Source: Aquabacterium sp.
GTDB taxonomy: Bacteria > Pseudomonadota > Gammaproteobacteria > Burkholderiales > Burkholderiaceae_C
Direction: 5' to 3'
Length of the DNA stretch: 64,000 nucleotides
NCBI GenBank assembly: GCA_023150345.1
Contig: JAKLLB010000003.1
Coordinates: 1-64,000, forward strand
Part shown: positions 1 to 64,000 of the stretch, in pieces
Position numbering within the stretch: the stretch's first letter is position 1
Layout of the letters: each line of letters starts with the position of its first letter
Made by a program: the position numbers and the translations under genes
The notes under the pieces: model-generated
What the model was told of the DNA's origin: nothing
The model's database searches: none
What the model saw: only the letters and a program-made list of their open reading frames with translations

Positions 1-148
1 GCTGCGACTGGCTCCAGAACAACACGTCGCGGTTGGTGGGTATCGCCTTGAGCAGGCCTCGGGTCTCCTTGTCGAGGCTGAACCAACCGGCAGCGCCCGC
101 CACGACGACCACCGCCAGCGCGGCGAACAGGATCTTGCGCACTCTCAT
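1..148 (-). CDS. Exported protein, N-terminal fragment (possible serine hydrolase)
   Basis: Only the first 49 codons lie in the window; the gene runs off the left edge. The ATG at 148 opens a typical export signal or membrane anchor: MRVRKI followed by about 14 hydrophobic residues (LFAALAVVVVAGAAG) and then W-F-S-L-D-K-E-T-R. The following LLKAIPTNRDVLFWSQ resembles the start of beta-lactamase-fold serine hydrolases found in Burkholderiales, but that is from memory of the family and no catalytic motif is inside the window. Export to the periplasm is well supported; the enzyme class is a guess. Confidence 0.45.
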   Translation of the reverse strand, partial: MRVRKILFAALAVVVVAGAAGWFSLDKETRGLLKAIPTNRDVLFWSQSQ

Positions 149-184
149 CGTCCCTCCGGGCACGGCCCTGGCCGTGGTTGTCGG

Positions 185-330
185 TTATCGATTGGCTGGT
201 GGTTCCCCATCGCTGTGCGATGACTCGGTGAGCGGAGAGCGTGCGGGTCGGCGCATCGACGGGCTGGTCACCGGCTTGAGGGGAGCCACGAGTTTACGGT
301 GTGGGACTGGGGCGACCTCGGTGCCTTGAA
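185..330 (-). pseudogene. Decayed copy of the 3' end of the YiiX-like gene at 1755-2666
   Basis: Read on the minus strand in the frame ending at 185, this stretch encodes a tail with the pattern KLV-x-P ... TSPS-x-RR ... PLTE. The same pattern, in the same order and spacing, ends the YiiX-like protein at 1755-2666. The DNA aligns without gaps over about 92 bases (225-316 against 1798-1889). No YiiX catalytic core precedes it; the frame upstream runs through the antisense of the SnoaL-like gene. I read it as the remnant of a paralogue. It could instead be a short shared C-terminal module attached to something else. The rest of the 149-453 interval shows nothing else I can support. Confidence 0.5.
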
Positions 331-453
331 GCCCAGGCCATGCAACTTGCGGACACTGCCGACGATCCAGGGAATGGAGAAGACGATACACCCCGATCCG
401 GGCAGCGGGCATGAAAGCGCTGCGCCGGTCGCTGATGTTGGGAACGCGTGAAC

Positions 454-885
454 TCATCCCGCACTCCCGGTAAGCGACCAATGGGTCTGGATGATGCACC
501 AGCGAGTGTCGTCTCGGCGGTACACCTCCGTGCAGTTCCAGCGCATGGCCCGGTTGCCTTCGGACCAGGATACAAAATTGAACGTCAGCACGGCAACGGA
601 ACTTGCGACCTGGACGCGAGGATCGATCATCTCGTATCGCAGCGCAGAGATCGTGCCGCGCAGGTGCGCATAGTACGCGGCAAGCTCGGCCTTGCCATTC
701 AGACGCCGCGTAGTGAACGGGTCGAAGTAAACGACATCGGCCGCAGTGATCTCGAGGAAGCCTCCGGGGTCGCCGCTGAGCCAACGGCGCAGGGCGGCAA
801 CTTCGAGTGCAACAACCTCATGCAGATCTGCACCAGAGTCACCTGTGCAAGCCTCCGCCTCGATGGTTCCGACGATGGTGCGCAT
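454..885 (-). CDS. SnoaL-like / NTF2-fold protein
   Basis: A 143-residue protein from the ATG at 885. The reading frame stays open further upstream, but that extension is Cys/Arg-rich and unlike a protein. Features typical of the SnoaL/DUF4440 NTF2-like fold are an N-terminal helix region (EVAALRRWLSGD), the segment FLEITAADVVYFDPF, then a strand pair ending in NCTEVYRRDDTRWCIIQTHWSLT. Members are either small enzymes or ligand-binding domains; nothing here fixes a substrate. It sits alone between two degraded gene remnants, so it may be the surviving gene of a decaying patch. Confidence 0.7.
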   Translation of the reverse strand: MRTIVGTIEAEACTGDSGADLHEVVALEVAALRRWLSGDPGGFLEITAADVVYFDPFTTRRLNGKAELAAYYAHLRGTISALRYEMIDPRVQVASSVAVLTFNFVSWSEGNRAMRWNCTEVYRRDDTRWCIIQTHWSLTGSAG

Positions 886-1116
886 GCGTGCCTCAGCCAG
901 TCGTGGACAATGATGCAAGGCTACAGTACCCGTGAACCAGTACGCGCCAGCAGCTGCAGTACACGGCGCGCAGCGACATGCACGGCGCAACTGAGGCCGC
1001 GTCTTGGCGGGCTCTTGCTCGCTTCAGGCAATGCCCGACCATAGGCCCGTGCTTGCGTCCGCGCAGCTCCGGTTTCGGACGGAGCTGCCCGGCCAAGAAG
1101 GCACGCATCGCCCGAG

Positions 1117-1690
1117 TCACTCGACCGCGACGCTGGCGAGCCGCTGGGCCAGCAGCGTCGACGCCGGTTGCATGGGCAGGCGCAGCTCGTTGGTCACCCA
1201 GCCCGCGGCGGCCAGCGCCGCCTTGACCGGTGCAGGGTTGGGCTCGGCAAACAGCATCTCGATCATCGGAATCAGCTCGTTCCAGATGGCGCGCGCTTGG
1301 ACCAGGTGACCCTCGGCCATGACTCGCATCAGCCGAACGAAGTGCGAGGTGCGCAGATGGGCACTGGCACAGATCGCGCCGCTGGCACCCAGGGCCAGGT
1401 GCGAGAAGAACTGCAGATCCTCGCCGGCCAGTACCGACAGTCGTCCATCGGACAGAGTCGCCAGGGTCTTGCCCAGATCACCACCGCAATCCTTGACTGC
1501 CGCGATCTTCGGATGGGCGGCGAGCGCCAGAAGCGTGCACCGGTCTATCGTGACACCTGTGCGGTAGGGTATGTCGTAGACGACCAGCGGCGGCTCGCTG
1601 TCGTCGGCCAGCATCTCGAACCACGCCCGCACACCATCTTGCCCGGGTCTGACGTATTGCGGCGCCGAGACCAGCAGGCCTCGCAGCGTC
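1117..1690 (-). pseudogene. 5'-truncated dapA-family gene (dihydrodipicolinate synthase-like)
   Basis: The frame matches the C-terminal two thirds of the DapA/N-acetylneuraminate lyase TIM-barrel family. It begins near LLVSAPQYVRPGQDG, then shows VVYDIPYRTG (carrying the family tyrosine), the Schiff-base lysine in AAVKDCGGD and the GASGAICA loop. About 185 residues can be aligned against roughly 290 in intact DapA, so about 100 N-terminal residues are absent. Upstream, the sequence stops resembling DapA near 1690 and meets the end of the YiiX-like gene at 1755. The first ATG-type start in frame is near 1632. Without the first barrel strands and the substrate-binding Thr-Thr pair it should be inactive. 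A functional dapA is presumably elsewhere. Confidence 0.7.
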
Positions 1691-1754
1691 GACCAGCGCC
1701 CCGCGCGCGACGGGCCGCTCCCAAGCGCGAGTCCCGCAGCCTGCAGGGCGCAGG

Positions 1755-2666
1755 CTACTCGAGTGTGCGCGCGTCACCGGCAGGGGTGCTCGGCACTTCG
1801 GTAAGCGGCAGGCGTCCGAGACGGCGCAGCGATGGACTGGTCTCCAGGTCGACTGGCATCACGAGCTTCGGATTCGGGTTCGGATCGACGGGCGCGCTGA
1901 GCAGCCCCGGCGCTCGCGCGGCGCGGGTGTCGCGCAACCGCGCATAGCACTCGAGCAGCTCCGGGTCGCTCACCGTCGGTGACTCGAGCGCGTCCGGAGA
2001 GGCCGTCGATGCCGCGGGGACCACAGGGGCGACACGGCCTGCCAAGGCCACAGAGCTTCGGCGCGCCTGTTCGAACTCCTGCCACAGCTCGATCCAGTCC
2101 ACCGTCGGAAATGGCGCGTCGAGCATTGCGCTCACGATGACCTTCGGGCGCAGCAGGTGCTCGGGCGCGGTGGTCGCACCGTCGAGAGCCCGGTAGACCA
2201 ACTCGCTGCACACCATCTGCGACGGATCGTCCTCAACCAGATGATCGATGAGCACACGGATGATCCAGCGCACACCGGCATGGGTCGGAATGCGATCACG
2301 CAGCGCCGCGAATACCGCCATCTGCAGCAGCCCGTCGAGCGCGTATGGCACCTCCAGCAGCGTCTGCGCCGAGACGACAGCGGCCGTGCGGTCAGCGGGT
2401 CGTGTGGGCGTGCCGTCGTGCCGGGTCGGTCTGAAGGCGTCGACGAAGTCGTAGTACGCGCCTTGCCCCAAGCGCGCCGCGACCGACACCCGGCGCGAGC
2501 GCGGCGACGCGGCCTCGACCAACATGCCGTCGTCGACAACGATGGCCGCATGGCTGTAGGTGCTGTCGCCGAACCAGGCAATCAGGTCGGAGACCGCACC
2601 GATGCCTTTCATCAGCAACACGTCGCCAGGTCGCAGGGCGTCAGGATCGAAGGTCGGGTGCATCAC
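1755..2666 (-). CDS. YiiX/YebB-like NlpC/P60-fold cysteine hydrolase
   Basis: A 303-residue protein whose first 200 residues follow the permuted papain-like YiiX/LRAT pattern. It has an early RPGDVLLMKG strand, the histidine in TYSHAAIVVDDG, the segment LVEAASPRSRRVSV, and later the nucleophile cysteine in QMVCSELVYRAL. Such enzymes cleave amide or ester bonds, often lipid or peptidoglycan linked; the substrate is unknown here. Residues after about 215 are Ala/Pro-rich and low in complexity. They end in the KLV-x-P ... PLTE tail that is repeated as a decayed copy at 185-330. No signal peptide is visible, so the protein is probably cytoplasmic. Confidence 0.75.
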   Translation of the reverse strand: MMHPTFDPDALRPGDVLLMKGIGAVSDLIAWFGDSTYSHAAIVVDDGMLVEAASPRSRRVSVAARLGQGAYYDFVDAFRPTRHDGTPTRPADRTAAVVSAQTLLEVPYALDGLLQMAVFAALRDRIPTHAGVRWIIRVLIDHLVEDDPSQMVCSELVYRALDGATTAPEHLLRPKVIVSAMLDAPFPTVDWIELWQEFEQARRSSVALAGRVAPVVPAASTASPDALESPTVSDPELLECYARLRDTRAARAPGLLSAPVDPNPNPKLVMPVDLETSPSLRRLGRLPLTEVPSTPAGDARTLE

Positions 2667-2684
2667 GTGGCAAGAGGTGGTGGT

Positions 2685-4337
2685 TCAACCGGCTGCATTG
2701 AGCAGCCCGGGCTCGTGCATGCGCACGCAGTTGCGACCATCGCGCTTGGCTCGGTAGACCTCGCTGTCTGCGGCGTGCAGCAGCGCCTCGACCGAACCAC
2801 CGACATCGCGGCTGGAGGCCACGCCGATGGATACCGTCAGATCGACGCGCCGCGTATCGACCTCGCGGCACTGGCGCTGCACACGCAAGCGGATGCGTTC
2901 GGCCATCCGGGCGGCCTGCTCCGGCTGCGTGGCCGGCAACAGTACGACGAACTCCTCTCCACCATAGCGCGCGAGCAAGTCACTGCTGCGCAACTCGGCC
3001 CGCACAGCATCGGCAAACGCCTTGAGCACGGCATCACCATAGGCGTGGCCCCAGTTGTCGTTGATCGGCTTGAAGCGATCCACGTCGAGGAACAGCACAC
3101 CCAGGGGTTGACCAGTCGCGGCGGCGTGCTGCAGCTGCTGCGTGGCGGCACGCGCCAGGGCAGCGCGGTTGGCCAAGCCGGTGAGTGGGTCGCGATCCAC
3201 ACGACCCTCCAGCGAGCGGTGCGCATCGGCCACCGAACGCGCCGATGCCGCCAGCACCAGGTTGAGCACCAGTGCCGCGAACAGCACGGCGAATGGGTAC
3301 ACCAGTTCCGTCCAGTCAGCAATCGGGATCCAGCCGGCGAAACCGGCGGCGCGCAACTGCGTGGCCAGGATCGTCGGCACCCAGGCCAGCAGCAGGAAGC
3401 GCGCGTTGCGCTTGCCTTGCCAGGCCAGGCGCATCGTAGCCAACACGAGCACCGCCTGGCCGATCATCAGGGCGGTATTCGAGATGTTGGCGATCCACGA
3501 GGGCAGTGCCGGCGAGACGGCGGTGACAACGAACATCACCAGCACCGCCGCCGCACAGCCGTGGATGGCCGCGGCGCTGCGGGGCATCTTCTGACGCAGG
3601 CCGAGAAACCACACGAAGAACGGGAATGCCAGTACCACGCCCACCTGCGCCGACAGGTAGGCAACGCGCAGTGAGTGCGGCAGCAGCACCGCGCCGCCCG
3701 GGATGGCCTCGATCTCGCCACTCATGCCCAACAGGTAGCCGGTCATGGCGATCGCCCAACCGGCGAACAACAGCAGCGGCCAGGCGCGCAGTGCCACGCT
3801 GTTGGTGATGGCCGTGGCGGCGATGACGAGAAGGCCGCCGTGGACCAGCGTGGACAGCCGCACGCGCATGCGGTCCTCGCGTGCGTAGTCGTCCGCAGCG
3901 ACGAGTTGGGCTCGGATCGGGACCGAACGCAACCCATCCAGATGCAGCAGCAATGGCGCACGCTGGGCCGCCGCCGACAGGTCGAACACCAGTCGGTGCC
4001 GAGAACCGGGTTGACGCAGTTGTGGATCGAAGCGCATCGCGCGCACCGGCACCGCAGTATCAGCTGCGACCAAAGTGACGGTGCCACCGTAGGTATCGGC
4101 CAGCACCAGCACACGCGCACGGTCGCAAGGGTCGTCGATGGTGATGCGCCACCAACCGTTGCCACCGCTGCCTCCGAGAGTGACCACGGGGGTACCGCGG
4201 GCCTCACGCGCAACCCACACCGGGGCATCGGCGGCGACCGACGCCAGCCGCTCGATGCGCAGCCCTGGCGGGTCGCCACCGGCCGCGGCGGCAAGCGGGG
4301 CGAACAACGCGAGCAGCCAGGCGCCGATCGTCAGCAT
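2685..4337 (-). CDS. Membrane diguanylate cyclase with 7TMR-DISM-type sensor
   Basis: Makes cyclic di-GMP from two GTP. From the ATG at 4337 there is a signal peptide (MLTIGAWLLALFAPLAAAA), a periplasmic beta-rich domain of about 150 residues, seven or so hydrophobic helices, and a C-terminal GGDEF domain. The GGDEF domain starts at DPLTGLANRAALARA, has the metal site in LFLDVDRFKPIND and the active loop RYGGEEFVVLLP. An RxxD inhibitory site (RSSD) lies five residues before GGEEF, so product feedback is expected. An alternative GTG start at 4409 would add 24 residues. The layout matches 7TMR-DISM sensors, in which the periplasmic domain binds a small ligand that cannot be named here. Confidence 0.85.
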   Translation of the reverse strand: MLTIGAWLLALFAPLAAAAGGDPPGLRIERLASVAADAPVWVAREARGTPVVTLGGSGGNGWWRITIDDPCDRARVLVLADTYGGTVTLVAADTAVPVRAMRFDPQLRQPGSRHRLVFDLSAAAQRAPLLLHLDGLRSVPIRAQLVAADDYAREDRMRVRLSTLVHGGLLVIAATAITNSVALRAWPLLLFAGWAIAMTGYLLGMSGEIEAIPGGAVLLPHSLRVAYLSAQVGVVLAFPFFVWFLGLRQKMPRSAAAIHGCAAAVLVMFVVTAVSPALPSWIANISNTALMIGQAVLVLATMRLAWQGKRNARFLLLAWVPTILATQLRAAGFAGWIPIADWTELVYPFAVLFAALVLNLVLAASARSVADAHRSLEGRVDRDPLTGLANRAALARAATQQLQHAAATGQPLGVLFLDVDRFKPINDNWGHAYGDAVLKAFADAVRAELRSSDLLARYGGEEFVVLLPATQPEQAARMAERIRLRVQRQCREVDTRRVDLTVSIGVASSRDVGGSVEALLHAADSEVYRAKRDGRNCVRMHEPGLLNAAG

Positions 4338-4478
4338 CCAGACCCGGACTGCCAGCCCGCCGCGCAAACGCCCGCTCGTCTCAGTCCGAAGGTTGCCAGT
4401 CCTGCCCACAAGCCCAACCCAGTTGTCAAGTTCGCGCCAGTCGATCGCGCAGTGTGCCCCGGTCGGTCGACGCCCGGC

Positions 4479-4880
4479 TTACGGGCTGTGCCGCGTCGGC
4501 AGCCGCCACAACCATGTGCCCACGACGAGGCAGAACGCCGTCGGCACCCATGCCACTGGCAAGGGCAGGGTGAACGCGGCCCAGGTGCAGCCGATCACCA
4601 TGGTGACAGCCGAGAGCTGCTTGGCGCGCAGCGGCACGGCGCGGTTGGCTCGCCAGTCGGCGATGATGGGGCCGAAGCGCGGATGGGTGAGCAGCCAGCG
4701 CTCGCAGCGCGTGCTGCTGCGGGCGAAACAGTAGCCCGCCAGCAGCACGAACGGGGTGGTCGGCAGCAGGGGCAGAAAAATGCCGACGATGCCGGTGACC
4801 AGGCTCACCGCGCCGGCTGCCAGCCACAACAACCGCTGCCAGAGGGGTCGTTCAACCAGGGCCAGGGGTGCGATCGACAT
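4479..4880 (-). CDS. YbaN-family inner membrane protein (DUF454)
   Basis: A 133-residue membrane protein from the ATG at 4880. It has the DUF454 signature: a helix followed by GIVGIFLPLLPTTPFVLLAGYCFARSS, then LLTHPRFGPIIADWRANRAVPLRAK, then two more hydrophobic segments (about 88-120). The role of the family is unknown. It lies between the diguanylate cyclase and the chemoreceptor on the same strand, 34 bases downstream of the latter, so co-transcription is possible. Confidence 0.85.
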   Translation of the reverse strand: MSIAPLALVERPLWQRLLWLAAGAVSLVTGIVGIFLPLLPTTPFVLLAGYCFARSSTRCERWLLTHPRFGPIIADWRANRAVPLRAKQLSAVTMVIGCTWAAFTLPLPVAWVPTAFCLVVGTWLWRLPTRHSP

Positions 4881-4913
4881 CCCGGCATGCTAACGGGTCG
4901 CGGCCCGGCCCCG

Positions 4914-6479
4914 TCATGCCGCGGCTTCGATCGCGCGCGGACCCACCTGGAACACCTGCACCGTTTCGAGCAACGAGCGCGACTGGCGCTCGAGCGATTG
5001 CGCGGCGGCGGCGGCCTCCTCGACCAACGCCGCGTTGCTCTGGGTCATCTGGTCCATCTGACCCATGGCCTGGTTGATCTGCTCGATGCCCGATGACTGC
5101 TCGCTGCTCGCGGTGTTGAGTTCGGTCATGATGTCGGCCACGCGGCGCACCCGCACGACGATTTCACCCATCGCCCCGCCGGCCTGTTCGACCAGCTTGC
5201 AGCCCTGGTCCACGCTGCCCACCGAATCTTCGATCAGCTTCTTGATCTCCCGGGCGGCACTGGCCGAGCGGCTGGCCAGGTTGCGCACTTCGGTGGCCAC
5301 CACCGCGAAGCCGCGCCCTTGCTCGCCGGCGCGGGCCGCCTCGACCGCGGCATTGAGCGCCAGGATGTTGGTCTGGAAGGCGATGCTGTCGATGACGCCG
5401 ATGATGTCGGCGATGCGGCGCGATGAGTGGTTGATGGCCTCCATCGTCTGCACCACCTGGGTCACGACCGCTCCGCCCCGTGTGGCCGCCTCGGCGGCTT
5501 CCGCTGCCACGCCGTTGGCATGTCGGGTGCTATCGAGGTTGTGCTTGACCGTCGAGGTGAGCTGCTCCACCGAAGCCGCGATCTCCTGCAGGGAACTGGC
5601 CTGCTCTTCCGTGCGCTGGGACAGGTCGAGGTTGCCCATGGCGATCTGGCTGGTGGCGGTGGAGATGGTTTCGGTGCCGCTGCGCACATCGCCCACGATG
5701 CGCGTGAGGCTGCCGTTCATCGTCGCCAACGCCTGCAGCAGTTGGGCCAGTTCGTCGCGGCCCTGGACTGCCACCTGGCTGGTGAGGTCGCCGCTGGCCA
5801 CGCGCTGGGCCACCGCCAGCGCGGCTTGAACCGGTCGCGTGATCGAGCGGCCGATCCACCAGGCTGCCGCTGCGCCCAGGGCCAGCGCAACCGCCGCGAG
5901 CACGCCGATCGCCATGAGCGCCATGTCGATGGTCGAGGCGACTTCCTTGGATCGCCCCTCCACGATGCCCTTCTGCAACGCCGCCAGTTCGAGAACGGGC
6001 TCCTGCAGGGCATCGATGGCCGGCAGCGTCCGCGTGTTCATGAGCTTCACCGCCTCATCACGCTGTCCGGCCCCCACCAGGCGCCGGACCTCGGTGAACG
6101 AAGCCACGTAGACCTGGCGCCGCTCGACGATGCGCGCCAGCAGCTCCTTGCCTTCGGGCCGCGTCACCCGGGCCCGCAGCAGTGCCAGCGCTTCGTCGAT
6201 GGCCTTCTTGTTGAAGGCGATGGCGGCATCGATGCGCCCCAATTGGCGCTCGTCCTGGGTGATGAGCAGCTCCATCGTGCGCCGCGCATTGGCACGCGCC
6301 ATCGTGTTCACCGTCGTGGCCGCCTCCGACTTCGACCACTCCAGCTCGGTGGTCTGGCGGTACAGATCGCCAACGGTGCGCAACTGCAGCGCCGCGACGG
6401 CGCAGATGCCGGCGAGCAGCACCAGCAGCAAGCCAAAACCCAGGCCCAGGCGTGGGCCGATGTTCAATTGAATCTTCAT
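4914..6479 (-). CDS. Methyl-accepting chemotaxis protein (4HB sensor)
   Basis: A 521-residue chemoreceptor. The N-terminal helix (residues about 11-32) is followed by a periplasmic four-helix-bundle sensor of about 155 residues, a second membrane helix near 190-212 ([20 protein letters not shown]), a HAMP domain ([22 protein letters not shown]) and the long cytoplasmic coiled coil. The hairpin tip is fully conserved ([21 protein letters not shown], then [15 protein letters not shown]), so it should couple to CheA/CheW. Glutamine and glutamate pairs for methylation flank the tip. There is no C-terminal CheR-binding pentapeptide. No che genes lie in the window. Confidence 0.92.
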
Positions 6480-6668
6480 GGTGCCTTCCCTGAATTGGGC
6501 AGAACTGCAATGGAACTGCGTTGACTTCTGCCGCGGCTATCGACCCCAGGGGTGACACACCTGAGCGTTGCCCGCGGTTCACACTTGCGCTGGATCAGAT
6601 TCGTCAAGAGCGCCCGACGGCGCAGCGTGACACGCATCACGCCGCGGCTTGGCCTACAGTGCAACCCG

Positions 6669-7589
6669 ATGGGCCCGGCATCGCGAGACCTGAGACTGCC
6701 TTCGATCGACGGCCTGCGCGCCTTCGAGGCCGCGGCGCGCCTGGGCACCTTCGAACGCGCTGCCGACGAGCTGGCCATCACCGCCAGCGCGGTGAGCAAG
6801 CGGGTGGGGACGCTGGAAGAGTTGCTGGGCACCGGCCTGCTGGTGCGCACGGGCAAGACCCTGGCCCTCACGGCTGCCGGCAAGGAGTACCTGGCGCAGG
6901 TGCGCACCGCGCTCGGCCTGCTGACGGCCATGCCATTGCACCAGCGGCGCGCCCAGCACCGCGAGCGCCTGCGCGTGACCGCGCCGCCCACATTCGCGCG
7001 GCAGATCCTGGTGCCGCAGCTCGAGCACTACACCCGCACCCACCCGCATGTTGAACTGGAGCTGCTGCTGTCGATACCCTACCTGGACACGGCCGCTCCC
7101 GACTGCGACGTCGAGATCCGCGCTGGCGAGGGCGGCTTGCCCGGCACCCGCGCGCTGCTGGACGACCGGGTGCTGCCCGTCGCCGCGCCGAACCTGATCG
7201 AGCGCCTGAAGCCCCTGCGCACACCGGCAGACCTGGCCGGTGCCCCCTTGCTGCGCACGCCGCTGGAACCCTGGACGCCGTGGTTGCGCGCCGCCGGGCT
7301 GGACTGGCCCGAGCCCGACGCCGGCCCGCGGCTGGTCGACCTCGGGCTGACGCTGGAAGCCGCCGTCAGCGGCCAGGGCGTGGCGCTGGCCCGGCCCACG
7401 CTGGCGCGCCACTGGCTCGACAGCGGCACCCTGCGCCCGCTTTTCCCCATCACCGCGCCGGCTGCGCACCCCTACCAGGTGCGCAGCCGCGACGACAGCC
7501 CGGCAGCGCCTGCGTTCGTGGCCTGGCTCGATGACGTCTGCGCGCGCGCGCGTGCCCATGCGGCGGAATGGCTTTCCGGGCTGACCTGA
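6669..7589 (+). CDS. LysR-family regulator (GcvA-like)
   Basis: A 306-residue regulator from the ATG at 6669; an in-frame start 39 codons earlier would add basic residues not seen in the family. The winged-helix domain reads LPSIDGLRAFEAAARLGTF then ERAADELAITASAVSKRVGTLEELLG, typical of LysR. The C-terminal effector domain begins near RLRVTAPPTFARQIL. It reads towards lldD, 65 bases downstream, and is a reasonable candidate regulator of it. The inducer cannot be read from sequence. Confidence 0.85.
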   Translation: MGPASRDLRLPSIDGLRAFEAAARLGTFERAADELAITASAVSKRVGTLEELLGTGLLVRTGKTLALTAAGKEYLAQVRTALGLLTAMPLHQRRAQHRERLRVTAPPTFARQILVPQLEHYTRTHPHVELELLLSIPYLDTAAPDCDVEIRAGEGGLPGTRALLDDRVLPVAAPNLIERLKPLRTPADLAGAPLLRTPLEPWTPWLRAAGLDWPEPDAGPRLVDLGLTLEAAVSGQGVALARPTLARHWLDSGTLRPLFPITAPAAHPYQVRSRDDSPAAPAFVAWLDDVCARARAHAAEWLSGLT

Positions 7590-7654
7590 GCCGAATTCCG
7601 GCCATGGGCGCGCCGCCGCCGTAGCATGGGCGCCTGCAAGGAGACAACGCCACC

Positions 7655-8809
7655 ATGACCGTCATCACCACCATCGAAGACCTGCGCGTACTGGCCCAGA
7701 AACGCGTGCCGCGCATGTTCTACGACTACGCCGATTCCGGAAGCTGGACCGAGGGCACCTACCGCGCCAACAGCGCAGACTTCCAGAAGATCAAGCTGCG
7801 CCAGCGCGTGGCGGTGAACATGGAGGGCCGCACCACCGCCACCACGATGGTGGGCCAGCAGGTGGCCATGCCGGTGGCCATCGCGCCCACCGGGCTCACG
7901 GGCATGCAGCACGCCGATGGCGAGATCCTGGCCGCCCGTGCGGCGGCTGCATTCGGCATCCCGTTCACGCTGTCGACCATGAGCATCTGCTCGATCGAGG
8001 ACGTGGCCGCCGCGACCCGGGCGCCGTTCTGGTTCCAGCTCTACGTGATGCGCGACCGCGACTTCATCGAACGCCTGATCGACCGCGCCAAGGCTGCCGG
8101 CTGCAGCGCGCTGGTGCTCACGCTGGATCTCCAGATCCTGGGCCAGCGCCACAAGGACCTGAAGAACGGCCTGTCGGCACCGCCCAAGCTCACCATCGCC
8201 AACATCGTGAACATGATGACCAAGCCGCGCTGGTGCCTGGGCATGGCCGGCACGAGCCGGCGGCAGTTCGGCAACATCGTCGGCCACGTCAAGGGCGTGG
8301 AGAACATGGGCTCGCTGTCGGAGTGGACGGCCAAGCAGTTCGACCCGCGCCTGAACTGGGGCGACGTGGAGTGGATCAAGAAGCGCTGGGGCGGCAAGCT
8401 GATCCTCAAGGGCATCCAGGATGTGGAAGACGCCAGGATCGCCGCCGACAGCGGGGCCGACGCCCTCATCGTCAGCAACCACGGTGGTCGCCAGCTCGAT
8501 GGCGCGCAGTCGAGCATCGAGGCACTGCCGGCCATCGCCCAGGCGGTGGGCTCACGCATCGAGGTGCACATGGACGGCGGCATCCGCAGCGGCCAGGATG
8601 TGCTCAAGGCCGTGGCCCTGGGCGCGCGCGGCACCTACATCGGCCGCGCCTTCCTCTACGGCCTGGGCGCCATGGGTGAAGCCGGCGTGGCCAAGGCGCT
8701 GGAGATCATCCACAAGGAGCTCGACCTCACGATGGCCTTCTGCGGCCGCACCCGGGTCGAGCTGGTGGACGCGAGCATCCTGCTACCGGGCACTTATCCG
8801 TTGCCCTGA
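7655..8809 (+). CDS. lldD: L-lactate dehydrogenase (FMN, quinone-linked)
   Basis: A 384-residue FMN-dependent alpha-hydroxy-acid dehydrogenase that oxidises L-lactate to pyruvate and passes electrons to the quinone pool. Visible family features are the N-terminal FYDYADSGSWTEGTYRAN, the FMN-binding PVAIAPTGLTGMQHADGE, the flavin loop LSTMSICSIEDVA, and the catalytic histidine in SNHGGRQLDG, followed by the phosphate-binding DGGIRSGQDVLKAVALGA and IGRAFLYGLGAMGE. An AAGGAG ribosome site lies about 10 bases before the ATG. Glycolate or mandelate oxidases share the fold, but the overall pattern is closest to LldD. Confidence 0.88.
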   Translation: MTVITTIEDLRVLAQKRVPRMFYDYADSGSWTEGTYRANSADFQKIKLRQRVAVNMEGRTTATTMVGQQVAMPVAIAPTGLTGMQHADGEILAARAAAAFGIPFTLSTMSICSIEDVAAATRAPFWFQLYVMRDRDFIERLIDRAKAAGCSALVLTLDLQILGQRHKDLKNGLSAPPKLTIANIVNMMTKPRWCLGMAGTSRRQFGNIVGHVKGVENMGSLSEWTAKQFDPRLNWGDVEWIKKRWGGKLILKGIQDVEDARIAADSGADALIVSNHGGRQLDGAQSSIEALPAIAQAVGSRIEVHMDGGIRSGQDVLKAVALGARGTYIGRAFLYGLGAMGEAGVAKALEIIHKELDLTMAFCGRTRVELVDASILLPGTYPLP

Positions 8810-8961
8810 GGCGCAGCGGGTCCGCAGGGCGAAGCCGCGGCGGCAAGCCGCAAAACGCCCGGCATTTGCGCGTCCGGCACAACGAGGCTGCCGCTCAGGT
8901 CGGCAGCATGCAGTGTGCCGGCGTCATCGCGTTTGCCTTTGCTTACTAACATGCGTCGTGA

Positions 8962-9336
8962 TTGTCCTCCAGCCTTGATACAGTGTGTCCGAATCACCAA
9001 AGCAGCGGCACGTTTCCGAACCCGTGCGGACACGCGATCGCGAATGCCGGGCACTACTACTTCCACGTTGATGGCGCGCACGGCTATCCCTGGTACATGG
9101 GTCATGCCGGATACATGCGCTACTTGCGCGAGAACGGGAAGAAGGAGTTGCGCAGGACACGCATTTCCCTACCCAATCCCGAGGGCGCACAGCGCAAGCT
9201 CGAGCAGCTCACCGCTCGGAAGTGGACGTGGTTCATCGTGCCGAACAATTGTGCGTCGTTCGTCGAGGAGGTGTTCGCCGCTGGCGGATCCCGCGTATCC
9301 AGTTGGTCCAATTGCCCGAAGCTCGGATGGGCTTGA
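8962..9336 (+). CDS. Small protein with NlpC/P60-like NNCASFVEE motif
   Basis: A 124-residue protein. The frame opens directly after a stop at 8959-8961, so the start is TTG at 8962 or GTG at 8983; a lost 5' end is also possible. A histidine motif (CGHAIANAGHYYFHVDGAHG) precedes a cysteine motif (VPNNCASFVEEVFAAGG), the order seen in permuted papain-like hydrolases. Base composition is less GC-rich than its neighbours. It overlaps the next small membrane-protein gene by 10 bases, which suggests a functional pair. An effector/immunity role is possible but not shown. Confidence 0.5.
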   Translation: MSSSLDTVCPNHQSSGTFPNPCGHAIANAGHYYFHVDGAHGYPWYMGHAGYMRYLRENGKKELRRTRISLPNPEGAQRKLEQLTARKWTWFIVPNNCASFVEEVFAAGGSRVSSWSNCPKLGWA

Positions 9337-9518
9337 CCCTGCTCTTCGTCGGGGCCGCAGTCGTTGGTCTGCTTGTGGGGGCCTACGGGTGCCTGGCCGT
9401 GATCATCCTGTTCGCCCCGGAGACCGGCTCTGAGGCGTCGTTGTGGTTCATCCTGCCCAGCGCCGCTGCCGGTGCGGTGGCGCTGCCGATGCTCGTACGA
9501 CGATTTCGAAGACGCTGA
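9327..9518 (+). CDS. Small two-helix membrane protein
   Basis: A 63-residue protein from the ATG at 9327, overlapping the preceding gene by 10 bases and so probably translated with it. It has two hydrophobic segments (LLFVGAAVVGLLVGAYGCLAV and, after APETGSEAS, LWFILPSAAAGAVALPML) and ends in a basic RRFRRR tail that should lie in the cytoplasm. I do not recognise a family. Its only clue is the coupling to the NNCASFVEE protein. Confidence 0.5.
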   Translation: MGLTLLFVGAAVVGLLVGAYGCLAVIILFAPETGSEASLWFILPSAAAGAVALPMLVRRFRRR

Positions 9519-9658
9519 CCATTCGCATCGCCTGGCGCTGTTGCCTCTGCGCAGCAGGCTGGCAGGCCGTGTGCACAGCAAGCCCGATCAAGCCGCGGCG
9601 TGTCGCTGCCGCACCCGCGACGGGCCGGTGAACGAGAGCAACCTGCTGGGGCGCCCTA

Positions 9659-11590
9659 TCAGCGGGCCTGAGAGCAGGACGGATCCAACACCTCCCCTGC
9701 CACACCTCGCGCGGCCAGCGCAGCACCGAGCTTGGCCCGCACGAAGCTCGAGGTGCTGTAGCGGGTGACGGCCAGGTAGTGGCGGTCGACGATCTCGCGC
9801 ACCATCTCGGCCCAGTCGTCCTGCACCTCGGGGTCGAGAACGAAGTGGTCGTAGTTGACCACGGCGTTCACCTTGTCCGGCAACGTGAGCAGCAGGCGCT
9901 CGAGCTCGTGGCGCACGGCCTGCACGTCGTCGCGCGTGCGGATGCTCAGGCGCTCGAAGTTCACGAACAGGGTGCCCGGCTGGCCGCCCTGCCCGGCCAC
10001 CAGTGTGAAGCGCTCGGGCAGCGGCACCAGCAGCAGGCGCGCGCGCAGCCCCATGGGTTCGTCGCGGAAGATGACAGCATCCATGGGCGCCGGCGCCGCC
10101 TCGATCACCGGCTCGAAGTCCATGTGCGCCAGGATGTCGCGCTGCAGCTCGATCCCCGGGGCGATCTCCACCAGCGCCAGCCCGCGTTCGTGCAGGCGGA
10201 ACACGCAGCGCTCGGTCACGTACATCACCTCTTGCCCGCGCCGCAGCGCCTCGCGGCCCGAGAATGTGCGGTGCTCCACCTGGCGCACGAACTTGCGCTC
10301 GCCGTTGGCCATGAAGCTGCCGACGAACACCACCTTGCGCGCATTTTGGCTGATATTGATGAACCCACCGGCACCGGCCAGCCGCGGGCCGAACTTGCTG
10401 ACGTTGAGGTTGCCCTCGGCGTCGGCCTGCGCCAGACCGAGGAAGGCCGCGTCGAGCCCGCCGCCGTCGTAGAAGTCGAACTGGTAGGGCTGGTCGATGA
10501 TGGCCTGGCAGTTGACGGCCGCGCCGAAGTTCAGCCCGCCCGCCGGTATGCCACCGATCACGCCTGGCTCGGCGGTGAGCGTGATGAGATCGATCACCCG
10601 CTCCTCGGCGGCCACGGCGGCCACGCCCTCGGGCATGCCGATGCCCAGGTTGACCACCGTGTTGGGACGCAGCTCCAACGCGGCGCGGCGCGCGATGTGC
10701 TTGCGCTCGCCCATCGGCATGGGGGTCACATGGCCGGCGGGCACGCGCAGCTCGCCTGCAAACGCCGGGCTGTAGGGCTCCGCGAAGGTCTGCATGTGGT
10801 ACTCCGGCTTCTCGGCCACCACCACGCAATCGACCAGCACGCCGGGAATCTTGACCTGGCGCGGATGCAGCGAGCCGCGCTCTGCCAGGCGCTCGACCTG
10901 CACGATGACGATGCCGCCCGAATTGCGTGCGGCCATGGCGATGGCCAACGCCTCGAGCGTCAGCGCTTCGCGCTCCATGGTGATGTTGCCGTCGGTGTCG
11001 GCCGTGGTGCCGCGAATGAAGGCCACATCGATGGGGAAGGCCTTGTAGAACAGGTACTCCTCGCCGTCGATGGGCATCAGGCGCACGCGCTCCTCGGTGG
11101 AGCGTTCGTTGACGCGGCCACCGCCATGGCGCGGATCGACGAAGGTGCCAAGACCCACCTTCGACAAATGGCCCGGCTTGCCCGCGGCAATGTCGCGGAA
11201 CAGGTGCGAGATCACGCCCTGGGGCAGGTTCCAGGCCTCGATCTGCCCGGACACCGCCAGCTTCTGCAGCGCCGGCACCAAGCCCCAGTGACCGCCCACC
11301 ACCCGCGCCACCAAACCGGCATGCCCCAGGTGGTTCAGGCCACGGCCGTGGCCGTCGCCCTGCCCGGCCGCGTACACCAAGCCCAGGTTGCGAGGGCTGC
11401 CGGTGGCCATGAAGCGTTGTTCCAGCGCCACCGCCAGGTTCTCGGGGAATCCGATGCCCACGAAGCCTCCTGTGGCCAGGGTGTCGCCATCGGCCAGCAA
11501 TTGCACTGCTTCGGCGGCGCTGACCACCTTGCCCCGATCCGTCGCGCGCAGTGCTGCCATGCGTTCGTGGGCGTGTGACAGATGTGGCAT
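9659..11590 (-). CDS. Fused alpha-beta acyl-CoA:carboxylate CoA-transferase (YdiF/Pct type)
   Basis: A 643-residue type I CoA-transferase with both halves in one chain. The start is the ATG at 11590; the frame is open upstream but that part is low complexity. The N-terminal half has [20 protein letters not shown]. The beta half begins around [22 protein letters not shown] and carries TAEPGVIGG, whose glutamate matches the CoA-thioester-forming residue of YdiF-type enzymes, then [14 protein letters not shown]. It moves CoA between an acyl-CoA such as acetyl- or propionyl-CoA and a free carboxylic acid. The exact substrate is not determined. At its promoter side it faces the small gene at 11789. 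Confidence 0.85.
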
Positions 11591-11686
11591 CGGCAGTGCT
11601 CCAGGGTCGGTCGCGCAGGTGCCGCCAAACGGCCGCTGCGCCGTGAATTGGAGCCGATCTGAGCCCGTCTTGGGGCTCAGATTTCC

Positions 11687-11715
11687 CTGACACCAAACTG
11701 ACAAACCCCTATCAT
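11687..11715 (+). promoter_or_regulatory. Sigma-70-like promoter
   Basis: CTGACA (11687-11692) and TATCAT (11710-11715) are separated by exactly 17 bases, each one mismatch from consensus. They point at the small membrane gene starting at 11789. Just upstream, CTGAGCCC and GGGCTCAG (11659-11680) form an 8-bp inverted repeat with a 6-base loop, which may be an operator or part of the leader of the divergent CoA-transferase gene. Confidence 0.55.
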
Positions 11716-11788
11716 CGGTGCCATGCGGTCGAACGGCGCGCCAGGCGCCGCCGCCGCCACCGCAGCCCCTCGAACGGTGGAGTTCACC

Positions 11789-12055
11789 ATGACTCTCGAT
11801 CAACTGAGCACCATCAAGCGCTGGCACCAGAGCCATCCGCGCGCCGGCAGCGTCGAGCTTCAGGTCTGGGACCTGGTACTGACCTGCTGGCTTCTGGGCT
11901 GGATGGGCTTGCCGGCTGCGATCCTCCTGGGCAGTCCGCTGGGCGTGCTGTTGTGTGTGGCGTTGTTCTACGCGCCAGGGGCCTACGTGGCCTGGCGCCG
12001 TCGGTTGCACGTTTCAAACCGGCTGCGCTGCGACTGGCTGGACAGCGCGCGCTGA
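11789..12055 (+). CDS. Small membrane protein, unknown
   Basis: An 88-residue protein. The ATG at 11789 is chosen because GGTGGAG sits 6 bases before it; a longer frame upstream adds an Ala-rich stretch. An amphipathic N-terminus ([19 protein letters not shown]) precedes two hydrophobic segments ([20 protein letters not shown] and [17 protein letters not shown]) and a basic C-terminus ([15 protein letters not shown]). I do not recognise a family. Confidence 0.6.
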
Positions 12056-12144
12056 GATCGCACTCCGGTCGTACATCAACCGACACCGCGTTGCCGACAC
12101 GTTCGGGCGACCGACCGCAGCGCGGCATCGCTGCGCCCGTGCCG

Positions 12145-12714
12145 TCAAGCCTTGGGCAATGTCACGCCGCGCTGGCCCTGGTACTTGCCGCCACGGTCCT
12201 TGTAGCTGGTCTCGCAGACTTCATCGCTCTCGAAGAACAGCACTTGTGCGCAGCCCTCGCCGGCGTAGATCTTGGCCGGCAGCGGCGTGGTGTTGCTGAA
12301 CTCCAGCGTCACATAGCCTTCCCACTCGGGCTCGAAGGGCGTGACGTTGACGATGATGCCGCAGCGCGCATACGTGCTCTTGCCCAGGCAGATGGTGAGC
12401 ACGTTGCGCGGAATGCGGAAGTACTCGACCGTGCGCGCCAGCGCGAAGCTGTTGGGCGGGATGATGCACACCTCGCCCTCGAAGTCGACGAAGCTGCGGG
12501 AGTCGAAGTTCTTCGGGTCCACCACCGTGGAGTGGATGTTGGTGAAGATCTTGAACTCCGGCGCGCACCGGATGTCGTAGCCATAGCTGGAGGTGCCGTA
12601 GCTCACGATGCGCTGGCCGTCGGCCGACTGCCGCACCTGGCCCGGCTCGAACGGGTCGATCATGCCGTGCTGCTCGGCCATGCGCCGGATCCACTTGTCG
12701 CTCTTGATGCTCAT
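12145..12714 (-). CDS. dcd: dCTP deaminase
   Basis: A 188-residue enzyme that deaminates dCTP to dUTP for thymidylate synthesis. The start at 12714 gives the usual [14 protein letters not shown]. Family motifs include [23 protein letters not shown], the catalytic region [40 protein letters not shown] and the C-terminal [13 protein letters not shown]. Length matches the E. coli enzyme (193 residues). It stands alone, with a 240-base gap upstream. Confidence 0.95.
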
Positions 12715-12956
12715 CGCCTGCCGCCGTTCACGCCTGTGTCGTCCGGAGTTGCACCCGGGGGCAATCCTGGGTGCGCGCATTCTAGGAGCCTATCGGGCTT
12801 TGGGACGCGTGGCCAACACGTCACGCCCTGCGGGCCCGCCGGCATCAGGGTCACGCCAGCATGACCAAAATGTGTCAAGCTTGAGCTTGGCCGAGCCGAT
12901 ACCCGGCACAACACCGCCCGCATCGCCGTCACATCCATCATCTGCGCGCCCCGACC

Positions 12957-13493
12957 ATGCCCAGCCGACTGTTCCGTCCTGCCAGCGAGTTGCTGGTGCA
13001 GTACGCGCGCTACCACCGCGATCGCCGCAACATCGCCATGCATGCGATCGGCATTCCGCTGGTGCTGTTCTCGATGGGTGTGCTGTCGGCGCGCGTTGGC
13101 GTGGCGGGCATGAGCCTGGCGTGGTTGCTGTGGGCCGTCACCTCGCTGTGGTACCTCACCCGTGGGGCGCCCGTGCTGGGTGCCGCCGTCTGCGCACTCA
13201 ATGCCGCGCTGATGGCGCTGGCGCATCCACCGGCCATGGCGTCGGTGGGCGGCTGGCTCGCCTGGGGCATGGGCACGCTGGTGGCCGGTTGGCTGTTCCA
13301 ATTCCTGGGCCACTACTACGAGGGCCGCAAGCCCGGGCTGCGCGATGACATCGCCGACCTGATGGTGGGCCCGATGTATGCCGTGGCGCAGTGGTTGTTC
13401 TCGCTGGGGTGGCGCCGCGAACTGCATGCCGAGATCGAACGGCGTGCGGGGCCCACGCACCTGCGCGATCTGGCCGCACCCATCGCCCACTGA
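12957..13493 (+). CDS. Mpo1/YGL010w-like membrane protein (DUF962)
   Basis: A 178-residue protein with about four hydrophobic segments. It has the family features YARYHRDRRNIAMHAIGIPLVLFS near the N-terminus and WLFQFLGHYYEGRKPG further on. The histidines in YHRDRRN, MHAIGIP and LGHYYEGRKP correspond to the conserved metal-binding positions of yeast Mpo1, a dioxygenase of fatty-acid alpha-oxidation. Whether the bacterial relatives have the same activity is unknown. Confidence 0.75.
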   Translation: MPSRLFRPASELLVQYARYHRDRRNIAMHAIGIPLVLFSMGVLSARVGVAGMSLAWLLWAVTSLWYLTRGAPVLGAAVCALNAALMALAHPPAMASVGGWLAWGMGTLVAGWLFQFLGHYYEGRKPGLRDDIADLMVGPMYAVAQWLFSLGWRRELHAEIERRAGPTHLRDLAAPIAH

Positions 13494-13617
13494 AAGCCCC
13501 GCAACCACCTGCAGGCACGCCTTTCTGGGCGACTGCTTGTGCCGCCGGGCGGCCGCCGTGGTGGCTCTCCAGCGTTCCAGTCAGCCGATCGAGCAACGGA
13601 GCGATGCCGCAGGCCGA

Positions 13618-13655
13618 AACATTCACGACGTGAATGTTGATGATTCCGCGAATCA
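13618..13655. promoter_or_regulatory. Two adjacent palindromes upstream of the oxidoreductase operon
   Basis: The first palindrome (13618-13638) has perfect 9-bp arms AACATTCAC and GTGAATGTT with a 3-base spacer. Three bases later a second (13641-13655) has perfect arms TGATTC and GAATCA around CGC. Both lie 77 to 114 bases before the GTG start of the gamma-subunit gene, in a 238-base gap that is notably AT-richer than the surroundings. Such positions suit an operator. No known consensus fits well. Confidence 0.5.
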
Positions 13656-13731
13656 ATTGGACGAATCTGGCGTGACCGCCTAGATTGCGGCCCATCGACC
13701 GGTCATCCGCCGGAACCGATGGAGGACCACC

Positions 13732-14289
13732 GTGCTTCAGATCATCATTCAGGGCCGCGGCGGCCAGGGGGCGCAGACCGCCGGCAACCTGCTGGCGAGC
13801 GCGTTCCATGCCCAGGGGCGTCATGTGCAGAGCTTTGCCAGCTACGGCGGCGCACGCCGCGGCACGCCGGTGAGCTCGTTCATCCGGGCCGACGACCGGC
13901 CCGTGCGCGTGCGCTGCGACATCGAGCTCGCGGACGCCATCCTGTGCTTCGATGCCAGCTTGCTGGAAGGCCGGCTGCTTGCGGCGGCTGGGCCGCGCAC
14001 GCTCATCGTCGTCAACTCGGCGCGCAGCGCGGCGGAGTTCGCAACCAGCCTGCCCGGGCGGCGCATCGTCCCCATCGACGGACTGGCGATCTCGCGGCGC
14101 AACGGGCTGGGGCGCATCGTCAACTCGGCCCTGCTGGGTGCGCTGGCGCGCGCCATCGAGGCGCCAGCGCTGGACGTGCTGGAGCGCACGCTGATCGACA
14201 ACGCGCCCAAGCAACACGACGAGAACATCGCCGCATGCGTTGAAGGCTGGCGCACGGCCGACACCCTGCTGCAGGCGGCAGCGGCCTGA
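13732..14289 (+). CDS. 2-oxoacid:acceptor oxidoreductase, gamma subunit
   Basis: A 185-residue protein from a GTG at 13732 with GGAGG 8 bases upstream. It has the gamma-domain pattern of pyruvate/ketoisovalerate:ferredoxin oxidoreductases: GRGGQGAQTAGNLLA, then SYGGARRGTPVSSFIR, then DAILCFDASLLE. In these enzymes this subunit contributes to CoA or acceptor binding. It is the first gene of a four-gene operon with a 26-base gap to the next. Confidence 0.88.
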   Translation: MLQIIIQGRGGQGAQTAGNLLASAFHAQGRHVQSFASYGGARRGTPVSSFIRADDRPVRVRCDIELADAILCFDASLLEGRLLAAAGPRTLIVVNSARSAAEFATSLPGRRIVPIDGLAISRRNGLGRIVNSALLGALARAIEAPALDVLERTLIDNAPKQHDENIAACVEGWRTADTLLQAAAA

Positions 14290-14315
14290 GCGCGCAGCGA
14301 CCGGAGACCGACCCC

Positions 14316-16022
14316 ATGAGCGAAACCCAACGCCCCGTCGCACCCCCGGCCAGCGCCGGGACGCGCCCGACCTGGACGCATGCCACCACCGAGGCCATCA
14401 AGACCGGCACCTGGCGCGCCGCGCTGGCGCGCCACATCCAGGCACCCTCGCCCTGTCATCAAGCCTGCCCGGTCAACGGCGACATCGCCGAGTGGATCGG
14501 CCTGGCGCGCGAGCGCGACTTCCACAGTGCCTGGCAGGTGCTCGCCCGCCACAACCCGTTCCCGGCGATCGCCGGGCGCATCTGCCACCACCCCTGCGAG
14601 ACGGCGTGCAACCGCACGGGCTACGACGAAGCGCTGTCGATCTGCAAGCTCGAGCGCTTCGTCGGCGACCAGGCGCTCGAGCAGAATTGGTCCTTCGAGG
14701 CGCCACCACAGGAACTGGCCCAGCGGGTGGCCATCGTGGGCGGCGGGCCGTCGGGGCTGTCGGCGGCGTTCCAGTTGCGCCGGCGCGGCTATGCCGTCAC
14801 GCTGTACGAGTCGCAACCCGAACTGGGCGGCCTGATGCGCTACGGCATCCCCTCGTATCGCCTGTCGCGCGAAGTGCTCGACGGCGAGATCGCGCGCATC
14901 GTGGCGTTGGGCGTGCAGGTGCGCTGCAGCCACCCGCTGGCCGATGCCGACGCGCTGGCCGATCTGCAACGCAGCCACGACGCCGTTTACCTGGCAACCG
15001 GCGCGGCCGTGCCCAAGCGCTTGCCCGTGCTCGACTACACCCAACCCTGGGTGACCGACGGCGCGGCTTACCTGGCAGCCGCCAATGCGGGTCGAGCGCT
15101 GCCGCTGGGCCGGCGCGTGGTGGTGGTGGGCGGCGGCAGCGCTGCACTGGATGCCGCCCGCAGCGCGCGGAGGGCCGGTCATGCGGTGACGCTGCTCGCA
15201 CTCGAGGCCCGCAACCAGATGCCGGCGCAGGCCGAGGAAGTGACCGAGGCGCTTGAAGAAGGCATCGAAGTCGTCAACTCGGCGCGCCTGGATGGTGCGA
15301 CCGTCGCGGCCGATGGCGTGACGCTGGCGTGCAGCCGTGTGCAGTTCGTGCCGGGCGCGCAGCGTGGCCAGTTCAGCCTGGTGCCGGTCGAAGGCGGCAG
15401 CTTCACGCTGCAGGCCGACGCCATCGTCACCTCCATCGGCGCCGACCCCGCACTGGCACAACTGCCGCCGGGTTGGGCCACCGAGCGCGGGCTGCTGCAC
15501 GCCGATCGCCAGCAGGCCACCAGTGCACCGGGCGTGTGGGCCGGCGGCGACGTGGCCAGCATGGCGCGCTTCGTCACCGAGGCCGTGGGCATGGGCAAGC
15601 GCGCAGCACTGGCCATCGATCGCGCGCTGCGCCAGGCGCGCGGCGAGGGCGAGGTGTCGACACCGGTGTCGCCGTGGGTGCAGCCGCGCGACGAGGCGGT
15701 GCCGCTGTCGGCGATCTCGATCTTCTATCACCCCAAGAACGCACGTGCTCACGCGCCCTTGCTCGGTGCGCAGGAACGGCTGGCCAGTGGCAGCGAAGTG
15801 CAGCTGGGCCTGGAGATCGAGCAGGCGCTGGCCGAGACCGAGCGCTGCTTCTCGTGCGGCACCTGCATCCACTGCGACAACTGCGTGATCTACTGCCCCG
15901 ACATGGCCGTGCAGCCGCGCGATGGCGGCTACACCGTGCTCACCGACTATTGCAAGGGCTGCGGCCTGTGCGTGCAGGAGTGCCCCACCGGCTCGATGGC
16001 GATGCAGGAGGAACTGCGATGA
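14316..16022 (+). CDS. FAD/NAD(P) diaphorase subunit fused to delta ferredoxin domain
   Basis: A 568-residue fusion. Residues about 45-110 have the Fe-S N-terminal domain of GltD-like proteins (CHQACPVNGDIAEW, CHHPCETACNR). The middle has two Rossmann folds (AIVGGGPSGLSAAFQLRRRG for FAD; VVVGGGSAALDAARSARRAG for NAD(P)), with GVWAGGDVASMARFVTEAVG closing the FAD site. The last 60 residues are a two-cluster ferredoxin (CFSCGTCIHCDNCVIYCP, then CKGCGLCVQECPTGS), the usual delta subunit. It should carry electrons between the oxidoreductase and NAD(P)(H), as PadH does in phenylglyoxylate:NAD oxidoreductase. It overlaps the alpha gene by ATGA. Confidence 0.85.
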   Translation: MSETQRPVAPPASAGTRPTWTHATTEAIKTGTWRAALARHIQAPSPCHQACPVNGDIAEWIGLARERDFHSAWQVLARHNPFPAIAGRICHHPCETACNRTGYDEALSICKLERFVGDQALEQNWSFEAPPQELAQRVAIVGGGPSGLSAAFQLRRRGYAVTLYESQPELGGLMRYGIPSYRLSREVLDGEIARIVALGVQVRCSHPLADADALADLQRSHDAVYLATGAAVPKRLPVLDYTQPWVTDGAAYLAAANAGRALPLGRRVVVVGGGSAALDAARSARRAGHAVTLLALEARNQMPAQAEEVTEALEEGIEVVNSARLDGATVAADGVTLACSRVQFVPGAQRGQFSLVPVEGGSFTLQADAIVTSIGADPALAQLPPGWATERGLLHADRQQATSAPGVWAGGDVASMARFVTEAVGMGKRAALAIDRALRQARGEGEVSTPVSPWVQPRDEAVPLSAISIFYHPKNARAHAPLLGAQERLASGSEVQLGLEIEQALAETERCFSCGTCIHCDNCVIYCPDMAVQPRDGGYTVLTDYCKGCGLCVQECPTGSMAMQEELR

Positions 16023-17215
16023 ACACCCCCCAAGGCGTCGCTGCGGGCGCCACGCCCGCCGGCCCGGCCGCCGATGCGGTGCTGCTCACTGGCAACCAGG
16101 CCGTGGCCTGGGGCGCGCGTCTGGCGCGCCCGCAGGTCTGCCCGGTCTACCCGATCACGCCGCAAACGCCCGTGCTGGAGCAGCTCACCGCCTTCCAGGC
16201 CGCGGGCGAGTTCAACGCCGAGATCATCACACCCGAGTCCGAGCATTCGGTGATGTCGGCATGCATCCCGGCCTCGCTCACCGGCGTGCGCGTCTTCACG
16301 GCCACCGCCTCGCAGGGCCTGCTGCTGATGCACGAGCTGCTGCACTACGCCAGCGGTGCGCGCGCGCCCATCGTGATGGCCAATGTCAACCGCACGGTGG
16401 CCTCGCCCTGGGCGTTCTGGCCCGACCAGACCGACAGCCTGGCCCAGCGCGACACCGGCTGGCTGCAGTTCTACGTGGAAAGCGCCCAGGAAGCGCTGGA
16501 CACCACCGTGCAGGCCTTCCGCGTGGCCGAGCAACTGTTGATTCCGGCGCTGGTGAACCTCGACGCGTTCTACGTCTCGCATGCGATGGAACCCGTGCGC
16601 ATTCCGGCCCAGGCGATCGTCGACCGCTACCTGCCGGCGTTCAACCCGCCGCACCGGCTGGACCCCAGCAACGTCGAGTCCTGGGGCAACGTGGTCACGC
16701 AGGACATGTTCTTCCGCCACCGCCAGGCGCTGGAAGACGACATGGCGCGCGCGCCAGCGCTGGCCGCGGAAGCCGACCGCGAGTGGGCGGCACTCACCGG
16801 GCGCAGCTGGGGCGTGGTGGAGCGCTACCGCTGCGAGGGCGCGCGCACGGCGATCGTCACCATGGGCAGCATGTGCGGCACGGCGCGAGAAGCCGTCGAC
16901 CTGATGCGCGCAGCGGGGCAGCCGGTGGGTCTGGTCAAGCTGCGGCTGTTCCGCCCGTTGCCGGTGCAGGCGCTGCGCGAGGCACTGGCCGACATCGCCG
17001 AGCTTGTCGTGCTGGACCGCAACCACTCGCCGGGCTGTGGCGGCATCCTGCACCAGGAACTGCGCGCCGCGCTCTACGGCACGTCGGTGCAACCGCGTAT
17101 CCACGGGCTGTTGGCCGGCGTAGGCGGCGTGAATGTCTCGCCGGACAAGGTCGTCGAGTTCGTGCAGCAGGCGGCGCAGCGCGAGGCGCTGCCCGAATCG
17201 CAATGGGTGCGCTGA
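16019..17215 (+). CDS. 2-oxoacid:acceptor oxidoreductase, alpha subunit
   Basis: A 398-residue subunit starting at the ATG overlapping the previous stop. The alpha-domain signatures are LLTGNQAVAWGARLARP, VYPITPQTPVLEQL, the acidic ITPESEHSVMSACI, and the ATASQGLLLMHE motif. A C-terminal transketolase-like domain has RTAIVTMGSMCGTAREAV and VLDRNHSPGCGGIL. It pairs with the beta subunit to form the thiamine-diphosphate active site that oxidatively decarboxylates a 2-oxoacid to an acyl-CoA. Pyruvate, branched-chain and aryl 2-oxoacids are all possible substrates. Confidence 0.9.
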   Translation: MNTPQGVAAGATPAGPAADAVLLTGNQAVAWGARLARPQVCPVYPITPQTPVLEQLTAFQAAGEFNAEIITPESEHSVMSACIPASLTGVRVFTATASQGLLLMHELLHYASGARAPIVMANVNRTVASPWAFWPDQTDSLAQRDTGWLQFYVESAQEALDTTVQAFRVAEQLLIPALVNLDAFYVSHAMEPVRIPAQAIVDRYLPAFNPPHRLDPSNVESWGNVVTQDMFFRHRQALEDDMARAPALAAEADREWAALTGRSWGVVERYRCEGARTAIVTMGSMCGTAREAVDLMRAAGQPVGLVKLRLFRPLPVQALREALADIAELVVLDRNHSPGCGGILHQELRAALYGTSVQPRIHGLLAGVGGVNVSPDKVVEFVQQAAQREALPESQWVR

Positions 17216-17244
17216 GGCGCGCCGCTGACCAGGGCCCTTCCATC

Positions 17245-18141
17245 ATGCAGAAGACCACTGTCAACCACGCCCCGATGCTGTGCTCGGGCCATGCCGCCTG
17301 CCCCGGATGCATCGACGCGCTGTCGGTGCGCCACATCCTGGGCGTGATCGGATCGAACGCAGTGGCCGTGGTGCCACCGTCGTGCATGGCCATCATCGCC
17401 GGGCCGCAGCCGTTCAGCTCGTTGCGCATCCCGGTGTACCAGCCCACGCTCGAAGCCAGTGCTGCGGCCGCCTCGGGCCTGCGCCGCGCGCTCGACGCCC
17501 AGGGCAAGCACGACACCCATGTGGTGGTGCTGGCCGGCGACGGCGGCACCTACGACATCGGCTTCCAGTGCCTGTCCTCGGCGGCCGAGCGCAACGAGAA
17601 CTTCATCTACATCTGCCTCGACAACGAGGGCTACATGAACACGGGCGCGCAGAAGTCGTCGTCGACGCCGCACTTCGCCCGCACCGGCTCCACGCCCGCG
17701 GGCAAGACCTCGCGCAAGAAGAACCTGCCCGAGATCATGGCTGCGCACGGCATCCCCTACGTGGCCACCGCCAGCGCCGGCCACCTTCCCGACCTGCTGC
17801 GCAAGATCGAGAAGGCCAAGACGATCCAGGGCACACGCTTCATCAGCGTGCTCATCCCCTGCCTGGACGGCTGGGGCATCCGCGACGACTTCGGCCTGAT
17901 GGCTGCCCGCTACGCGGTGGAAAGCGGCGCCTTCCCGCTGTACGAGATCGAGGACGGCCATCGCTACACGCTCAACGTGACCCAGTGCACCCGCCCGGTG
18001 TCCGACTACCTGGGCCTGCAACGGCGCTACCGCAACCTGCCGGCCGAAGACGTGGCCACGCTCCAGGCCGAACTCGACGCGGGGTTCGCGTCGCTGCAGG
18101 CGCGCTCCGCAGCCGCCGCACAGCAGACTGCCGCAGTCTGA
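17245..18141 (+). CDS. 2-oxoacid:acceptor oxidoreductase, beta subunit (ThDP)
   Basis: A 298-residue ThDP-binding subunit. It carries cysteines for a 4Fe-4S cluster (LCSGHAACPGC) and the thiamine diphosphate motif GDGGTYDIGFQCLSSAAERNE, followed by YICLDNEGYMNTGAQKS with the metal-ligand asparagine. It completes the gamma, diaphorase/delta, alpha, beta order of the operon. The stop lies 19 bases from the convergent histidine kinase gene. Confidence 0.9.
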   Translation: MQKTTVNHAPMLCSGHAACPGCIDALSVRHILGVIGSNAVAVVPPSCMAIIAGPQPFSSLRIPVYQPTLEASAAAASGLRRALDAQGKHDTHVVVLAGDGGTYDIGFQCLSSAAERNENFIYICLDNEGYMNTGAQKSSSTPHFARTGSTPAGKTSRKKNLPEIMAAHGIPYVATASAGHLPDLLRKIEKAKTIQGTRFISVLIPCLDGWGIRDDFGLMAARYAVESGAFPLYEIEDGHRYTLNVTQCTRPVSDYLGLQRRYRNLPAEDVATLQAELDAGFASLQARSAAAAQQTAAV

Positions 18142-18160
18142 GCGCGCTGAGCCCGCCGCT

Positions 18161-20254
18161 CTACGGCCGCAGCGCGCCTGATTCGGCCGCTGGCGGCACC
18201 TCCTCGCACAGCAGCCACACGCTCATGACCGCGCCACCGGCCGCATGGTTGGCAGCGCGAATGTCGCCGCCGTAGCGCTCGACGATGCCCCGGCTGATCC
18301 ACAAACCCAGGCCGGTGCCGTCTTTCTTGCGCGTGACAAAGGGCTGGAACAGTTCGCGCAGCAGCTCGGCCGACAGACCGGGCCCGGTGTCGAGCACCTC
18401 GATGACGATGCCGGGCCGCGCCGGGTCACCCTCGACCACGGGCGGCGCTTCCCAATCGCGCGTGCGCAGCGTGAGCGTGCCGCCATCGGGCATGGCGTGG
18501 ATGGCGTTGACCATCAGGTTGACCAGCACCTGCTGGAGCTCCTGGCGGTTGATGGCCGCGCTGCGCGACGCGAGGTAGTCGCGCCGCACCTCGATGCGCG
18601 TGCGCGCCAGCAGGTGGCCGGCAAGAAGCAGGCACTCGTCGAGCGTGCGCCCCGGATCCACCGCCTCGACATAACCGGCATATTCGTTGGGACGCGCAAA
18701 CTGCAGCAGCTGCGTGACGATCAGGCGCATGCGGTCGATCTGCGCGTCCACCAGCCGCAACTCGGTGCGCACCCGCTCGGCATCCTCGCCCAGCAGCTCG
18801 CGGGCCAGGTCGAGATTGCCCTGGATCACGGCGATGGGGTTGTTCACCTCGTGGGCGATGCTGGCGGTGAGCTGGCCGATGGCGGCCATCTTCTCGCTGC
18901 GCAGCAACTGCTGCTGCACCGCCTCGAGTTCGCGGGTGCGCTCGGCCACCTTGGCGTCGAGCTCGCTGTTCCAGCGCTTGAGCTCGCGCGTGTTGTCGTC
19001 GATCGTGTCCAGCAGCCGGTCCAGGTGTTCGGCAAGAGCACCCAACTCGTCGTCGGCGCCTACCGGTCCCACGCGCGCATCGAGCGCACCGGCCTGCACG
19101 CGATCCATCGTTCGGGCCATCCGTTCCATCGGCTGCGAGATCACACGCGCCCAGCGAGCGGCTGCCAGCGCGGCCAGCACCATCACCACGCTCAAGACCG
19201 CCACCAGCGCGGCCAGGACGCCCCACTTCATCCACGCGAATGGCCGCTCGAGGAAACCGACGTAGAGCATGCCCACCGGTCGCCCACGTGCGTCGGCCAG
19301 CGGCTCGTAGGCCGAGAAGTACCAGTCGTTGACCACGAACGCGTTGTCCAGCCAGGTCTGCCCGCGCTCGAGCACTGCCTCGCGCACCGTCTGCGACACG
19401 CGGGTGCCGATCGCGCGGGTCTCGCCCTGCTCACCGAACAGGCGCACGTTGGTGGAGATGCGCACGTCGTCGAGGAACAAGGTGGCCGTGCCCAGGCTGC
19501 CGAAGGGCAGGCTGCCAGGCGGGTAGACGATGTCGTTGATGTGGTCGATGAAGGCCAGGTTGCGATTGAGCAGCGTGCCCGCCTGCACGCGCGCCAGCAC
19601 CGTGCCATCGGCACGCCTCACCTCAGCCACCGCGTGCACGATCATCGCCCTGTCCTCGCGCGAGCGCGTGCTGGGCCGCGCGTTGCGCGTGGGCACGAAG
19701 TCGACGGCGACACGTGCGCGCAGGTCCGGTGCCAGCACGGCTTGCGCCAACGGCGGCAGCACGTCGACGCTGGCGGCCACCCGCTCGGACGCACCGCGCT
19801 CCGGCGCCAGCGCCGGCACGGTGGGAGTGGTACCGAAGTCGGTGAGCAGCAGTTGGCCTTCGGCATCGCGCAGGTTGACGAAGTCGAGCCGCTCGCGCGC
19901 CTTGAACTGCGCCAGCAGCGCCTGCAGCTGCGCAGGCAGCGGCTGGCCCGGTACCCAGGCCTGCAGCGCACGGTGCACGGCATGCGACTCGGCAATCGCC
20001 CCGGCGCTGGCCGCCACCTCACCCAGCACCCGCTCGAAGTAGCCATGCGCGACCGCCAGGTCCGCGCGCACCTTGGTGACGAGCAGCCGGTCCAGCGCGG
20101 CGTTGATCCACAGCAGCAGCAGGACGCCCAGCACCGGCAGCACGCCCAGCAGCGGCAGCAGCACCAGCGCCTGCAGCTTGCGGCGGATGGGCCAGTTCGC
20201 AAAACGAGCGGCCAGCCGCAGATGGCCGGCGCCGGTGCTCAGCTGTGCGCCCAC
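18161..20254 (-). CDS. Membrane sensor histidine kinase
   Basis: A 697-residue kinase. A first membrane helix (about 27-50, ALVLLPLLGVLPVLGVLLLLW) is followed by about 290 periplasmic residues resembling a fused Cache sensor (for example VNDWYFSAYEPLADARGRPVGMLYVG), then a second helix near 345, HAMP, a coiled coil and the kinase core. The phospho-acceptor is the histidine in ASIAHEVNNPIAVIQGN. The ATPase boxes are NLMVNAIHAM, DTGPGLS and GTGLGLWISRGIVERYGG. Its start overlaps the end of the response regulator gene by 16 bases, so the pair is coupled. It ends the operon carrying formate dehydrogenase maturation genes, so it may sense formate or the redox state; the ligand is not proven. Confidence 0.88.
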   Translation of the reverse strand: MGAQLSTGAGHLRLAARFANWPIRRKLQALVLLPLLGVLPVLGVLLLLWINAALDRLLVTKVRADLAVAHGYFERVLGEVAASAGAIAESHAVHRALQAWVPGQPLPAQLQALLAQFKARERLDFVNLRDAEGQLLLTDFGTTPTVPALAPERGASERVAASVDVLPPLAQAVLAPDLRARVAVDFVPTRNARPSTRSREDRAMIVHAVAEVRRADGTVLARVQAGTLLNRNLAFIDHINDIVYPPGSLPFGSLGTATLFLDDVRISTNVRLFGEQGETRAIGTRVSQTVREAVLERGQTWLDNAFVVNDWYFSAYEPLADARGRPVGMLYVGFLERPFAWMKWGVLAALVAVLSVVMVLAALAAARWARVISQPMERMARTMDRVQAGALDARVGPVGADDELGALAEHLDRLLDTIDDNTRELKRWNSELDAKVAERTRELEAVQQQLLRSEKMAAIGQLTASIAHEVNNPIAVIQGNLDLARELLGEDAERVRTELRLVDAQIDRMRLIVTQLLQFARPNEYAGYVEAVDPGRTLDECLLLAGHLLARTRIEVRRDYLASRSAAINRQELQQVLVNLMVNAIHAMPDGGTLTLRTRDWEAPPVVEGDPARPGIVIEVLDTGPGLSAELLRELFQPFVTRKKDGTGLGLWISRGIVERYGGDIRAANHAAGGAVMSVWLLCEEVPPAAESGALRP

Positions 20255-21591
20255 TCGGCCACCCGGCGCTCGAGCGTGCGCCGCGAAATGCCCAGCAACT
20301 GCGCGGCGCGGGTCTTGTCGCCGTCCACGCTCTCGAGCACGCTTTGAATGTGCTGCTTCTCCAGCGCGTGCAGGTCGGTGGGACCGGGTGCCCGATCAGT
20401 CGCAATGCGGCGCGGGGCAACGCTGCGCGACGGACCCTGGTACAACGCCGAGACATTCAGCGCCCCCAGGATCAGCGAGCGCTCGATGAGGTTGCGCAGC
20501 TCGCGCACGTTACCGGGCCAGTCGTACTGGCGCAGGAACACCATCTCGTGGGCGCTGACCTCGATCGGCGAGACGCCCAGGCGTGGCGCCAGCGTATCGA
20601 CGAAGTGCGCGACGAGCTCCGGGATGTCTTCCTTGTGCGCGCGCAGCGGTGGCAGCCGGATCTCGACCACCTGCAGGCGGTAGAACAAGTCGGCCCGGAA
20701 GCGACCGCTGGCCACATCGTCGGCCAGGGGTCGGTTGGTGGCGGCCACGATGCGCACATCCACCGGAACCTGCCGCTCGCTGCGCACGGGGCGCACGCAC
20801 CGGTCTTCGAGCACCCGCAGCAACGCGGCTTGCAGCGGCGGCGGCAATTCGCCGATTTCGTCGAGAAACAGCGTGCCGCCCTGAGCGCAGACGAACAGGC
20901 CCTCGTTGTCGGCACTGCCGAACAGTTCGGACTCCAGCTGGGCCGGTTGCGCAGTGGCGCAGTTCACCGGCACGAACGGTGCGGCCGCATGTGGGCTGAG
21001 TCGGTGCAGCGCCTGTGCGGCAAGCTCTTTGCCGGTGCCCGACTCACCGGTCAGCAGCACGGTGGAGTCGACCGCTGCCACGCGGCGCAGCGCCGCTTGC
21101 AGGCCGCGGATCGCGATCGAGCTGCCCACCAGGCCGTCGGCCGGCGGCGTGCGTTGCTGCAACTCGCGGCGCAGCACCCAGTTCTCACGCCGCAGCCGCG
21201 CCCGCTCGAGCGCCTGGCGCGTGGCACCGAGCACCTGCGTGACCCGGAATGGCTTGAGCAGCATGTCGCCGGCACCGGCACGCAGCGCTTCGATGGCGGT
21301 ATCGAGATCGGCGAAGGCCGTGATGAGCACCACCTCGGCGGTGATGCCCTGGGCGCGCATGTCCTTGAGCAGCTCGATGCCGTTCTTGCCGGGCAGCGCG
21401 ATGTCCAGCAACACCAGATCGACGTGATGCTCGCGCAGCAGGCCCTCGGCCTCCTCGGAAGATCCGGCCGACAGAACGCGCGCCACCCGCGGCGTGAGCG
21501 CCTTGTCGAGGAAGTGCCGCATGCCCGGCTCGTCGTCGACGACGAGCACCACGGCACGCGGCCAGCGATCGTCGGTGCCGCCCTCAGCCAT
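20239..21591 (-). CDS. NtrC-type response regulator lacking the GAFTGA loop
   Basis: A 450-residue regulator; the start at 21591 gives a normal receiver domain. Receiver: DDEPG, phospho-acceptor Asp63 in LLDIALPG, Lys113 in LLKPF. AAA+ domain: Walker A GESGTGKE (182-189), Walker [15 protein letters not shown] (238-251), arginine finger region [12 protein letters not shown]-terminal Fis-type helix-turn-helix: [18 protein letters not shown]. Only 12 residues separate ELFG (222-225) from GGTLFLDE, where NtrC-type proteins have about 25 including the sigma-54 contact loop GAFTGA. The loop is deleted, so normal sigma-54 activation is unlikely. It overlaps mobA by 8 bases. Confidence 0.9.
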
Positions 21592-22219
21592 GGGCCGGTG
21601 GACGCTGCTGGAGCTGGCGCAGCTCGTCGAGCGTGTTGGCATTGAAGAACGCCGCCGGATCGTCGAACTCGACGCTGACGCAACGGTGGCGCGCGGTCCA
21701 GCGGTCGATCTTGCGCTCGCCGGCCTGAAGGCAGGCCATCAGGTCTTCCATCAGCATCGAGCGCATCAGGCAGAACACGGGCTGGGTGCGCAGCACGCCG
21801 TCCTCGCGCGTGGCCGCCATCGCGATGTCGGCCCCCTTTTCCACCGCGGCTTGGCCCAGGCGAGCAGCAAGATCGTCGGGAAAGTCGGGTGTGGCGCAGG
21901 GCACGGTCAGCAGCCACGGCGTCTCGCAGTGCTCCAGTCCGGCCAGCATGCCCGCCAGCGGACCGGGATAGTCGGACATCGCGTCAGGCCAGACGGCCAC
22001 GCCCATCGCTTCATAGGCCCCCAGGTTGCGGTTGGCGTTGACCATCACCGCACCCACCTGGCGCTGCAGGCGCAGCAGCGTATACAGCGCCATCGGCATG
22101 CCGCGGTGGGTCTGCAGCCCTTTGTCGACCCCGCCCATGCGGCTGGCCCGGCCGCCGGCGAGCACCAGCCCGGTGATGTCGGGGGCTGCGATGGCAGTCG
22201 GTGCGGTCGCGTCGGTCAT
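21584..22219 (-). CDS. mobA: Molybdenum cofactor guanylyltransferase
   Basis: A 211-residue enzyme that adds GMP to molybdopterin to give the MGD cofactor required by the formate dehydrogenases in this window. The nucleotide-binding motif is [18 protein letters not shown]. The segment [14 protein letters not shown] and the acidic patch before [15 protein letters not shown] are also family-like. It lies in a chain of overlapping or touching genes between the TorD-like chaperone (6-base gap) and the response regulator, which ties cofactor supply to the FDH island. Confidence 0.92.
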
Positions 22220-22225
22220 CGTCGG

Positions 22226-22894
22226 TCAGCCCTCGAGCATGTCGAACCCTTGCGCCTCCACCTCGATGAAGGCGCGCGTGAACCCGGCCACCGCAGCCCA
22301 CACCCGAGCGCGAGGATGACCAAGCACGGCCTCGCACAGCGGGTCGACCCAGGTTTGCAGGTGGGCGCGGAAAAAGCGCCGCTGCTGTTCGAGGTTGCAG
22401 GTACCGGCGTCGGCTCCGGCGATCAGGTAGCGCATGACCTCCAGGACATAGGCCACATGGTCCTCGGTCTCCATGCGCGACTCGTCGCGGCCCAGGCCCA
22501 GCGCGGCCAGATCGGTACGCAACTGCGCCAGCGGGCGGTCGTTGAGCGAGCCGCTGAGGTAGTAGGAACCGCACACGAGGATGTCGGGGCGACCCACGCT
22601 CTGGAACAGCGCCTCGAACTCGTCCTGCGCCTGCGCGACATCGGTCTGGCGCATCGCGGCGACGAGTTCCTGCCAGGGGCCCTCGAGATGGCCGCCGGGC
22701 TCGCTCGCCTGCGTGACGGCGACGCGGAACTGTGCCAGCAGCGCGTCGTCCGGTGGCGCCAGCCACAGCCGCGCGAGCAGGCCGTACAACTCGGCACGCG
22801 CGGTCTCCTCGGCATCGCCAGGCGCGGCGACGGCTATCGGTGCAGGGATCGGGGTGTCGCTCATCGGTGCGTCTTCGTCCGTCATCGCGTTCAT
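22226..22894 (-). CDS. TorD-family chaperone for formate dehydrogenase
   Basis: A 222-residue all-helical cytoplasmic chaperone. Its start codon overlaps the stop of the preceding Fe-S gene in an ATGA at 22891-22894. The TorD/DmsD family segments are ARAELYGLLARLWLAPPDD, EFEALFQSVGRPDILVCGSYYLSG and EDHVAYVLEVMRYLI. These chaperones hold a Tat substrate until its molybdenum cofactor is loaded. The obvious client is FdhA at 30601, which has a twin-arginine signal. Confidence 0.87.
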   Translation of the reverse strand: MNAMTDEDAPMSDTPIPAPIAVAAPGDAEETARAELYGLLARLWLAPPDDALLAQFRVAVTQASEPGGHLEGPWQELVAAMRQTDVAQAQDEFEALFQSVGRPDILVCGSYYLSGSLNDRPLAQLRTDLAALGLGRDESRMETEDHVAYVLEVMRYLIAGADAGTCNLEQQRRFFRAHLQTWVDPLCEAVLGHPRARVWAAVAGFTRAFIEVEAQGFDMLEG

Positions 22895-25125
22895 ACGTCC
22901 GTGATCCGGACCTCGCCGCTGCGGGTGTGGATGTCGATCACCCGGCAGTCGGCACACATCTTCAGCCGCTCGGCCGCAGCGCCCTGGAAGGCGGAGTGGC
23001 CGGCGAGCTTGCCGATCATCGCCTCGATCGCCTGCAGCGTGCCGAAGGGTTTGCCGCAACGCACGCAGTGGTACGGGTCGGTCTGGGCCAGCACGCGAGC
23101 GGTCTTGCGGGCCTTGCCGCCGTCGGCCAGCCACAGGCGGGGCAGCAGCGTGATCGCCTGCTCGGGGCAGGTGCCGGCACACAGGCCGCACTGCACGCAC
23201 TTGTCCTCGATGAAGCGAAGCTGCGGCTTTTCCGGGTTGTCGAGCAGCGCCCCCTGCGGGCACGCGCCGACGCAGCTCAGGCACAGCGTGCAACGGCCAG
23301 TGTCGACCTGCACGCTGCCGTAGGGCGAGCCTGCGGCGGGCAGCGCGATCTCGTCGCGCGCCGCAGGCGCCTGGGCCGCCAGATGCGCCAGCGCCAAATT
23401 CAACGTGTCGCGCTTGGCCGCCTGCGCCGCAAAGGCGGCCACCTGCGTCACGCCCTGGGCCGGCGCCGCCTGCAGCGTGGCGTCGAGCGCGCCCAGATCG
23501 CGGGCATCGCGTGCCTCGATCAGTGCCAGGTGCGTGCCGACGTAACCCAAGCCAGCCAGGATGGCCTGCGCCACGGCCATCTGCTCGCCCAGGGCCTGCC
23601 GATACTCGGGTGCCTCTTCGCCGGTGAGCAGCACCCAGACCTGGCATGCGCCATGCGCAATGGCCGACAGCCACAGGTCCAGCCCCATGCTGGCCGTGTG
23701 CCACACCGCGACCGGCAGCACCCGGGCCGGCACACCGCGCACACTGCGGTCGGTGCGCGCGGCGCGCCCCAAGTCGTCGATCAGTCGGGCGCCGGCGCCC
23801 TCGCTGTGCAGCAGCAGCGCGGCATCGCGGCCGCCGGCATGCGCGTAGGCGGTGAGCATGGTGCGCAGCCGCAGCCCCTGGTCGGCGGTGCCCGGGTAGG
23901 CATAGCCCATGGCGCCGCTGGGGCATACCGTGCTGCAAGCCCCGCAGCCCACGCACAGATAGGGCTCGACGATCACGCCACCGCCCGCGTTGACGGGCGC
24001 GACCGGTGCGCCGGCCGCCGGAATCGCACGCCGAGAGGGCTGCGTGCCGGCCTTGCCCTTGCGCGACGCATCGCTGCGGATCGCCCGCGCCGAGCAGACC
24101 TCGATGCAGGCGTCGCAGCCGATGCGCTCGTTGCGGCTGTGCGCGCACAGCTTCGGGTCGTAACGGAAGAAGCGGGGTTTGTCGAACTCGCCGACCATTT
24201 CGCGCAACGCGAGCACGGCATCCACCAGCGCGCGCTCGTCGCGCCCGGCATGGCGGTAGCCCTGCGGCAGTTGGTGCGTCGAGAACGCCGGCTGGTCGCG
24301 CAGGTCGAGCACGAGGTCGAAGCGCTCCTCGACAGTGAGCGGTGCGCGCGCGAAATCGATCGCGCCGGCCGCTTCGCACACGCGAACACAGTCGCGATGG
24401 CCGGTGCACACCGACAGGTCGATGCGGTAGTCGAAGCCGATCGCCCCTTCGGGACAGACCTCGATGCAGGCATTGCAGCGCGTGCACAGATCCAGGTCGA
24501 TCGGCTGGTCGGCGACCCATTGCGCTTCGAACGCGCCGAGCCAGCCGGTCAATTGATGCAAACGTCCATGGTGCACGGCCATGTCGTGCACTTGCGCCAA
24601 TGCGCCGCCCGGGCGGTCGACCAGCACGGTGACATCGAGTCGGTCACGCAGCATGGCGGCGGCCCGCGCGGCTTCATCGGCCCCGCCGATCACCAGGCAG
24701 CGTCCGTCGCTGCGGTAGCTCACGGTGGGCACGGCCGCGGGTGCCGGCAGCTGCGCCGCAGCGATCAGCGCGGCCAGTTTCGGCGCCGCCGCAGCGGCAT
24801 CGCGCGACCAGCCGCCGGTCTCGCGGATGTTGACGAAGCGGATCGGGCGTTCCTCGACACCTGCAGCGCCCGCCGTCTGCTCGTTGAGCTCGAGGAACAG
24901 GCGCTGCTCCTGGGTGCAGGCCACCAGCAGGGGTTCGCCCGTGGCCGTTGTGGCCTTGGCCGCACGCTGGAACGCCGGCGCCTCGCGTCGGCACAAGGTG
25001 CTGTGAACGGTGTCGAGCCCGTCAGCGCTGGCCAGCGGGGTCTTCGCCAGCGCCTGCACGATCCGGCCGGTGAAGCTCGCCTCCAGGGGCATCGTCCGAT
25101 TGCAGTCGCAGATCAGGGTCTTCAT
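22891..25125 (-). CDS. Multi-cluster 4Fe-4S poly-ferredoxin protein
   Basis: A 744-residue protein from the ATG at 25125 (MKTLICDCNRTM). Repeated ferredoxin motifs include LCTRCNACIEVCPEGA, CTGHRDCVRVCEAAG, GCDACIEVCSARAI, CVGCGACSTVCPSGA, CTLCLSCVGACPQGA and CVQCGLCAGTCPEQA, followed by CVRCGKPF and CADC, so about six clusters. It belongs to the Fe-S protein family that accompanies DUF3306, TorD-like and FdhA genes in proteobacterial formate dehydrogenase loci. An electron-transfer or cofactor-assembly role is inferred. It overlaps the DUF3306 gene by 104 bases. Confidence 0.85.
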   Translation of the reverse strand: MKTLICDCNRTMPLEASFTGRIVQALAKTPLASADGLDTVHSTLCRREAPAFQRAAKATTATGEPLLVACTQEQRLFLELNEQTAGAAGVEERPIRFVNIRETGGWSRDAAAAAPKLAALIAAAQLPAPAAVPTVSYRSDGRCLVIGGADEAARAAAMLRDRLDVTVLVDRPGGALAQVHDMAVHHGRLHQLTGWLGAFEAQWVADQPIDLDLCTRCNACIEVCPEGAIGFDYRIDLSVCTGHRDCVRVCEAAGAIDFARAPLTVEERFDLVLDLRDQPAFSTHQLPQGYRHAGRDERALVDAVLALREMVGEFDKPRFFRYDPKLCAHSRNERIGCDACIEVCSARAIRSDASRKGKAGTQPSRRAIPAAGAPVAPVNAGGGVIVEPYLCVGCGACSTVCPSGAMGYAYPGTADQGLRLRTMLTAYAHAGGRDAALLLHSEGAGARLIDDLGRAARTDRSVRGVPARVLPVAVWHTASMGLDLWLSAIAHGACQVWVLLTGEEAPEYRQALGEQMAVAQAILAGLGYVGTHLALIEARDARDLGALDATLQAAPAQGVTQVAAFAAQAAKRDTLNLALAHLAAQAPAARDEIALPAAGSPYGSVQVDTGRCTLCLSCVGACPQGALLDNPEKPQLRFIEDKCVQCGLCAGTCPEQAITLLPRLWLADGGKARKTARVLAQTDPYHCVRCGKPFGTLQAIEAMIGKLAGHSAFQGAAAERLKMCADCRVIDIHTRSGEVRITDV

Positions 25126-25675
25126 CGGTGGTGTCGTGGTTTGCGTGAGTGACGGCAGCGGGGGCGGCGGGGGCGGACGCGTCCCCCGCAGTGGCACCCT
25201 CCTCCTGCGGCGATTCGTCGAACAGACCCAGGAAGCGGGACTGCGCCAGCTTGCGCAGCATGCCTGGCGGCAGTGGGTCGGGCTTGCCGTAATCGTCGAT
25301 GTACACGTCCAGGCCGTCCATGCGATTGAACAGCGGGTCGGTGAAGAGCTTCTTCATGGCCGCGTTGCGTACGCCCGGATCGACATCGGCTGCAACGAAG
25401 CGCGCGTAGTCGGACTCGCGCGTCAGGCTCGCCACGTCTTCGAGCGTGGGCGGCTGCACGGCCGCGGCATCGCCCGCCGGCACGGTGGCCGCGGCCGCGC
25501 GGGTGCCCGGGATCATGCGGTGCGGTGGCGGCACAGGCTCGCCAACCGGCGCGGCGCCGCTCGTGTCGGGTGGCGTGGCCGGTAGCGCGTCTGTCGGCGG
25601 CGCGATGCCGCGTCGAGCGTCGGCCTTGCGACGGGCCCAGCGCGACAGAAAGCCCGTGTCGTCGCTGGCACTCAT
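25022..25675 (-). CDS. DUF3306 protein of formate dehydrogenase loci
   Basis: A 217-residue protein starting at the ATG at 25675. The signature start is GFLSRWARRKADARRG, then a Pro/Ala-rich stretch, then the conserved LTRESDYARFVAADVDPGVR and the segment LFTDPLFNRMDGLDVYIDDY ending in LGLFDE. The function is unknown; the family travels with DUF3305 and TorD-like proteins beside fdhA. It is the first gene of the minus-strand operon, with a 195-base divergent gap to the DUF3305 gene. Confidence 0.85.
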   Translation of the reverse strand: MSASDDTGFLSRWARRKADARRGIAPPTDALPATPPDTSGAAPVGEPVPPPHRMIPGTRAAAATVPAGDAAAVQPPTLEDVASLTRESDYARFVAADVDPGVRNAAMKKLFTDPLFNRMDGLDVYIDDYGKPDPLPPGMLRKLAQSRFLGLFDESPQEEGATAGDASAPAAPAAVTHANHDTTDEDPDLRLQSDDAPGGELHRPDRAGAGEDPAGQR

Positions 25676-25870
25676 CGGGCGCCCGCGGTGCGCGCGGCAT
25701 GGGTCTTGGCGAACGGCGGCTCGACCATGGGTGGAAGGTTGGAGTCTGGGCGTGACTGCAATGATTCTAGGCGGGGGTTGATCGGGTCCGGCTCGGCTGC
25801 GGCGTGGCCGCGCCGCCATCATGGTCGCCCGCGGTGCAGCCTCGCGCACCGATCGCTACACTCGTCGCCC

Positions 25871-26656
25871 ATGTCCTCGCAGCCGCAGATCCAGGTCGCC
25901 GTGGTGATGGAGCGCGTCGCCGCGCCCAACCCGTGGGAGGACTGGCACTGCCGGCTGGTCGAGGTCGTCCCCGACGAAGGAACGTTCGGTGCCGCGCCGC
26001 GCTGCCTGGTCGATGACGGCAAGGTGTCGCGCTGGCTCTTCCCGGGTTTCGAGATCACCTTGTTCCGCAGCGAGTGCAAGGGTTACTACCTGAATCTCAC
26101 GTCCGGCCAGCCCTCCTGGTTCGTCTCCTGGGTATTCGACGAGTCCGATCCGTCGCTGCCCACGCTCACGGGCGTGGGCGTTTCCTACGTCGAGGCCGAC
26201 CGGCGCATGGCCTCCGAGGAGCATGTCGAGACGGTGCCGCTCGCGCCCGAGTTGTGCGAGTGGCTGCGCGTGTACACCAATGCCCACTTCGAGCCGGAAA
26301 CGCGGCGCAAGGTGCGGGCAATGTCGTTCCTGAGCCCGCAGGAGCGCGAGCGCATGGCCACGGGCCTGGCGGGCGCGCCGACGCCGGCCACGGACCAGGC
26401 GGCGCCGGTGCCCGAGGCCCATGCCGAGCAGTCACGTGAACGCAATGCAGCCCTGCGGGAGATGTTTCTCACGGACCCGCACTTCCGGCAGTCCGACGGC
26501 CTGGACGTCGGCGTCGACGAGGTGCACGAGATCGAAGGCACGCCCACAGGGCGCCAGCGCACGATCCTCAAGGCGCGTGAGTTGGGCCTGCTCGACGACG
26601 AGTTGCTCGAGCAGGACCCGCCGCCCCAAGTCGGCTCACCCCCTCGGGGGGCCTGA
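25871..26656 (+). CDS. DUF3305 protein with a DUF3306-like C-terminal module
   Basis: A 261-residue protein from the ATG at 25871. Residues 1-160 are the DUF3305 domain (QVAVVMERVAAPNPWEDWHC, FRSECKGYYLNLTSGQPSWF, VSYVEADRRM). The last 65 residues repeat the end of the neighbouring DUF3306 protein: MFLTDPHFRQSDGLDV here against LFTDPLFNRMDGLDV there, both ending in LKARELGLLDDE or RFLGLFDE. So this is a DUF3305-DUF3306-tail fusion. It reads away from the DUF3306 operon and converges on selA. The function is unknown but tied to FDH by context. Confidence 0.82.
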   Translation: MSSQPQIQVAVVMERVAAPNPWEDWHCRLVEVVPDEGTFGAAPRCLVDDGKVSRWLFPGFEITLFRSECKGYYLNLTSGQPSWFVSWVFDESDPSLPTLTGVGVSYVEADRRMASEEHVETVPLAPELCEWLRVYTNAHFEPETRRKVRAMSFLSPQERERMATGLAGAPTPATDQAAPVPEAHAEQSRERNAALREMFLTDPHFRQSDGLDVGVDEVHEIEGTPTGRQRTILKARELGLLDDELLEQDPPPQVGSPPRGA

Positions 26657-26681
26657 CGAAAAGTGGCAGGCACAGGGGTGC

Positions 26682-28088
26682 TCAGAGCCGCACGCCTGCG
26701 AGCCCGGACAACTGGGCCACGAAGGCCTCTTCGGCGGCAGCGCCGTCGAGACACCGCACGTCGAGCCTGACCTGCCCGTCCTCGATGCGGCCGATCACCG
26801 GGATCGGCAGCGCACGCAAGGCCTCGGCCAGGCGCTCGGGCAGTCGGCCGGCGCGCCGGGCCCCGCTGGGTGCGCCCAGCGCGATGCAGGCGCTGGGCAG
26901 GCGCTCCACCGGCAACGAGCCGCTGCCGATCTGGCTGCGGCAGTGCAGCACTTGGACCTGCACACGTCCGCCCAGGAACTGCTCGAACACCGGCGCCAGA
27001 CGCTCGGCCTGCGCCGTGAGCTCGACCTGGCTGCGCGTGAGCAGGCGCAAGGTGGGCAGGCGCGCGGCCAGCCGGTCAGGGTCGCGGTACAGGCGCAGCG
27101 TCGCTTCGAGCGCGGCTATCGTCATCTTGTCCAGGCGCAACGAGCGCTTGAGCGGATGCTTGCGGATGCGCTGCACCAGCGCCCGGTCGCCCACGATCAG
27201 ACCGGCCTGGGGGCCACCCAGCAACTTGTCGCCGCTGAAGGTGACGATGTGGGCGCCGGCGGCCAGCGACTGCTGCGGCGTCGGCTCGGCCGGCAGGCCC
27301 CAGCGGGTCAGGTCCACCAGGGTGCCGCTGCCCAGGTCCTCGACGAAGGGCAGGCCGCGCGAGCGGCACAGCGCCGCCAGCTCAGCCACGGGCACGCTGG
27401 CGGTGAAGCCCTGGATCGCGTAGTTGCTGGTGTGCACCTTCATCACCAGAGCGGTGCGCGACCCGATGGCGGCCTCGAAGTCGCGCAAGTGCGTGCGGTT
27501 GGTGGTGCCCACCTCGACCAGGCGCGCCCCTGCGCGGCGCATGATGTCGGGGATGCGAAACGCGCCGCCGATCTCGACGAGCTCACCGCGCGAGACCGGC
27601 ACTTCCTTGCGGTCGGCCAGCGCTGCCAGCACCAACAGCACCGCGGCGGCGTTGTTGTTCACCGCGGTGGCCGCCTCGGCTCCGGTGAGTTCGCGCAGCA
27701 GGCCTTCGAGATGATCGTCGCGATCGCCTCGCCCGCCGCACGTGAGGTCGAACTCGAGATTGGCGGCGCCGCGCATCACCGCAACGACCGCTTCGATCGC
27801 CTCGGGCGCCATGACCGCACGGCCCAGGTTGGTGTGCAGCACCGTGCCCGTGAGGTTGAACACCGGTCGCAACGACGCCTGCGCAGCAGCCTCCAGGCGG
27901 CTGCGGCAGGCGGCCTCGAATGCCGCCGCGTCGAATGCGGGCGGAGGCGCCTGCGCGCGCCAGTCGTCGAGCACCGCCCGCGCCACGGCCACCACTGGCG
28001 CGCGGCCGTGGTGCTCGATCAGCGCGGGCATCGCGCCGCTGGCGAGCAGCTTGTCCAGGGCGGGGGGGCGAAGTGCGGCGGCGGTCAC
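26682..28088 (-). CDS. selA: L-seryl-tRNA(Sec) selenium transferase
   Basis: A 468-residue PLP enzyme that turns Ser-tRNA(Sec) into Sec-tRNA(Sec) using selenophosphate. The start is a GTG at 28088 ([15 protein letters not shown]), 14 bases after the CCA end of the tRNA gene; a longer frame would run through the tRNA itself. Motifs include [16 protein letters not shown], the [16 protein letters not shown] segment, and the PLP lysine in [18 protein letters not shown]. Length matches E. coli SelA (463). It appears intact, so the recoded tRNA should be convertible to Sec-tRNA. Confidence 0.95.
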
Positions 28089-28102
28089 GGGGTGCGATGC
28101 GT

Positions 28103-28199
28103 TGGCGGAAGAGGGTGGGAGTCGAACCCACCTGGGACCACAGGGCAGCCCCACCCGGTTTTGCAGACCGGACGCCCCACCGGGGGACGATCCTCCTCC
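28103..28199 (-). tRNA. selC: tRNA-Sec with anticodon GCA (reads Cys codons TGC/TGT)
   Basis: A 97-nt tRNA with encoded CCA. It has an 8-bp acceptor stem (GGAGGAGG with CCTCTTCC, one G-U), a 6-bp D stem (CGTCCC / GGGGCG), a 5-bp T stem (GTGGG / CCCAC) and a long variable arm (about 8 bp including wobbles, 28131-28152). The discriminator is G73. These are tRNA-Sec hallmarks; tRNA-Cys has a 7-bp acceptor, a short variable loop and U73. The anticodon arm is CCGGT-CTGCAAA-ACCGG, so the anticodon at 28164-28162 is GCA, not UCA. T33 and the A36-A37-A38 run are kept. SerRS reads the long arm rather than the anticodon, so charging with Ser should be unaffected. It sits 6 bases after the selB stop and 14 before selA. 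Confidence 0.95.
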
Positions 28200-28205
28200 A
28201 TTCGA

Positions 28206-30128
<1,923 letters not shown>

Positions 30129-30212
30129 GGCTGCGCTCGCGCGGGGGAAGGAGTGTGGATTGTCGGCCCGGATTCGCCGCAAACGCACGCGGCGCGACAG
30201 GCTGCGGCCGGT

Positions 30213-30231
30213 GCGACAAGTTGTCGCGACA
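30213..30231. promoter_or_regulatory. Overlapping palindromes in the selB-fdh divergent gap
   Basis: GCGACAA-G-TTGTCGC (30213-30227) is a perfect 7-bp inverted repeat, overlapped by the perfect palindrome TGTCGCGACA (30222-30231). It lies between the selB start (30128) and the Tat-target peptide start (30331), where promoters for both directions must be. GCGACA also occurs just upstream (near 30194). It is a good candidate operator for the FDH or sel operon; the regulator is unknown. Confidence 0.45.
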
Positions 30232-30330
30232 GCGCTAGGGTCTTCCCGCTTGAGCCGGCTCGACATATGAAGCGAAATGCAGATCAGCCCATTCGGCCCA
30301 TGCATGGCCGCCAAGCAGGAGGCTGTTTCG

Positions 30331-30537
30331 ATGAGCAAACCGACCACTCCCACCCTGGGCCGCCGCGCGGTCTTTGCCGGCGCCGGCGCCGCAGGAGCAC
30401 TGGCTGCCGCCGCTGTCGTGCTGCCGCGCACACAGCAGGCTGCGCCTGCAGCCAAGCCCGAAGAAGCAGCGGCGGCGTCGGGCGGCTACCGGCTCACCGA
30501 GCATGTGAAGCAGTACTACGCCGTGGCACGCACCTGA
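30331..30537 (+). CDS. Formate dehydrogenase region Tat-target peptide
   Basis: A 68-residue protein with a short twin-arginine leader (TLGRRAVFAGAGAAGALAAAAVV) and a tail GGYRLTEHVKQYYAVART. This is the small FDH-region Tat-target family that regularly precedes fdhA in proteobacteria. AGGAGG lies about 10 bases before the ATG. It is probably exported with, or as an accessory of, FdhA. It starts the fdh operon. Confidence 0.88.
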   Translation: MSKPTTPTLGRRAVFAGAGAAGALAAAAVVLPRTQQAAPAAKPEEAAAASGGYRLTEHVKQYYAVART

Positions 30538-30600
30538 GCACCGGCGCGGGCACAGGGCACGTTCTTCGTCTTTCTGATCAACCGGTGGCCAGGAGGCAAC

Positions 30601-33558
30601 ATGTTGTTGACACGCAAGTCGGCGGGTGACGGGGCGACATCGTCGTCACGTACGCTCGTCGACAATTTGGCGCGGGGCCTGACCCGCGCCGTACCCACGA
30701 TGGACCGGCGCAAGTTCCTGCGTCGGTCCGGCCTGGGTCTGGGGGCCGGCATCGCCGCGTCCCAGCTCACGCTCGTGCGCAAGGCCCAGGCGGCCGACGC
30801 CCCGGCTGCGGGCGGAGCGGGCGCCAAGATCGAGGTCAAGCGCACGGTCTGTACGCATTGCTCGGTCGGCTGTGCGGTCGACGCGGTGGTGGAGAACGGC
30901 GTCTGGGTACGACAGGAACCCGTGTTCGACTCCCCCATCAGCCTGGGTGGCCATTGCGCCAAGGGCGGCGCCCTGCGCGAGAACGCGCACGGCGAGTTCC
31001 GCCTGAAGTACCCGATGAAGCTGGTGGATGGCAAGTACCAGCGCATCTCGTGGGACCAGGCGCTCTCGGAGATCAGCGCCAAGCTGCTGAAGCTGCGCGA
31101 GGAAAGCGGTCCCGACAGCCTGTTCGTCGTGGGCTCGTGCAAGAGCAACAACGAGCAGGGCTACCTGTTGCGCAAGTTCATGGCCCTGTGGGGGACGAAC
31201 AACTGCGACAACCAGGCACGAATATGCCACTCCACTACTGTCGCCGGTGTGGCGAATACGTGGGGCTACGGTGCGATGACGAATTCGTACAACGACATGC
31301 GCAACGCGAAGTCGGCGATCTACCTCGGCAGCAATGCCGCGGAGGCGCACCCGGTTTCGCTGGTGCACATGCTGCATGCGAAGGAGAGCGGCTGCAAGAT
31401 GATCGTCGTGGACCCCCGGTTCACGCGCACGGCGGCCAAGGCCGATCAGTACGTGCGTGTCCGCTCCGGCACGGACATCGCGTTCCTGTACGGCGTGATG
31501 TACCACGTCTTCAAGAACGGCTGGGAAGACAAGAAGTACATCGAGGACCGTGTCTACGGCATGGACAAGGTCCGCGAGCATGTTCTGGCCGACTGGACAC
31601 CGGAAAAGGTCGAGGAGGTCTGCGGGGTTCCCGAGGCCACGTGCTACCAGGTGGCCAAGACCCTGGCCGAGAACCGCCCCGGCACGCTGGTGTGGTGCAT
31701 GGGCCAGGCCCAGCACAGCATCGGCAACGCCATCGTGCGGGCGTCGTGCCTGCTGCAACTGGCGTTGGGCAATGTGGGTGTCAGCGGCGGTGGCGCGAAC
31801 ATCTTCCGCGGCCACGACAACGTGCAGGGCGTCACCGACATCGGTGCCAACCCCGACTCGCTGCCGGGCTACTACGGCATCGCCGAAGGCTCATTCAAGC
31901 ACTACGCCGCCGTGTGGGGAGTCGACTTCGACTGGATCAAGGGCCGCTTCGCGCCCGGCATGATGACCAAGCCGGGCACGACCGTTTCGCGCTGGTACGA
32001 CGCCGTGCTCGAGGCCAACGAGCACATCGACCAGCCGAGCAATCTGCGCGCCATGGTCTATTGGGGCCACGCCCCGAACTCGCAGTCGCGCGGCCTCGAC
32101 CTCAAGCGTGGCATGGACAAGCTCGACATGCTGGTGGTCGTCGATCCCTTCCCGTCGGCCACGGCAGCGATGGCGGCCATGCCCGGCAAACCCGAGGACA
32201 CCAACCCGAACCGTTCGGTGTATTTGCTGCCGGCCTGCACGCAGTTCGAGACCAGTGGCTCGGTGACGGCGTCCAACCGCTCGCTGCAATGGCGCGAGAA
32301 GGTGATGGAGCCGATGTATGAATCGCGCAGCGACCACATGATCATGTACCAGCTCGCGGAGAAGCTCGGCTTCGCCGACAAGCTGGTCAAGAACATCAAG
32401 CTGCACAAGGTCAAGGGCATGGACGAGCCCCAGCCGGAAGAGATCCTTCGCGAGATCAACCGCGGCGTGTGGACCATCGGCTACACCGGCCAGAGCCCTG
32501 AGCGGCTGAAGGCCCACATGCGCAACATGCACGTGTTCGACCCGACCACGCTGCGCGCCAAGGGCGGTATCGACAAGGAAAGCGGCTACAAGCTCGACGG
32601 CGACTACTTCGGCCTGCCGTGGCCCTGCTTCGGCACCGCGGAGATCAAGCACCCGGGCACCCACCTGCTCTACAACAACTCGCTGCATGTCATGGACGGC
32701 GGCGGGAACTTCCGCGCCAACTTCGGCGTCGAGCGCGAGGGCCAGTCGCTGCTCGCCGGCGACGGGTCGCACTCCAAGGGTGCCGAGATCACCACCGGCT
32801 ACCCCGAGTTCGACCACGTCCTGCTCAAGAAGTTGGGCTGGTGGGCCGACCTCACCGACGCCGAGAAAGCCAAGGCCGAGGGCAAGAACTGGAAGACCGA
32901 CCTCTCCGGCGGCATCCAGCGCGTGACCATGGCGCATGGCTGCCACCCGTTCGGCAATGCCAAGGCGCGCGCGGTGGTCTGGAACTTCCCCGATCCCATC
33001 CCCAAGCACCGCGAGCCGATCTATTCGCCGCGGCCCGAACTGGTCGCCAAGTACCCGACCCACGACGACAAGAAGGCGTTCTGGCGCCTGCCCACGCTGT
33101 TCAAGACGGTGCAGGAGAAGAACAAGGACATCGGCAAGCAGTTCCCGCTGATCCTGACGACCGGGCGCCTGGTCGAGTACGAAGGCGGGGGCGACGAGAC
33201 GCGGTCCAACCGGTACCTGGCCGAGTTGCAGCAGGAAATGTTCGTCGAGATCAACCCGGCGGCGGCCAACGACCGCGGCATCCGCAACGGCGATCACGTC
33301 TGGGTGAAGACCCCCAGCGGCGCGCGGCTGAAGGTGCGCGCGCTGGTGACCGAGCGGGTGGACAGGGCCACGGCTTTCATGCCCTATCACTTTGCCGGCC
33401 GCTGGCAGGGCGAAGACCTGCTGCGGTACTACCCCGCGGGCGCGGCCCCGATCGTCCGCGGCGAAGCCGCCAACACCGCAACGACCTACGGCTACGACGC
33501 GGTGACGATGATGCAGGAGACCAAGACCACGGTCTGCCAGGTCGAGCGGGCCGCGTAA
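30601..33558 (+). CDS. fdhA: Periplasmic formate dehydrogenase, catalytic subunit (probable Sec encoded by TGC)
   Basis: A 985-residue molybdopterin (bis-MGD) enzyme oxidising formate to CO2. It has a Tat signal (DRRKFLRRSGLGLGAGIAA), then the 4Fe-4S site CTHCSVGCAVDAVV ... GGHCAKGGA, and the active-site segment DNQARI-C-HSTTVAG with residue 209 at the position of Sec196 in E. coli FdnG. The molybdopterin-binding C-terminal domain has GRLVEYEGGGDETRSN and FVEINPAAANDRGI. Residue 209 is encoded by TGC at 31225-31227 and followed by a SECIS-like hairpin. The nearby selC reads TGC, so residue 209 may be Sec, at least in part. No TGA interrupts the frame. It is followed after 12 bases by fdhB. 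Confidence 0.93.
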   Translation: MLLTRKSAGDGATSSSRTLVDNLARGLTRAVPTMDRRKFLRRSGLGLGAGIAASQLTLVRKAQAADAPAAGGAGAKIEVKRTVCTHCSVGCAVDAVVENGVWVRQEPVFDSPISLGGHCAKGGALRENAHGEFRLKYPMKLVDGKYQRISWDQALSEISAKLLKLREESGPDSLFVVGSCKSNNEQGYLLRKFMALWGTNNCDNQARICHSTTVAGVANTWGYGAMTNSYNDMRNAKSAIYLGSNAAEAHPVSLVHMLHAKESGCKMIVVDPRFTRTAAKADQYVRVRSGTDIAFLYGVMYHVFKNGWEDKKYIEDRVYGMDKVREHVLADWTPEKVEEVCGVPEATCYQVAKTLAENRPGTLVWCMGQAQHSIGNAIVRASCLLQLALGNVGVSGGGANIFRGHDNVQGVTDIGANPDSLPGYYGIAEGSFKHYAAVWGVDFDWIKGRFAPGMMTKPGTTVSRWYDAVLEANEHIDQPSNLRAMVYWGHAPNSQSRGLDLKRGMDKLDMLVVVDPFPSATAAMAAMPGKPEDTNPNRSVYLLPACTQFETSGSVTASNRSLQWREKVMEPMYESRSDHMIMYQLAEKLGFADKLVKNIKLHKVKGMDEPQPEEILREINRGVWTIGYTGQSPERLKAHMRNMHVFDPTTLRAKGGIDKESGYKLDGDYFGLPWPCFGTAEIKHPGTHLLYNNSLHVMDGGGNFRANFGVEREGQSLLAGDGSHSKGAEITTGYPEFDHVLLKKLGWWADLTDAEKAKAEGKNWKTDLSGGIQRVTMAHGCHPFGNAKARAVVWNFPDPIPKHREPIYSPRPELVAKYPTHDDKKAFWRLPTLFKTVQEKNKDIGKQFPLILTTGRLVEYEGGGDETRSNRYLAELQQEMFVEINPAAANDRGIRNGDHVWVKTPSGARLKVRALVTERVDRATAFMPYHFAGRWQGEDLLRYYPAGAAPIVRGEAANTATTYGYDAVTMMQETKTTVCQVERAA
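31225..31227 (+). other. Putative selenocysteine codon TGC (residue 209 of FdhA)
   Basis: This codon aligns with the in-frame TGA of selenoprotein formate dehydrogenases (context R-[I/V]-U-H-x-x-[T/S]-V-A). The surrounding codons break the gene's C/G-ending habit: GCA CGA ATA before it, ACT ACT shortly after. That implies selection on the RNA rather than only on the protein. Its complement GCA is the anticodon of the selC tRNA at 28103-28199. Cys-tRNA would compete here, so a Cys/Sec mixture is possible. Confidence 0.75.
31228..31266 (+). promoter_or_regulatory. SECIS-like hairpin in fdhA mRNA
   Basis: Directly downstream of the TGC codon the RNA can fold into an upper stem UCGCC/GGCGA (31241-31245 with 31251-31255) capped by the loop GGUGU (31246-31250). 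A short internal loop (CUG opposite A) follows, then a lower stem UCCACUA/UA-C-GUGGG (31231-31237 with 31257-31264, one bulged C). The GGU loop begins 18 nt after the codon, exactly as in the E. coli fdhF SECIS (GGU of GGUCU, 18 nt after UGA). The internal loop keeps a U (31239) near the place of the bulged U that SelB needs. The pairing was done by eye. Confidence 0.75.
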
Positions 33559-33570
33559 GGAGGCGTCACG

Positions 33571-34197
33571 ATGGCACGAATGAAGTTCATCTGCGACGCC
33601 GAGCGTTGCATCGAGTGCAACGGCTGCGTCACCGCCTGCAAGGCCGAGCACGGGGTGCCCTGGGGCGTCAACCGCCGCCGCGTGGTCACCATCGGCGACG
33701 GCGAGCCGGGCGAGCGTTCGATCTCGGTGGCATGCATGCATTGCTCGGACGCTCCGTGCATGGCGGTATGCCCGGTCGACTGCTTCTATCGCACCGACGA
33801 AGGCGTGGTGCTGCACGACAAGGATGTGTGCATCGGCTGCGGCTATTGCTCGTATGCCTGTCCATTCGGGGCGCCTCAGTTCCCGAGCAACGGCCAGTTC
33901 GGCCTGCGCGGCAAGATGGACAAGTGCACCTTCTGCGCGGGCGGTCCCGAGGCCAATGGCTCAGCGGCCGAGTTCGAGAAGTACGGCCGCAACCGGCTCG
34001 CCGAAGGCAAGCTGCCCATCTGCGCCGAGATGTGCTCGACCAAGGCGCTGCTCGGTGGCGACGGCGACGTGGTGGCGGACATCTTCCGCAACCGCGTGCT
34101 GGTGCGCGGCAAGGGCAGCGAGGTCTGGGGCTGGGGCACCGCATACGGACGACCCGCTGGCAGTGGCACCCCCAATACCCCCGGGAGCAAGTCATGA
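33571..34197 (+). CDS. fdhB: Formate dehydrogenase, Fe-S (beta) subunit
   Basis: A 208-residue ferredoxin-like subunit passing electrons from FdhA to the membrane cytochrome. Four cysteine groups are visible: CIECNGCVTACKAEHG, CMHCSDAPCMAVCPVDC, CIGCGYCSYACPFGAP, and CTFCAGG ... CAEMC. This is the usual set for the FDH-N/FDH-O or FDH3 beta subunit without a membrane anchor. The small lipoprotein gene overlaps its stop. Confidence 0.93.
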   Translation: MARMKFICDAERCIECNGCVTACKAEHGVPWGVNRRRVVTIGDGEPGERSISVACMHCSDAPCMAVCPVDCFYRTDEGVVLHDKDVCIGCGYCSYACPFGAPQFPSNGQFGLRGKMDKCTFCAGGPEANGSAAEFEKYGRNRLAEGKLPICAEMCSTKALLGGDGDVVADIFRNRVLVRGKGSEVWGWGTAYGRPAGSGTPNTPGSKS

Positions 34198-34478
34198 ACC
34201 GGTCGTTGGCATTCGGGCGCACGGCACCTTCGCGCCTGCTGCTGGCCGTGGGCCTTGGCGCCTCGCTGCTGTTGTCCGCCTGTGGCGAGCGCACACAGAC
34301 CACTGATCGCACGACCCGCAAGTCCGACGAGCAGGCATGGGCGGGGGTCGCGGCGGGCTCGCCGGCGCAGCACACCGCTTCAGGCTGGAAGGCCGGCGAT
34401 TCAGCGAGCTGGGAAGCCCAGCTTAAGGCTCGCACGCAAGGGCAGAACGACTACGTGCGGCCACCGTCGCAGCGTTGA
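34194..34478 (+). CDS. Small lipoprotein of the fdh operon
   Basis: A 94-residue protein whose ATG overlaps the fdhB stop (ATGA). The signal sequence ends in a lipobox (SLLLSAC), so it should be lipid-anchored on the periplasmic side. The mature part is short and polar (GERTQTTDRTTRKSDEQAWAG ... NDYVRPPSQR). I do not recognise a family. Its position between the beta and cytochrome subunits suggests a role in periplasmic FDH assembly or anchoring. Confidence 0.7.
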   Translation: MNRSLAFGRTAPSRLLLAVGLGASLLLSACGERTQTTDRTTRKSDEQAWAGVAAGSPAQHTASGWKAGDSASWEAQLKARTQGQNDYVRPPSQR

Positions 34479-34530
34479 CCCACGCTGTGCACGCCCCGCA
34501 TCCACACCCAGCCCACGCCGAGGTGACACG

Positions 34531-35676
34531 ATGAAGGCCACGATACGCCTGACCCTGGCCAGCGCCGTTTCGGCCCTGGCGGCAGCCACCGCGATGGCGC
34601 AGGCGCCCGCCGGGGCTTCGGCGCCGGCGGCGCCGGCGGCGCCGCCGGCCGGCTATGTTGCGCCGGCCGACCCCCGCGTGCAGGACACAGCCGCCGAGCG
34701 AATCCGCAGCCAGCCCGGCAACAATGCGCCCGTCTGGCGTGCGGTGCGCGAAACCGGCGCGCAGCCGGCCTACAGCTCGCTGCCTGGCGCAGAACAGGGC
34801 GTGCTCATCCAGTCCATGGTTCAGTACCCCGGCTCGCGCCTGACCACCGCCGGCGAGGCCTGGCGGCAGGTGCGCAACCAATGGATCATTCCCTATGGCG
34901 GCGCCTTGCTGCTGGTGGCAGTGCTGGCACTGGCGCTGTTCTACTGGCGGCGCGGCCCGCTTGGGGGTCACCTGCCCGACACCGGCCGCCGGGTCGAGCG
35001 GTTCACGCCCTTCGAGCGCTCGGCCCATCTGCTGAACGCCGCATCGTTCACGGTACTGGCGATATCCGGGCTGGTGATGGCCTTCGGCAAGTTCGTGCTC
35101 TTGCCGGTGATCGGCTCCACCCTGTTCGGCTGGCTGACCTACGCGCTGAAGACGGCGCACAACTTCGTCGGTCCGCTGTTCGCCGTGACATTGGTGATCA
35201 TGATCATCACCTTCGTGCGCGACAACCTGCCCCGAGCGGGCGACCTCGGCTGGCTGGTGCGTGCCGGCGGGATGATCGGCGGGCAGGAAGTTCCGTCGCA
35301 CCGGTTCAACGCCGGTGAGAAAGTGCTGTTCTGGGCGGGCGTGCTGCTGCTCGGCGGCATCGTTGTCGGCTCCGGGCTCGTGCTGGACAAGGTGCTGCCA
35401 GGCCTTGCCTACCTGCGTGGAGACATGCAGGTGGCCCACATGATCCACGCTGCGGCAGCGATGCTGATGATGGCGCTCTTCCTTGGCCACATCTACATGG
35501 GCACCATCGGCACCCGCGGCGCGTGGCAGGGCATGCGCACGGGCTGGGTCGACGAGGCCTGGGCCGCCGAGCACCATGCCCTGTGGCTGGCCGACATCCG
35601 CGCCGGCAAGATCCCTGCCCAGCGCTCCAGCGAGCCCGTGCCCGCCCAACTCAGCCCCGTGGAGGGAACCCGATGA
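34531..35676 (+). CDS. fdhI: Formate dehydrogenase, cytochrome b556 (gamma) subunit
   Basis: A 381-residue membrane subunit. A cleavable signal (MKATIRLTLASAVSALAAATAMAQA) and about 100 periplasmic residues precede four membrane helices. Histidines in the helices suit two b hemes: FERSAHLLNAASFTVLAISG, LKTAHNFVGPLFAVTLVIM and VAHMIHAAAAMLMMALFLGHIYMG. The soluble loop with EVPSHRFNAGEKVLFW is typical of FDH gamma subunits. It takes electrons from FdhB and reduces quinone. The start has GAGGTGA 8 bases upstream. Confidence 0.92.
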   Translation: MKATIRLTLASAVSALAAATAMAQAPAGASAPAAPAAPPAGYVAPADPRVQDTAAERIRSQPGNNAPVWRAVRETGAQPAYSSLPGAEQGVLIQSMVQYPGSRLTTAGEAWRQVRNQWIIPYGGALLLVAVLALALFYWRRGPLGGHLPDTGRRVERFTPFERSAHLLNAASFTVLAISGLVMAFGKFVLLPVIGSTLFGWLTYALKTAHNFVGPLFAVTLVIMIITFVRDNLPRAGDLGWLVRAGGMIGGQEVPSHRFNAGEKVLFWAGVLLLGGIVVGSGLVLDKVLPGLAYLRGDMQVAHMIHAAAAMLMMALFLGHIYMGTIGTRGAWQGMRTGWVDEAWAAEHHALWLADIRAGKIPAQRSSEPVPAQLSPVEGTR

Positions 35677-36020
35677 AGCCGTTGCCGCACGCCTGCTGCG
35701 CCCTGATCACTGCCGTTGCATCCACGCTGGCCGCCGGCGCCGCCTGGGCGAAGCTGCCGCCACCATCTGACGAGGCCAAGGCCAAGGCTGCGGAAAGCGC
35801 GGCCAAGGCCGCCCACGCCGGCAAGGTGGCGAACTACCAACTGTGCAAGAGCATGGACCGCGTGGCAGCGGGCTACCAGGCGGCCTTGCGCAAGGCAGGC
35901 AAGCCGGTGCCCGCGCCAGTGGACACACCTGCCTGCGCAGACCCGGGCGCGTTCGTCTATCCGCCGCCGCCTGCGCCTGTGGCCGCGGCTGCGCCAGCAG
36001 CGCCTGCGGCAAAGAAGTAG
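35673..36020 (+). CDS. Small exported protein of the fdh operon
   Basis: A 115-residue protein coupled to fdhI by an ATGA overlap. It has a signal peptide (PHACCALITAVASTLAAGAAWA), then a Lys/Ala-rich helical region (SDEAKAKAAESAAKAAHAGKV), the segment NYQLCKSMDRVAAGYQ, a second cysteine in TPACADPGAF, and a Pro/Ala tail. The two mature cysteines could form a disulfide. The function is unknown; similar small proteins are seen at FDH loci. Confidence 0.65.
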   Translation: MKPLPHACCALITAVASTLAAGAAWAKLPPPSDEAKAKAAESAAKAAHAGKVANYQLCKSMDRVAAGYQAALRKAGKPVPAPVDTPACADPGAFVYPPPPAPVAAAAPAAPAAKK

Positions 36021-36050
36021 CATGGTTGCGGTTGCATACCCAGACTGCCC

Positions 36051-37028
36051 GTGACGCCCGAAGCCAGTACATCCCGCGCTCCTGATCATGCCTCCGAGCC
36101 CGCCACGCGGCCGACGGCGCCGTCGGCTTTCGAGCTGGGCACACACAGCGCCCAATGGCAGGCGGTGTCCGGTGCGCCCAGCCTGACCCGTGCCGCCGCG
36201 ACACTGCTGCGCGAGATCGACATCATCGACGAGTACGGCGAGCGCCGCGCACTGCACATTCCCGCCGAGCGACCGCTCACCGTTTTCGTCGACCGGCATG
36301 AGCTGGTGACGTTGATGACGCTGGGCGCCAACCCCGAGTTGCTGGCACTCGGATACCTGGTGAACCAGCGCCTGGTACAACGCGTCGAACAGATCGAGTC
36401 GATCACCGTCGACTGGGACGTCGCCGCCGCAGCCGTGCGCACCCACGGTGGCATTGCCGACTTGCATGAGCGCACAGCGCGGCGAGTGGTCACCACCGGT
36501 TGCGCGCAAGGCACGGTGTTCGGTGACCCGCTCGCCCAGGTGGCCAACGTACGTCTGCCCGGCCCCGGCGACGCACGGCTGAGGCAGTCGACCCTGAGCG
36601 CCATCCTCGAGGTGATGCGCCAGCGCAACAGCATCCATCGCAAGGCCGGATCGGTGCACGGCTGCGCGCTCTTCCGCGGCACGGAACTGCTGGTGGCCGT
36701 CGAGGATGTGGGCCGCCACAACGCCATCGATACCATCGCCGGCTGGATGGCCGTGCATGGCGTTCATGGTGCCGACAAGGTCTTCTACACCACCGGGCGG
36801 CTGACCAGCGAGATGGTCATGAAGGCCGCGCACATGGGCGTACCCATCGTGATATCGCGCAACGGTGTCACCGCCATGGGCCACGAACTGGCCTCGCGAC
36901 TGGGCATGGCGCTGTTCGGGCGTGCGGCGAACCGGCATTTCCTGTGCTACTGCGGCCAGGAGCGGTTCGACTCCGAACCCGAACCGGGGCGCGCCCCGGT
37001 TCGGGTCGTGGCCGGCGGCGCTTTGTAA
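36051..37028 (+). CDS. fdhD: FdhD sulfurtransferase for formate dehydrogenase
   Basis: A 325-residue protein from a GTG at 36051. FdhD binds bis-MGD and moves sulfur from IscS to the cofactor, a step essential for FDH activity. Family regions are PLTVFVDRHELVTLMTLGANPELLALGYL, the active-site segment RVVTTGCAQGTVFGD, and HRKAGSVHGCALF ... VEDVGRHNAIDTIAG. E. coli FdhD has two cysteines (121 and 124) in its loop. Here only the first is present (GCAQG), a variation worth noting, although Cys121 is the key residue. A functional protein is likely. Confidence 0.9.
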   Translation: MTPEASTSRAPDHASEPATRPTAPSAFELGTHSAQWQAVSGAPSLTRAAATLLREIDIIDEYGERRALHIPAERPLTVFVDRHELVTLMTLGANPELLALGYLVNQRLVQRVEQIESITVDWDVAAAAVRTHGGIADLHERTARRVVTTGCAQGTVFGDPLAQVANVRLPGPGDARLRQSTLSAILEVMRQRNSIHRKAGSVHGCALFRGTELLVAVEDVGRHNAIDTIAGWMAVHGVHGADKVFYTTGRLTSEMVMKAAHMGVPIVISRNGVTAMGHELASRLGMALFGRAANRHFLCYCGQERFDSEPEPGRAPVRVVAGGAL

Positions 37029-37150
37029 CAAGCGCCTCAAGTGGCGACTAGCTCACGCCGATAGTGGCGTAGGCGCGCCCACCGCGCCAGCGGGCCGGCC
37101 TTATGCTCGGGGCGGCTCCAGACACGCACGATTGCACTGCTGTAACCGCG

Positions 37151-39751
37151 ATGCGCGACCTGTCGTCCCTTCCCGTCGTCGCCCGCCTGCTGGGCTGGCG
37201 CAATCAGCCGTCCGGCCTGGGCTGGTGGACGCTGGTGTTGCTGGGTTGCTTTGCCTGGGTGTACAGCGCAATGGCCGTGGGGCAATTGCCACTGAGCCAG
37301 GGTCTGCAGGTGGCCTGCTGGGTGCTCGTGGCGCTGGTGGCCAGCTACTTCCCGATCAAGATCGCCCGCACCGAGCAGACGTTCTCGGCGGCCAGCGTGT
37401 TCACGACGCTCGTGCTGCTGATGTATGGCCCCGCGGCGGCCACGCTTGCGGCGTCGGCCGAGGTGTTGGGCACGCTGCGCCGAACCCCACAGCCGTGGCA
37501 CAGGGTGGCCACACAAGGCCTGCTGGCCTCACTGGCCATGTACTTGTGCGGCTCACTGGTGCACGCGTCATTGCCTGCGCTGCGGGCCGGCACCCACAAT
37601 CCGGTGGCCGCTCTGCTGATGGCCGCGATGATGCTGAGCAGCGTGGCACACGTGCTGTCCTGCGGGCTGCGCAGTGCCGCACAGCGCATGTGGGCCAACG
37701 AGCCCCTGCAGACCAGTGACTTGCTGCATGGCTTCGGCTGGGCCGGGATCGCCCATGCGGTCACCGGCGCGCTGGGTGGCATCCTGTACAACGAACTCGA
37801 GCGATCCGGCGTGGGCGTGGTGCTGGCCTCCGGGCTGATCGTTGCACTGCTGTTCACGACGCTGCACTTCTTCACGCTGCAACAGGAATCCGACGACGCC
37901 GTGCGCCAGGCAGCCGCCGAGGCGTTGGAGCGCGAGGCCGAGCTCGCTGCCAGCATTGCACGCGAGCGCGCCGCCGCGCAGAAGGCCCGCCACCTGCGCG
38001 AACTCGAGTTGAGCGAACGGCGCTTCCACAGCGCATTCACACATGCGTCGATCGGCATGGCGTTGATGGCGTTCGACGGCAGCATCCGACAGGCGAACCC
38101 GGCATTGCACGGCCTGCTGGGCATGGCGCCGCCAGACCTCGAAGGCCGAGGCTTTCGGGAGTTCGTGCACCCCGGCGATCTGCAAGGCCTGCAGGTCGCC
38201 ATCCACAAGGTCGCCCTGCGCGAATCAGAAGCCATCAGCCTGGAACTGCGCTGCCGCGATGCGCAGGGCGAGGACGTCTGGACTGGCCTGCATGCCAGCC
38301 TGTTCTCCGAGCCCGGCACCAACGAGCAGTGCTTCATCCTGCAGATCCAGGACATCAGTGCGCGCCGCCGGGCCGAATCCGCCCTGCACCACCGAGCCTT
38401 CCACGACCCGCTGACCGGCCTGGCCAACCGCGACCGATTCAACGAACTGCTGGCAGTGGCGCTGCAACGCACCGGTGAGCAGCTCGACTACCGATTCGCG
38501 GTCCTCTTCCTCGACTTCGATCGGTTCAAGGTCATCAACGACAGCAAGGGGCACGCGGCCGGCGACGAGTTCCTGGTCCAGGTCTCACGGCGTTTGCAGG
38601 GCTGCCTGCGCGCGGGCGACGCGCTGGCGCGTCTGGGCGGCGACGAATTCGCGATCCTGGCCGGCAACCTGCCCCACGACACCGATGCCGTGCGCCTGGC
38701 CGAGCGCCTGCTTGAAGCGCTGCAGGAGCCCCTGCAGCTCACCGGTCTGGAGTGGAGTGCCAGCGCCAGCATCGGCATCACCTTCAGCTCGATGGGCTAC
38801 AAGGCGCCCGAGGACATGCTGCGCGATGCCGACATCGCGATGTACCGTGCCAAGAACGACGGCAAGGCGCGCTACGCCCTGTTCGACGTGAGCCTGCACA
38901 CCGAGGCCTCGAACCGCCTGCGGCTCGAGAACGACCTGCGCCACGCCCTGCATGGCGGGCCGGGCTTGTCGGTCGCCTACCAGCCCTTGTTCGAGCTGGA
39001 CAGTGGACGGCTCAAGGGCTTCGAGGCGCTGGCACGCTGGGATCACCCCGAACTCGGTCCGGTCAGCCCGTGCACGTTCATACCGGTGGCCGAGGACAGC
39101 GGCCTGGTCGTCCAGCTCACCGACTTCGTCCTCGAGCAGGCCTGTCGTGATCTGCACCACTGGCAGCAGGTCGATCCGGCGTTCGCGGAGCTGACGATGA
39201 ACGTGAACATCGCCGCCAAGGATGTGTCGCAAGGCGCGCTCGTGCCGCGCGTGACCCACGCACTGGGTCGGCATGGCGTGCTGGCACGTCACCTCACGAT
39301 CGAGCTGACCGAGAACATCCTGATGACCCAGCTGTCGCACTCGATCGGCATGCTCGAAGAGCTGCGCGAGCTGGGCGTGGGCCTGAGCGTGGACGACTTC
39401 GGCACCGGCTATTCGTCGCTGTCGCACCTGTCGACGCTGCCGATCGACAGCCTGAAGATCGACATGTCGTTCGTGCACCAGTTGCGCATCGGTTCGAGCG
39501 AGGCCGCAGTGATCCGCGCCATCGTGCTGCTGGGCCGCTCGCTGGGCAAGCAGGTGGTCGCCGAGGGCATCGAGACCCTCGAACAGGCCGAGCAACTGCG
39601 CGACCTGGGCTGCGACACCGGCCAGGGCTTCCACCTGTCGCGGCCGCTGCCCGGAGCCACGGTGCCGGCGCTGCTGGAGGCACAGCGGATCACCCACACC
39701 ACCGCCAGCCGGGGCGACAGCGCCGCCACCGCCGCCCACCTGATCCACTGA
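37151..39751 (+). CDS. Membrane GGDEF-EAL protein with PAS domain
   Basis: An 866-residue cyclic di-GMP enzyme. The ATG at 37151 begins an integral membrane region of about seven helices (to about residue 255), then a coiled coil (EALEREAELAASIARERAAAQK), a PAS domain (FHSAFTHASIGMALMAFDGSI), a GGDEF domain and an EAL domain. GGDEF: LGGDEFAIL, with RAGD forming an RxxD I-site five residues earlier. EAL: FEALARWDHPELG, ELTENILM, DDFGTGYSSLSHL and EGIETLEQ, with catalytic residues apparently kept. So both synthesis and breakdown are possible. It follows fdhD after 122 bases and may or may not belong to that operon. Confidence 0.9.
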   Translation: MRDLSSLPVVARLLGWRNQPSGLGWWTLVLLGCFAWVYSAMAVGQLPLSQGLQVACWVLVALVASYFPIKIARTEQTFSAASVFTTLVLLMYGPAAATLAASAEVLGTLRRTPQPWHRVATQGLLASLAMYLCGSLVHASLPALRAGTHNPVAALLMAAMMLSSVAHVLSCGLRSAAQRMWANEPLQTSDLLHGFGWAGIAHAVTGALGGILYNELERSGVGVVLASGLIVALLFTTLHFFTLQQESDDAVRQAAAEALEREAELAASIARERAAAQKARHLRELELSERRFHSAFTHASIGMALMAFDGSIRQANPALHGLLGMAPPDLEGRGFREFVHPGDLQGLQVAIHKVALRESEAISLELRCRDAQGEDVWTGLHASLFSEPGTNEQCFILQIQDISARRRAESALHHRAFHDPLTGLANRDRFNELLAVALQRTGEQLDYRFAVLFLDFDRFKVINDSKGHAAGDEFLVQVSRRLQGCLRAGDALARLGGDEFAILAGNLPHDTDAVRLAERLLEALQEPLQLTGLEWSASASIGITFSSMGYKAPEDMLRDADIAMYRAKNDGKARYALFDVSLHTEASNRLRLENDLRHALHGGPGLSVAYQPLFELDSGRLKGFEALARWDHPELGPVSPCTFIPVAEDSGLVVQLTDFVLEQACRDLHHWQQVDPAFAELTMNVNIAAKDVSQGALVPRVTHALGRHGVLARHLTIELTENILMTQLSHSIGMLEELRELGVGLSVDDFGTGYSSLSHLSTLPIDSLKIDMSFVHQLRIGSSEAAVIRAIVLLGRSLGKQVVAEGIETLEQAEQLRDLGCDTGQGFHLSRPLPGATVPALLEAQRITHTTASRGDSAATAAHLIH

Positions 39752-39808
39752 CCGGCGGCCCCACCGGGCTGCACCTCCCGACGCGGGCCGCAGGTGTGCG
39801 GCCGCCCG

Positions 39809-42583
39809 TCACTGCAGCGGCTGCACGCGCACGGCGCAGTACTTCACCTCGGCGATCTTCGCTGCGGGATCGAGCGCGGCATGGGTGAGCAGGTTCGCGG
39901 CCGCCTCGCGGAAGGCGAATGGCATGAACACCGTGCCGTCGGGCGTGCCATCGTCGCGCCGCAGCTGCAGCTCCACAGCGCCGCGCCGCGAGCTCACGCG
40001 GACCCGCGCCCCGGCATGCAGGCCCAGCCGCTGCAACTCGCGGCCGTTGACGGTGGCCACCGCCTCGGGCTCCAGTGCGTGCAGCACCTCGCTGCGGCGC
40101 GTCATGCTGCCGGTGTGCCAATGCTCGAGCACCCTGCCGGTGATCAGCACCAGCGGGTAGTCGCCGTCCGGCAACTCGGCAGCGGTGAGCAGACCGGCCG
40201 GCACCAGGTGGATTCGTCCGTCCTCGGTGGGCACGCGCTCGGTGAACACGATGGGTTGGCCGGGGTCGTCGTCGCCGACACACGGATAGGTGACGCTGCC
40301 CTCGCGCTCGAGCCGCTGCCAGGTCACGCCCGCGATGGTGGCATGCATGGCCTGGCGCATCTCCTCGTACACCGCCTGAACGCCCGAATGCGGCCCGTCG
40401 TAGCCCCAGCGCAGCCCCATGCGCTGAGCCAACTGCTGGATGATCCACAGGTCGGGCCGGGCATCGCCGGGCGGATCGATCGCCTGGCGCCCCATCTGGA
40501 CCATGCGATCGGTGTTGGTCACGGTACCCGTCTTTTCGGGCCAGGCGGTCGCCGGCAGCACCACATCGGCCAGCCAGGCCGTCTCGGTGAGGAACAGATC
40601 CTGCACCACCAGGTGCGACAGCGCGGCCAGGCCCTCGCGGGCATGGTTCAGATCCGGGTCGCTCATGGCCGGGTTCTCGCCCATGATGTACATGCCGCGC
40701 ACCTTGTCCGGATCGGACTCGGGGGCCAGCGCCTGGTGCAGGATCTCGACCACCGTGAGGCCGGGCCGCGCATCGAGCGGCTGTCCCCACAGCTGCTCGA
40801 ACCACTGCCGCGCCGGGGCATGGTCCACCCGCTGGTAGTTCGGCAACATCATCGGGATCAGCCCGGCATCGCTGGCGCCCTGCACGTTGTTCTGGCCCCG
40901 CAGCGGGTGCAGCCCGGTACCCGGTCTGCCGATCTGCCCGGTGATGGCCGCCAAGGCGATCAGGCAACGCGCGTTGTCGGTGCCGTGCACATGCTGGCTC
41001 ACGCCCATGCCCCACAGGATCATCGACGCACGGCTGGTGGCGTAGGCACGCGCCACCTCCCGCAGCGTGGACGCGTCGATGCCGCACACCGGCGCCATGC
41101 GCTCGGGGCTGTACGCGCGCACGTGTTCAGCCAGCGCCTCGTAGCCCCGTGTGCGCTGGCGCACGAACGCCTCGTCCACCAAACCCTCGTCGACGATGAC
41201 GTGCAGCAGCGCGTTGAGCATCGCCACGTCGGCATCGGCGCGAAACTGCAGCACCCGCCAGGCATGCCGCGCCAGGCCAGTGCGGCGCGGATCGGCCAGC
41301 ACGATGCGCGTGCCGGCAGCCGCTGCGTTCTTCATCCAGGTGGCGGCCACCGGGTGATTGGCCGTGGGGTTGGCCCCGATCACCAGCACCAGATCGGCAT
41401 GCCGCACGTCGCTGACCGGATTGCTCACCGCACCCGAACCCGCGCCCTCGAGCAAGGCGGTCACGCTCGAGGCATGGCACAGACGCGTGCAGTGATCGAC
41501 ATTGTTGCTGCCGAAGCCGGTGCGCACCAGCTTCTGGAACAAATAGGCTTCCTCGTTGCTGCCCTTGGCCGAGCCGAAGCCGGCCAGCGCGCGCGGGCCG
41601 TGGGCCTGCTTCAACCTCAGCAGGCCCTGCGCGGCCAGATCCAGTGCCTCGTCCCAGCTCGCCTGCCGGAACACCTCGGCCCAGCGCGCAGGATCGACCG
41701 GCATGGCACCCTTGGGCACCCCCGGCAGGCGCACCAGCGGCTGCAGCAGGCGCTCGGGATGATGGGCGTAGTCGAACCCGAAGCGGCCCTTGACGCACAG
41801 CCGGCCGCGATTGGCCGGCCCGTCGCGGCCCAGCACGCCCACGATCCGCTGATTGCGCAACTGGTAGGTGATCTGGCAGCCCACCCCGCAGTACGGGCAC
41901 ACCGAATCCACTTCCCGCTCGACGCGCCGATCGCCCTGCAAGGTGCGGGTGCTGAGTGCACCGGTCGGGCATGCCTGCACGCACTCGCCGCAGCCCACGC
42001 AGGAGCTGTCGCCCATCGGATCGGCCAGGTCGAACACGATCGACACCTCGCCGCCACGGTGGGACACGCCGATCACGTCGTTGGCCTGCACCTCGCGGCA
42101 GGCCCGCACGCAGCGCGTGCACTGGATGCAGGCCGCCAGGTTCACGGCCATGGCCGGATGGCTGTCGTCCGGCGTCGGTACCGGACGGTCGCCCTGGCGC
42201 AAGGCAGCCCGCACCTGCACGCCGCGCTTCGAAGCCCAGTCGCTCAGTTCGCCGTGCGGCCGTTGCGGATCGCCCTCGACCCAGGCACGACCCTGTGGCG
42301 GCCGGTCAGCCAGCAGCAGCTCGAGCACCATGGCCTGGCTGTGCAGTACCCGCTCACTTCGCGTATTCACCACCATCCCGGGCTGCGCCACCCGGCAGCA
42401 CGAGGCCGTCAGCGCCCGCTCACCCTGCACTTCCACCACGCAGGCGCGGCAGTTGCCGTCCGGGCGCAGGCCCTCGCAGTGGCACAGATGGGGAATCGTC
42501 GTGCCATGGCGTCGCGCCGCGTCGAACAACGTCTCCCCATCGTGCGCCACGCAGGGCTGGCCGTCGAGCGTGAAGGCGATCAT
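39809..42583 (-). CDS. fdsA: NAD-dependent formate dehydrogenase, alpha subunit
   Basis: A 924-residue cytosolic molybdenum enzyme, starting at 42583 where ATGA joins it to the upstream gene. The N-terminal 2Fe-2S domain (CHCEGLRPDGNCRACVVEVQG) and NuoG-like clusters (CIQCTRCVRACREVQ, CVGCGECVQACPTGA) precede the catalytic part with CPYCGVGCQITYQ. The Mo ligand is in NVDHCTRLCHASSV. The Mo-ligand Cys codon is TGC too, but the position 18 nt downstream reads GCC, not GGT, so ordinary Cys is expected. It oxidises formate with NAD together with the fused diaphorase. No fdsC or fdsD follows it. Confidence 0.92.
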   Translation of the reverse strand: MIAFTLDGQPCVAHDGETLFDAARRHGTTIPHLCHCEGLRPDGNCRACVVEVQGERALTASCCRVAQPGMVVNTRSERVLHSQAMVLELLLADRPPQGRAWVEGDPQRPHGELSDWASKRGVQVRAALRQGDRPVPTPDDSHPAMAVNLAACIQCTRCVRACREVQANDVIGVSHRGGEVSIVFDLADPMGDSSCVGCGECVQACPTGALSTRTLQGDRRVEREVDSVCPYCGVGCQITYQLRNQRIVGVLGRDGPANRGRLCVKGRFGFDYAHHPERLLQPLVRLPGVPKGAMPVDPARWAEVFRQASWDEALDLAAQGLLRLKQAHGPRALAGFGSAKGSNEEAYLFQKLVRTGFGSNNVDHCTRLCHASSVTALLEGAGSGAVSNPVSDVRHADLVLVIGANPTANHPVAATWMKNAAAAGTRIVLADPRRTGLARHAWRVLQFRADADVAMLNALLHVIVDEGLVDEAFVRQRTRGYEALAEHVRAYSPERMAPVCGIDASTLREVARAYATSRASMILWGMGVSQHVHGTDNARCLIALAAITGQIGRPGTGLHPLRGQNNVQGASDAGLIPMMLPNYQRVDHAPARQWFEQLWGQPLDARPGLTVVEILHQALAPESDPDKVRGMYIMGENPAMSDPDLNHAREGLAALSHLVVQDLFLTETAWLADVVLPATAWPEKTGTVTNTDRMVQMGRQAIDPPGDARPDLWIIQQLAQRMGLRWGYDGPHSGVQAVYEEMRQAMHATIAGVTWQRLEREGSVTYPCVGDDDPGQPIVFTERVPTEDGRIHLVPAGLLTAAELPDGDYPLVLITGRVLEHWHTGSMTRRSEVLHALEPEAVATVNGRELQRLGLHAGARVRVSSRRGAVELQLRRDDGTPDGTVFMPFAFREAAANLLTHAALDPAAKIAEVKYCAVRVQPLQ

Positions 42584-44487
42584 GCGTCCACCTCGTGTGC
42601 GAAATAGCGCTGCACGCAGCGCACCACATTGGGCGCGGCCTGCCCGAGGCCACAGATGGAGGCATCGACCATCACCCGCGACAGGTCTTCCAGCGTGGCA
42701 TGGTCCCAGTTGGGCGCCTGCATGAGGCGCGCGGCCTGCTCGGTGCCGGCGCGGCAGGGCGTGCACTGGCCACAGCTCTCGGCGGCGAAGAAGCGCATGG
42801 CGTCCAGCGCCACGTCGCGCGCACGGTCGGCCTGCGACAACACGACCACAGCCGCCGAACCGATGAAGGCACCATGCGGCTGCAAGGTATCGAAGTCCAG
42901 CGGCACATCGGCCAGCGACGCTGGCAGGATACCGCCCGAGGCGCCGCCCGGCAGGAAGGCATACAGCGTGTGCCCGTCGGCCATGCCGCCGCAGTACTCG
43001 TCGATCAATTCGCGCAGCGTGATGCCCGCCGCCGCGAGCTTCACACCAGGCGAACGCACCCGTCCGCTCACGCTGAACGAGCGCAGCCCCTGTCGCCCAT
43101 GGCGGCCGTGGCCCGCGAACCACGCCGCACCACGCTCGACGATGTCGCGCACCCAGTACAGCGTCTCGAAGTTGTGCTCCAGCGTGGGGCGGCCGAACAG
43201 TCCGCGCTGCGCGATGTAGGGCGGCCGCAGGCGGGGCTCGCCCCGGCGGCCCTCGATGCTTTCGATCATCGCCGACTCTTCGCCACAGACATAGGCACCC
43301 GCGCCGCGGCGCAACTCGATGCGCGGCAATGGGCACGGCGGGTCTTGCATCAGTCGCGCGAGCTCGTGTTGCAGCAGCGCGCGGCAGCCGTGGTACTCGT
43401 CGCGCAGGTAGATGTACACCGCCTCGGTGCCGACCACCTGGGCTGCCAGCAGCACGCCCTCCAGGAACCGGTGAGGATCGCGTTCGAGGTAGGTGCGGTC
43501 CTTGAACGTGCCGGGCTCGCCCTCGTCGATGTTGACGGCCATGAGCCGCGGCGCCGGCTGTTCGCGCACGATGCGCCACTTGCGAGCGGCTGCAAAACCC
43601 GCACCGCCCAGGCCGCGCAACCCGGAAGCCTCCAGCGCAGTCAACACGTCGTCTGCGGGCATTTCACCCTGCACCACGGCGGCGGCAAGCTGGTAGCCGC
43701 CACGCTCGCGGTAGGCCCGGTAGCCCACGTACCCCGGGGCGATCGTCGCATGCGGGTCGGGTGCGTCCACCGATGGCGGCCCGTCGGTGATGGCGCATGG
43801 GGCGACCGCCGCGGGGTCGAACCACGCTTGGTCGTCCAACGGCAATGGGTGCGTCACCGGACCCTGCTGCAACTCGGCAGCCAGTGCAGCGTCTGGTTGC
43901 GACGCCGCTGTCAATGCCACGACGGGGTACTGGCCACGAACGACCACCGGTGCCTGCTCGCAGCGCCCGACGCACGGCGCCCGCACCACGCGCTGGCCGG
44001 GGCCGGCCGCCTCCTGCAGCGCACGCGCCCAGGCGTCGGCGCCGGCGCAGGTGCAGGCCGGTCCGTCGCACACGCGCAGCGTCAACGCCGGCACCGGCTC
44101 GTCGTCGCCCAGGATGAGGAAGTGGTGATAGAAGCTCGCCACCTCGTAGACCTGCACGGGGGTCAGGCCCATCAGGGCCGCCAGAGCCACAAGATGGCGC
44201 GGGTGGAGCGCACCGCACGCGTCCTGGATCTGGTGCAGACGTTCGATCAACTGGTCGGCGGCCAGTCCGGCATCGGCGACGATCGCCCGCACCTCGGCCA
44301 ACGCGGCATCGTCGGCTTGGCGGCCGCGGGACTGGGCCGTGCGGCGCCGCGCGGGAAACCCCGAGGCCTCGGCATCAGGCCGAGCGTTGGTGGGCCGCCG
44401 CAAGCTGGCTTCGTCGGTTGCGGGCCGTGTGTCGGTGCTGGCGGCAGGCTTGGGCGGAGCGTCGTGGGGACTGTCTGGCGTGGTCAT
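42580..44487 (-). CDS. Formate dehydrogenase diaphorase, FdsG-FdsB fusion
   Basis: A 635-residue fusion of the gamma and beta subunits of NAD-type formate dehydrogenase. The N-terminal third is NuoE-like with a 2Fe-2S site (RVCDGPACTCAGADA then APCVGRCEQAP). The rest is NuoF-like, with the FMN/NADH loop SGLRGLGGAGFAAARKW, RGAGAYVCGEESAMIESIEG and the 4Fe-4S site ESCGQCTPCRAGTEQA. In Cupriavidus-type operons these are separate genes. It feeds electrons from FdsA to NAD. The start at 44487 is followed by a Pro/Ala-rich linker. Confidence 0.9.
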   Translation of the reverse strand: MTTPDSPHDAPPKPAASTDTRPATDEASLRRPTNARPDAEASGFPARRRTAQSRGRQADDAALAEVRAIVADAGLAADQLIERLHQIQDACGALHPRHLVALAALMGLTPVQVYEVASFYHHFLILGDDEPVPALTLRVCDGPACTCAGADAWARALQEAAGPGQRVVRAPCVGRCEQAPVVVRGQYPVVALTAASQPDAALAAELQQGPVTHPLPLDDQAWFDPAAVAPCAITDGPPSVDAPDPHATIAPGYVGYRAYRERGGYQLAAAVVQGEMPADDVLTALEASGLRGLGGAGFAAARKWRIVREQPAPRLMAVNIDEGEPGTFKDRTYLERDPHRFLEGVLLAAQVVGTEAVYIYLRDEYHGCRALLQHELARLMQDPPCPLPRIELRRGAGAYVCGEESAMIESIEGRRGEPRLRPPYIAQRGLFGRPTLEHNFETLYWVRDIVERGAAWFAGHGRHGRQGLRSFSVSGRVRSPGVKLAAAGITLRELIDEYCGGMADGHTLYAFLPGGASGGILPASLADVPLDFDTLQPHGAFIGSAAVVVLSQADRARDVALDAMRFFAAESCGQCTPCRAGTEQAARLMQAPNWDHATLEDLSRVMVDASICGLGQAAPNVVRCVQRYFAHEVDA

Positions 44488-44586
44488 GCGCCTGGCTTCG
44501 TTGGTGAGTGAGCATGCCCGGATTGTGACCAGCGCGGCCCACGCCAACCAACCCGTCGAATTGCGATGGCGCCCGGTCGGCCCTCG

Positions 44587-44623
44587 ATAGCCTCAGGCGA
44601 TGCTCAGGATTGAAACGATCAAC
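44587..44623 (+). promoter_or_regulatory. Candidate OxyR site upstream of ahpC
   Basis: Four quarter-sites with 7-base spacers fit the OxyR pattern ATAG-N7-CTAT-N7-ATAG-N7-CTAT: ATAG at 44587 (4/4), CGAT at 44598 (3/4), ATTG at 44609 (3/4) and CAAC at 44620 (2/4). It lies 80-115 bases before the ahpC start, with a -10-like TATGCT at 44630-44635 just downstream. OxyR control of ahpC is common in proteobacteria. The match is partial and was judged by eye. Confidence 0.35.
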
Positions 44624-44701
44624 CCACACTATGCTGCGCCGCAACTACGATTCAGCCCATCGAACACATCTTCAACCGCAGCCAATTCAAGGAGCCTGCA
44701 C

Positions 44702-45265
44702 ATGTCGCTGATCAACACCACCATCCAGCCGTTCAAGGCCACCGCTTACCGCGCCGGCGAGTTCGTCGAGGTCACCGACCAGACGCTGCGCGGCAAGTGG
44801 AGCGTCTTCGTGTTCTATCCGGCTGACTTCACGTTCGTTTGCCCCACCGAGCTGGAGGATCTGGCCGAGCAGCACGAACATTTCAGCAAGCTGGGCGTCG
44901 ACATCTACGGCATCTCGACCGACACCCACTTCGCCCACAAGGCCTGGGCAGAGACGTCTCCGGCCATCCGCAAGGTCAAGTACGCCCTGATCGGCGATCC
45001 GACCGGCAAGCTGACCCGCAACTTCGGCGTGATGATCGAAGAAGAAGGCCTGGCGCTGCGCGGCACCTTCGTGATCAATCCCGAAGGCCAGATCAAGCTG
45101 TGCGAGATCCATGACAACGGCATTGGCCGCGACGCCAAGGAACTGCTGCGCAAGGTCAAGGCCGCCCAGTACGTCGCCTCGCACCCGGGCGAGGTGTGCC
45201 CGGCCAAGTGGCAGGAAGGCGCTGCCACGCTGAAGCCCTCGCTCGACCTGGTCGGCAAGATCTAA
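44702..45265 (+). CDS. ahpC: Peroxiredoxin AhpC
   Basis: A 187-residue typical 2-Cys peroxiredoxin that reduces hydrogen peroxide and organic hydroperoxides. The peroxidatic Cys is in [13 protein letters not shown] and the resolving Cys in [13 protein letters not shown] near the C-terminus. AAGGAG precedes the ATG. It is followed by ahpF, its dedicated reductase, 110 bases downstream. Confidence 0.96.
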
Positions 45266-45375
45266 GCGGCCCTTTGCGGCAGGGCCATGCCCTGCCCGCC
45301 CCCCGTTGATGCACCGCCTCGCCGAGCCCTTCGGGCTCGTCGAGAGGCGAACCTCACCCCTGACGAAAGCCCGCC

Positions 45376-46956
45376 ATGCTCGATGCCGACCTCCGACCAC
45401 AGCTCCAGGCCTATCTGCAACGGCTCACCCAGCCCATCACCCTGGTGGCCTCGCTCGATGACCGGGCCGAGTCGCAGCAGATGCGCGAGCTGCTGCAGGC
45501 GATCGCCGAGTTGAGCCCGCTGATCACCCTGCGCACGGACGGCGGGGATGACCGGCGGCCGTCGTTCCAGATCACCCGAGCCGACGCCGACATGGGCGTG
45601 CGCTTTGCCGCCGTCCCGCTGGGCCACGAATTCACGTCGCTGGTGCTGGCGCTGCTGCAAGCGGGCGGCCATCCGCCCAAGGTGTCGCCCGAGGTCATCG
45701 AGCAGATCCGCTCCCTGGCCCCGGCTGACGGCGGCACGTTGGTGTTCGAGACCTACATGTCGCTCACCTGCCACAACTGCCCGGACGTCGTGCAGGCCCT
45801 GAACCTGATGGCAGTGCTCAACCCTCAGGTGCGCCATGTCGCCATCGACGGCGGGCTGTTCACGGATGAAGTCGAGGCGCGCCAGATCATGGCGGTGCCC
45901 ACCGTCTACCTCAACGGCCAGCCGTTCGCGTCGGGGCGGATGGAACTGGCAGAGATCCTGGCCAAGGTGGACACCGGTGCCGCCGCGCGCGAGGCGGCCA
46001 GGCTGGCGCAGCGCGCCCCGTACGACGTGCTCATCGTCGGCGGCGGGCCGGCCGGAGCCGCGGCGGCGGTGTACGCCGCCCGCAAGGGCATCCGCACCGG
46101 CCTCGTGGCCGAGCGCTTCGGTGGGCAGACGATGGACACGCTGGGCATCGAGAACTACATCTCGGTGCTCGAGACCGAAGGACCGAAGTTCGCCGCCGCG
46201 CTGGAAGCCCATGTGCGCCACTACGGCGTCGACGTGATGAACCTGCAGCGCATCGAGCAGTTGCAGCCGGCAGGCGCGCCCGGCGGGCTGGCCACCGTCA
46301 AGCTGGCCAGCGGTGCGGAACTGAGGGCCCGCACGGTGGTGCTCGCCACGGGCGCGCGCTGGCGCAACATCAACGTGCCCGGCGAACAGGAATACCGCAC
46401 CAAGGGCGTGGCCTACTGCCCGCATTGCGACGGCCCCTTGTTCAAGGGCAAGAGGGTCGCCGTCATCGGCGGCGGCAACTCTGGCGTCGAGGCGGCGATC
46501 GATCTGGCCGGCGTGGTCGAGCATGTCACCCTCGTCGAGTTCCTCGACCAGCTCAAGGCCGATGCCGTGCTGGTCGACAAGCTGCGCAGCTTGCCCAATG
46601 TCAGCATGCGCACCCATGCCCAGACCACCGAGGTGGTGGGCGACGGCCAGAAGGTGACCGGCCTGCGGGTGAAGGACCGCGCCACCGGCGCCGAAGAGCT
46701 GATCGCCCTGGCCGGCGTGTTCGTGCAGATCGGCCTGGTGCCGAACACCGAGTTCCTCAAGGGCACGCTCGAACTCAGCAAGTACGGAGAGATCATCGTC
46801 GATGCGCGCTGCGCCACCAGCGTGCCGGGCATCTACGCTGCCGGAGACGCCACGACCGTGCCGTACAAGCAGATCGTGATCGCGGCCGGCGAAGGCGCGA
46901 AGGCCGCACTCAGCGCCTTCGACCATCTGATCCGCAATCCCGCCACCACCAGCTGA
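45376..46956 (+). CDS. ahpF: Alkyl hydroperoxide reductase subunit F
   Basis: A 526-residue FAD disulfide reductase that uses NADH to recycle AhpC. The N-terminal double thioredoxin fold carries CHNC ([14 protein letters not shown]). The FAD fold is [19 protein letters not shown], the redox-active pair is CPHC in [13 protein letters not shown], and the NADH fold is [47 protein letters not shown] closes the FAD site. Length equals E. coli AhpF (521). Confidence 0.96.
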
Positions 46957-47041
46957 CGCCGAGCGGGCGAGAGCGATCGGTCCGAGGTCGCCAACACCGG
47001 CACAATCGCGCCTTTTTGCCCTGCGCAAGAAGGCGGCGGAC

Positions 47042-47953
47042 GTGTTCAAGAACCTGATGGTGTATCGCCTGGCGGCCGAGTGGTCGGCCACGCCGGCGCA
47101 GATCGACGAGCGACTGCAGGGCGCGCGCTTTTCCCCCTGCGGCGCGACCCAGCCGCGCAGCGCAGGTTGGGTGGAGCCAAGGGAAATCGCCCACGGGCCC
47201 CTGGTCGAGGTGATCGACGGCCAGTGGCTGATGATGCTCATGACGGAGCACAAGCTGCTGCCCGGTGCGGTGGTCAAGCGACAGGTGGAGGCACTGGCTG
47301 CACGCATCGAACAGGAAACGGGCCGCAAGCCCGGCCGCAAGCAGTTGCGCGAACTGAAGGACCAGGCGCAGCTCGACCTGCTGCCCATGGCCTTCACCAA
47401 GCGCGCCGCGGTGCGCGTGTGGATGGCGCCGCACGAGCGGTTGCTGGTGATCGACTTGGCGAACCAGAAACGGGCCGACGAGGTGCTCACGCTGCTCACC
47501 GAGTCCCTGCCCGGCTTCGCGGCGCAGCGCGTGAACACGGCGCTGTCACCAGCCGCAGCCATGGCCGAGTGGCTGGCCAGTGGCCAGGCCCCGGCCGGAT
47601 TCAGCATCGACCGCGACTGCGAGCTCAAGGCTGCAGACGGCGAGAAGCCGGCTGTGCGCTACGCGCGCCACACGCTGGAAATCGACGAGATCGCGGCCCA
47701 CATCGCTGCCGGCAAGCAGCCCACGCGGCTGGCGCTGACCTGGCAGGGCCGCGTCTCGTTCGTGCTCACCGATGCGCTGCAGGTGCGCCGACTCGCGTTT
47801 CTCGATGGCGTGTTCGAAGGCCGCCGCACCCGCGCGGATGAGGGCTTCGATGCCGACGCCGCCATTGCCACCGGTGAGCTGGCGCCGATGATCGGCGACC
47901 TGCTGGACGCCCTGGGCGGCGAGGAAGCCATCGGGGCCGCAGCCTCTCGCTGA
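47042..47953 (+). CDS. rdgC: Recombination-associated protein RdgC
   Basis: A 303-residue ring-forming DNA-binding protein that limits RecA loading; same length as E. coli RdgC. A GTG start at 47042 gives the usual MFKNLMVYRL. Family segments are FSPCGATQPRSAGWV, MLMTEHKLLPGAVVKRQVEAL, GRKPGRKQLRELKDQA and RDCELKAADGEKPAVRYARHTL. It is an independent gene between ahpF and the convergent apbC. Confidence 0.94.
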   Translation: MFKNLMVYRLAAEWSATPAQIDERLQGARFSPCGATQPRSAGWVEPREIAHGPLVEVIDGQWLMMLMTEHKLLPGAVVKRQVEALAARIEQETGRKPGRKQLRELKDQAQLDLLPMAFTKRAAVRVWMAPHERLLVIDLANQKRADEVLTLLTESLPGFAAQRVNTALSPAAAMAEWLASGQAPAGFSIDRDCELKAADGEKPAVRYARHTLEIDEIAAHIAAGKQPTRLALTWQGRVSFVLTDALQVRRLAFLDGVFEGRRTRADEGFDADAAIATGELAPMIGDLLDALGGEEAIGAAASR

Positions 47954-47983
47954 CCCCCCGGCATCAGTTCGCCTGAAGGGACT

Positions 47984-49078
47984 TCAGGTCGTCTTGCTGA
48001 CAGTGATCGTCGGGAACTTGGAGCTGAAGTCCTTGGCCTTCTCGGCGATCTTCACCGCGACCTGGCGAGCGACCTGCTTGTAGAGCGCGGCGAGCTCACC
48101 ATCGGGCTCCGCCACCACCGTTGGAGTACCCGAGTCGGCTTGCTCACGGATCGAGCGGGTCAACGGCAGCGCGCCGAGGTAGTCGAGCTTGAGCTCGGCG
48201 GCCATCTGCTTGCCGCCGTCGGCACCGAAGATGTGCTCGGTATGCCCGCAATTCGGACAGCAGTACACCGCCATGTTCTCGACCAGCCCGAGGATGGGTA
48301 CGCCCACCTTGTCGAACATCGAAATGCCCTTGCGCGCATCGATCAGGGCGATGTCCTGCGGTGTGGTGACGATCACGGCGCCGGTGATGGGCACGCGTTG
48401 GCTCAGGGTGAGTTGGATGTCGCCGGTTCCGGGTGGCATGTCGACGATCAGGTAGTCGAGCTCGCGCCAATTCGTCTGCCGCAGCAACTGATCCAGGGCC
48501 TGGGTGGCCATCGGGCCGCGCCAGATCATGGCCTGGTCGGGCTCGACCAGGAACCCGATCGACATGACCTGCACGCCGTGGCCTTCGAGCGGCTCCATGG
48601 ACTGCCCGTCCAGACTCTCCGGTCGCCCGTTCACGCCCAGCATGGTGGGCTGGCTGGGGCCATAGATGTCGGCATCGAGCACACCGACGCTGGCGCCCTC
48701 GGCGGCCAGGGCCAGGGCCAGATTCACCGCGGTGGTGCTCTTGCCCACGCCGCCCTTGCCCGAGGCCACGGCGACGATGTTCTTCACCTTCGGCAGCAGT
48801 TGCACGCCGCGCTGCACCGCATGCGCGAGCACCTTGAAGCTGACATTGGCACTGACGTTGGCGACGCCGGGCACCTGACGGGCCGCCTCGATCAGCGAGC
48901 GACGCAGTGTGGGAATCAGACTCTGCGCCGGATACCCCAGTACGACATCGAAAGAGACGTCGCCGCCTTCAATGCGCAAGTTCTTGAGTTGGCGGGTGGA
49001 GACGAAATCCTTGCCGGTGTGCGGATCGGTGACTGTGGCAAGGGCGCGGTTCAGGTCGGCTTCGGTCGGTGCGGTCAT
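47984..49078 (-). CDS. apbC: Mrp/ApbC Fe-S cluster carrier ATPase
   Basis: A 364-residue P-loop carrier. The N-terminal MIP18-like domain (VTDPHTGKDFVSTRQLKNL) precedes the deviant Walker A VASGKGGVGKSTTAVNLALAL. Also visible are DADIYGPSQPTMLG, DMPPGTGDIQLTL and the cluster-binding CCPNCGHTEHIFG (CxxC). It delivers 4Fe-4S clusters, which the many Fe-S proteins in this window need, although it is a general housekeeping gene. Confidence 0.94.
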   Translation of the reverse strand: MTAPTEADLNRALATVTDPHTGKDFVSTRQLKNLRIEGGDVSFDVVLGYPAQSLIPTLRRSLIEAARQVPGVANVSANVSFKVLAHAVQRGVQLLPKVKNIVAVASGKGGVGKSTTAVNLALALAAEGASVGVLDADIYGPSQPTMLGVNGRPESLDGQSMEPLEGHGVQVMSIGFLVEPDQAMIWRGPMATQALDQLLRQTNWRELDYLIVDMPPGTGDIQLTLSQRVPITGAVIVTTPQDIALIDARKGISMFDKVGVPILGLVENMAVYCCPNCGHTEHIFGADGGKQMAAELKLDYLGALPLTRSIREQADSGTPTVVAEPDGELAALYKQVARQVAVKIAEKAKDFSSKFPTITVSKTT

Positions 49079-49585
49079 GGCATTGGGGCTGGACTGGAGG
49101 CAGCGGCCAGACAGGCCGCGCGACAGTCCTCAGTCTAGCCGCTGCCCCCCGTATGGACAGCGATGGGCCCAGCGCTGGTGGGGCGACCTCGATCTCGGCA
49201 GGTTCGGTTGTCGTTGAGCCCGCGGGGCTTGCCGACGGCCCAGGGCAGTCGAGCCCGCGCCACGGTTACAGCACCGGTTCAGGCACAAGGGCCAACCGCT
49301 CGGCGGAACGCCGGATGTTTTGCGCGACAATATCGCTCCCAACGAACCCCGCCCCGAGGAACGCACGCCCGTCGCTTACCGCAAATCGCCTGTAACTTCA
49401 AGTACGAGCGTTCGTGTAACCCGCTTGAAGCCTTAAGGTGTTGCACCGAGCGAACACGTGATTCTTTCGGGCTATAGTCGCCCCCTTCGCAGCGGAGAGG
49501 GCTGCGGGTGGCCCACAAGGCCGCAATTCGTACAAAGGTCACAGCGTCCCGACGTCATAGCGACGGGCCGTCTGGAGGTTATCGA
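49079..49585. other. Intergenic region between apbC and tonB
   Basis: About 500 bases between divergent genes. A -10-like TATAGT lies at 49473-49478, about 110 bases before tonB, but no -35 at good spacing was found. GCGACAATATCGC (from about 49329) is a loose 4-bp inverted repeat. I see no open frame with protein-like composition and no recognisable RNA. No Fur box was found, so iron control of the Ton operon cannot be claimed. Confidence 0.4.
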
Positions 49586-50254
49586 GTGGATTACGCCCAA
49601 CAGCAACGCAACCCGGGCAAGCACCTGACCGGGTTCATGATAGTCGTCGTTCTGCATGTCGTGCTGGGTTGGGCACTGCTGAACGGTTTGGCGCGCAAGA
49701 TCGTCGAAGTCGTCAAGGCCCCGATCGAGACCAAGATCATCGACGAGGTCAAGCCGCCTCCACCGCCGCCGCCGGAGAACCTGCCGCCGCCGCCCAAGAC
49801 CGCACCGCCGCCGCCGTCGTTTGTACCGCCGCCGGAAGTGCAGATCGCCAATCCGACAGCGGCTCCGACCATCACCACCACGCAGGTTGCACCGCCGCCG
49901 CAGGCGCCGGTGGCGATTGCCCCGCCCCCGACACCCGTGGCCCCGCCCGTACCCGCGCGCCAGGCGGTGCCCGCCAAGATCGACGTCAGCACCTGCGAGA
50001 AGCCTGAGTATCCGCCCGCAGCCGCTCGTGCCGAGGCCACCGGTATCACCAAGATCCGGTTCACCGTCGACGCGCAAGGCAAGGTGTCGAGCGCCGAGAA
50101 GTTGCAGGGGTCAGGATCGTCGCGTGAACACCGCCTGCTCGACAACGCGGCGATCGAGGCGCTCAGCAAGTGCCGATTCAAGCCCGGCACCGACGAACAG
50201 GGCCGTCCCGTCGGCGGCACCACGGTCGTCGACTATGTCTGGAAGCTCGACTAG
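49586..50254 (+). CDS. tonB: TonB energy-transduction protein
   Basis: A 222-residue protein from a GTG at 49586 with GGAGG 6 bases upstream; the upstream frame is not protein-like. An N-terminal signal anchor (LTGFMIVVVLHVVLGWALLNG) with the conserved His is followed by a long Pro-rich spacer (PPPPPPPENLPPPPKTAPPPP) that spans the periplasm. The C-terminal TonB domain is CEKPEYPPAAARAEATG then FTVDAQGKV and CRFKPGTDEQGRPV. It powers outer-membrane receptors using ExbB-ExbD encoded next to it. Confidence 0.92.
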   Translation: MDYAQQQRNPGKHLTGFMIVVVLHVVLGWALLNGLARKIVEVVKAPIETKIIDEVKPPPPPPPENLPPPPKTAPPPPSFVPPPEVQIANPTAAPTITTTQVAPPPQAPVAIAPPPTPVAPPVPARQAVPAKIDVSTCEKPEYPPAAARAEATGITKIRFTVDAQGKVSSAEKLQGSGSSREHRLLDNAAIEALSKCRFKPGTDEQGRPVGGTTVVDYVWKLD

Positions 50255-50359
50255 TCGGCGCGCCCCTCGCCTCGCGTTCCCGTTCCGGTTTTTCCGTTCA
50301 ACCCGCGCAGCTGACGCTCCGATCGAGTTCTGCGCGACCGTTCCTGTCTGGAGTCACCC

Positions 50360-51205
50360 ATGTTCCTGAACAAGCTTCTGCGCGCGCCACTGGCTGCCGC
50401 CCTGCTCGCGATCGCCGCGTTTGCAACCACCAGCGTTCCGACCTCCGCACTGGCCCAGGCCTCTGCGCCAGCGGCCGATGCGGCCGCCCCCGCAGCGGCC
50501 CCCGCGCCGGCAGCTGCCCCTGTCGCGACGGTGGCCAAGGAGACGGTCGACAACCCCTATGGCCTGGAGGCGCTGTGGAAGCAGGGCGACTTCGTCGCCA
50601 AAGGCACGCTGATCATCATGATCATCATGTCCATGGGCAGTTGGTACATCATCTTCACCAAGCTGTGGGAACAACAGAAGCTGCTGCGCGCAGCCAATGC
50701 GGTGAACGATGGCAACTTCTGGAAGGCTGGCACGATCGCCAAGGGCGCTGCCAGCCTGGACGAAGGCAGCGCCTTCCGATACATCGCAGAAGCCGGCGCA
50801 AAGGCCGACGAACACCATGAGGGCACGCTCACCGAGCAGATCGACCGCCATACATGGATCGGAATGAGCGTCGAGCGTGCAGTGGGCAACATCAACAGCC
50901 GCCTGCAGGATGGCCTGGCATTCCTGGCCACGGTGGGTTCCACGTCCCCGTTCGTCGGTCTGTTCGGCACGGTGTGGGGCATCTACCACGCACTCACGGC
51001 CATCGGCATCTCCGGCCAGGCCTCCATCGACAAGGTGGCTGGCCCCGTGGGCGAGGCGCTCATCATGACCGCCTTCGGTCTGGCCGTCGCCGTGCCCGCC
51101 GTGATGGGCTACAACTGGCTGATCCGCCGCAACAAGGCCGTGATGGAGCGCGTGCGCGCGTTCTCCGGCGACGTACACAACGTGCTGCTGGCCGGCAAGC
51201 GCTGA
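50360..51205 (+). CDS. exbB: ExbB-type proton channel subunit
   Basis: A 281-residue MotA/TolQ/ExbB protein with an N-terminal signal-like segment and Ala-rich linker. The first core helix is LIIMIIMSMGSWYIIFTKLW. The channel signature is LATVGSTSPFVGLFGTVWGIYHALTAIG, and the last helix is AFGLAVAVPAVMGYNWLIRR. It forms the proton channel that energises TonB together with the two ExbD proteins downstream. Confidence 0.93.
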   Translation: MFLNKLLRAPLAAALLAIAAFATTSVPTSALAQASAPAADAAAPAAAPAPAAAPVATVAKETVDNPYGLEALWKQGDFVAKGTLIIMIIMSMGSWYIIFTKLWEQQKLLRAANAVNDGNFWKAGTIAKGAASLDEGSAFRYIAEAGAKADEHHEGTLTEQIDRHTWIGMSVERAVGNINSRLQDGLAFLATVGSTSPFVGLFGTVWGIYHALTAIGISGQASIDKVAGPVGEALIMTAFGLAVAVPAVMGYNWLIRRNKAVMERVRAFSGDVHNVLLAGKR

Positions 51206-51236
51206 TCGGCTGCCGCGACTGCGAAGGAGTGCCCTC

Positions 51237-51665
51237 ATGGCCATGAACGTGGGCTCCCCCGACGGCGACGACGAGCAGATGAACTCGTCGATCAACACCA
51301 CGCCCCTGGTGGACGTGATGTTGGTGCTGCTGATCATTTTCCTGATCACCATCCCGGTGGTCACCCAGAGTGTGAGCCTCGAGTTGCCCAAGGAGCGCAA
51401 TGTTCCCACGCAGACGAAACCGGAGAACATCCTGCTGGCTGTGAGCAAGGATGGCGACGTCTACTGGAACACGCGCAAGATGCCGGACATCGAGGCAATC
51501 GTCACCGAGCTGAAGAAGGAGTCCGTGAAGGAACCCCAGCCGGAGGTGCACATCCGCGGAGACCTTGCAGCGCGCTACGAGAGCGTGGGCCGCCTGGTGG
51601 TGGCCTGCCAGCGTGCCGGTATCGCCAAGGTGGGGTTCATCACCGAACCGCCGCCCAAACAGTGA
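51237..51665 (+). CDS. exbD: ExbD (first copy)
   Basis: A 142-residue ExbD/TolR protein. The single membrane helix carries the proton-relay aspartate in TTPLVDVMLVLLIIFLITIPV. The periplasmic domain has VHIRGDLAARYESVGRLVVACQRAGI. It is followed 15 bases later by a second exbD, so the operon encodes two non-identical ExbD proteins, as in some xanthomonads and other beta/gamma species. Confidence 0.93.
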   Translation: MAMNVGSPDGDDEQMNSSINTTPLVDVMLVLLIIFLITIPVVTQSVSLELPKERNVPTQTKPENILLAVSKDGDVYWNTRKMPDIEAIVTELKKESVKEPQPEVHIRGDLAARYESVGRLVVACQRAGIAKVGFITEPPPKQ

Positions 51666-51680
51666 ATCGAGGAGCCTGAC

Positions 51681-52112
51681 ATGGCGATGCAAGTCGGCGG
51701 TGCCGAAGACGACATGATGGTGGAAATGAACACCACGCCGTTGATCGACGTGATGCTGGTGTTGCTGATCATGTTCATCATCACCATTCCGGTCCAGACC
51801 CACGCGGTGAAGATGAACATGCCGGTCAACAGTGCCTCGGCGCCACCGCCCAAGCCGCCGGAAATCGTACGCATCGACGTCGACTTCGATGGCACGATCG
51901 GCTGGAACGGTGTTGCGGTGGGCATTGGCGAGGAGGCGCGCACGACCCTGGAAGAGCGGTTCCAGCAGATTGCGGCAATGCCCGATCAGCCCGAGGTCCA
52001 CCTGCGGCCCAACAAGCTGGTCGAGTACAAGGTCGTGGCCATGGTGATGGCCAGCGCTCAGCGCCTGGGCGTCACCAAGATCGGCTTGGTGGGCAACGAA
52101 CAGTTCCTCTGA
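51681..52112 (+). CDS. exbD: ExbD (second copy)
   Basis: A 143-residue paralogue of the previous gene. It has the same aspartate helix (TTPLIDVMLVLLIMFIITIPV), but its periplasmic part differs (VHLRPNKLVEYKVVAMVMASAQRLG), with a Pro-rich insert (SAPPPKPPEIVRID). Two ExbD versions probably form a mixed complex with ExbB. Confidence 0.92.
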   Translation: MAMQVGGAEDDMMVEMNTTPLIDVMLVLLIMFIITIPVQTHAVKMNMPVNSASAPPPKPPEIVRIDVDFDGTIGWNGVAVGIGEEARTTLEERFQQIAAMPDQPEVHLRPNKLVEYKVVAMVMASAQRLGVTKIGLVGNEQFL

Positions 52113-52135
52113 CCGCACTTCCCGAATTCAAGACG

Positions 52136-53344
52136 ATGAACAAGCTCCACGCGCTGGCTGCTGCACTCGTACTGTCCGGGGCATTGGGTGCCGCCCACGC
52201 CCAGTCGGTACGCCCCGAGATCGGCAAGCCCCTGCAGCAAGCCAGCGACCTCATCAAGGCCGGCAAGGGCCGCGAGGCGATGGCCAAGGTGCGCGATGCC
52301 GACGCAGTCGGCGGCAAGAGCGCCGCCGAGCAGTTGATGATCGATCGAATGCGCGCAGCCGCTGCGCAGCGCGCGGGCGACAACGCTGCCACCATTCAGG
52401 CGCTGGAGGTGCTGTTCCCGAAGGTGTCGGGTCCCGAGGCTGCACGCACTGCCGAAGCCCTGGCCTTCGCCTATTCGCAACTGCGCGATTGGGGCCGCAC
52501 CAACCAGTGGATCCAGCGGGCGCAGGCCGCGGGTGCCAACAGCGCGCAGCTCAAGCAACTGCAGGCCTATGTGCAGGGTCAGAGCGGTGACTACGGCGCC
52601 GTTGCCAAGGAGGCCTCCGCTGCCGTTGCCGCTGCCGAGCAGGCCGGCCGCCGGCCTGACGAAGGTGACCTGTTGCGCCTGGCCGATGCCCAGCAGCGGA
52701 CCAACAATCCGGCCGGACAGCTCGCCACGCTGCAGAAGCTGGTGGTGCACTATCCCAAGAAGGACTACTGGGCCGCGTACTTGGGCCGTCTGCAGCGCAA
52801 GAGCGGCTTCTCGGACCGTTTCGCGCTCGACGTGATGCGACTCAAGCTCGCCACCGGCAACCTCTCCAAGACCGAGGAGTTCATGGAGATGACGCAGCTC
52901 GCACTGCACGCCGGCTACACGGCGGAGGGCAAGGCCATCGTCGACAAGGGTTTCGCATCGGGAGCCCTGGGTACCGGCGCCGAAGCCGAACGCCACAAGC
53001 GACTGCGTGACCTCGCCGAGAAGCGCGATGCCGAGGCCAAGGCCAGCATCGACCAACGCGCTGCAGATGCCGCTGCCGCCAAGAGCGGTGACGATCTCGT
53101 CCAGATCGGGTACGCCTATGCAACGATGGGCCAAGCCGACAAAGGCGCATCTCTGATCGAGCAAGGTATCGCCAAGGGTGGGCTCAAGCGACCTGACGAC
53201 GCGCGGCTGCGGCTGGGCATGGCACTCATGCATGGCGGCAAGAACAAGGCAAAGGCTGTGCAGACTCTTCGCAGCGTTCAGGGCACCGACGGCGCGGCCG
53301 ACATCGGCCGCGCTTGGGCCGCGATTGCACAAAATGGCGGTTGA
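52136..53344 (+). CDS. Periplasmic tetratricopeptide-like protein
   Basis: A 402-residue protein with a cleavable signal (MNKLHALAAALVLSGALGAAHAQS) and helical TPR-like repeats throughout, for example AARTAEALAFAYSQLRDWGRTNQWIQRA and DLLRLADAQQRTNNPAGQLATLQ. It ends near a Sel1/TPR-like segment (DLVQIGYAYATMGQADKGASLIEQG). It follows exbD in the same direction by 23 bases and is probably in the Ton operon; a scaffold role in the Ton system is inferred only from position. Confidence 0.75.
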   Translation: MNKLHALAAALVLSGALGAAHAQSVRPEIGKPLQQASDLIKAGKGREAMAKVRDADAVGGKSAAEQLMIDRMRAAAAQRAGDNAATIQALEVLFPKVSGPEAARTAEALAFAYSQLRDWGRTNQWIQRAQAAGANSAQLKQLQAYVQGQSGDYGAVAKEASAAVAAAEQAGRRPDEGDLLRLADAQQRTNNPAGQLATLQKLVVHYPKKDYWAAYLGRLQRKSGFSDRFALDVMRLKLATGNLSKTEEFMEMTQLALHAGYTAEGKAIVDKGFASGALGTGAEAERHKRLRDLAEKRDAEAKASIDQRAADAAAAKSGDDLVQIGYAYATMGQADKGASLIEQGIAKGGLKRPDDARLRLGMALMHGGKNKAKAVQTLRSVQGTDGAADIGRAWAAIAQNGG

Positions 53345-53391
53345 TCGCCGCTCCACCGCGGCTTGAGCCCCCGCGTCCGCTAGCCCAGCGC

Positions 53392-54342
53392 ATGCTGCCC
53401 GAGTTCGTCGACGCGCTCGGCGGTGGCGTATTTGCCATCGATACCGGCTTCACCCGGCCACGCTTCGATGCGGCCTACCTCATCGTCCAGGACGGTCGGG
53501 CGGCCTTCGTGGACAGCGGCACCAACTTCTCGGTGCCGCGCCTGCTGACCGCGCTGGACGCGGTGGGCATCGCCCGCGATGCCGTGGACTGGGTGATACC
53601 GACGCACGTGCACCTCGACCATGCCGGCGGAGTCGGCCTGCTGATGCAGAGCTTGGACAACGCCTGCGTGCTGGTCCATGAGCGGGGCGTGCGGCACATG
53701 GTCGACCCGCGAGCGCTTTTCGAAGGCGCCCTCGCCGTCTACGGCGCGCAGGAAATGCAGCGGTCGTATGGCGAGCTCCAGCCCATCGACGCCAATCGCG
53801 TCCGAGCCACGCATGAGGGCATGGTGGTCGAATTGGCTGGGCGCCCACTGCGCTTTGCCGACACGCCGGGTCACGCACGTCACCACCATTGCATCTGGGA
53901 CGAACACACCCGCGGCTGGTTCACCGGTGACACCTTTGGCCTGTCCTATCGTGAATACGACACGGCCGGTGGCGCATGGATCACACCGACCACCACGCCG
54001 GTGCAATTCGAACCCGACTCACTTCGGCAGTCCATCGACCGCCTGGTGGCCCAGGATCCGCAGTGCATGTACCTGACGCACTTCAGCCGAGTGCGCGACA
54101 TCCCGAGGCTGGCCAGGCTGCTGCACGAGCAGATCGACGCATTGGTGGCGCTAGCCGAACCGCTGCGCGGACATCCGGACCGCCATGCTGCGCTGTGCGA
54201 ACGTCTGCGGCAGTTCTATCGCGGGCAGTTGGGTCGCCATGGCGTGGCCGATGTCGAGGCGGGCGTGCACGCGCTGGCGCTGGACACCGAGCTCAATGCC
54301 CAGGGTCTGGAAGTCTGGCTCGATCGGGCGCGCCGCGGCTGA
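53392..54342 (+). CDS. Metallo-beta-lactamase-fold hydrolase
   Basis: A 316-residue protein from the ATG at 53392. The di-metal motif is THVHLDHAGG, with the later histidine in TPGHARHHHCIW, the aspartate in FTGDTFGLS and a histidine in YLTHFSRVRD. It groups with hydrolases of the thioesterase or lactonase type in the MBL superfamily, rather than antibiotic lactamases. The substrate is unknown. The gene begins 48 bases after the TPR gene. Confidence 0.82.
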   Translation: MLPEFVDALGGGVFAIDTGFTRPRFDAAYLIVQDGRAAFVDSGTNFSVPRLLTALDAVGIARDAVDWVIPTHVHLDHAGGVGLLMQSLDNACVLVHERGVRHMVDPRALFEGALAVYGAQEMQRSYGELQPIDANRVRATHEGMVVELAGRPLRFADTPGHARHHHCIWDEHTRGWFTGDTFGLSYREYDTAGGAWITPTTTPVQFEPDSLRQSIDRLVAQDPQCMYLTHFSRVRDIPRLARLLHEQIDALVALAEPLRGHPDRHAALCERLRQFYRGQLGRHGVADVEAGVHALALDTELNAQGLEVWLDRARRG

Positions 54343-54366
54343 CAGCGCAGCGCACCAAGCCGGCTG

Positions 54367-55014
54367 TCATGGCCTGGGCGGTTGCCAAGCCCGTGGCAGT
54401 GCCTGCGCCTGTCGCGCCAGCGCCGTGACACGTGGCCAGTCCGAGGCGTCCAATGCATCGACCGGTGTCAGCCACGAGCCGCCGCACACAGGCACATGCG
54501 GCAGCGCCAGGTATTGGGGCGCGCTCTGAATCGAAATGCCACCGGTGGGACAGAACCGCACGTCGGCGAACGGGCCACCCAGGGCCTTGAGCATCGCCAC
54601 CCCTCCCGCCTGCTCGGCAGGGAAGAACTTCAGCAACCGGTAACCATCGGCGGATGCCTGCATCACCTCGGTGGCCGTTGCGACGCCCGGCAACAGCGGC
54701 AGGGCGGCGGCACGGCAGGCCGCGCCCACTTCCGGCGTGTAACCCGGGCTGACCGCGAACCGGCAGCCCGCGGCCGAGGCAGCCGAGACATCGGCCGCCC
54801 TGCGCACCGTACCTGCACCCACCACGGCCTGCGGCACCAGGCGCGCGATGGCCTCGATCGCCGGCAATGCTGCCTCTGTGCGCAAGGTCACTTCCAGGAC
54901 GCGCACGCCGCCAGCCACCAGCGCTTCGGCCAGGGGAACGGCGTCGGCCACGCGATGCACCACGATCACCGGGATCACCGGGCCAAGAGCCAACAGTTCA
55001 TCGATATCGATCAT
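54367..55014 (-). CDS. eda: KDPG aldolase (Entner-Doudoroff)
   Basis: A 215-residue class I aldolase splitting 2-keto-3-deoxy-6-phosphogluconate into pyruvate and glyceraldehyde 3-phosphate. Family motifs are VIVVHRVADAVPLAEALVAGGVRVLEVTLRT, the Schiff-base lysine in LLKFFPAEQAGG, and RFCPTGGIS. It starts 3 bases after the edd stop, so the two genes form one operon. Confidence 0.94.
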   Translation of the reverse strand: MIDIDELLALGPVIPVIVVHRVADAVPLAEALVAGGVRVLEVTLRTEAALPAIEAIARLVPQAVVGAGTVRRAADVSAASAAGCRFAVSPGYTPEVGAACRAAALPLLPGVATATEVMQASADGYRLLKFFPAEQAGGVAMLKALGGPFADVRFCPTGGISIQSAPQYLALPHVPVCGGSWLTPVDALDASDWPRVTALARQAQALPRAWQPPRP

Positions 55015-55017
55015 CTC

Positions 55018-56832
55018 TCACATCCAGGAAACGGCGCCCTCTTCCGCAGTGCTGACCCGCCGGCGCATTCCGCCGAACAAGTCGCGGCCCATGCCCACGC
55101 CGTTCTCAGCGGCATGAGTCGGATCGATTTGCTCTGGTTCACGGGCGTCCCATTCATCCGGCTCGACGCATGCCTGGATGACGCCCGCCGTCGCGTCGAC
55201 GCGAATCAGGTCACCGTTGCGCACGCGGGCCAGTGGCCCGCCGCCCAGCGCTTCGGGGCTCACGTGAATGGCCGCCGGTACCTTGCCCGAGGCGCCACTC
55301 ATGCGCCCGTCGGTCACCAGCGCGACGCGATGTCCCTTGCCCTGCAACACGGCCAGCGGTGGTGTGAGCTTGTGCAGCTCGGGCATACCGTTGGCGCGCG
55401 GCCCTTGGAACCGCACCACTGCGACGAAGTCGCGCTCGAGTTCGCCTGCCTGGAATGCCCGCTGCAGTGCATCCTGGCTATCGAAGACGATGGCAGGGGC
55501 CTCGACCACATGGCGATCCACAGGCACCGCCGAGACCTTGATGACCGCGCGCCCCAGGTTGCCCTGGAGCACCCTCAGCCCACCAGTCGGCGAGAACGGT
55601 TGCGTTGCCGGCCGCAGGACATCGTCATCGCCGCTGGCGCCCGTGGCAGGGTTCCATTTCACGCCAACGGGGGTCAGCGCCGGCACCCGCGTATAGGCCA
55701 ACAGGCCCTCGGGCGCCACGGTGGCGACGTCGGGATGCAGGCAACCCGCGTCGAGCAACTCGCGCAGCACATAACCCGGCCCGCCCGCGGCCTGAAGCGC
55801 GTTGACGTCCGCGCTGCCGTTCGGGTAGACCCGTGCCAGCAGCGGAACCTGCCCGGACAGATCGGAGAAGTCGTTCCAGTCGATCACGATGCCGGCCGCG
55901 AGCGCCACGGCCACCCAGTGGATCAGGTGGTTGGTCGACCCACCGGTGGCCAACAACGCGACCATCGCATTGACGATGCATCGCTCGTCGACCAAGCGGC
56001 CGATGGGCAGATGTGCCGGGCCCCTGGTCCTGGCCAGCAGCGCCCCGACAGCCTCGCGGCTGAGTGCATCGCGCAGCGGCGCATGGGGGTGGATGAAGGC
56101 CGCGCCAGGCACGTGCAACCCCATCGCTTCGAGCAGCATCTGGTTGCTGTTGGCAGTGCCATAGAAGGTGCAGGTGCCAGACCCATGGTAGGCCGCCTGC
56201 TCGGCCTGCAGCATGCGTTCGCGCGGCACCAGTCCCTGGGCGTACTGTTCGCGCACCTGGGCCTTCTCGCCGTTGGATAGGCCCGTGGACATGGGCCCAG
56301 CGGGCACGAACACGCACGGCAGGTGTCCGAAGTGCAAGGCGCCGATCAACAGGCCGGGCACGATCTTGTCGCACACGCCCAGCAGCAATGCGCCGTCGTA
56401 GACGTCGTGCGCCAGGGCGATCGCGGTGGCCATCGCAATCGTGTCACGCGAGAACAGCGACAACTCCATGCCGGGCAGGCCCTGTGTCACACCGTCGCAC
56501 ATGGCCGGTACGCCACCGGCGACCTGCAGCGTTGCGCCCCGGCGGCGGGCCTCTTCGCGCAACAGTTGCGGATAGCACTCGTAGGGCTGATGGGCCGAAA
56601 GCATGTCGTTGTACGCGGTGACCACCCCCAGGTGTGGCGCACGCTCTTCGACGATCTGCAGCCGTGCATCCGGCGGCATCGCAGCGAACGCGTGGGCCAC
56701 GTTCGCGCAGCCCATGCGCCGCACGCCCGGGGCGCGCCGCACCATCGCATCCACCCGTTCGAGGTAGGCGCGGCGGCTGTCGGCGCTGCGTGCGCGTATC
56801 CGGGCGGTCACTTCGGTGATGAGAGGCTTCAT
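55018..56832 (-). CDS. edd: 6-phosphogluconate dehydratase (Entner-Doudoroff)
   Basis: A 604-residue Fe-S dehydratase of the IlvD/Edd family, length as in E. coli (603). It makes KDPG from 6-phosphogluconate. Motifs are [30 protein letters not shown] with a cluster cysteine, [37 protein letters not shown] and the late [18 protein letters not shown]. It is first in an operon with eda and has a HexR-like site upstream. Confidence 0.95.
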
Positions 56833-56864
56833 GCCGCGGATGGTAACTCAATATGCGAAAAGCA

Positions 56865-56879
56865 GGTAATATGATTACA
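56865..56879 (-). promoter_or_regulatory. HexR-like operator upstream of edd
   Basis: On the minus strand the sequence TGTAAT-CAT-ATTACC is one base short of a perfect palindrome. It matches the HexR consensus TGTAAT-N3-ATTACA from glucose-catabolism operons. It lies 33-47 bases before the edd start, overlapping the likely promoter, consistent with HexR repression relieved by KDPG. HexR itself is not in the window. Confidence 0.7.
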
Positions 56880-56932
56880 CGTGAGTGCCACCCGTCCCCG
56901 TGGCTCGGGCAGTTGGCATACCATGATCGCGC

Positions 56933-57553
56933 ATGGAGAACCGTCCCGTGGGAGCACCGCCCCACCTACCCTGGCAGCGCGACCCGGCGCCAGCTCTCGA
57001 CCGTGTGAGGCATGAGTGGGGGGGGCGCGCCGACCTGTGGGTGTTCGGCTACGCATCGCTGATTTGGCGTCCTGACCTGACATTCGACGAGTGCCGCCCG
57101 GCACGTGTGCAGGGTTGGCACCGTGCGTTCCGAATGCGGTCGCGGGTCAACCGTGGCACACCTGAGCGGCCGGGTCTGGTGTTTGCGTTGCTTTCCGGCG
57201 GCGCGTGCCGAGGCATGGTGTTTCGCGTGCCACGCCGGGTGGCCCACGACGAACTCGAGCGTCTATGGGCACGCGAAATGCCGACGGGCGTGTACGAGCC
57301 GCGCTGGTTGGCCTGCATCACCCCCGCGGGCACCGTGCAGGCCCTGGCCTTCACGCTGAGCAGGCGCAGCCCGAGCTACACCGGCCGCATCGCCGACGAC
57401 GAGCTGATCCACATCCTGCGCCACGCCAACGGACGCTACGGCAGCACCCTGGACTACCTGATGCGCACAGCGGATGCGCTGCGCGAACATCGCCTTCGCG
57501 ACCGTGAAATCGAACGCTTGGTCAGCCTCGCACGGCACAACGGGTTGGTCTGA
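56933..57553 (+). CDS. chaC: ChaC-family gamma-glutamylcyclotransferase
   Basis: A 206-residue protein starting at the ATG at 56933, divergent from edd. The substrate loop is VFGYASLIWRPDL, and the catalytic glutamate is expected in WAREMPTGVYEPRWL. ChaC enzymes cleave glutathione to 5-oxoproline and Cys-Gly. The family assignment is good; the exact in vivo role is inferred. Confidence 0.9.
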   Translation: MENRPVGAPPHLPWQRDPAPALDRVRHEWGGRADLWVFGYASLIWRPDLTFDECRPARVQGWHRAFRMRSRVNRGTPERPGLVFALLSGGACRGMVFRVPRRVAHDELERLWAREMPTGVYEPRWLACITPAGTVQALAFTLSRRSPSYTGRIADDELIHILRHANGRYGSTLDYLMRTADALREHRLRDREIERLVSLARHNGLV

Positions 57554-57586
57554 GAGCGACGGAGCCTGCTGTCGCCCGCACCAGTC

Positions 57587-58192
57587 TCACGCCTGCCGAG
57601 GCCAGTCGGCCTGAACTGCCGCCAGATCCTCCGGCGTGTCAACGTCGACCAATACGCCGGGATCGTCCAGCTCGATGCCCGCGCTCGGGTAGCGGGCCAC
57701 CAAGCGCCTCGCCCCTTCGTCGCCTTGGAGGTGTACCAGTTCGGAGAACAGCTCCGCACCGAACCCCACCGGATGCCCCCGCCTGCCCCGGTACTGCGCA
57801 AAGACCACCGCGTGCTGGCCCAGTGCCTCGGCCACGGCAGCCAAGGTTCGGGGTCTGACCAGCGGCATGTCGCCCGGCAGAACCAGCCAGCCCGACGCAT
57901 CGGGTCGTGCCGCGACACCGGTGGCAATCGAGTAGCCCATGCCCAGCGCGGAGTCGGTTCCGTCGGCCTCTGGCAAAACGACCACGTCGCGTCGCGCGAC
58001 CCACCGAGCACTCTCGGCCGCCAGCCGTTCGGTGGTCACCACCACGACGGGCAAGCCGCTGGCTATGGCATGGGTGACGGTCTGCCCCAGAACGCTCAAC
58101 TCGCCCAGCGGCTGGGCCAGCTTGTGGCCCTGGGCTGCGTACCGCGAGCCACGACCGGCGGCCAGGACGACGATGACGGGCGCATTTCTCAT
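57587..58192 (-). CDS. MobA-like nucleotidyltransferase (MocA type)
   Basis: A 201-residue NTP-transferase. The nucleotide-binding loop is VLAAGRGSRYAAQGHKLAQPL. Further motifs are DSALGMGYSIATGV and LVLPGDMPLVRPRTLAAV, with GHPVGFGAELFSEL. The pattern is that of MocA/CoxC-type molybdopterin cytidylyl- or guanylyltransferases, distinct from mobA at 21584. No xanthine dehydrogenase-type enzyme is nearby, so its client is unknown. Confidence 0.8.
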   Translation of the reverse strand: MRNAPVIVVLAAGRGSRYAAQGHKLAQPLGELSVLGQTVTHAIASGLPVVVVTTERLAAESARWVARRDVVVLPEADGTDSALGMGYSIATGVAARPDASGWLVLPGDMPLVRPRTLAAVAEALGQHAVVFAQYRGRRGHPVGFGAELFSELVHLQGDEGARRLVARYPSAGIELDDPGVLVDVDTPEDLAAVQADWPRQA

Positions 58193-58319
58193 GATCTATA
58201 TCTAGCATGCGGGCACCGCACCACATTCCATAGTCGGAGGTTCACCTAAGGCCTTTCACGTAGGGTGCAGCCCGGCCCCGCGGATCGGCAGGCTCGCCCG
58301 ATCGCGGCATACTTGTGTG

Positions 58320-58958
58320 ATGAACCGTCGCATCGCGGACCTGCGCAAGAGCTATGAGCGCGCCGAACTCGACGAGTCGGCCTCGTTCGATGAACCCCTG
58401 GCCCAGTTCGATCGCTGGATGAGCGAGGCCATCGCTGCCGAAGTCCCGGAGCCCAATGCGATGACGCTGGCGACCGTCGGTTCCGATGGCCGCCCCTCGA
58501 CGCGGATCGTGCTCATCAAGGGCTATGACGCCCGTGGCATCGTCTGGTACACCAACTACGAAAGCCGCAAGGGACAGGAGCTGGCTGCGCACCCTGTCGC
58601 TGCTCTGCAGTTCCACTGGGTCGAACTCGAGCGGGTGGTCCGCATCGAGGGTGCGGTTACCCGGGTCAGCGACGAGGAGTCCGATACGTACTTCGCATCG
58701 CGACCGCTGGATTCGCGCATCGGTGCCTGGGCGTCCCCGCAAAGCCAGGTCATCTCGTCGCGCACGGTGCTGTTGGCCAACGCGGCGCGCTACGCCGCAC
58801 AGTTCGCGCTCTCCCCACCCCGACCTCCGCATTGGGGCGGATTCCGGTTGCAGCCCGATGCATGGGAGTTCTGGCAGGGTCGCAAGAGCCGGCTGCACGA
58901 CAGGCTGCGCTACCGCCTGGCCGACGGTCGTTGGCTTCGTGAGCGGCTGGCGCCCTGA
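58320..58958 (+). CDS. pdxH: Pyridoxamine 5'-phosphate oxidase
   Basis: A 212-residue FMN enzyme making pyridoxal 5'-phosphate. The ATG at 58320 is preferred over an adjacent GTG at 58317. Motifs are [50 protein letters not shown] and the C-terminal [16 protein letters not shown] with [12 protein letters not shown] is needed by SelA and GlyA, among others. Confidence 0.95.
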
Positions 58959-58982
58959 TCTCTTCGCGGGCCGCAGCGCTGG

Positions 58983-59516
58983 TCAGCGCCGACGATGGCG
59001 GCTGAAGGTGCGGCGGAATTTCTCGAGCTTGGGCTCGATCACGTGCGCGCAATAGCCCTGTTCCGGGTGGCGCGCATGGTAGTGCTGGTGGTAGTCCTCG
59101 GCCCGGGTATAGCCGGCTTCGCGGGCGACTTCGGTCACGGCGCGACCTTGCAGCGCCGCCTGCACCTGTGCGAGCACGTCGCGCACCACTGCGTCCTGGT
59201 CGTCGTCATGGGTGTAGATCGCCGACCGGTATTGCGTACCGACGTCATGACCCTGGCGATTCAGCGTGGTCGGGTCGTGGATGGCGAAGAAGATCTCGAG
59301 GATCTCGCTCAGCGACACCTGTTGTGGGTCGAACCGCACCCGCACGACTTCCGCGTGTCCTGTGGCGCCGCTGCACACCTGCTCGTAGGTAGGCGCAACA
59401 GCATGACCATTGCTGTACCCTGACTCGACCGCCAGCACACCCTCGACCTGCTCATACACCGCCTCCAGGCACCAGAAGCAGCCCCCGGCCAACGTGATCA
59501 ACTGCTGAGGTCCCAT
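58983..59516 (-). CDS. msrA: Peptide methionine-(S)-sulfoxide reductase
   Basis: A 177-residue MsrA with the active-site motif GGCFWCLEAVYEQVEGV and the conserved GYSNGHAVAPTYEQVCSGATGHAEVV. YHQQYH-like YHQHYHARHPEQGYCAHV is near the C-terminus. It repairs oxidised methionine. The catalytic Cys codon is TGC, but the sequence 18 nt downstream is GTG, not a GGT loop, so Sec is not expected here. Confidence 0.94.
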   Translation of the reverse strand: MGPQQLITLAGGCFWCLEAVYEQVEGVLAVESGYSNGHAVAPTYEQVCSGATGHAEVVRVRFDPQQVSLSEILEIFFAIHDPTTLNRQGHDVGTQYRSAIYTHDDDQDAVVRDVLAQVQAALQGRAVTEVAREAGYTRAEDYHQHYHARHPEQGYCAHVIEPKLEKFRRTFSRHRRR

Positions 59517-59640
59517 TGCAACACCTTGCTTCGCCTGCAGGGGTTTGATTGTCGATGGTCACAATCGCAGCGGTGCGCGCCCCGGGGCAACTGCACAATC
59601 GACGGCTGGTCATTTCCACCGCAGCTTGACAGGAACCCCA

Positions 59641-60462
59641 GTGGACAGTGTCATCGCCAACCTCGGTCTGTCGGGCTGGAAGCCGATCTTCGCAGCGTTG
59701 CTGCTTCCGCCTTTTCCGTTGCTGCTGCTGATGGTGGTGGGCGCGCGGCTGATGGTCTCGCGCCGGCACTGGCGCTCGGGCTGGGTGGTGATGCTGTCGG
59801 TGCTGCTGCTGATGTGGGCGAGTTGCTGCATCGGCGTGGGCCACTTCCTGGAGCGCGCGCTGCTCCATGTGCCGCCCCCGCTCACCGAGAGCCAGATGGC
59901 GCCGCTGCGCCGCGAACCGCAGGCCCGTCAGACAGCTGTTGTCGTGCTCGGCGGTGGCCGCGAGCGCGTGGCACCCGAGTACGGTGAGTCGCATCTCGCG
60001 CCGCGCTCGATGCAGCGGCTGCACTATGGGCTGTGGCTGGCGCGCAAGCTCAATGCGCCCGTGATGTTCTCTGGAGGCAGCGGGCACGCGCAAGTCGACG
60101 GCCCCGCCGAGGCCGATATTGCTGCCCGCATCGCGGCGCGCGACTTCGGCCGGCCTCTGCGCTGGGCCGAAAATCTCTCGCGCGACACGCGAGGCAACGC
60201 CGCGGCCAGCCTGGGACTGCTCAAGACCGACGGCATCTCGACCGTGGTGCTGGTCACACATGGCTGGCACATGCGTCGGGCCCAGCGCGCCTTCCAGGAA
60301 GCCGCACAACAGCACGGCATGTCGATTCAGGTCGTGAGCGCGCCGATGGGCCTGGCCGCGGCCGAGGTCCGCCCCGTGCTGCGCTGGCTGCCGACCCAGG
60401 AAGGGTTCACGCAGGTGCAACTGGTGCTGCGCGAGACCCTGGGGTTCTGGCTCGGCGCCTGA
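59641..60462 (+). CDS. YdcF/ElyC-like DUF218 membrane protein
   Basis: A 273-residue protein from a GTG at 59641 with AGGAA upstream. Two N-terminal membrane helices (FAALLLPPFPLLLLMVVGARL and WVVMLSVLLLMWASCCIGVG) precede a DUF218 domain: AVVVLGGGRERVAPEYGES, VMFSGGSGHAQVDGPAEAD, SRDTRGNAAAS and VTHGWHMRRAQRAF. E. coli members (ElyC, SanA) affect envelope peptidoglycan or lipid-carrier metabolism. Confidence 0.85.
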   Translation: MDSVIANLGLSGWKPIFAALLLPPFPLLLLMVVGARLMVSRRHWRSGWVVMLSVLLLMWASCCIGVGHFLERALLHVPPPLTESQMAPLRREPQARQTAVVVLGGGRERVAPEYGESHLAPRSMQRLHYGLWLARKLNAPVMFSGGSGHAQVDGPAEADIAARIAARDFGRPLRWAENLSRDTRGNAAASLGLLKTDGISTVVLVTHGWHMRRAQRAFQEAAQQHGMSIQVVSAPMGLAAAEVRPVLRWLPTQEGFTQVQLVLRETLGFWLGA

Positions 60463-60556
60463 GCGATCACCGCGTGCGGCGCCATTGGCCCGCGGCGGCG
60501 GGTACGTCCGTGCCATGCATCGAAGGCAGGTGCATTCCACCGCCCAAAAGGCGAAA

Positions 60557-60583
60557 CCCCTCCGGCCTTGCAGCACGGAGGGG
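60557..60583 (-). terminator. Terminator downstream of ubiD
   Basis: Read on the minus strand, CCCCTCCG and CGGAGGGG form an 8-bp GC stem with an 11-base loop. The sequence TTTCGCCTTTT follows, a broken U-run. It lies about 190 bases after the ubiD stop in the gap between convergent genes ydcF-like and ubiD. Confidence 0.5.
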
Positions 60584-60586
60584 GCG

Positions 60587-60639
60587 GGTGGCCGTACGGC
60601 CACCGTGTGGGGCTCCGGAGGAAAAAGGTCCGGGGCCCC
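60587..60639. repeat. Two further hairpins in the ydcF-like/ubiD gap
   Basis: Immediately after the terminator hairpin there is a perfect 18-bp palindrome (60587-60604; arms GGTGGCCGT and ACGGCCACC). Next is an 11-bp stem (GGGGCTCCGGA, 60609-60619, with TCCGGGGCCCC, 60629-60639, one G-U) around the loop GGAAAAAGG. Neither is followed by a U-run. With the terminator they form three hairpins in 83 bases. The remainder of the 310-base gap (60463-60772) shows nothing more. Confidence 0.5.
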
Positions 60640-60772
60640 TGCGGCACAGAGACTGCGCACACAGTTGTACCTTCACTTGGAAGGCACTTCCAGATTAGTC
60701 GATGGCGCAGCGCGATTCAAGCCCGCTGATCACGGGGTTTGTTCGAAGTGACAACTGCTGCCATGCGTCGAC

Positions 60773-62326
60773 TCAGCGCATCAGCCGCTCGTACACCTGC
60801 TGCACACGATCCTGGACTGCGGCTTCCATGCGGATGGCCCGCCCCCACTCCCGGTCGGTTTCGCCCGACCACTTGTGCGTGGCGTCCAGGCCCATCTTGC
60901 CCCCGAGGCCACTGACCGGAGAAGCAAAGTCGAGGTAGTCGATCGGCGTGCGCTCCACCAGCGTGGTGTCACGCACCGGGTCCATGCGTGTCGTGATCGC
61001 CCACACGGCCTCTCGCCAGTCTCTGATGTTCACATCGTCGTCGGTGACGACGATGAACTTCGTGTACATGAACTGCCGCAGGAAGCTCCAAAGCCCGAAC
61101 ATCAGCCGCTTGGCGTGGCCCGGGTAGGCCTTGCGAATGGAGATGAGCGCCATGCGGTAGCTGCATCCCTCCGGCGGAAGGTAGAAGTCGACGATCTCCG
61201 GGAATTGCCTCTGCAAGATGGGCACGAACACCTCGTTGAGCGCAACGCCGAGCACGGCCGGCTCGTCCGGCGGCTTGCCGGTGTAGGTGGAGTGGTAGAT
61301 CGGGTCGCGCCGATGCGTCAGCCGGTCGATGCGGAAGACCGGAAACCAGTCCTGCTCGTTGTAGTAGCCCGTGTGATCGCCGAACGGGCCTTCCAGCGCA
61401 TGCAGGTAGCCATTGACTTCGCGCTGCGGCACACCGTTCTCGCTGTGACCGGTATACCCGGGCGTGGCTGTCGGCACGTGCCCCTCGAGCACGATCTCGG
61501 CGGTCGCAGGTACCTGCAGCGGGCGCCCGGCTTCGCCGACCTCGCAGTCAACGAGCTCGGTTGCCGACCCGCGCAGCAGCCCGGCGAATTGGTACTCCGA
61601 CAAGGTATCGGGCACGGGTGTCACCGCGCCCAGTATGGTTGCGGGGTCGGTGCCCAGCGCCACAGCCAGCGGGAACGGCTGGCCCGGGTGGACCTGGGCA
61701 AACTCACGGAAGTCCAGCGCGCCACCCCGATGAGCGAGCCAGCGCATGATCACCTCTCGCCGACCGATCACCTGCTGCCGATAGATGCCGATGTTCTGCC
61801 TCTGGCGAGGACGGGCCACGCCCGCCTGCGGGCCGCGGGTGACGACGAGGCCCCACGTGATCAGCGGGCCCGCGTCGTCCGGCCAGCAGGTCTGAACCGG
61901 CCATCGACCCAAGTCGACATCATCGCCACGCAGTTCCACCTCGCGACACGGCCCATCCCGTCGCCTGACAGGCTTCATGTCCCACACCGCCTTGATCATT
62001 TGCAGCAGGCGGCCCGTGTCCTTCAGGCCATGCGGCGGCTCGGGCTCCTTCAGCCGAGCCAGCAGCGCGCCCACCTCGCGCAGGTCCTTGACATCCGACG
62101 CGCCCATACCCAGCGCCACCCGACGCGGCGTGCCGAACAGGTTGGCCAGCACCGCGACCGAGTGCCCGGCAGGCTGTTCGAACCACAGTGCGGGGCCGCC
62201 CTCACGCAGCACGCGATCTGACAGCGCCGTCATTTCCAGTCGAGGTGACACCGGCTCACGCACGCGGCGCAACTCGCCCATCTGTTCGAGTTGTGCCGCG
62301 AAGTCGCGGAGATCGCGATATTTCAT
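60773..62326 (-). CDS. ubiD: UbiD decarboxylase (ubiquinone biosynthesis)
   Basis: A 517-residue prenylated-FMN decarboxylase acting on 3-octaprenyl-4-hydroxybenzoate. The N-terminus [22 protein letters not shown] and the segments [49 protein letters not shown] and [22 protein letters not shown] are typical. Length matches E. coli UbiD (497). Aromatic-acid decarboxylases share the fold, but the overall pattern is that of UbiD. Confidence 0.93.
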
Positions 62327-62359
62327 TTGTTTCAGTTATTAGAATGTCGTTCTTTATGC

Positions 62360-62389
62360 TTGACCGGTTATTTCCGGCCTTCCTAGAAT
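62360..62389 (+). promoter_or_regulatory. Sigma-70-like promoter of the transglycosylase gene
   Basis: TTGACC (62360-62365) and TAGAAT (62384-62389), 18 bases apart, in the AT-richest part of the 262-base gap between divergent ubiD and the transglycosylase gene. It would give a leader of about 190 bases. AGAA-N5-TTCT (62341-62353) lies just upstream. Confidence 0.55.
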
Positions 62390-62588
62390 GCGTCCAGCCT
62401 GAGAATTCAGGGTTTCCCCGCGCCACATCCAGGTTGGGATGGATCGGCGCCCGCTGCCAGAGCCGCACTGGCGCCGCCTCGTAGCGGTCTTTCCAGCAAG
62501 CGGCCCATTATCGTCGGCACCCCTCGTGCACGTCTGGCAGGCCCAGTGTCTGCCGCGGTGTCGGTGTGCAGCCGAAGAAAGGTCTTGC

Positions 62589-63530
62589 ATGACAGCGATC
62601 GGTCGGTTTCTGGTGCTAGCGCGCCAAGTGGCGAGCAGCACGAATGTCTTTCTGCGCGACGTCGGCGCAGGCCTGCTGGAGGTCAGCCACAACTCGCTGG
62701 CCCTCCTGGGCCTGTGCGTCGTCGCGGCTATCCTGTTCGCCGCCGGGCGCCCGGATCTCCGAGTCAGCGTCGAGCGGCACGCCCTGGACTGGCTGCAGGC
62801 TCGCCATGAGGCCCGCGAACCCGCTGCGACGGTAGACCTGCCCGCCGAACCCGACGCGGTGGCGCGAGCCACAGCTGTGGACCCGGCGGCACTGCCGCGG
62901 CCCCAGGCTGCGGTCGCGCACTGGCTGGCGCGGCGCTATCGGGTCGCCAGCGAGCCCGTCGGCCGTCTGGTCCAGGAAGCTTGGCAGATCGGCCAGCGAG
63001 CGAGCCTGGATCCCACCCTCATCCTGGCCGTCATCGCAGTGGAGTCCAGCTTCAATCCCTTCGCCCAGAGTTCGGTCGGCGCACAAGGGCTGATGCAGGT
63101 GATGACGCGCGTCCACGACGAAAAGTACGACGCCTACGGTGGAACGCGCGCCGCGTTCGATCCGGTGTCCAACCTCCGCGTGGGCGTACAGGTGCTCAAG
63201 GAGTGCATTGCCCGTGCCGGTAGCCTCGAGGCTGGACTGCGCTACTACGTGGGCGCAGCCAACAGCGCGGACGACGGCGGCTATGTGGTGAAGGTGTTGG
63301 CCGAGCAGTTCAACCTGCGCCGCGTGCTGGAAGGCAAGGCCGTGCCGGTCACCGTGGCACTGCCGTCGTCGGCAACCGCTGCATCGCCGTCGGGCGCGCT
63401 TGCCCCAGTGGCACCGTCGGCCGCCGCAAGCCGGGCGGCAGAGCCGATCCCGGCGGCCGCGGTGGCACCAGCCGGCAGCGCATCGCGGCCCTCAGCAGAA
63501 CCCACTGGGCAGGTTGCGCTGCTGAACTGA
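62589..63530 (+). CDS. Membrane-anchored lytic transglycosylase (SLT domain)
   Basis: A 313-residue protein from the ATG at 62589. One N-terminal membrane helix ([19 protein letters not shown]) is followed by a periplasmic SLT domain with the catalytic glutamate in [28 protein letters not shown], then [24 protein letters not shown]. After [19 protein letters not shown] comes an Ala/Pro tail. It cleaves peptidoglycan with formation of anhydro-muropeptides. Confidence 0.88.
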
Positions 63531-63592
63531 CCGCCTGGACAACCGGCCAACCGGGTGCGCGCCCTGTGCCAGCCGCCTGGCGCTAAACTCCG

Positions 63593-63707
63593 GCCTTCGC
63601 GCAACTGGCGATAGGGTCGGCTGCGACCCGAGGTGGGTCACCACCGTGAAGCGCGATCGGCGGTCCCGAGGACGATGCCGAGTCACAGCCGTTCGCCTGG
63701 GCCGCCC
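63593..63707 (+). ncRNA. ZTP/ZMP (pfl) riboswitch upstream of glyA
   Basis: The leader carries the conserved elements of the pfl motif in order: GCGCAACTGGCG (63599-63610), a G-rich/C-rich helix, CACCACCGTGAAGCG (63639-63653), and a distal GTTCGCCTGGGC (63691-63702) that forms the pseudoknot with the first block. It ends about 70 bases before glyA. ZTP riboswitches sense the folate-stress alarmone and switch on folate and one-carbon genes such as glyA. A -10-like TAAACT lies at 63584-63589. Confidence 0.78.
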
Positions 63708-63777
63708 GCAGCGCACTCGCGCCGGCTTGGCCCGGGTTCGAGGCGGGACCACTCCCCAAGACGAGGACTGCCCTGTC

Positions 63778-64000
63778 ATGTTCGACCGAACCCAATCCAC
63801 CATCGACCGCATCGACCCCGAGCTGTGGGCGGCCGTCCAGGCCGAGAACCGCCGCCAGGAAGACCACATCGAGCTGATCGCTTCCGAGAACTACACATCG
63901 CCCGCCGTGATGCAGGCGCAGGGTTCCCAGCTCACCAACAAGTACGCCGAGGGCTACCCCGGCAAGCGCTACTACGGCGGCTGCGAGTATGTCGATGTGG
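63778..64000 (+). CDS. glyA: Serine hydroxymethyltransferase, N-terminal part
   Basis: The first 74 codons of glyA, cut by the window edge. The start [20 protein letters not shown] is followed by the diagnostic [16 protein letters not shown] and [20 protein letters not shown]. This PLP enzyme converts serine and tetrahydrofolate to glycine and methylene-tetrahydrofolate. It is controlled by the ZTP riboswitch in its leader. Confidence 0.96.

Follow-up and report, generated by a model that had tools for sequence, protein, structure and literature searches.

The window analysed here, the whole 64,000-nucleotide stretch of an Aquabacterium draft genome, carries on its minus strand a tRNA gene (28103-28199) that lies between two genes of selenocysteine (Sec) metabolism. 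Directly downstream of the tRNA is selA, encoding L-seryl-tRNA(Sec) selenium transferase (26682-28088, minus strand; TIGR00474, 578.1 bits, cut-off 267.9; PF03841), and directly upstream is selB, encoding the Sec-specific elongation factor (28206-30128, minus strand; TIGR00475, 395.7 bits, cut-off 242.25; PF25461, PF09106 and PF09107). Both genes are intact, and the winged-helix domains are present in SelB. Divergent from selB, on the plus strand, is the gene for a formate dehydrogenase (FDH) alpha subunit (30601-33558; 985 codons), followed by genes for an FDH3 beta subunit (33571-34197; NF038355, 333.5 bits, cut-off 240), an FDH gamma subunit whose start is not fixed (34525-35676; TIGR01583, 151 bits, cut-off 115.85) and the FDH accessory sulfurtransferase FdhD (36051-37028; TIGR00129, 128.8 bits, just under the cut-off of 140.9). 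The alpha subunit matches PF00384, PF01568 and PF04879, and scores 465 bits with TIGR01591, below the cut-off of 666; it is of the FDH3 type as judged from its beta subunit, and reading by eye gave it a TAT-like signal. A small ORF immediately before the alpha gene (30331-30537, plus strand) also begins with a TAT-like signal by eye. The window further holds a ZMP/ZTP riboswitch (63591-63709, plus strand; 48.1 bits) and a second FDH, with a NuoG-like N-terminal part (39809-43579, minus strand; TIGR01591, 697 bits, above the cut-off).

A complete tRNA-Sec with the anticodon GCA

A first-pass annotation, made from the sequence alone, had claimed that 28103-28199 is a tRNA-Sec with a GCA anticodon, and this claim was confirmed. 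Using cmscan, the tRNA-Sec model RF01852 was found to match the gene over its entire length (model positions 1-91) with 71.2 bits, the gathering score being 47, and the alignment includes a D stem of six pairs and a long variable arm. Inspection of the sequence by eye added an acceptor stem of 8 bp, a T stem of 5 bp, the discriminator G73 and an encoded CCA. At 28164-28162 the anticodon reads GCA instead of the UCA of canonical tRNA-Sec, which does not exclude a Sec role, because published natural tRNA-Sec variants also lack UCA. The gene is a real and full tRNA-Sec with the anticodon GCA, and ARAGORN labels it tRNA-Cys(gca), just as had been forecast for tRNA annotators.

That label would fit an unusual cysteine tRNA, resembling selC*, that is charged by CysRS and brings Cys to UGC via SelB or EF-Tu. 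CysRS uses the anticodon GCA as a strong identity element, and tRNA-Cys of tRNA-Sec-like form is known, according to passages of PMC7609411 and PMC11415595. The gene itself, however, has none of the features of tRNA-Cys (U73, a 7/5 branch and no long variable arm): its discriminator is G73, and its 8/5 branch, 6-bp D stem and long variable arm have the Sec form. G73 and a long variable arm favour SerRS and disfavour CysRS. Moreover, the gene lies between intact selB and selA, the genome has an ordinary tRNA-Cys(gca) with U73 on a separate contig, and the SECIS-like element behind one codon that is described below would be needless for a Cys role. We consider this reading very unlikely.

The source draft genome (4.58 Mb in 251 contigs, 94% complete) has 28103-28199 as its sole tRNA-Sec above the RF01852 cut-off. 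The other ten matches listed for it reach at most 46.1 bits, and the five of them that were read individually (L002-L006) are tRNA-Ser, tRNA-Leu and tRNA-Lys. A single scan with a tRNA-Sec pattern for the anticodon RCA was made of the GTDB species collection, which according to the tool's description comprises 84,980 genomes and from which the source genome's own records were possibly left out. The scan reported 20 contigs, labelled Rubrivivax, Piscinibacter, Leptothrix, Azohydromonas or just Betaproteobacteria, Burkholderiales, Proteobacteria or Pseudomonadota, and all 20 carry a tRNA-Sec with GCA, in sequences that are not copies of one another. A base-calling error at 28162-28164, a concern raised by the first-pass annotation, is excluded, since the identical triplet recurs in these 20 further genomes. 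Within the family, 30 other best-scoring tRNA-Sec loci were read and TCA was found in all 30, while 20 further regions gave GCA in four, TCA in 15 (two of them loci already among the 30) and a tRNA-Ser-like gene in one (L054). The GCA pattern is present in 6 of 399 family genomes, the source genome and five others; as these five coincide with places found in the GTDB scan, the distinct genomes with tRNA-Sec(GCA) are the source genome and the 20 (hereafter the 21 GCA genomes).

A second, intact UCA-type selC elsewhere in the genome had been named in advance as an observation that would speak against the tRNA-Sec(GCA) reading. No such gene was found in the source draft at its 94% completeness, but among the matches read, two of the 20 other genomes, G308 and G318, do have one. 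In both, the second tRNA-Sec, with TCA, is accompanied by its own selB (L171 on contig C10 of G308; L165 and L204 in G318, contig C194), and in G318 a UGA-type FDH shares the contig with them. Both genomes are metagenome bins by their record titles; they may be mixed bins, or there may be two Sec codes within one cell. The 20 other genomes also contain some extra RF01852 matches of 47-50 bits and 86-88 nt.

It might be argued that the system is decaying, the anticodon having mutated after Sec use ended and the sel genes being relics. The selD gene of the source draft (L119, contig C144, 8190-9036) is interrupted: its frame changes and about 31 residues are lacking. In G305, a Piscinibacter aquaticus record, the FDH and selB sequences are each spread across several frames (L137, L141, L167). 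The broken selD may be an assembly fault or a genuine loss, in which case the source genome alone would make no Sec; the search was extended to four more GCA genomes (G094, G242, G161, G037), and every one of them gave a single unbroken selD match. The split genes of G305 look like the outcome of indel errors or of decay. Against relic status, one anticodon has been retained in 21 genomes whose SelB identity to that of the window goes down to about 57%, SelA and SelB are intact here, and the element described below is poor in synonymous change. We regard decay as extremely unlikely.

A conserved element behind codon 209 of the formate dehydrogenase

In the canonical pathway SerRS charges tRNA-Sec with serine, SelA converts the Ser-tRNA-Sec, and SelB delivers the product near a SECIS. 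These steps are also recounted in part of PMC8124441. The first-pass annotation had proposed that the tRNA is charged by SerRS, converted by the adjacent SelA and used to deliver Sec to TGC or TGT, and had named no target. The adjacent SelA proved to be an intact enzyme by its TIGR00474 score, and a candidate target can now be named. It is the TGC at 31225-31227 (plus strand), codon 209 of the FDH alpha gene (NQARI-C-H), which occupies the catalytic Sec/Cys position and aligns with the TGA of the family's UGA-type FDHs. The anticodon GCA pairs with UGC at this codon, where a redox enzyme has its Sec position. TGC is present at codon 209 in 21/21 GCA genomes, and also in all 25 orthologues taken from genomes that lack the GCA tRNA pattern.

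A hairpin resembling a SECIS lies at 31230-31265 (plus strand), with an outer stem (31230-31235 paired with 31260-31265), an apical stem (31241-31245 with 31251-31255) and a GGUGU loop at 31246-31250. The loop begins 18 nt past codon 209, as does the AGUCU loop of the UGA-type FDH in locus L047. Codons 214-221, which hold the hairpin, are spelled GTC GCC GGT GTG GCG AAT ACG TGG in 21/21 GCA genomes, whereas the 25 orthologues without the GCA pattern have 21 spellings, the GCA-clade spelling never among them. Codons 207-211 are likewise identical in 21/21 GCA genomes, and codons 212 and 213 vary. Uninterrupted stretches of invariant degenerate codons are longest in the GCA set at 214-221 (seven) and 207-211 (five), compared with a maximum of three in the non-GCA set. 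Four of the invariant codons are minor choices in the 64,000-nucleotide window: ATA (5/204 Ile), CGA (63/566 Arg), GGT (73/566 Gly) and AAT (24/138 Asn).

The same conservation is evident in the synonymous differences, which were computed for 19 of the 21 GCA genes, omitting the partial sequences L138 and L139 (L141 is a second fragment from G305; L146, from G363, was placed in neither the GCA nor the non-GCA set). Over codons 207-219 the synonymous difference is 0.07, the smallest value among 973 such codon windows, for which the gene-wide mean is 0.307 (sd 0.09). Values almost as small are reached in the GCA set by windows that begin at codons 301-303. In the 25 non-GCA orthologues the difference over codons 207-219 is 0.321, at rank 736. 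The apical stem, the GGUGU loop and all six outer pairs occur jointly in 21/21 GCA genes and in 0/25 of the others, where the apical stem is pairable in 13, the loop letters GGTGT are present in seven, and both are found in three. G197 and G097, two genomes without the GCA pattern, differ from the element by no more than two mismatches, one of which is in the loop (GGCGU), and the G197 sequence folded into the same shape. The GCA genome G316 has an additional FDH copy on a different contig (L140), and this copy lacks the element.

Folding energy was rejected as proof of the hairpin: its stability is ordinary (an equally low energy is reached by 205 of 5000 synonymous versions; z -1.42 relative to shuffles), and parts of it can form in many non-GCA genes. 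Nor does covariation lend support, as the element shows almost no variation within the clade. Because of the ordinary stability, and because the protein sequence itself favours the apical stem, the case rests on invariance, position and co-occurrence and not on energy. These same observations suggest that the coding sequence is predisposed to the hairpin, so that a SECIS could arise here easily.

The tRNA-Sec(GCA) could also be real while the FDH stretch is conserved for another cause, such as codon context, mRNA folding or a regulatory or overlapping element, UGC then being read only as Cys and the Sec target, if any, lying elsewhere. The ordinary stability would agree with such a cause, as would the apical stem that can form anyway in 13/25 non-GCA genes and the extension of the invariance to codons 207-208, before the UGC. 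Yet among 399 family genomes the exact element is confined to the six with the GCA tRNA and one incomplete draft, it is absent from the second FDH copy of G316, and its loop follows the codon at the same 18 nt as that of the UGA-type FDH. No other target stood out in the source genome either, where a narrow pattern (TGY, 9-24 nt and GCCGGTGTGGC) gave 17 matches, one of them this FDH, compared with 12 in a reversed control. We judge conservation for another cause to be unlikely, and the hairpin at 31230-31265 is probably a SECIS recognised by SelB, a candidate element as judged from comparison of sequences.

The second FDH of the window (39809-43579, minus strand) also has TGC at the Sec position, without the conserved element. 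It is not favoured as a target: the codons after its TGC are spelled differently in the relatives' counterparts (seven compared, L091, L092, L094, L095, L099, L102 and L106), also between the GCA genomes among these.

Co-occurrence and history of the tRNA and the element

An FDH orthologue was found in 190 of the 399 family genomes (E up to 1e-250), and the exact element in seven. All six family genomes with the GCA tRNA are within these seven; the seventh, G363, is 61% complete and has no tRNA-Sec above the cut-off. The FDH gene and the tRNA are divergent on the same contig in 18 of the 21 GCA genomes, 2.4-5.4 kb apart, and are on different contigs in three. We also searched 26 genomes (the 21 GCA genomes, G363 and four TCA relatives) for a UGA-type FDH. 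At E up to 1e-120 it was detected only in one of the TCA relatives (G141) and in G318, and was thus not found in 21 of the 22 drafts that have the GCA tRNA or the element.

A SelB tree was built from 44 rows (19 GCA and 25 TCA; L178 was excluded as too short, and G305 has no row). In it a branch with an SH-aLRT of 100 separates the GCA rows from the others, and the rows nearest to them come from the TCA genomes G250 and G275. In an FDH tree of 46 rows, in which the gene of G363 was retained, the 19 GCA rows together with G363 are on one side of a branch (99). As the element is present in seven of 190 FDH-bearing genomes, the simplest history is one change from TCA to GCA and one gain of the SECIS in a lineage with a Cys-FDH, the roots not being fixed by these trees. 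Searches for a mobile origin gave no matches in viral contigs, and 87 plasmid records that match at 60-90% identity; the two of these that were read (L238 and L239) carry TCA.

The two nearest TCA genomes, together with G336, hold a candidate for a new selenoprotein of a different kind, a periplasmic binding protein of the SBP_bac_5 family (NikA/DppA-like) whose reading frame contains a single TGA (L042:11908-13464, minus strand; L044:6185-7777, plus strand; and L237; genomes G250, G275 and G336). It was found in these three of 379 family genomes (E up to 1e-60), each time directly upstream of selB, and all three have a TCA tRNA-Sec of 93 nt. The context of the TGA is EGNW-U-VIDEPGPWGTGPF in two genomes, with EGQW in the third, and the 41 nt from the TGA onward are identical in all three; in the G275 match a TAG is also listed inside. 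SaoX and SaoB, other selenoproteins that are binding proteins, are named in passages of a 2026 review, and the NCBIfam matches listed for the candidate include neither family.

A proposed second meaning of UGC and comparison with known systems

The tRNA-Sec(GCA) conserved across the clade, the intact selA and selB, the matching codon, the conserved element, the co-occurrence and the linkage point to one explanation, which we consider highly probable: a Burkholderiales clade has moved the Sec of an FDH from UGA to UGC. SerRS would charge tRNA-Sec(GCA) with serine and SelA would convert the seryl-tRNA to the Sec form, in line with the route proposed by the first-pass annotation, which gains support from G73, the long variable arm, the intact SelA and SelB and the adjoining target. 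SelB would then carry the Sec-tRNA to UGC codon 209 of the FDH3-type mRNA, marked by the SECIS hairpin 18 nt downstream, where ordinary Cys-tRNA would compete with it. Given this competition, Sec and Cys enzymes are probably made side by side, and a shortage of selenium would leave the cell with a functional Cys form. As to how this arose, we lean towards an FDH3 lineage that always had TGC and a half-folded hairpin; by gain of the SECIS, the change from UCA to GCA and loss of the UGA-type FDH, a Cys enzyme would have become a selenoenzyme with its catalytic codon unchanged.

If this is true, the clade as a whole is a natural and stable example of a sense codon that carries two meanings within a single cell, the choice between them being made by a hairpin. 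The second meaning of UGC would be confined to one mRNA and would probably act as a selenium-dependent Sec/Cys switch that is invisible to annotation; such selenoproteins escape ordinary annotation, since the tRNA is called Cys and the gene resembles that of a plain Cys enzyme. The paired gains of anticodon and SECIS, with close relatives that have neither, would make the evolution of a code change directly testable, and the competition between SelB and EF-Tu at a sense codon would become directly testable as well.

The principle is already published for Aeromonas salmonicida, and the clade, the enzyme and the conserved element are new here; no description of any of the three was found in the literature searched, which did not cover the founding 2016 report. 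In that report, Mukai et al. (Angew Chem) are said to have described an A. salmonicida tRNA-Sec(GCA) together with the use of a Cys codon for Sec. Passages of later papers state that this tRNA inserts Sec at chosen Cys codons, given as UGC in PMC11415595 and as UGU in PMC10778597. In E. coli with overproduced sel genes, a UGC before a SECIS gives selenium labelling, less than UGG does, and the SECIS requirement is described for UGG in the relevant part of that work (PMC3834832).

The system proposed here shares with Aeromonas a tRNA-Sec(GCA) and, like it, would direct Sec to chosen Cys codons beside a SECIS; it differs in belonging to another bacterial group, with 21 genomes, and in its FDH3-type target adjoining selB. 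In addition, the Aeromonas SelA is described, in a passage of PMC10778597, as recognising a 12-bp branch, whereas the tRNA here has an 8/5 (13-bp) branch. The canonical UGA/UCA relatives G078, G183 and G218 likewise have selB, tRNA-Sec and FDH within 20 kb and a loop 18 nt after the codon. Their FDHs, however, belong to a different subfamily (31-33% identical), and the pair here is UGC and GCA, with Cys-tRNA as the competitor instead of release factor 2. The tRNA-Sec(CUA) of Geodermatophilaceae, as presented in part of PMC5330540, is also a natural anticodon change matched by the codon of the target gene, but the codon there is a stop codon, while here it is a sense codon with a resident cognate tRNA. 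Finally, the selC* tRNA-Cys resembles the present tRNA in mixing a tRNA-Sec shape with a Cys anticodon; as outlined in PMC7609411, it combines U73 with a modified 8/4 branch, in contrast to the G73 and 8/5 branch of the tRNA reported here.
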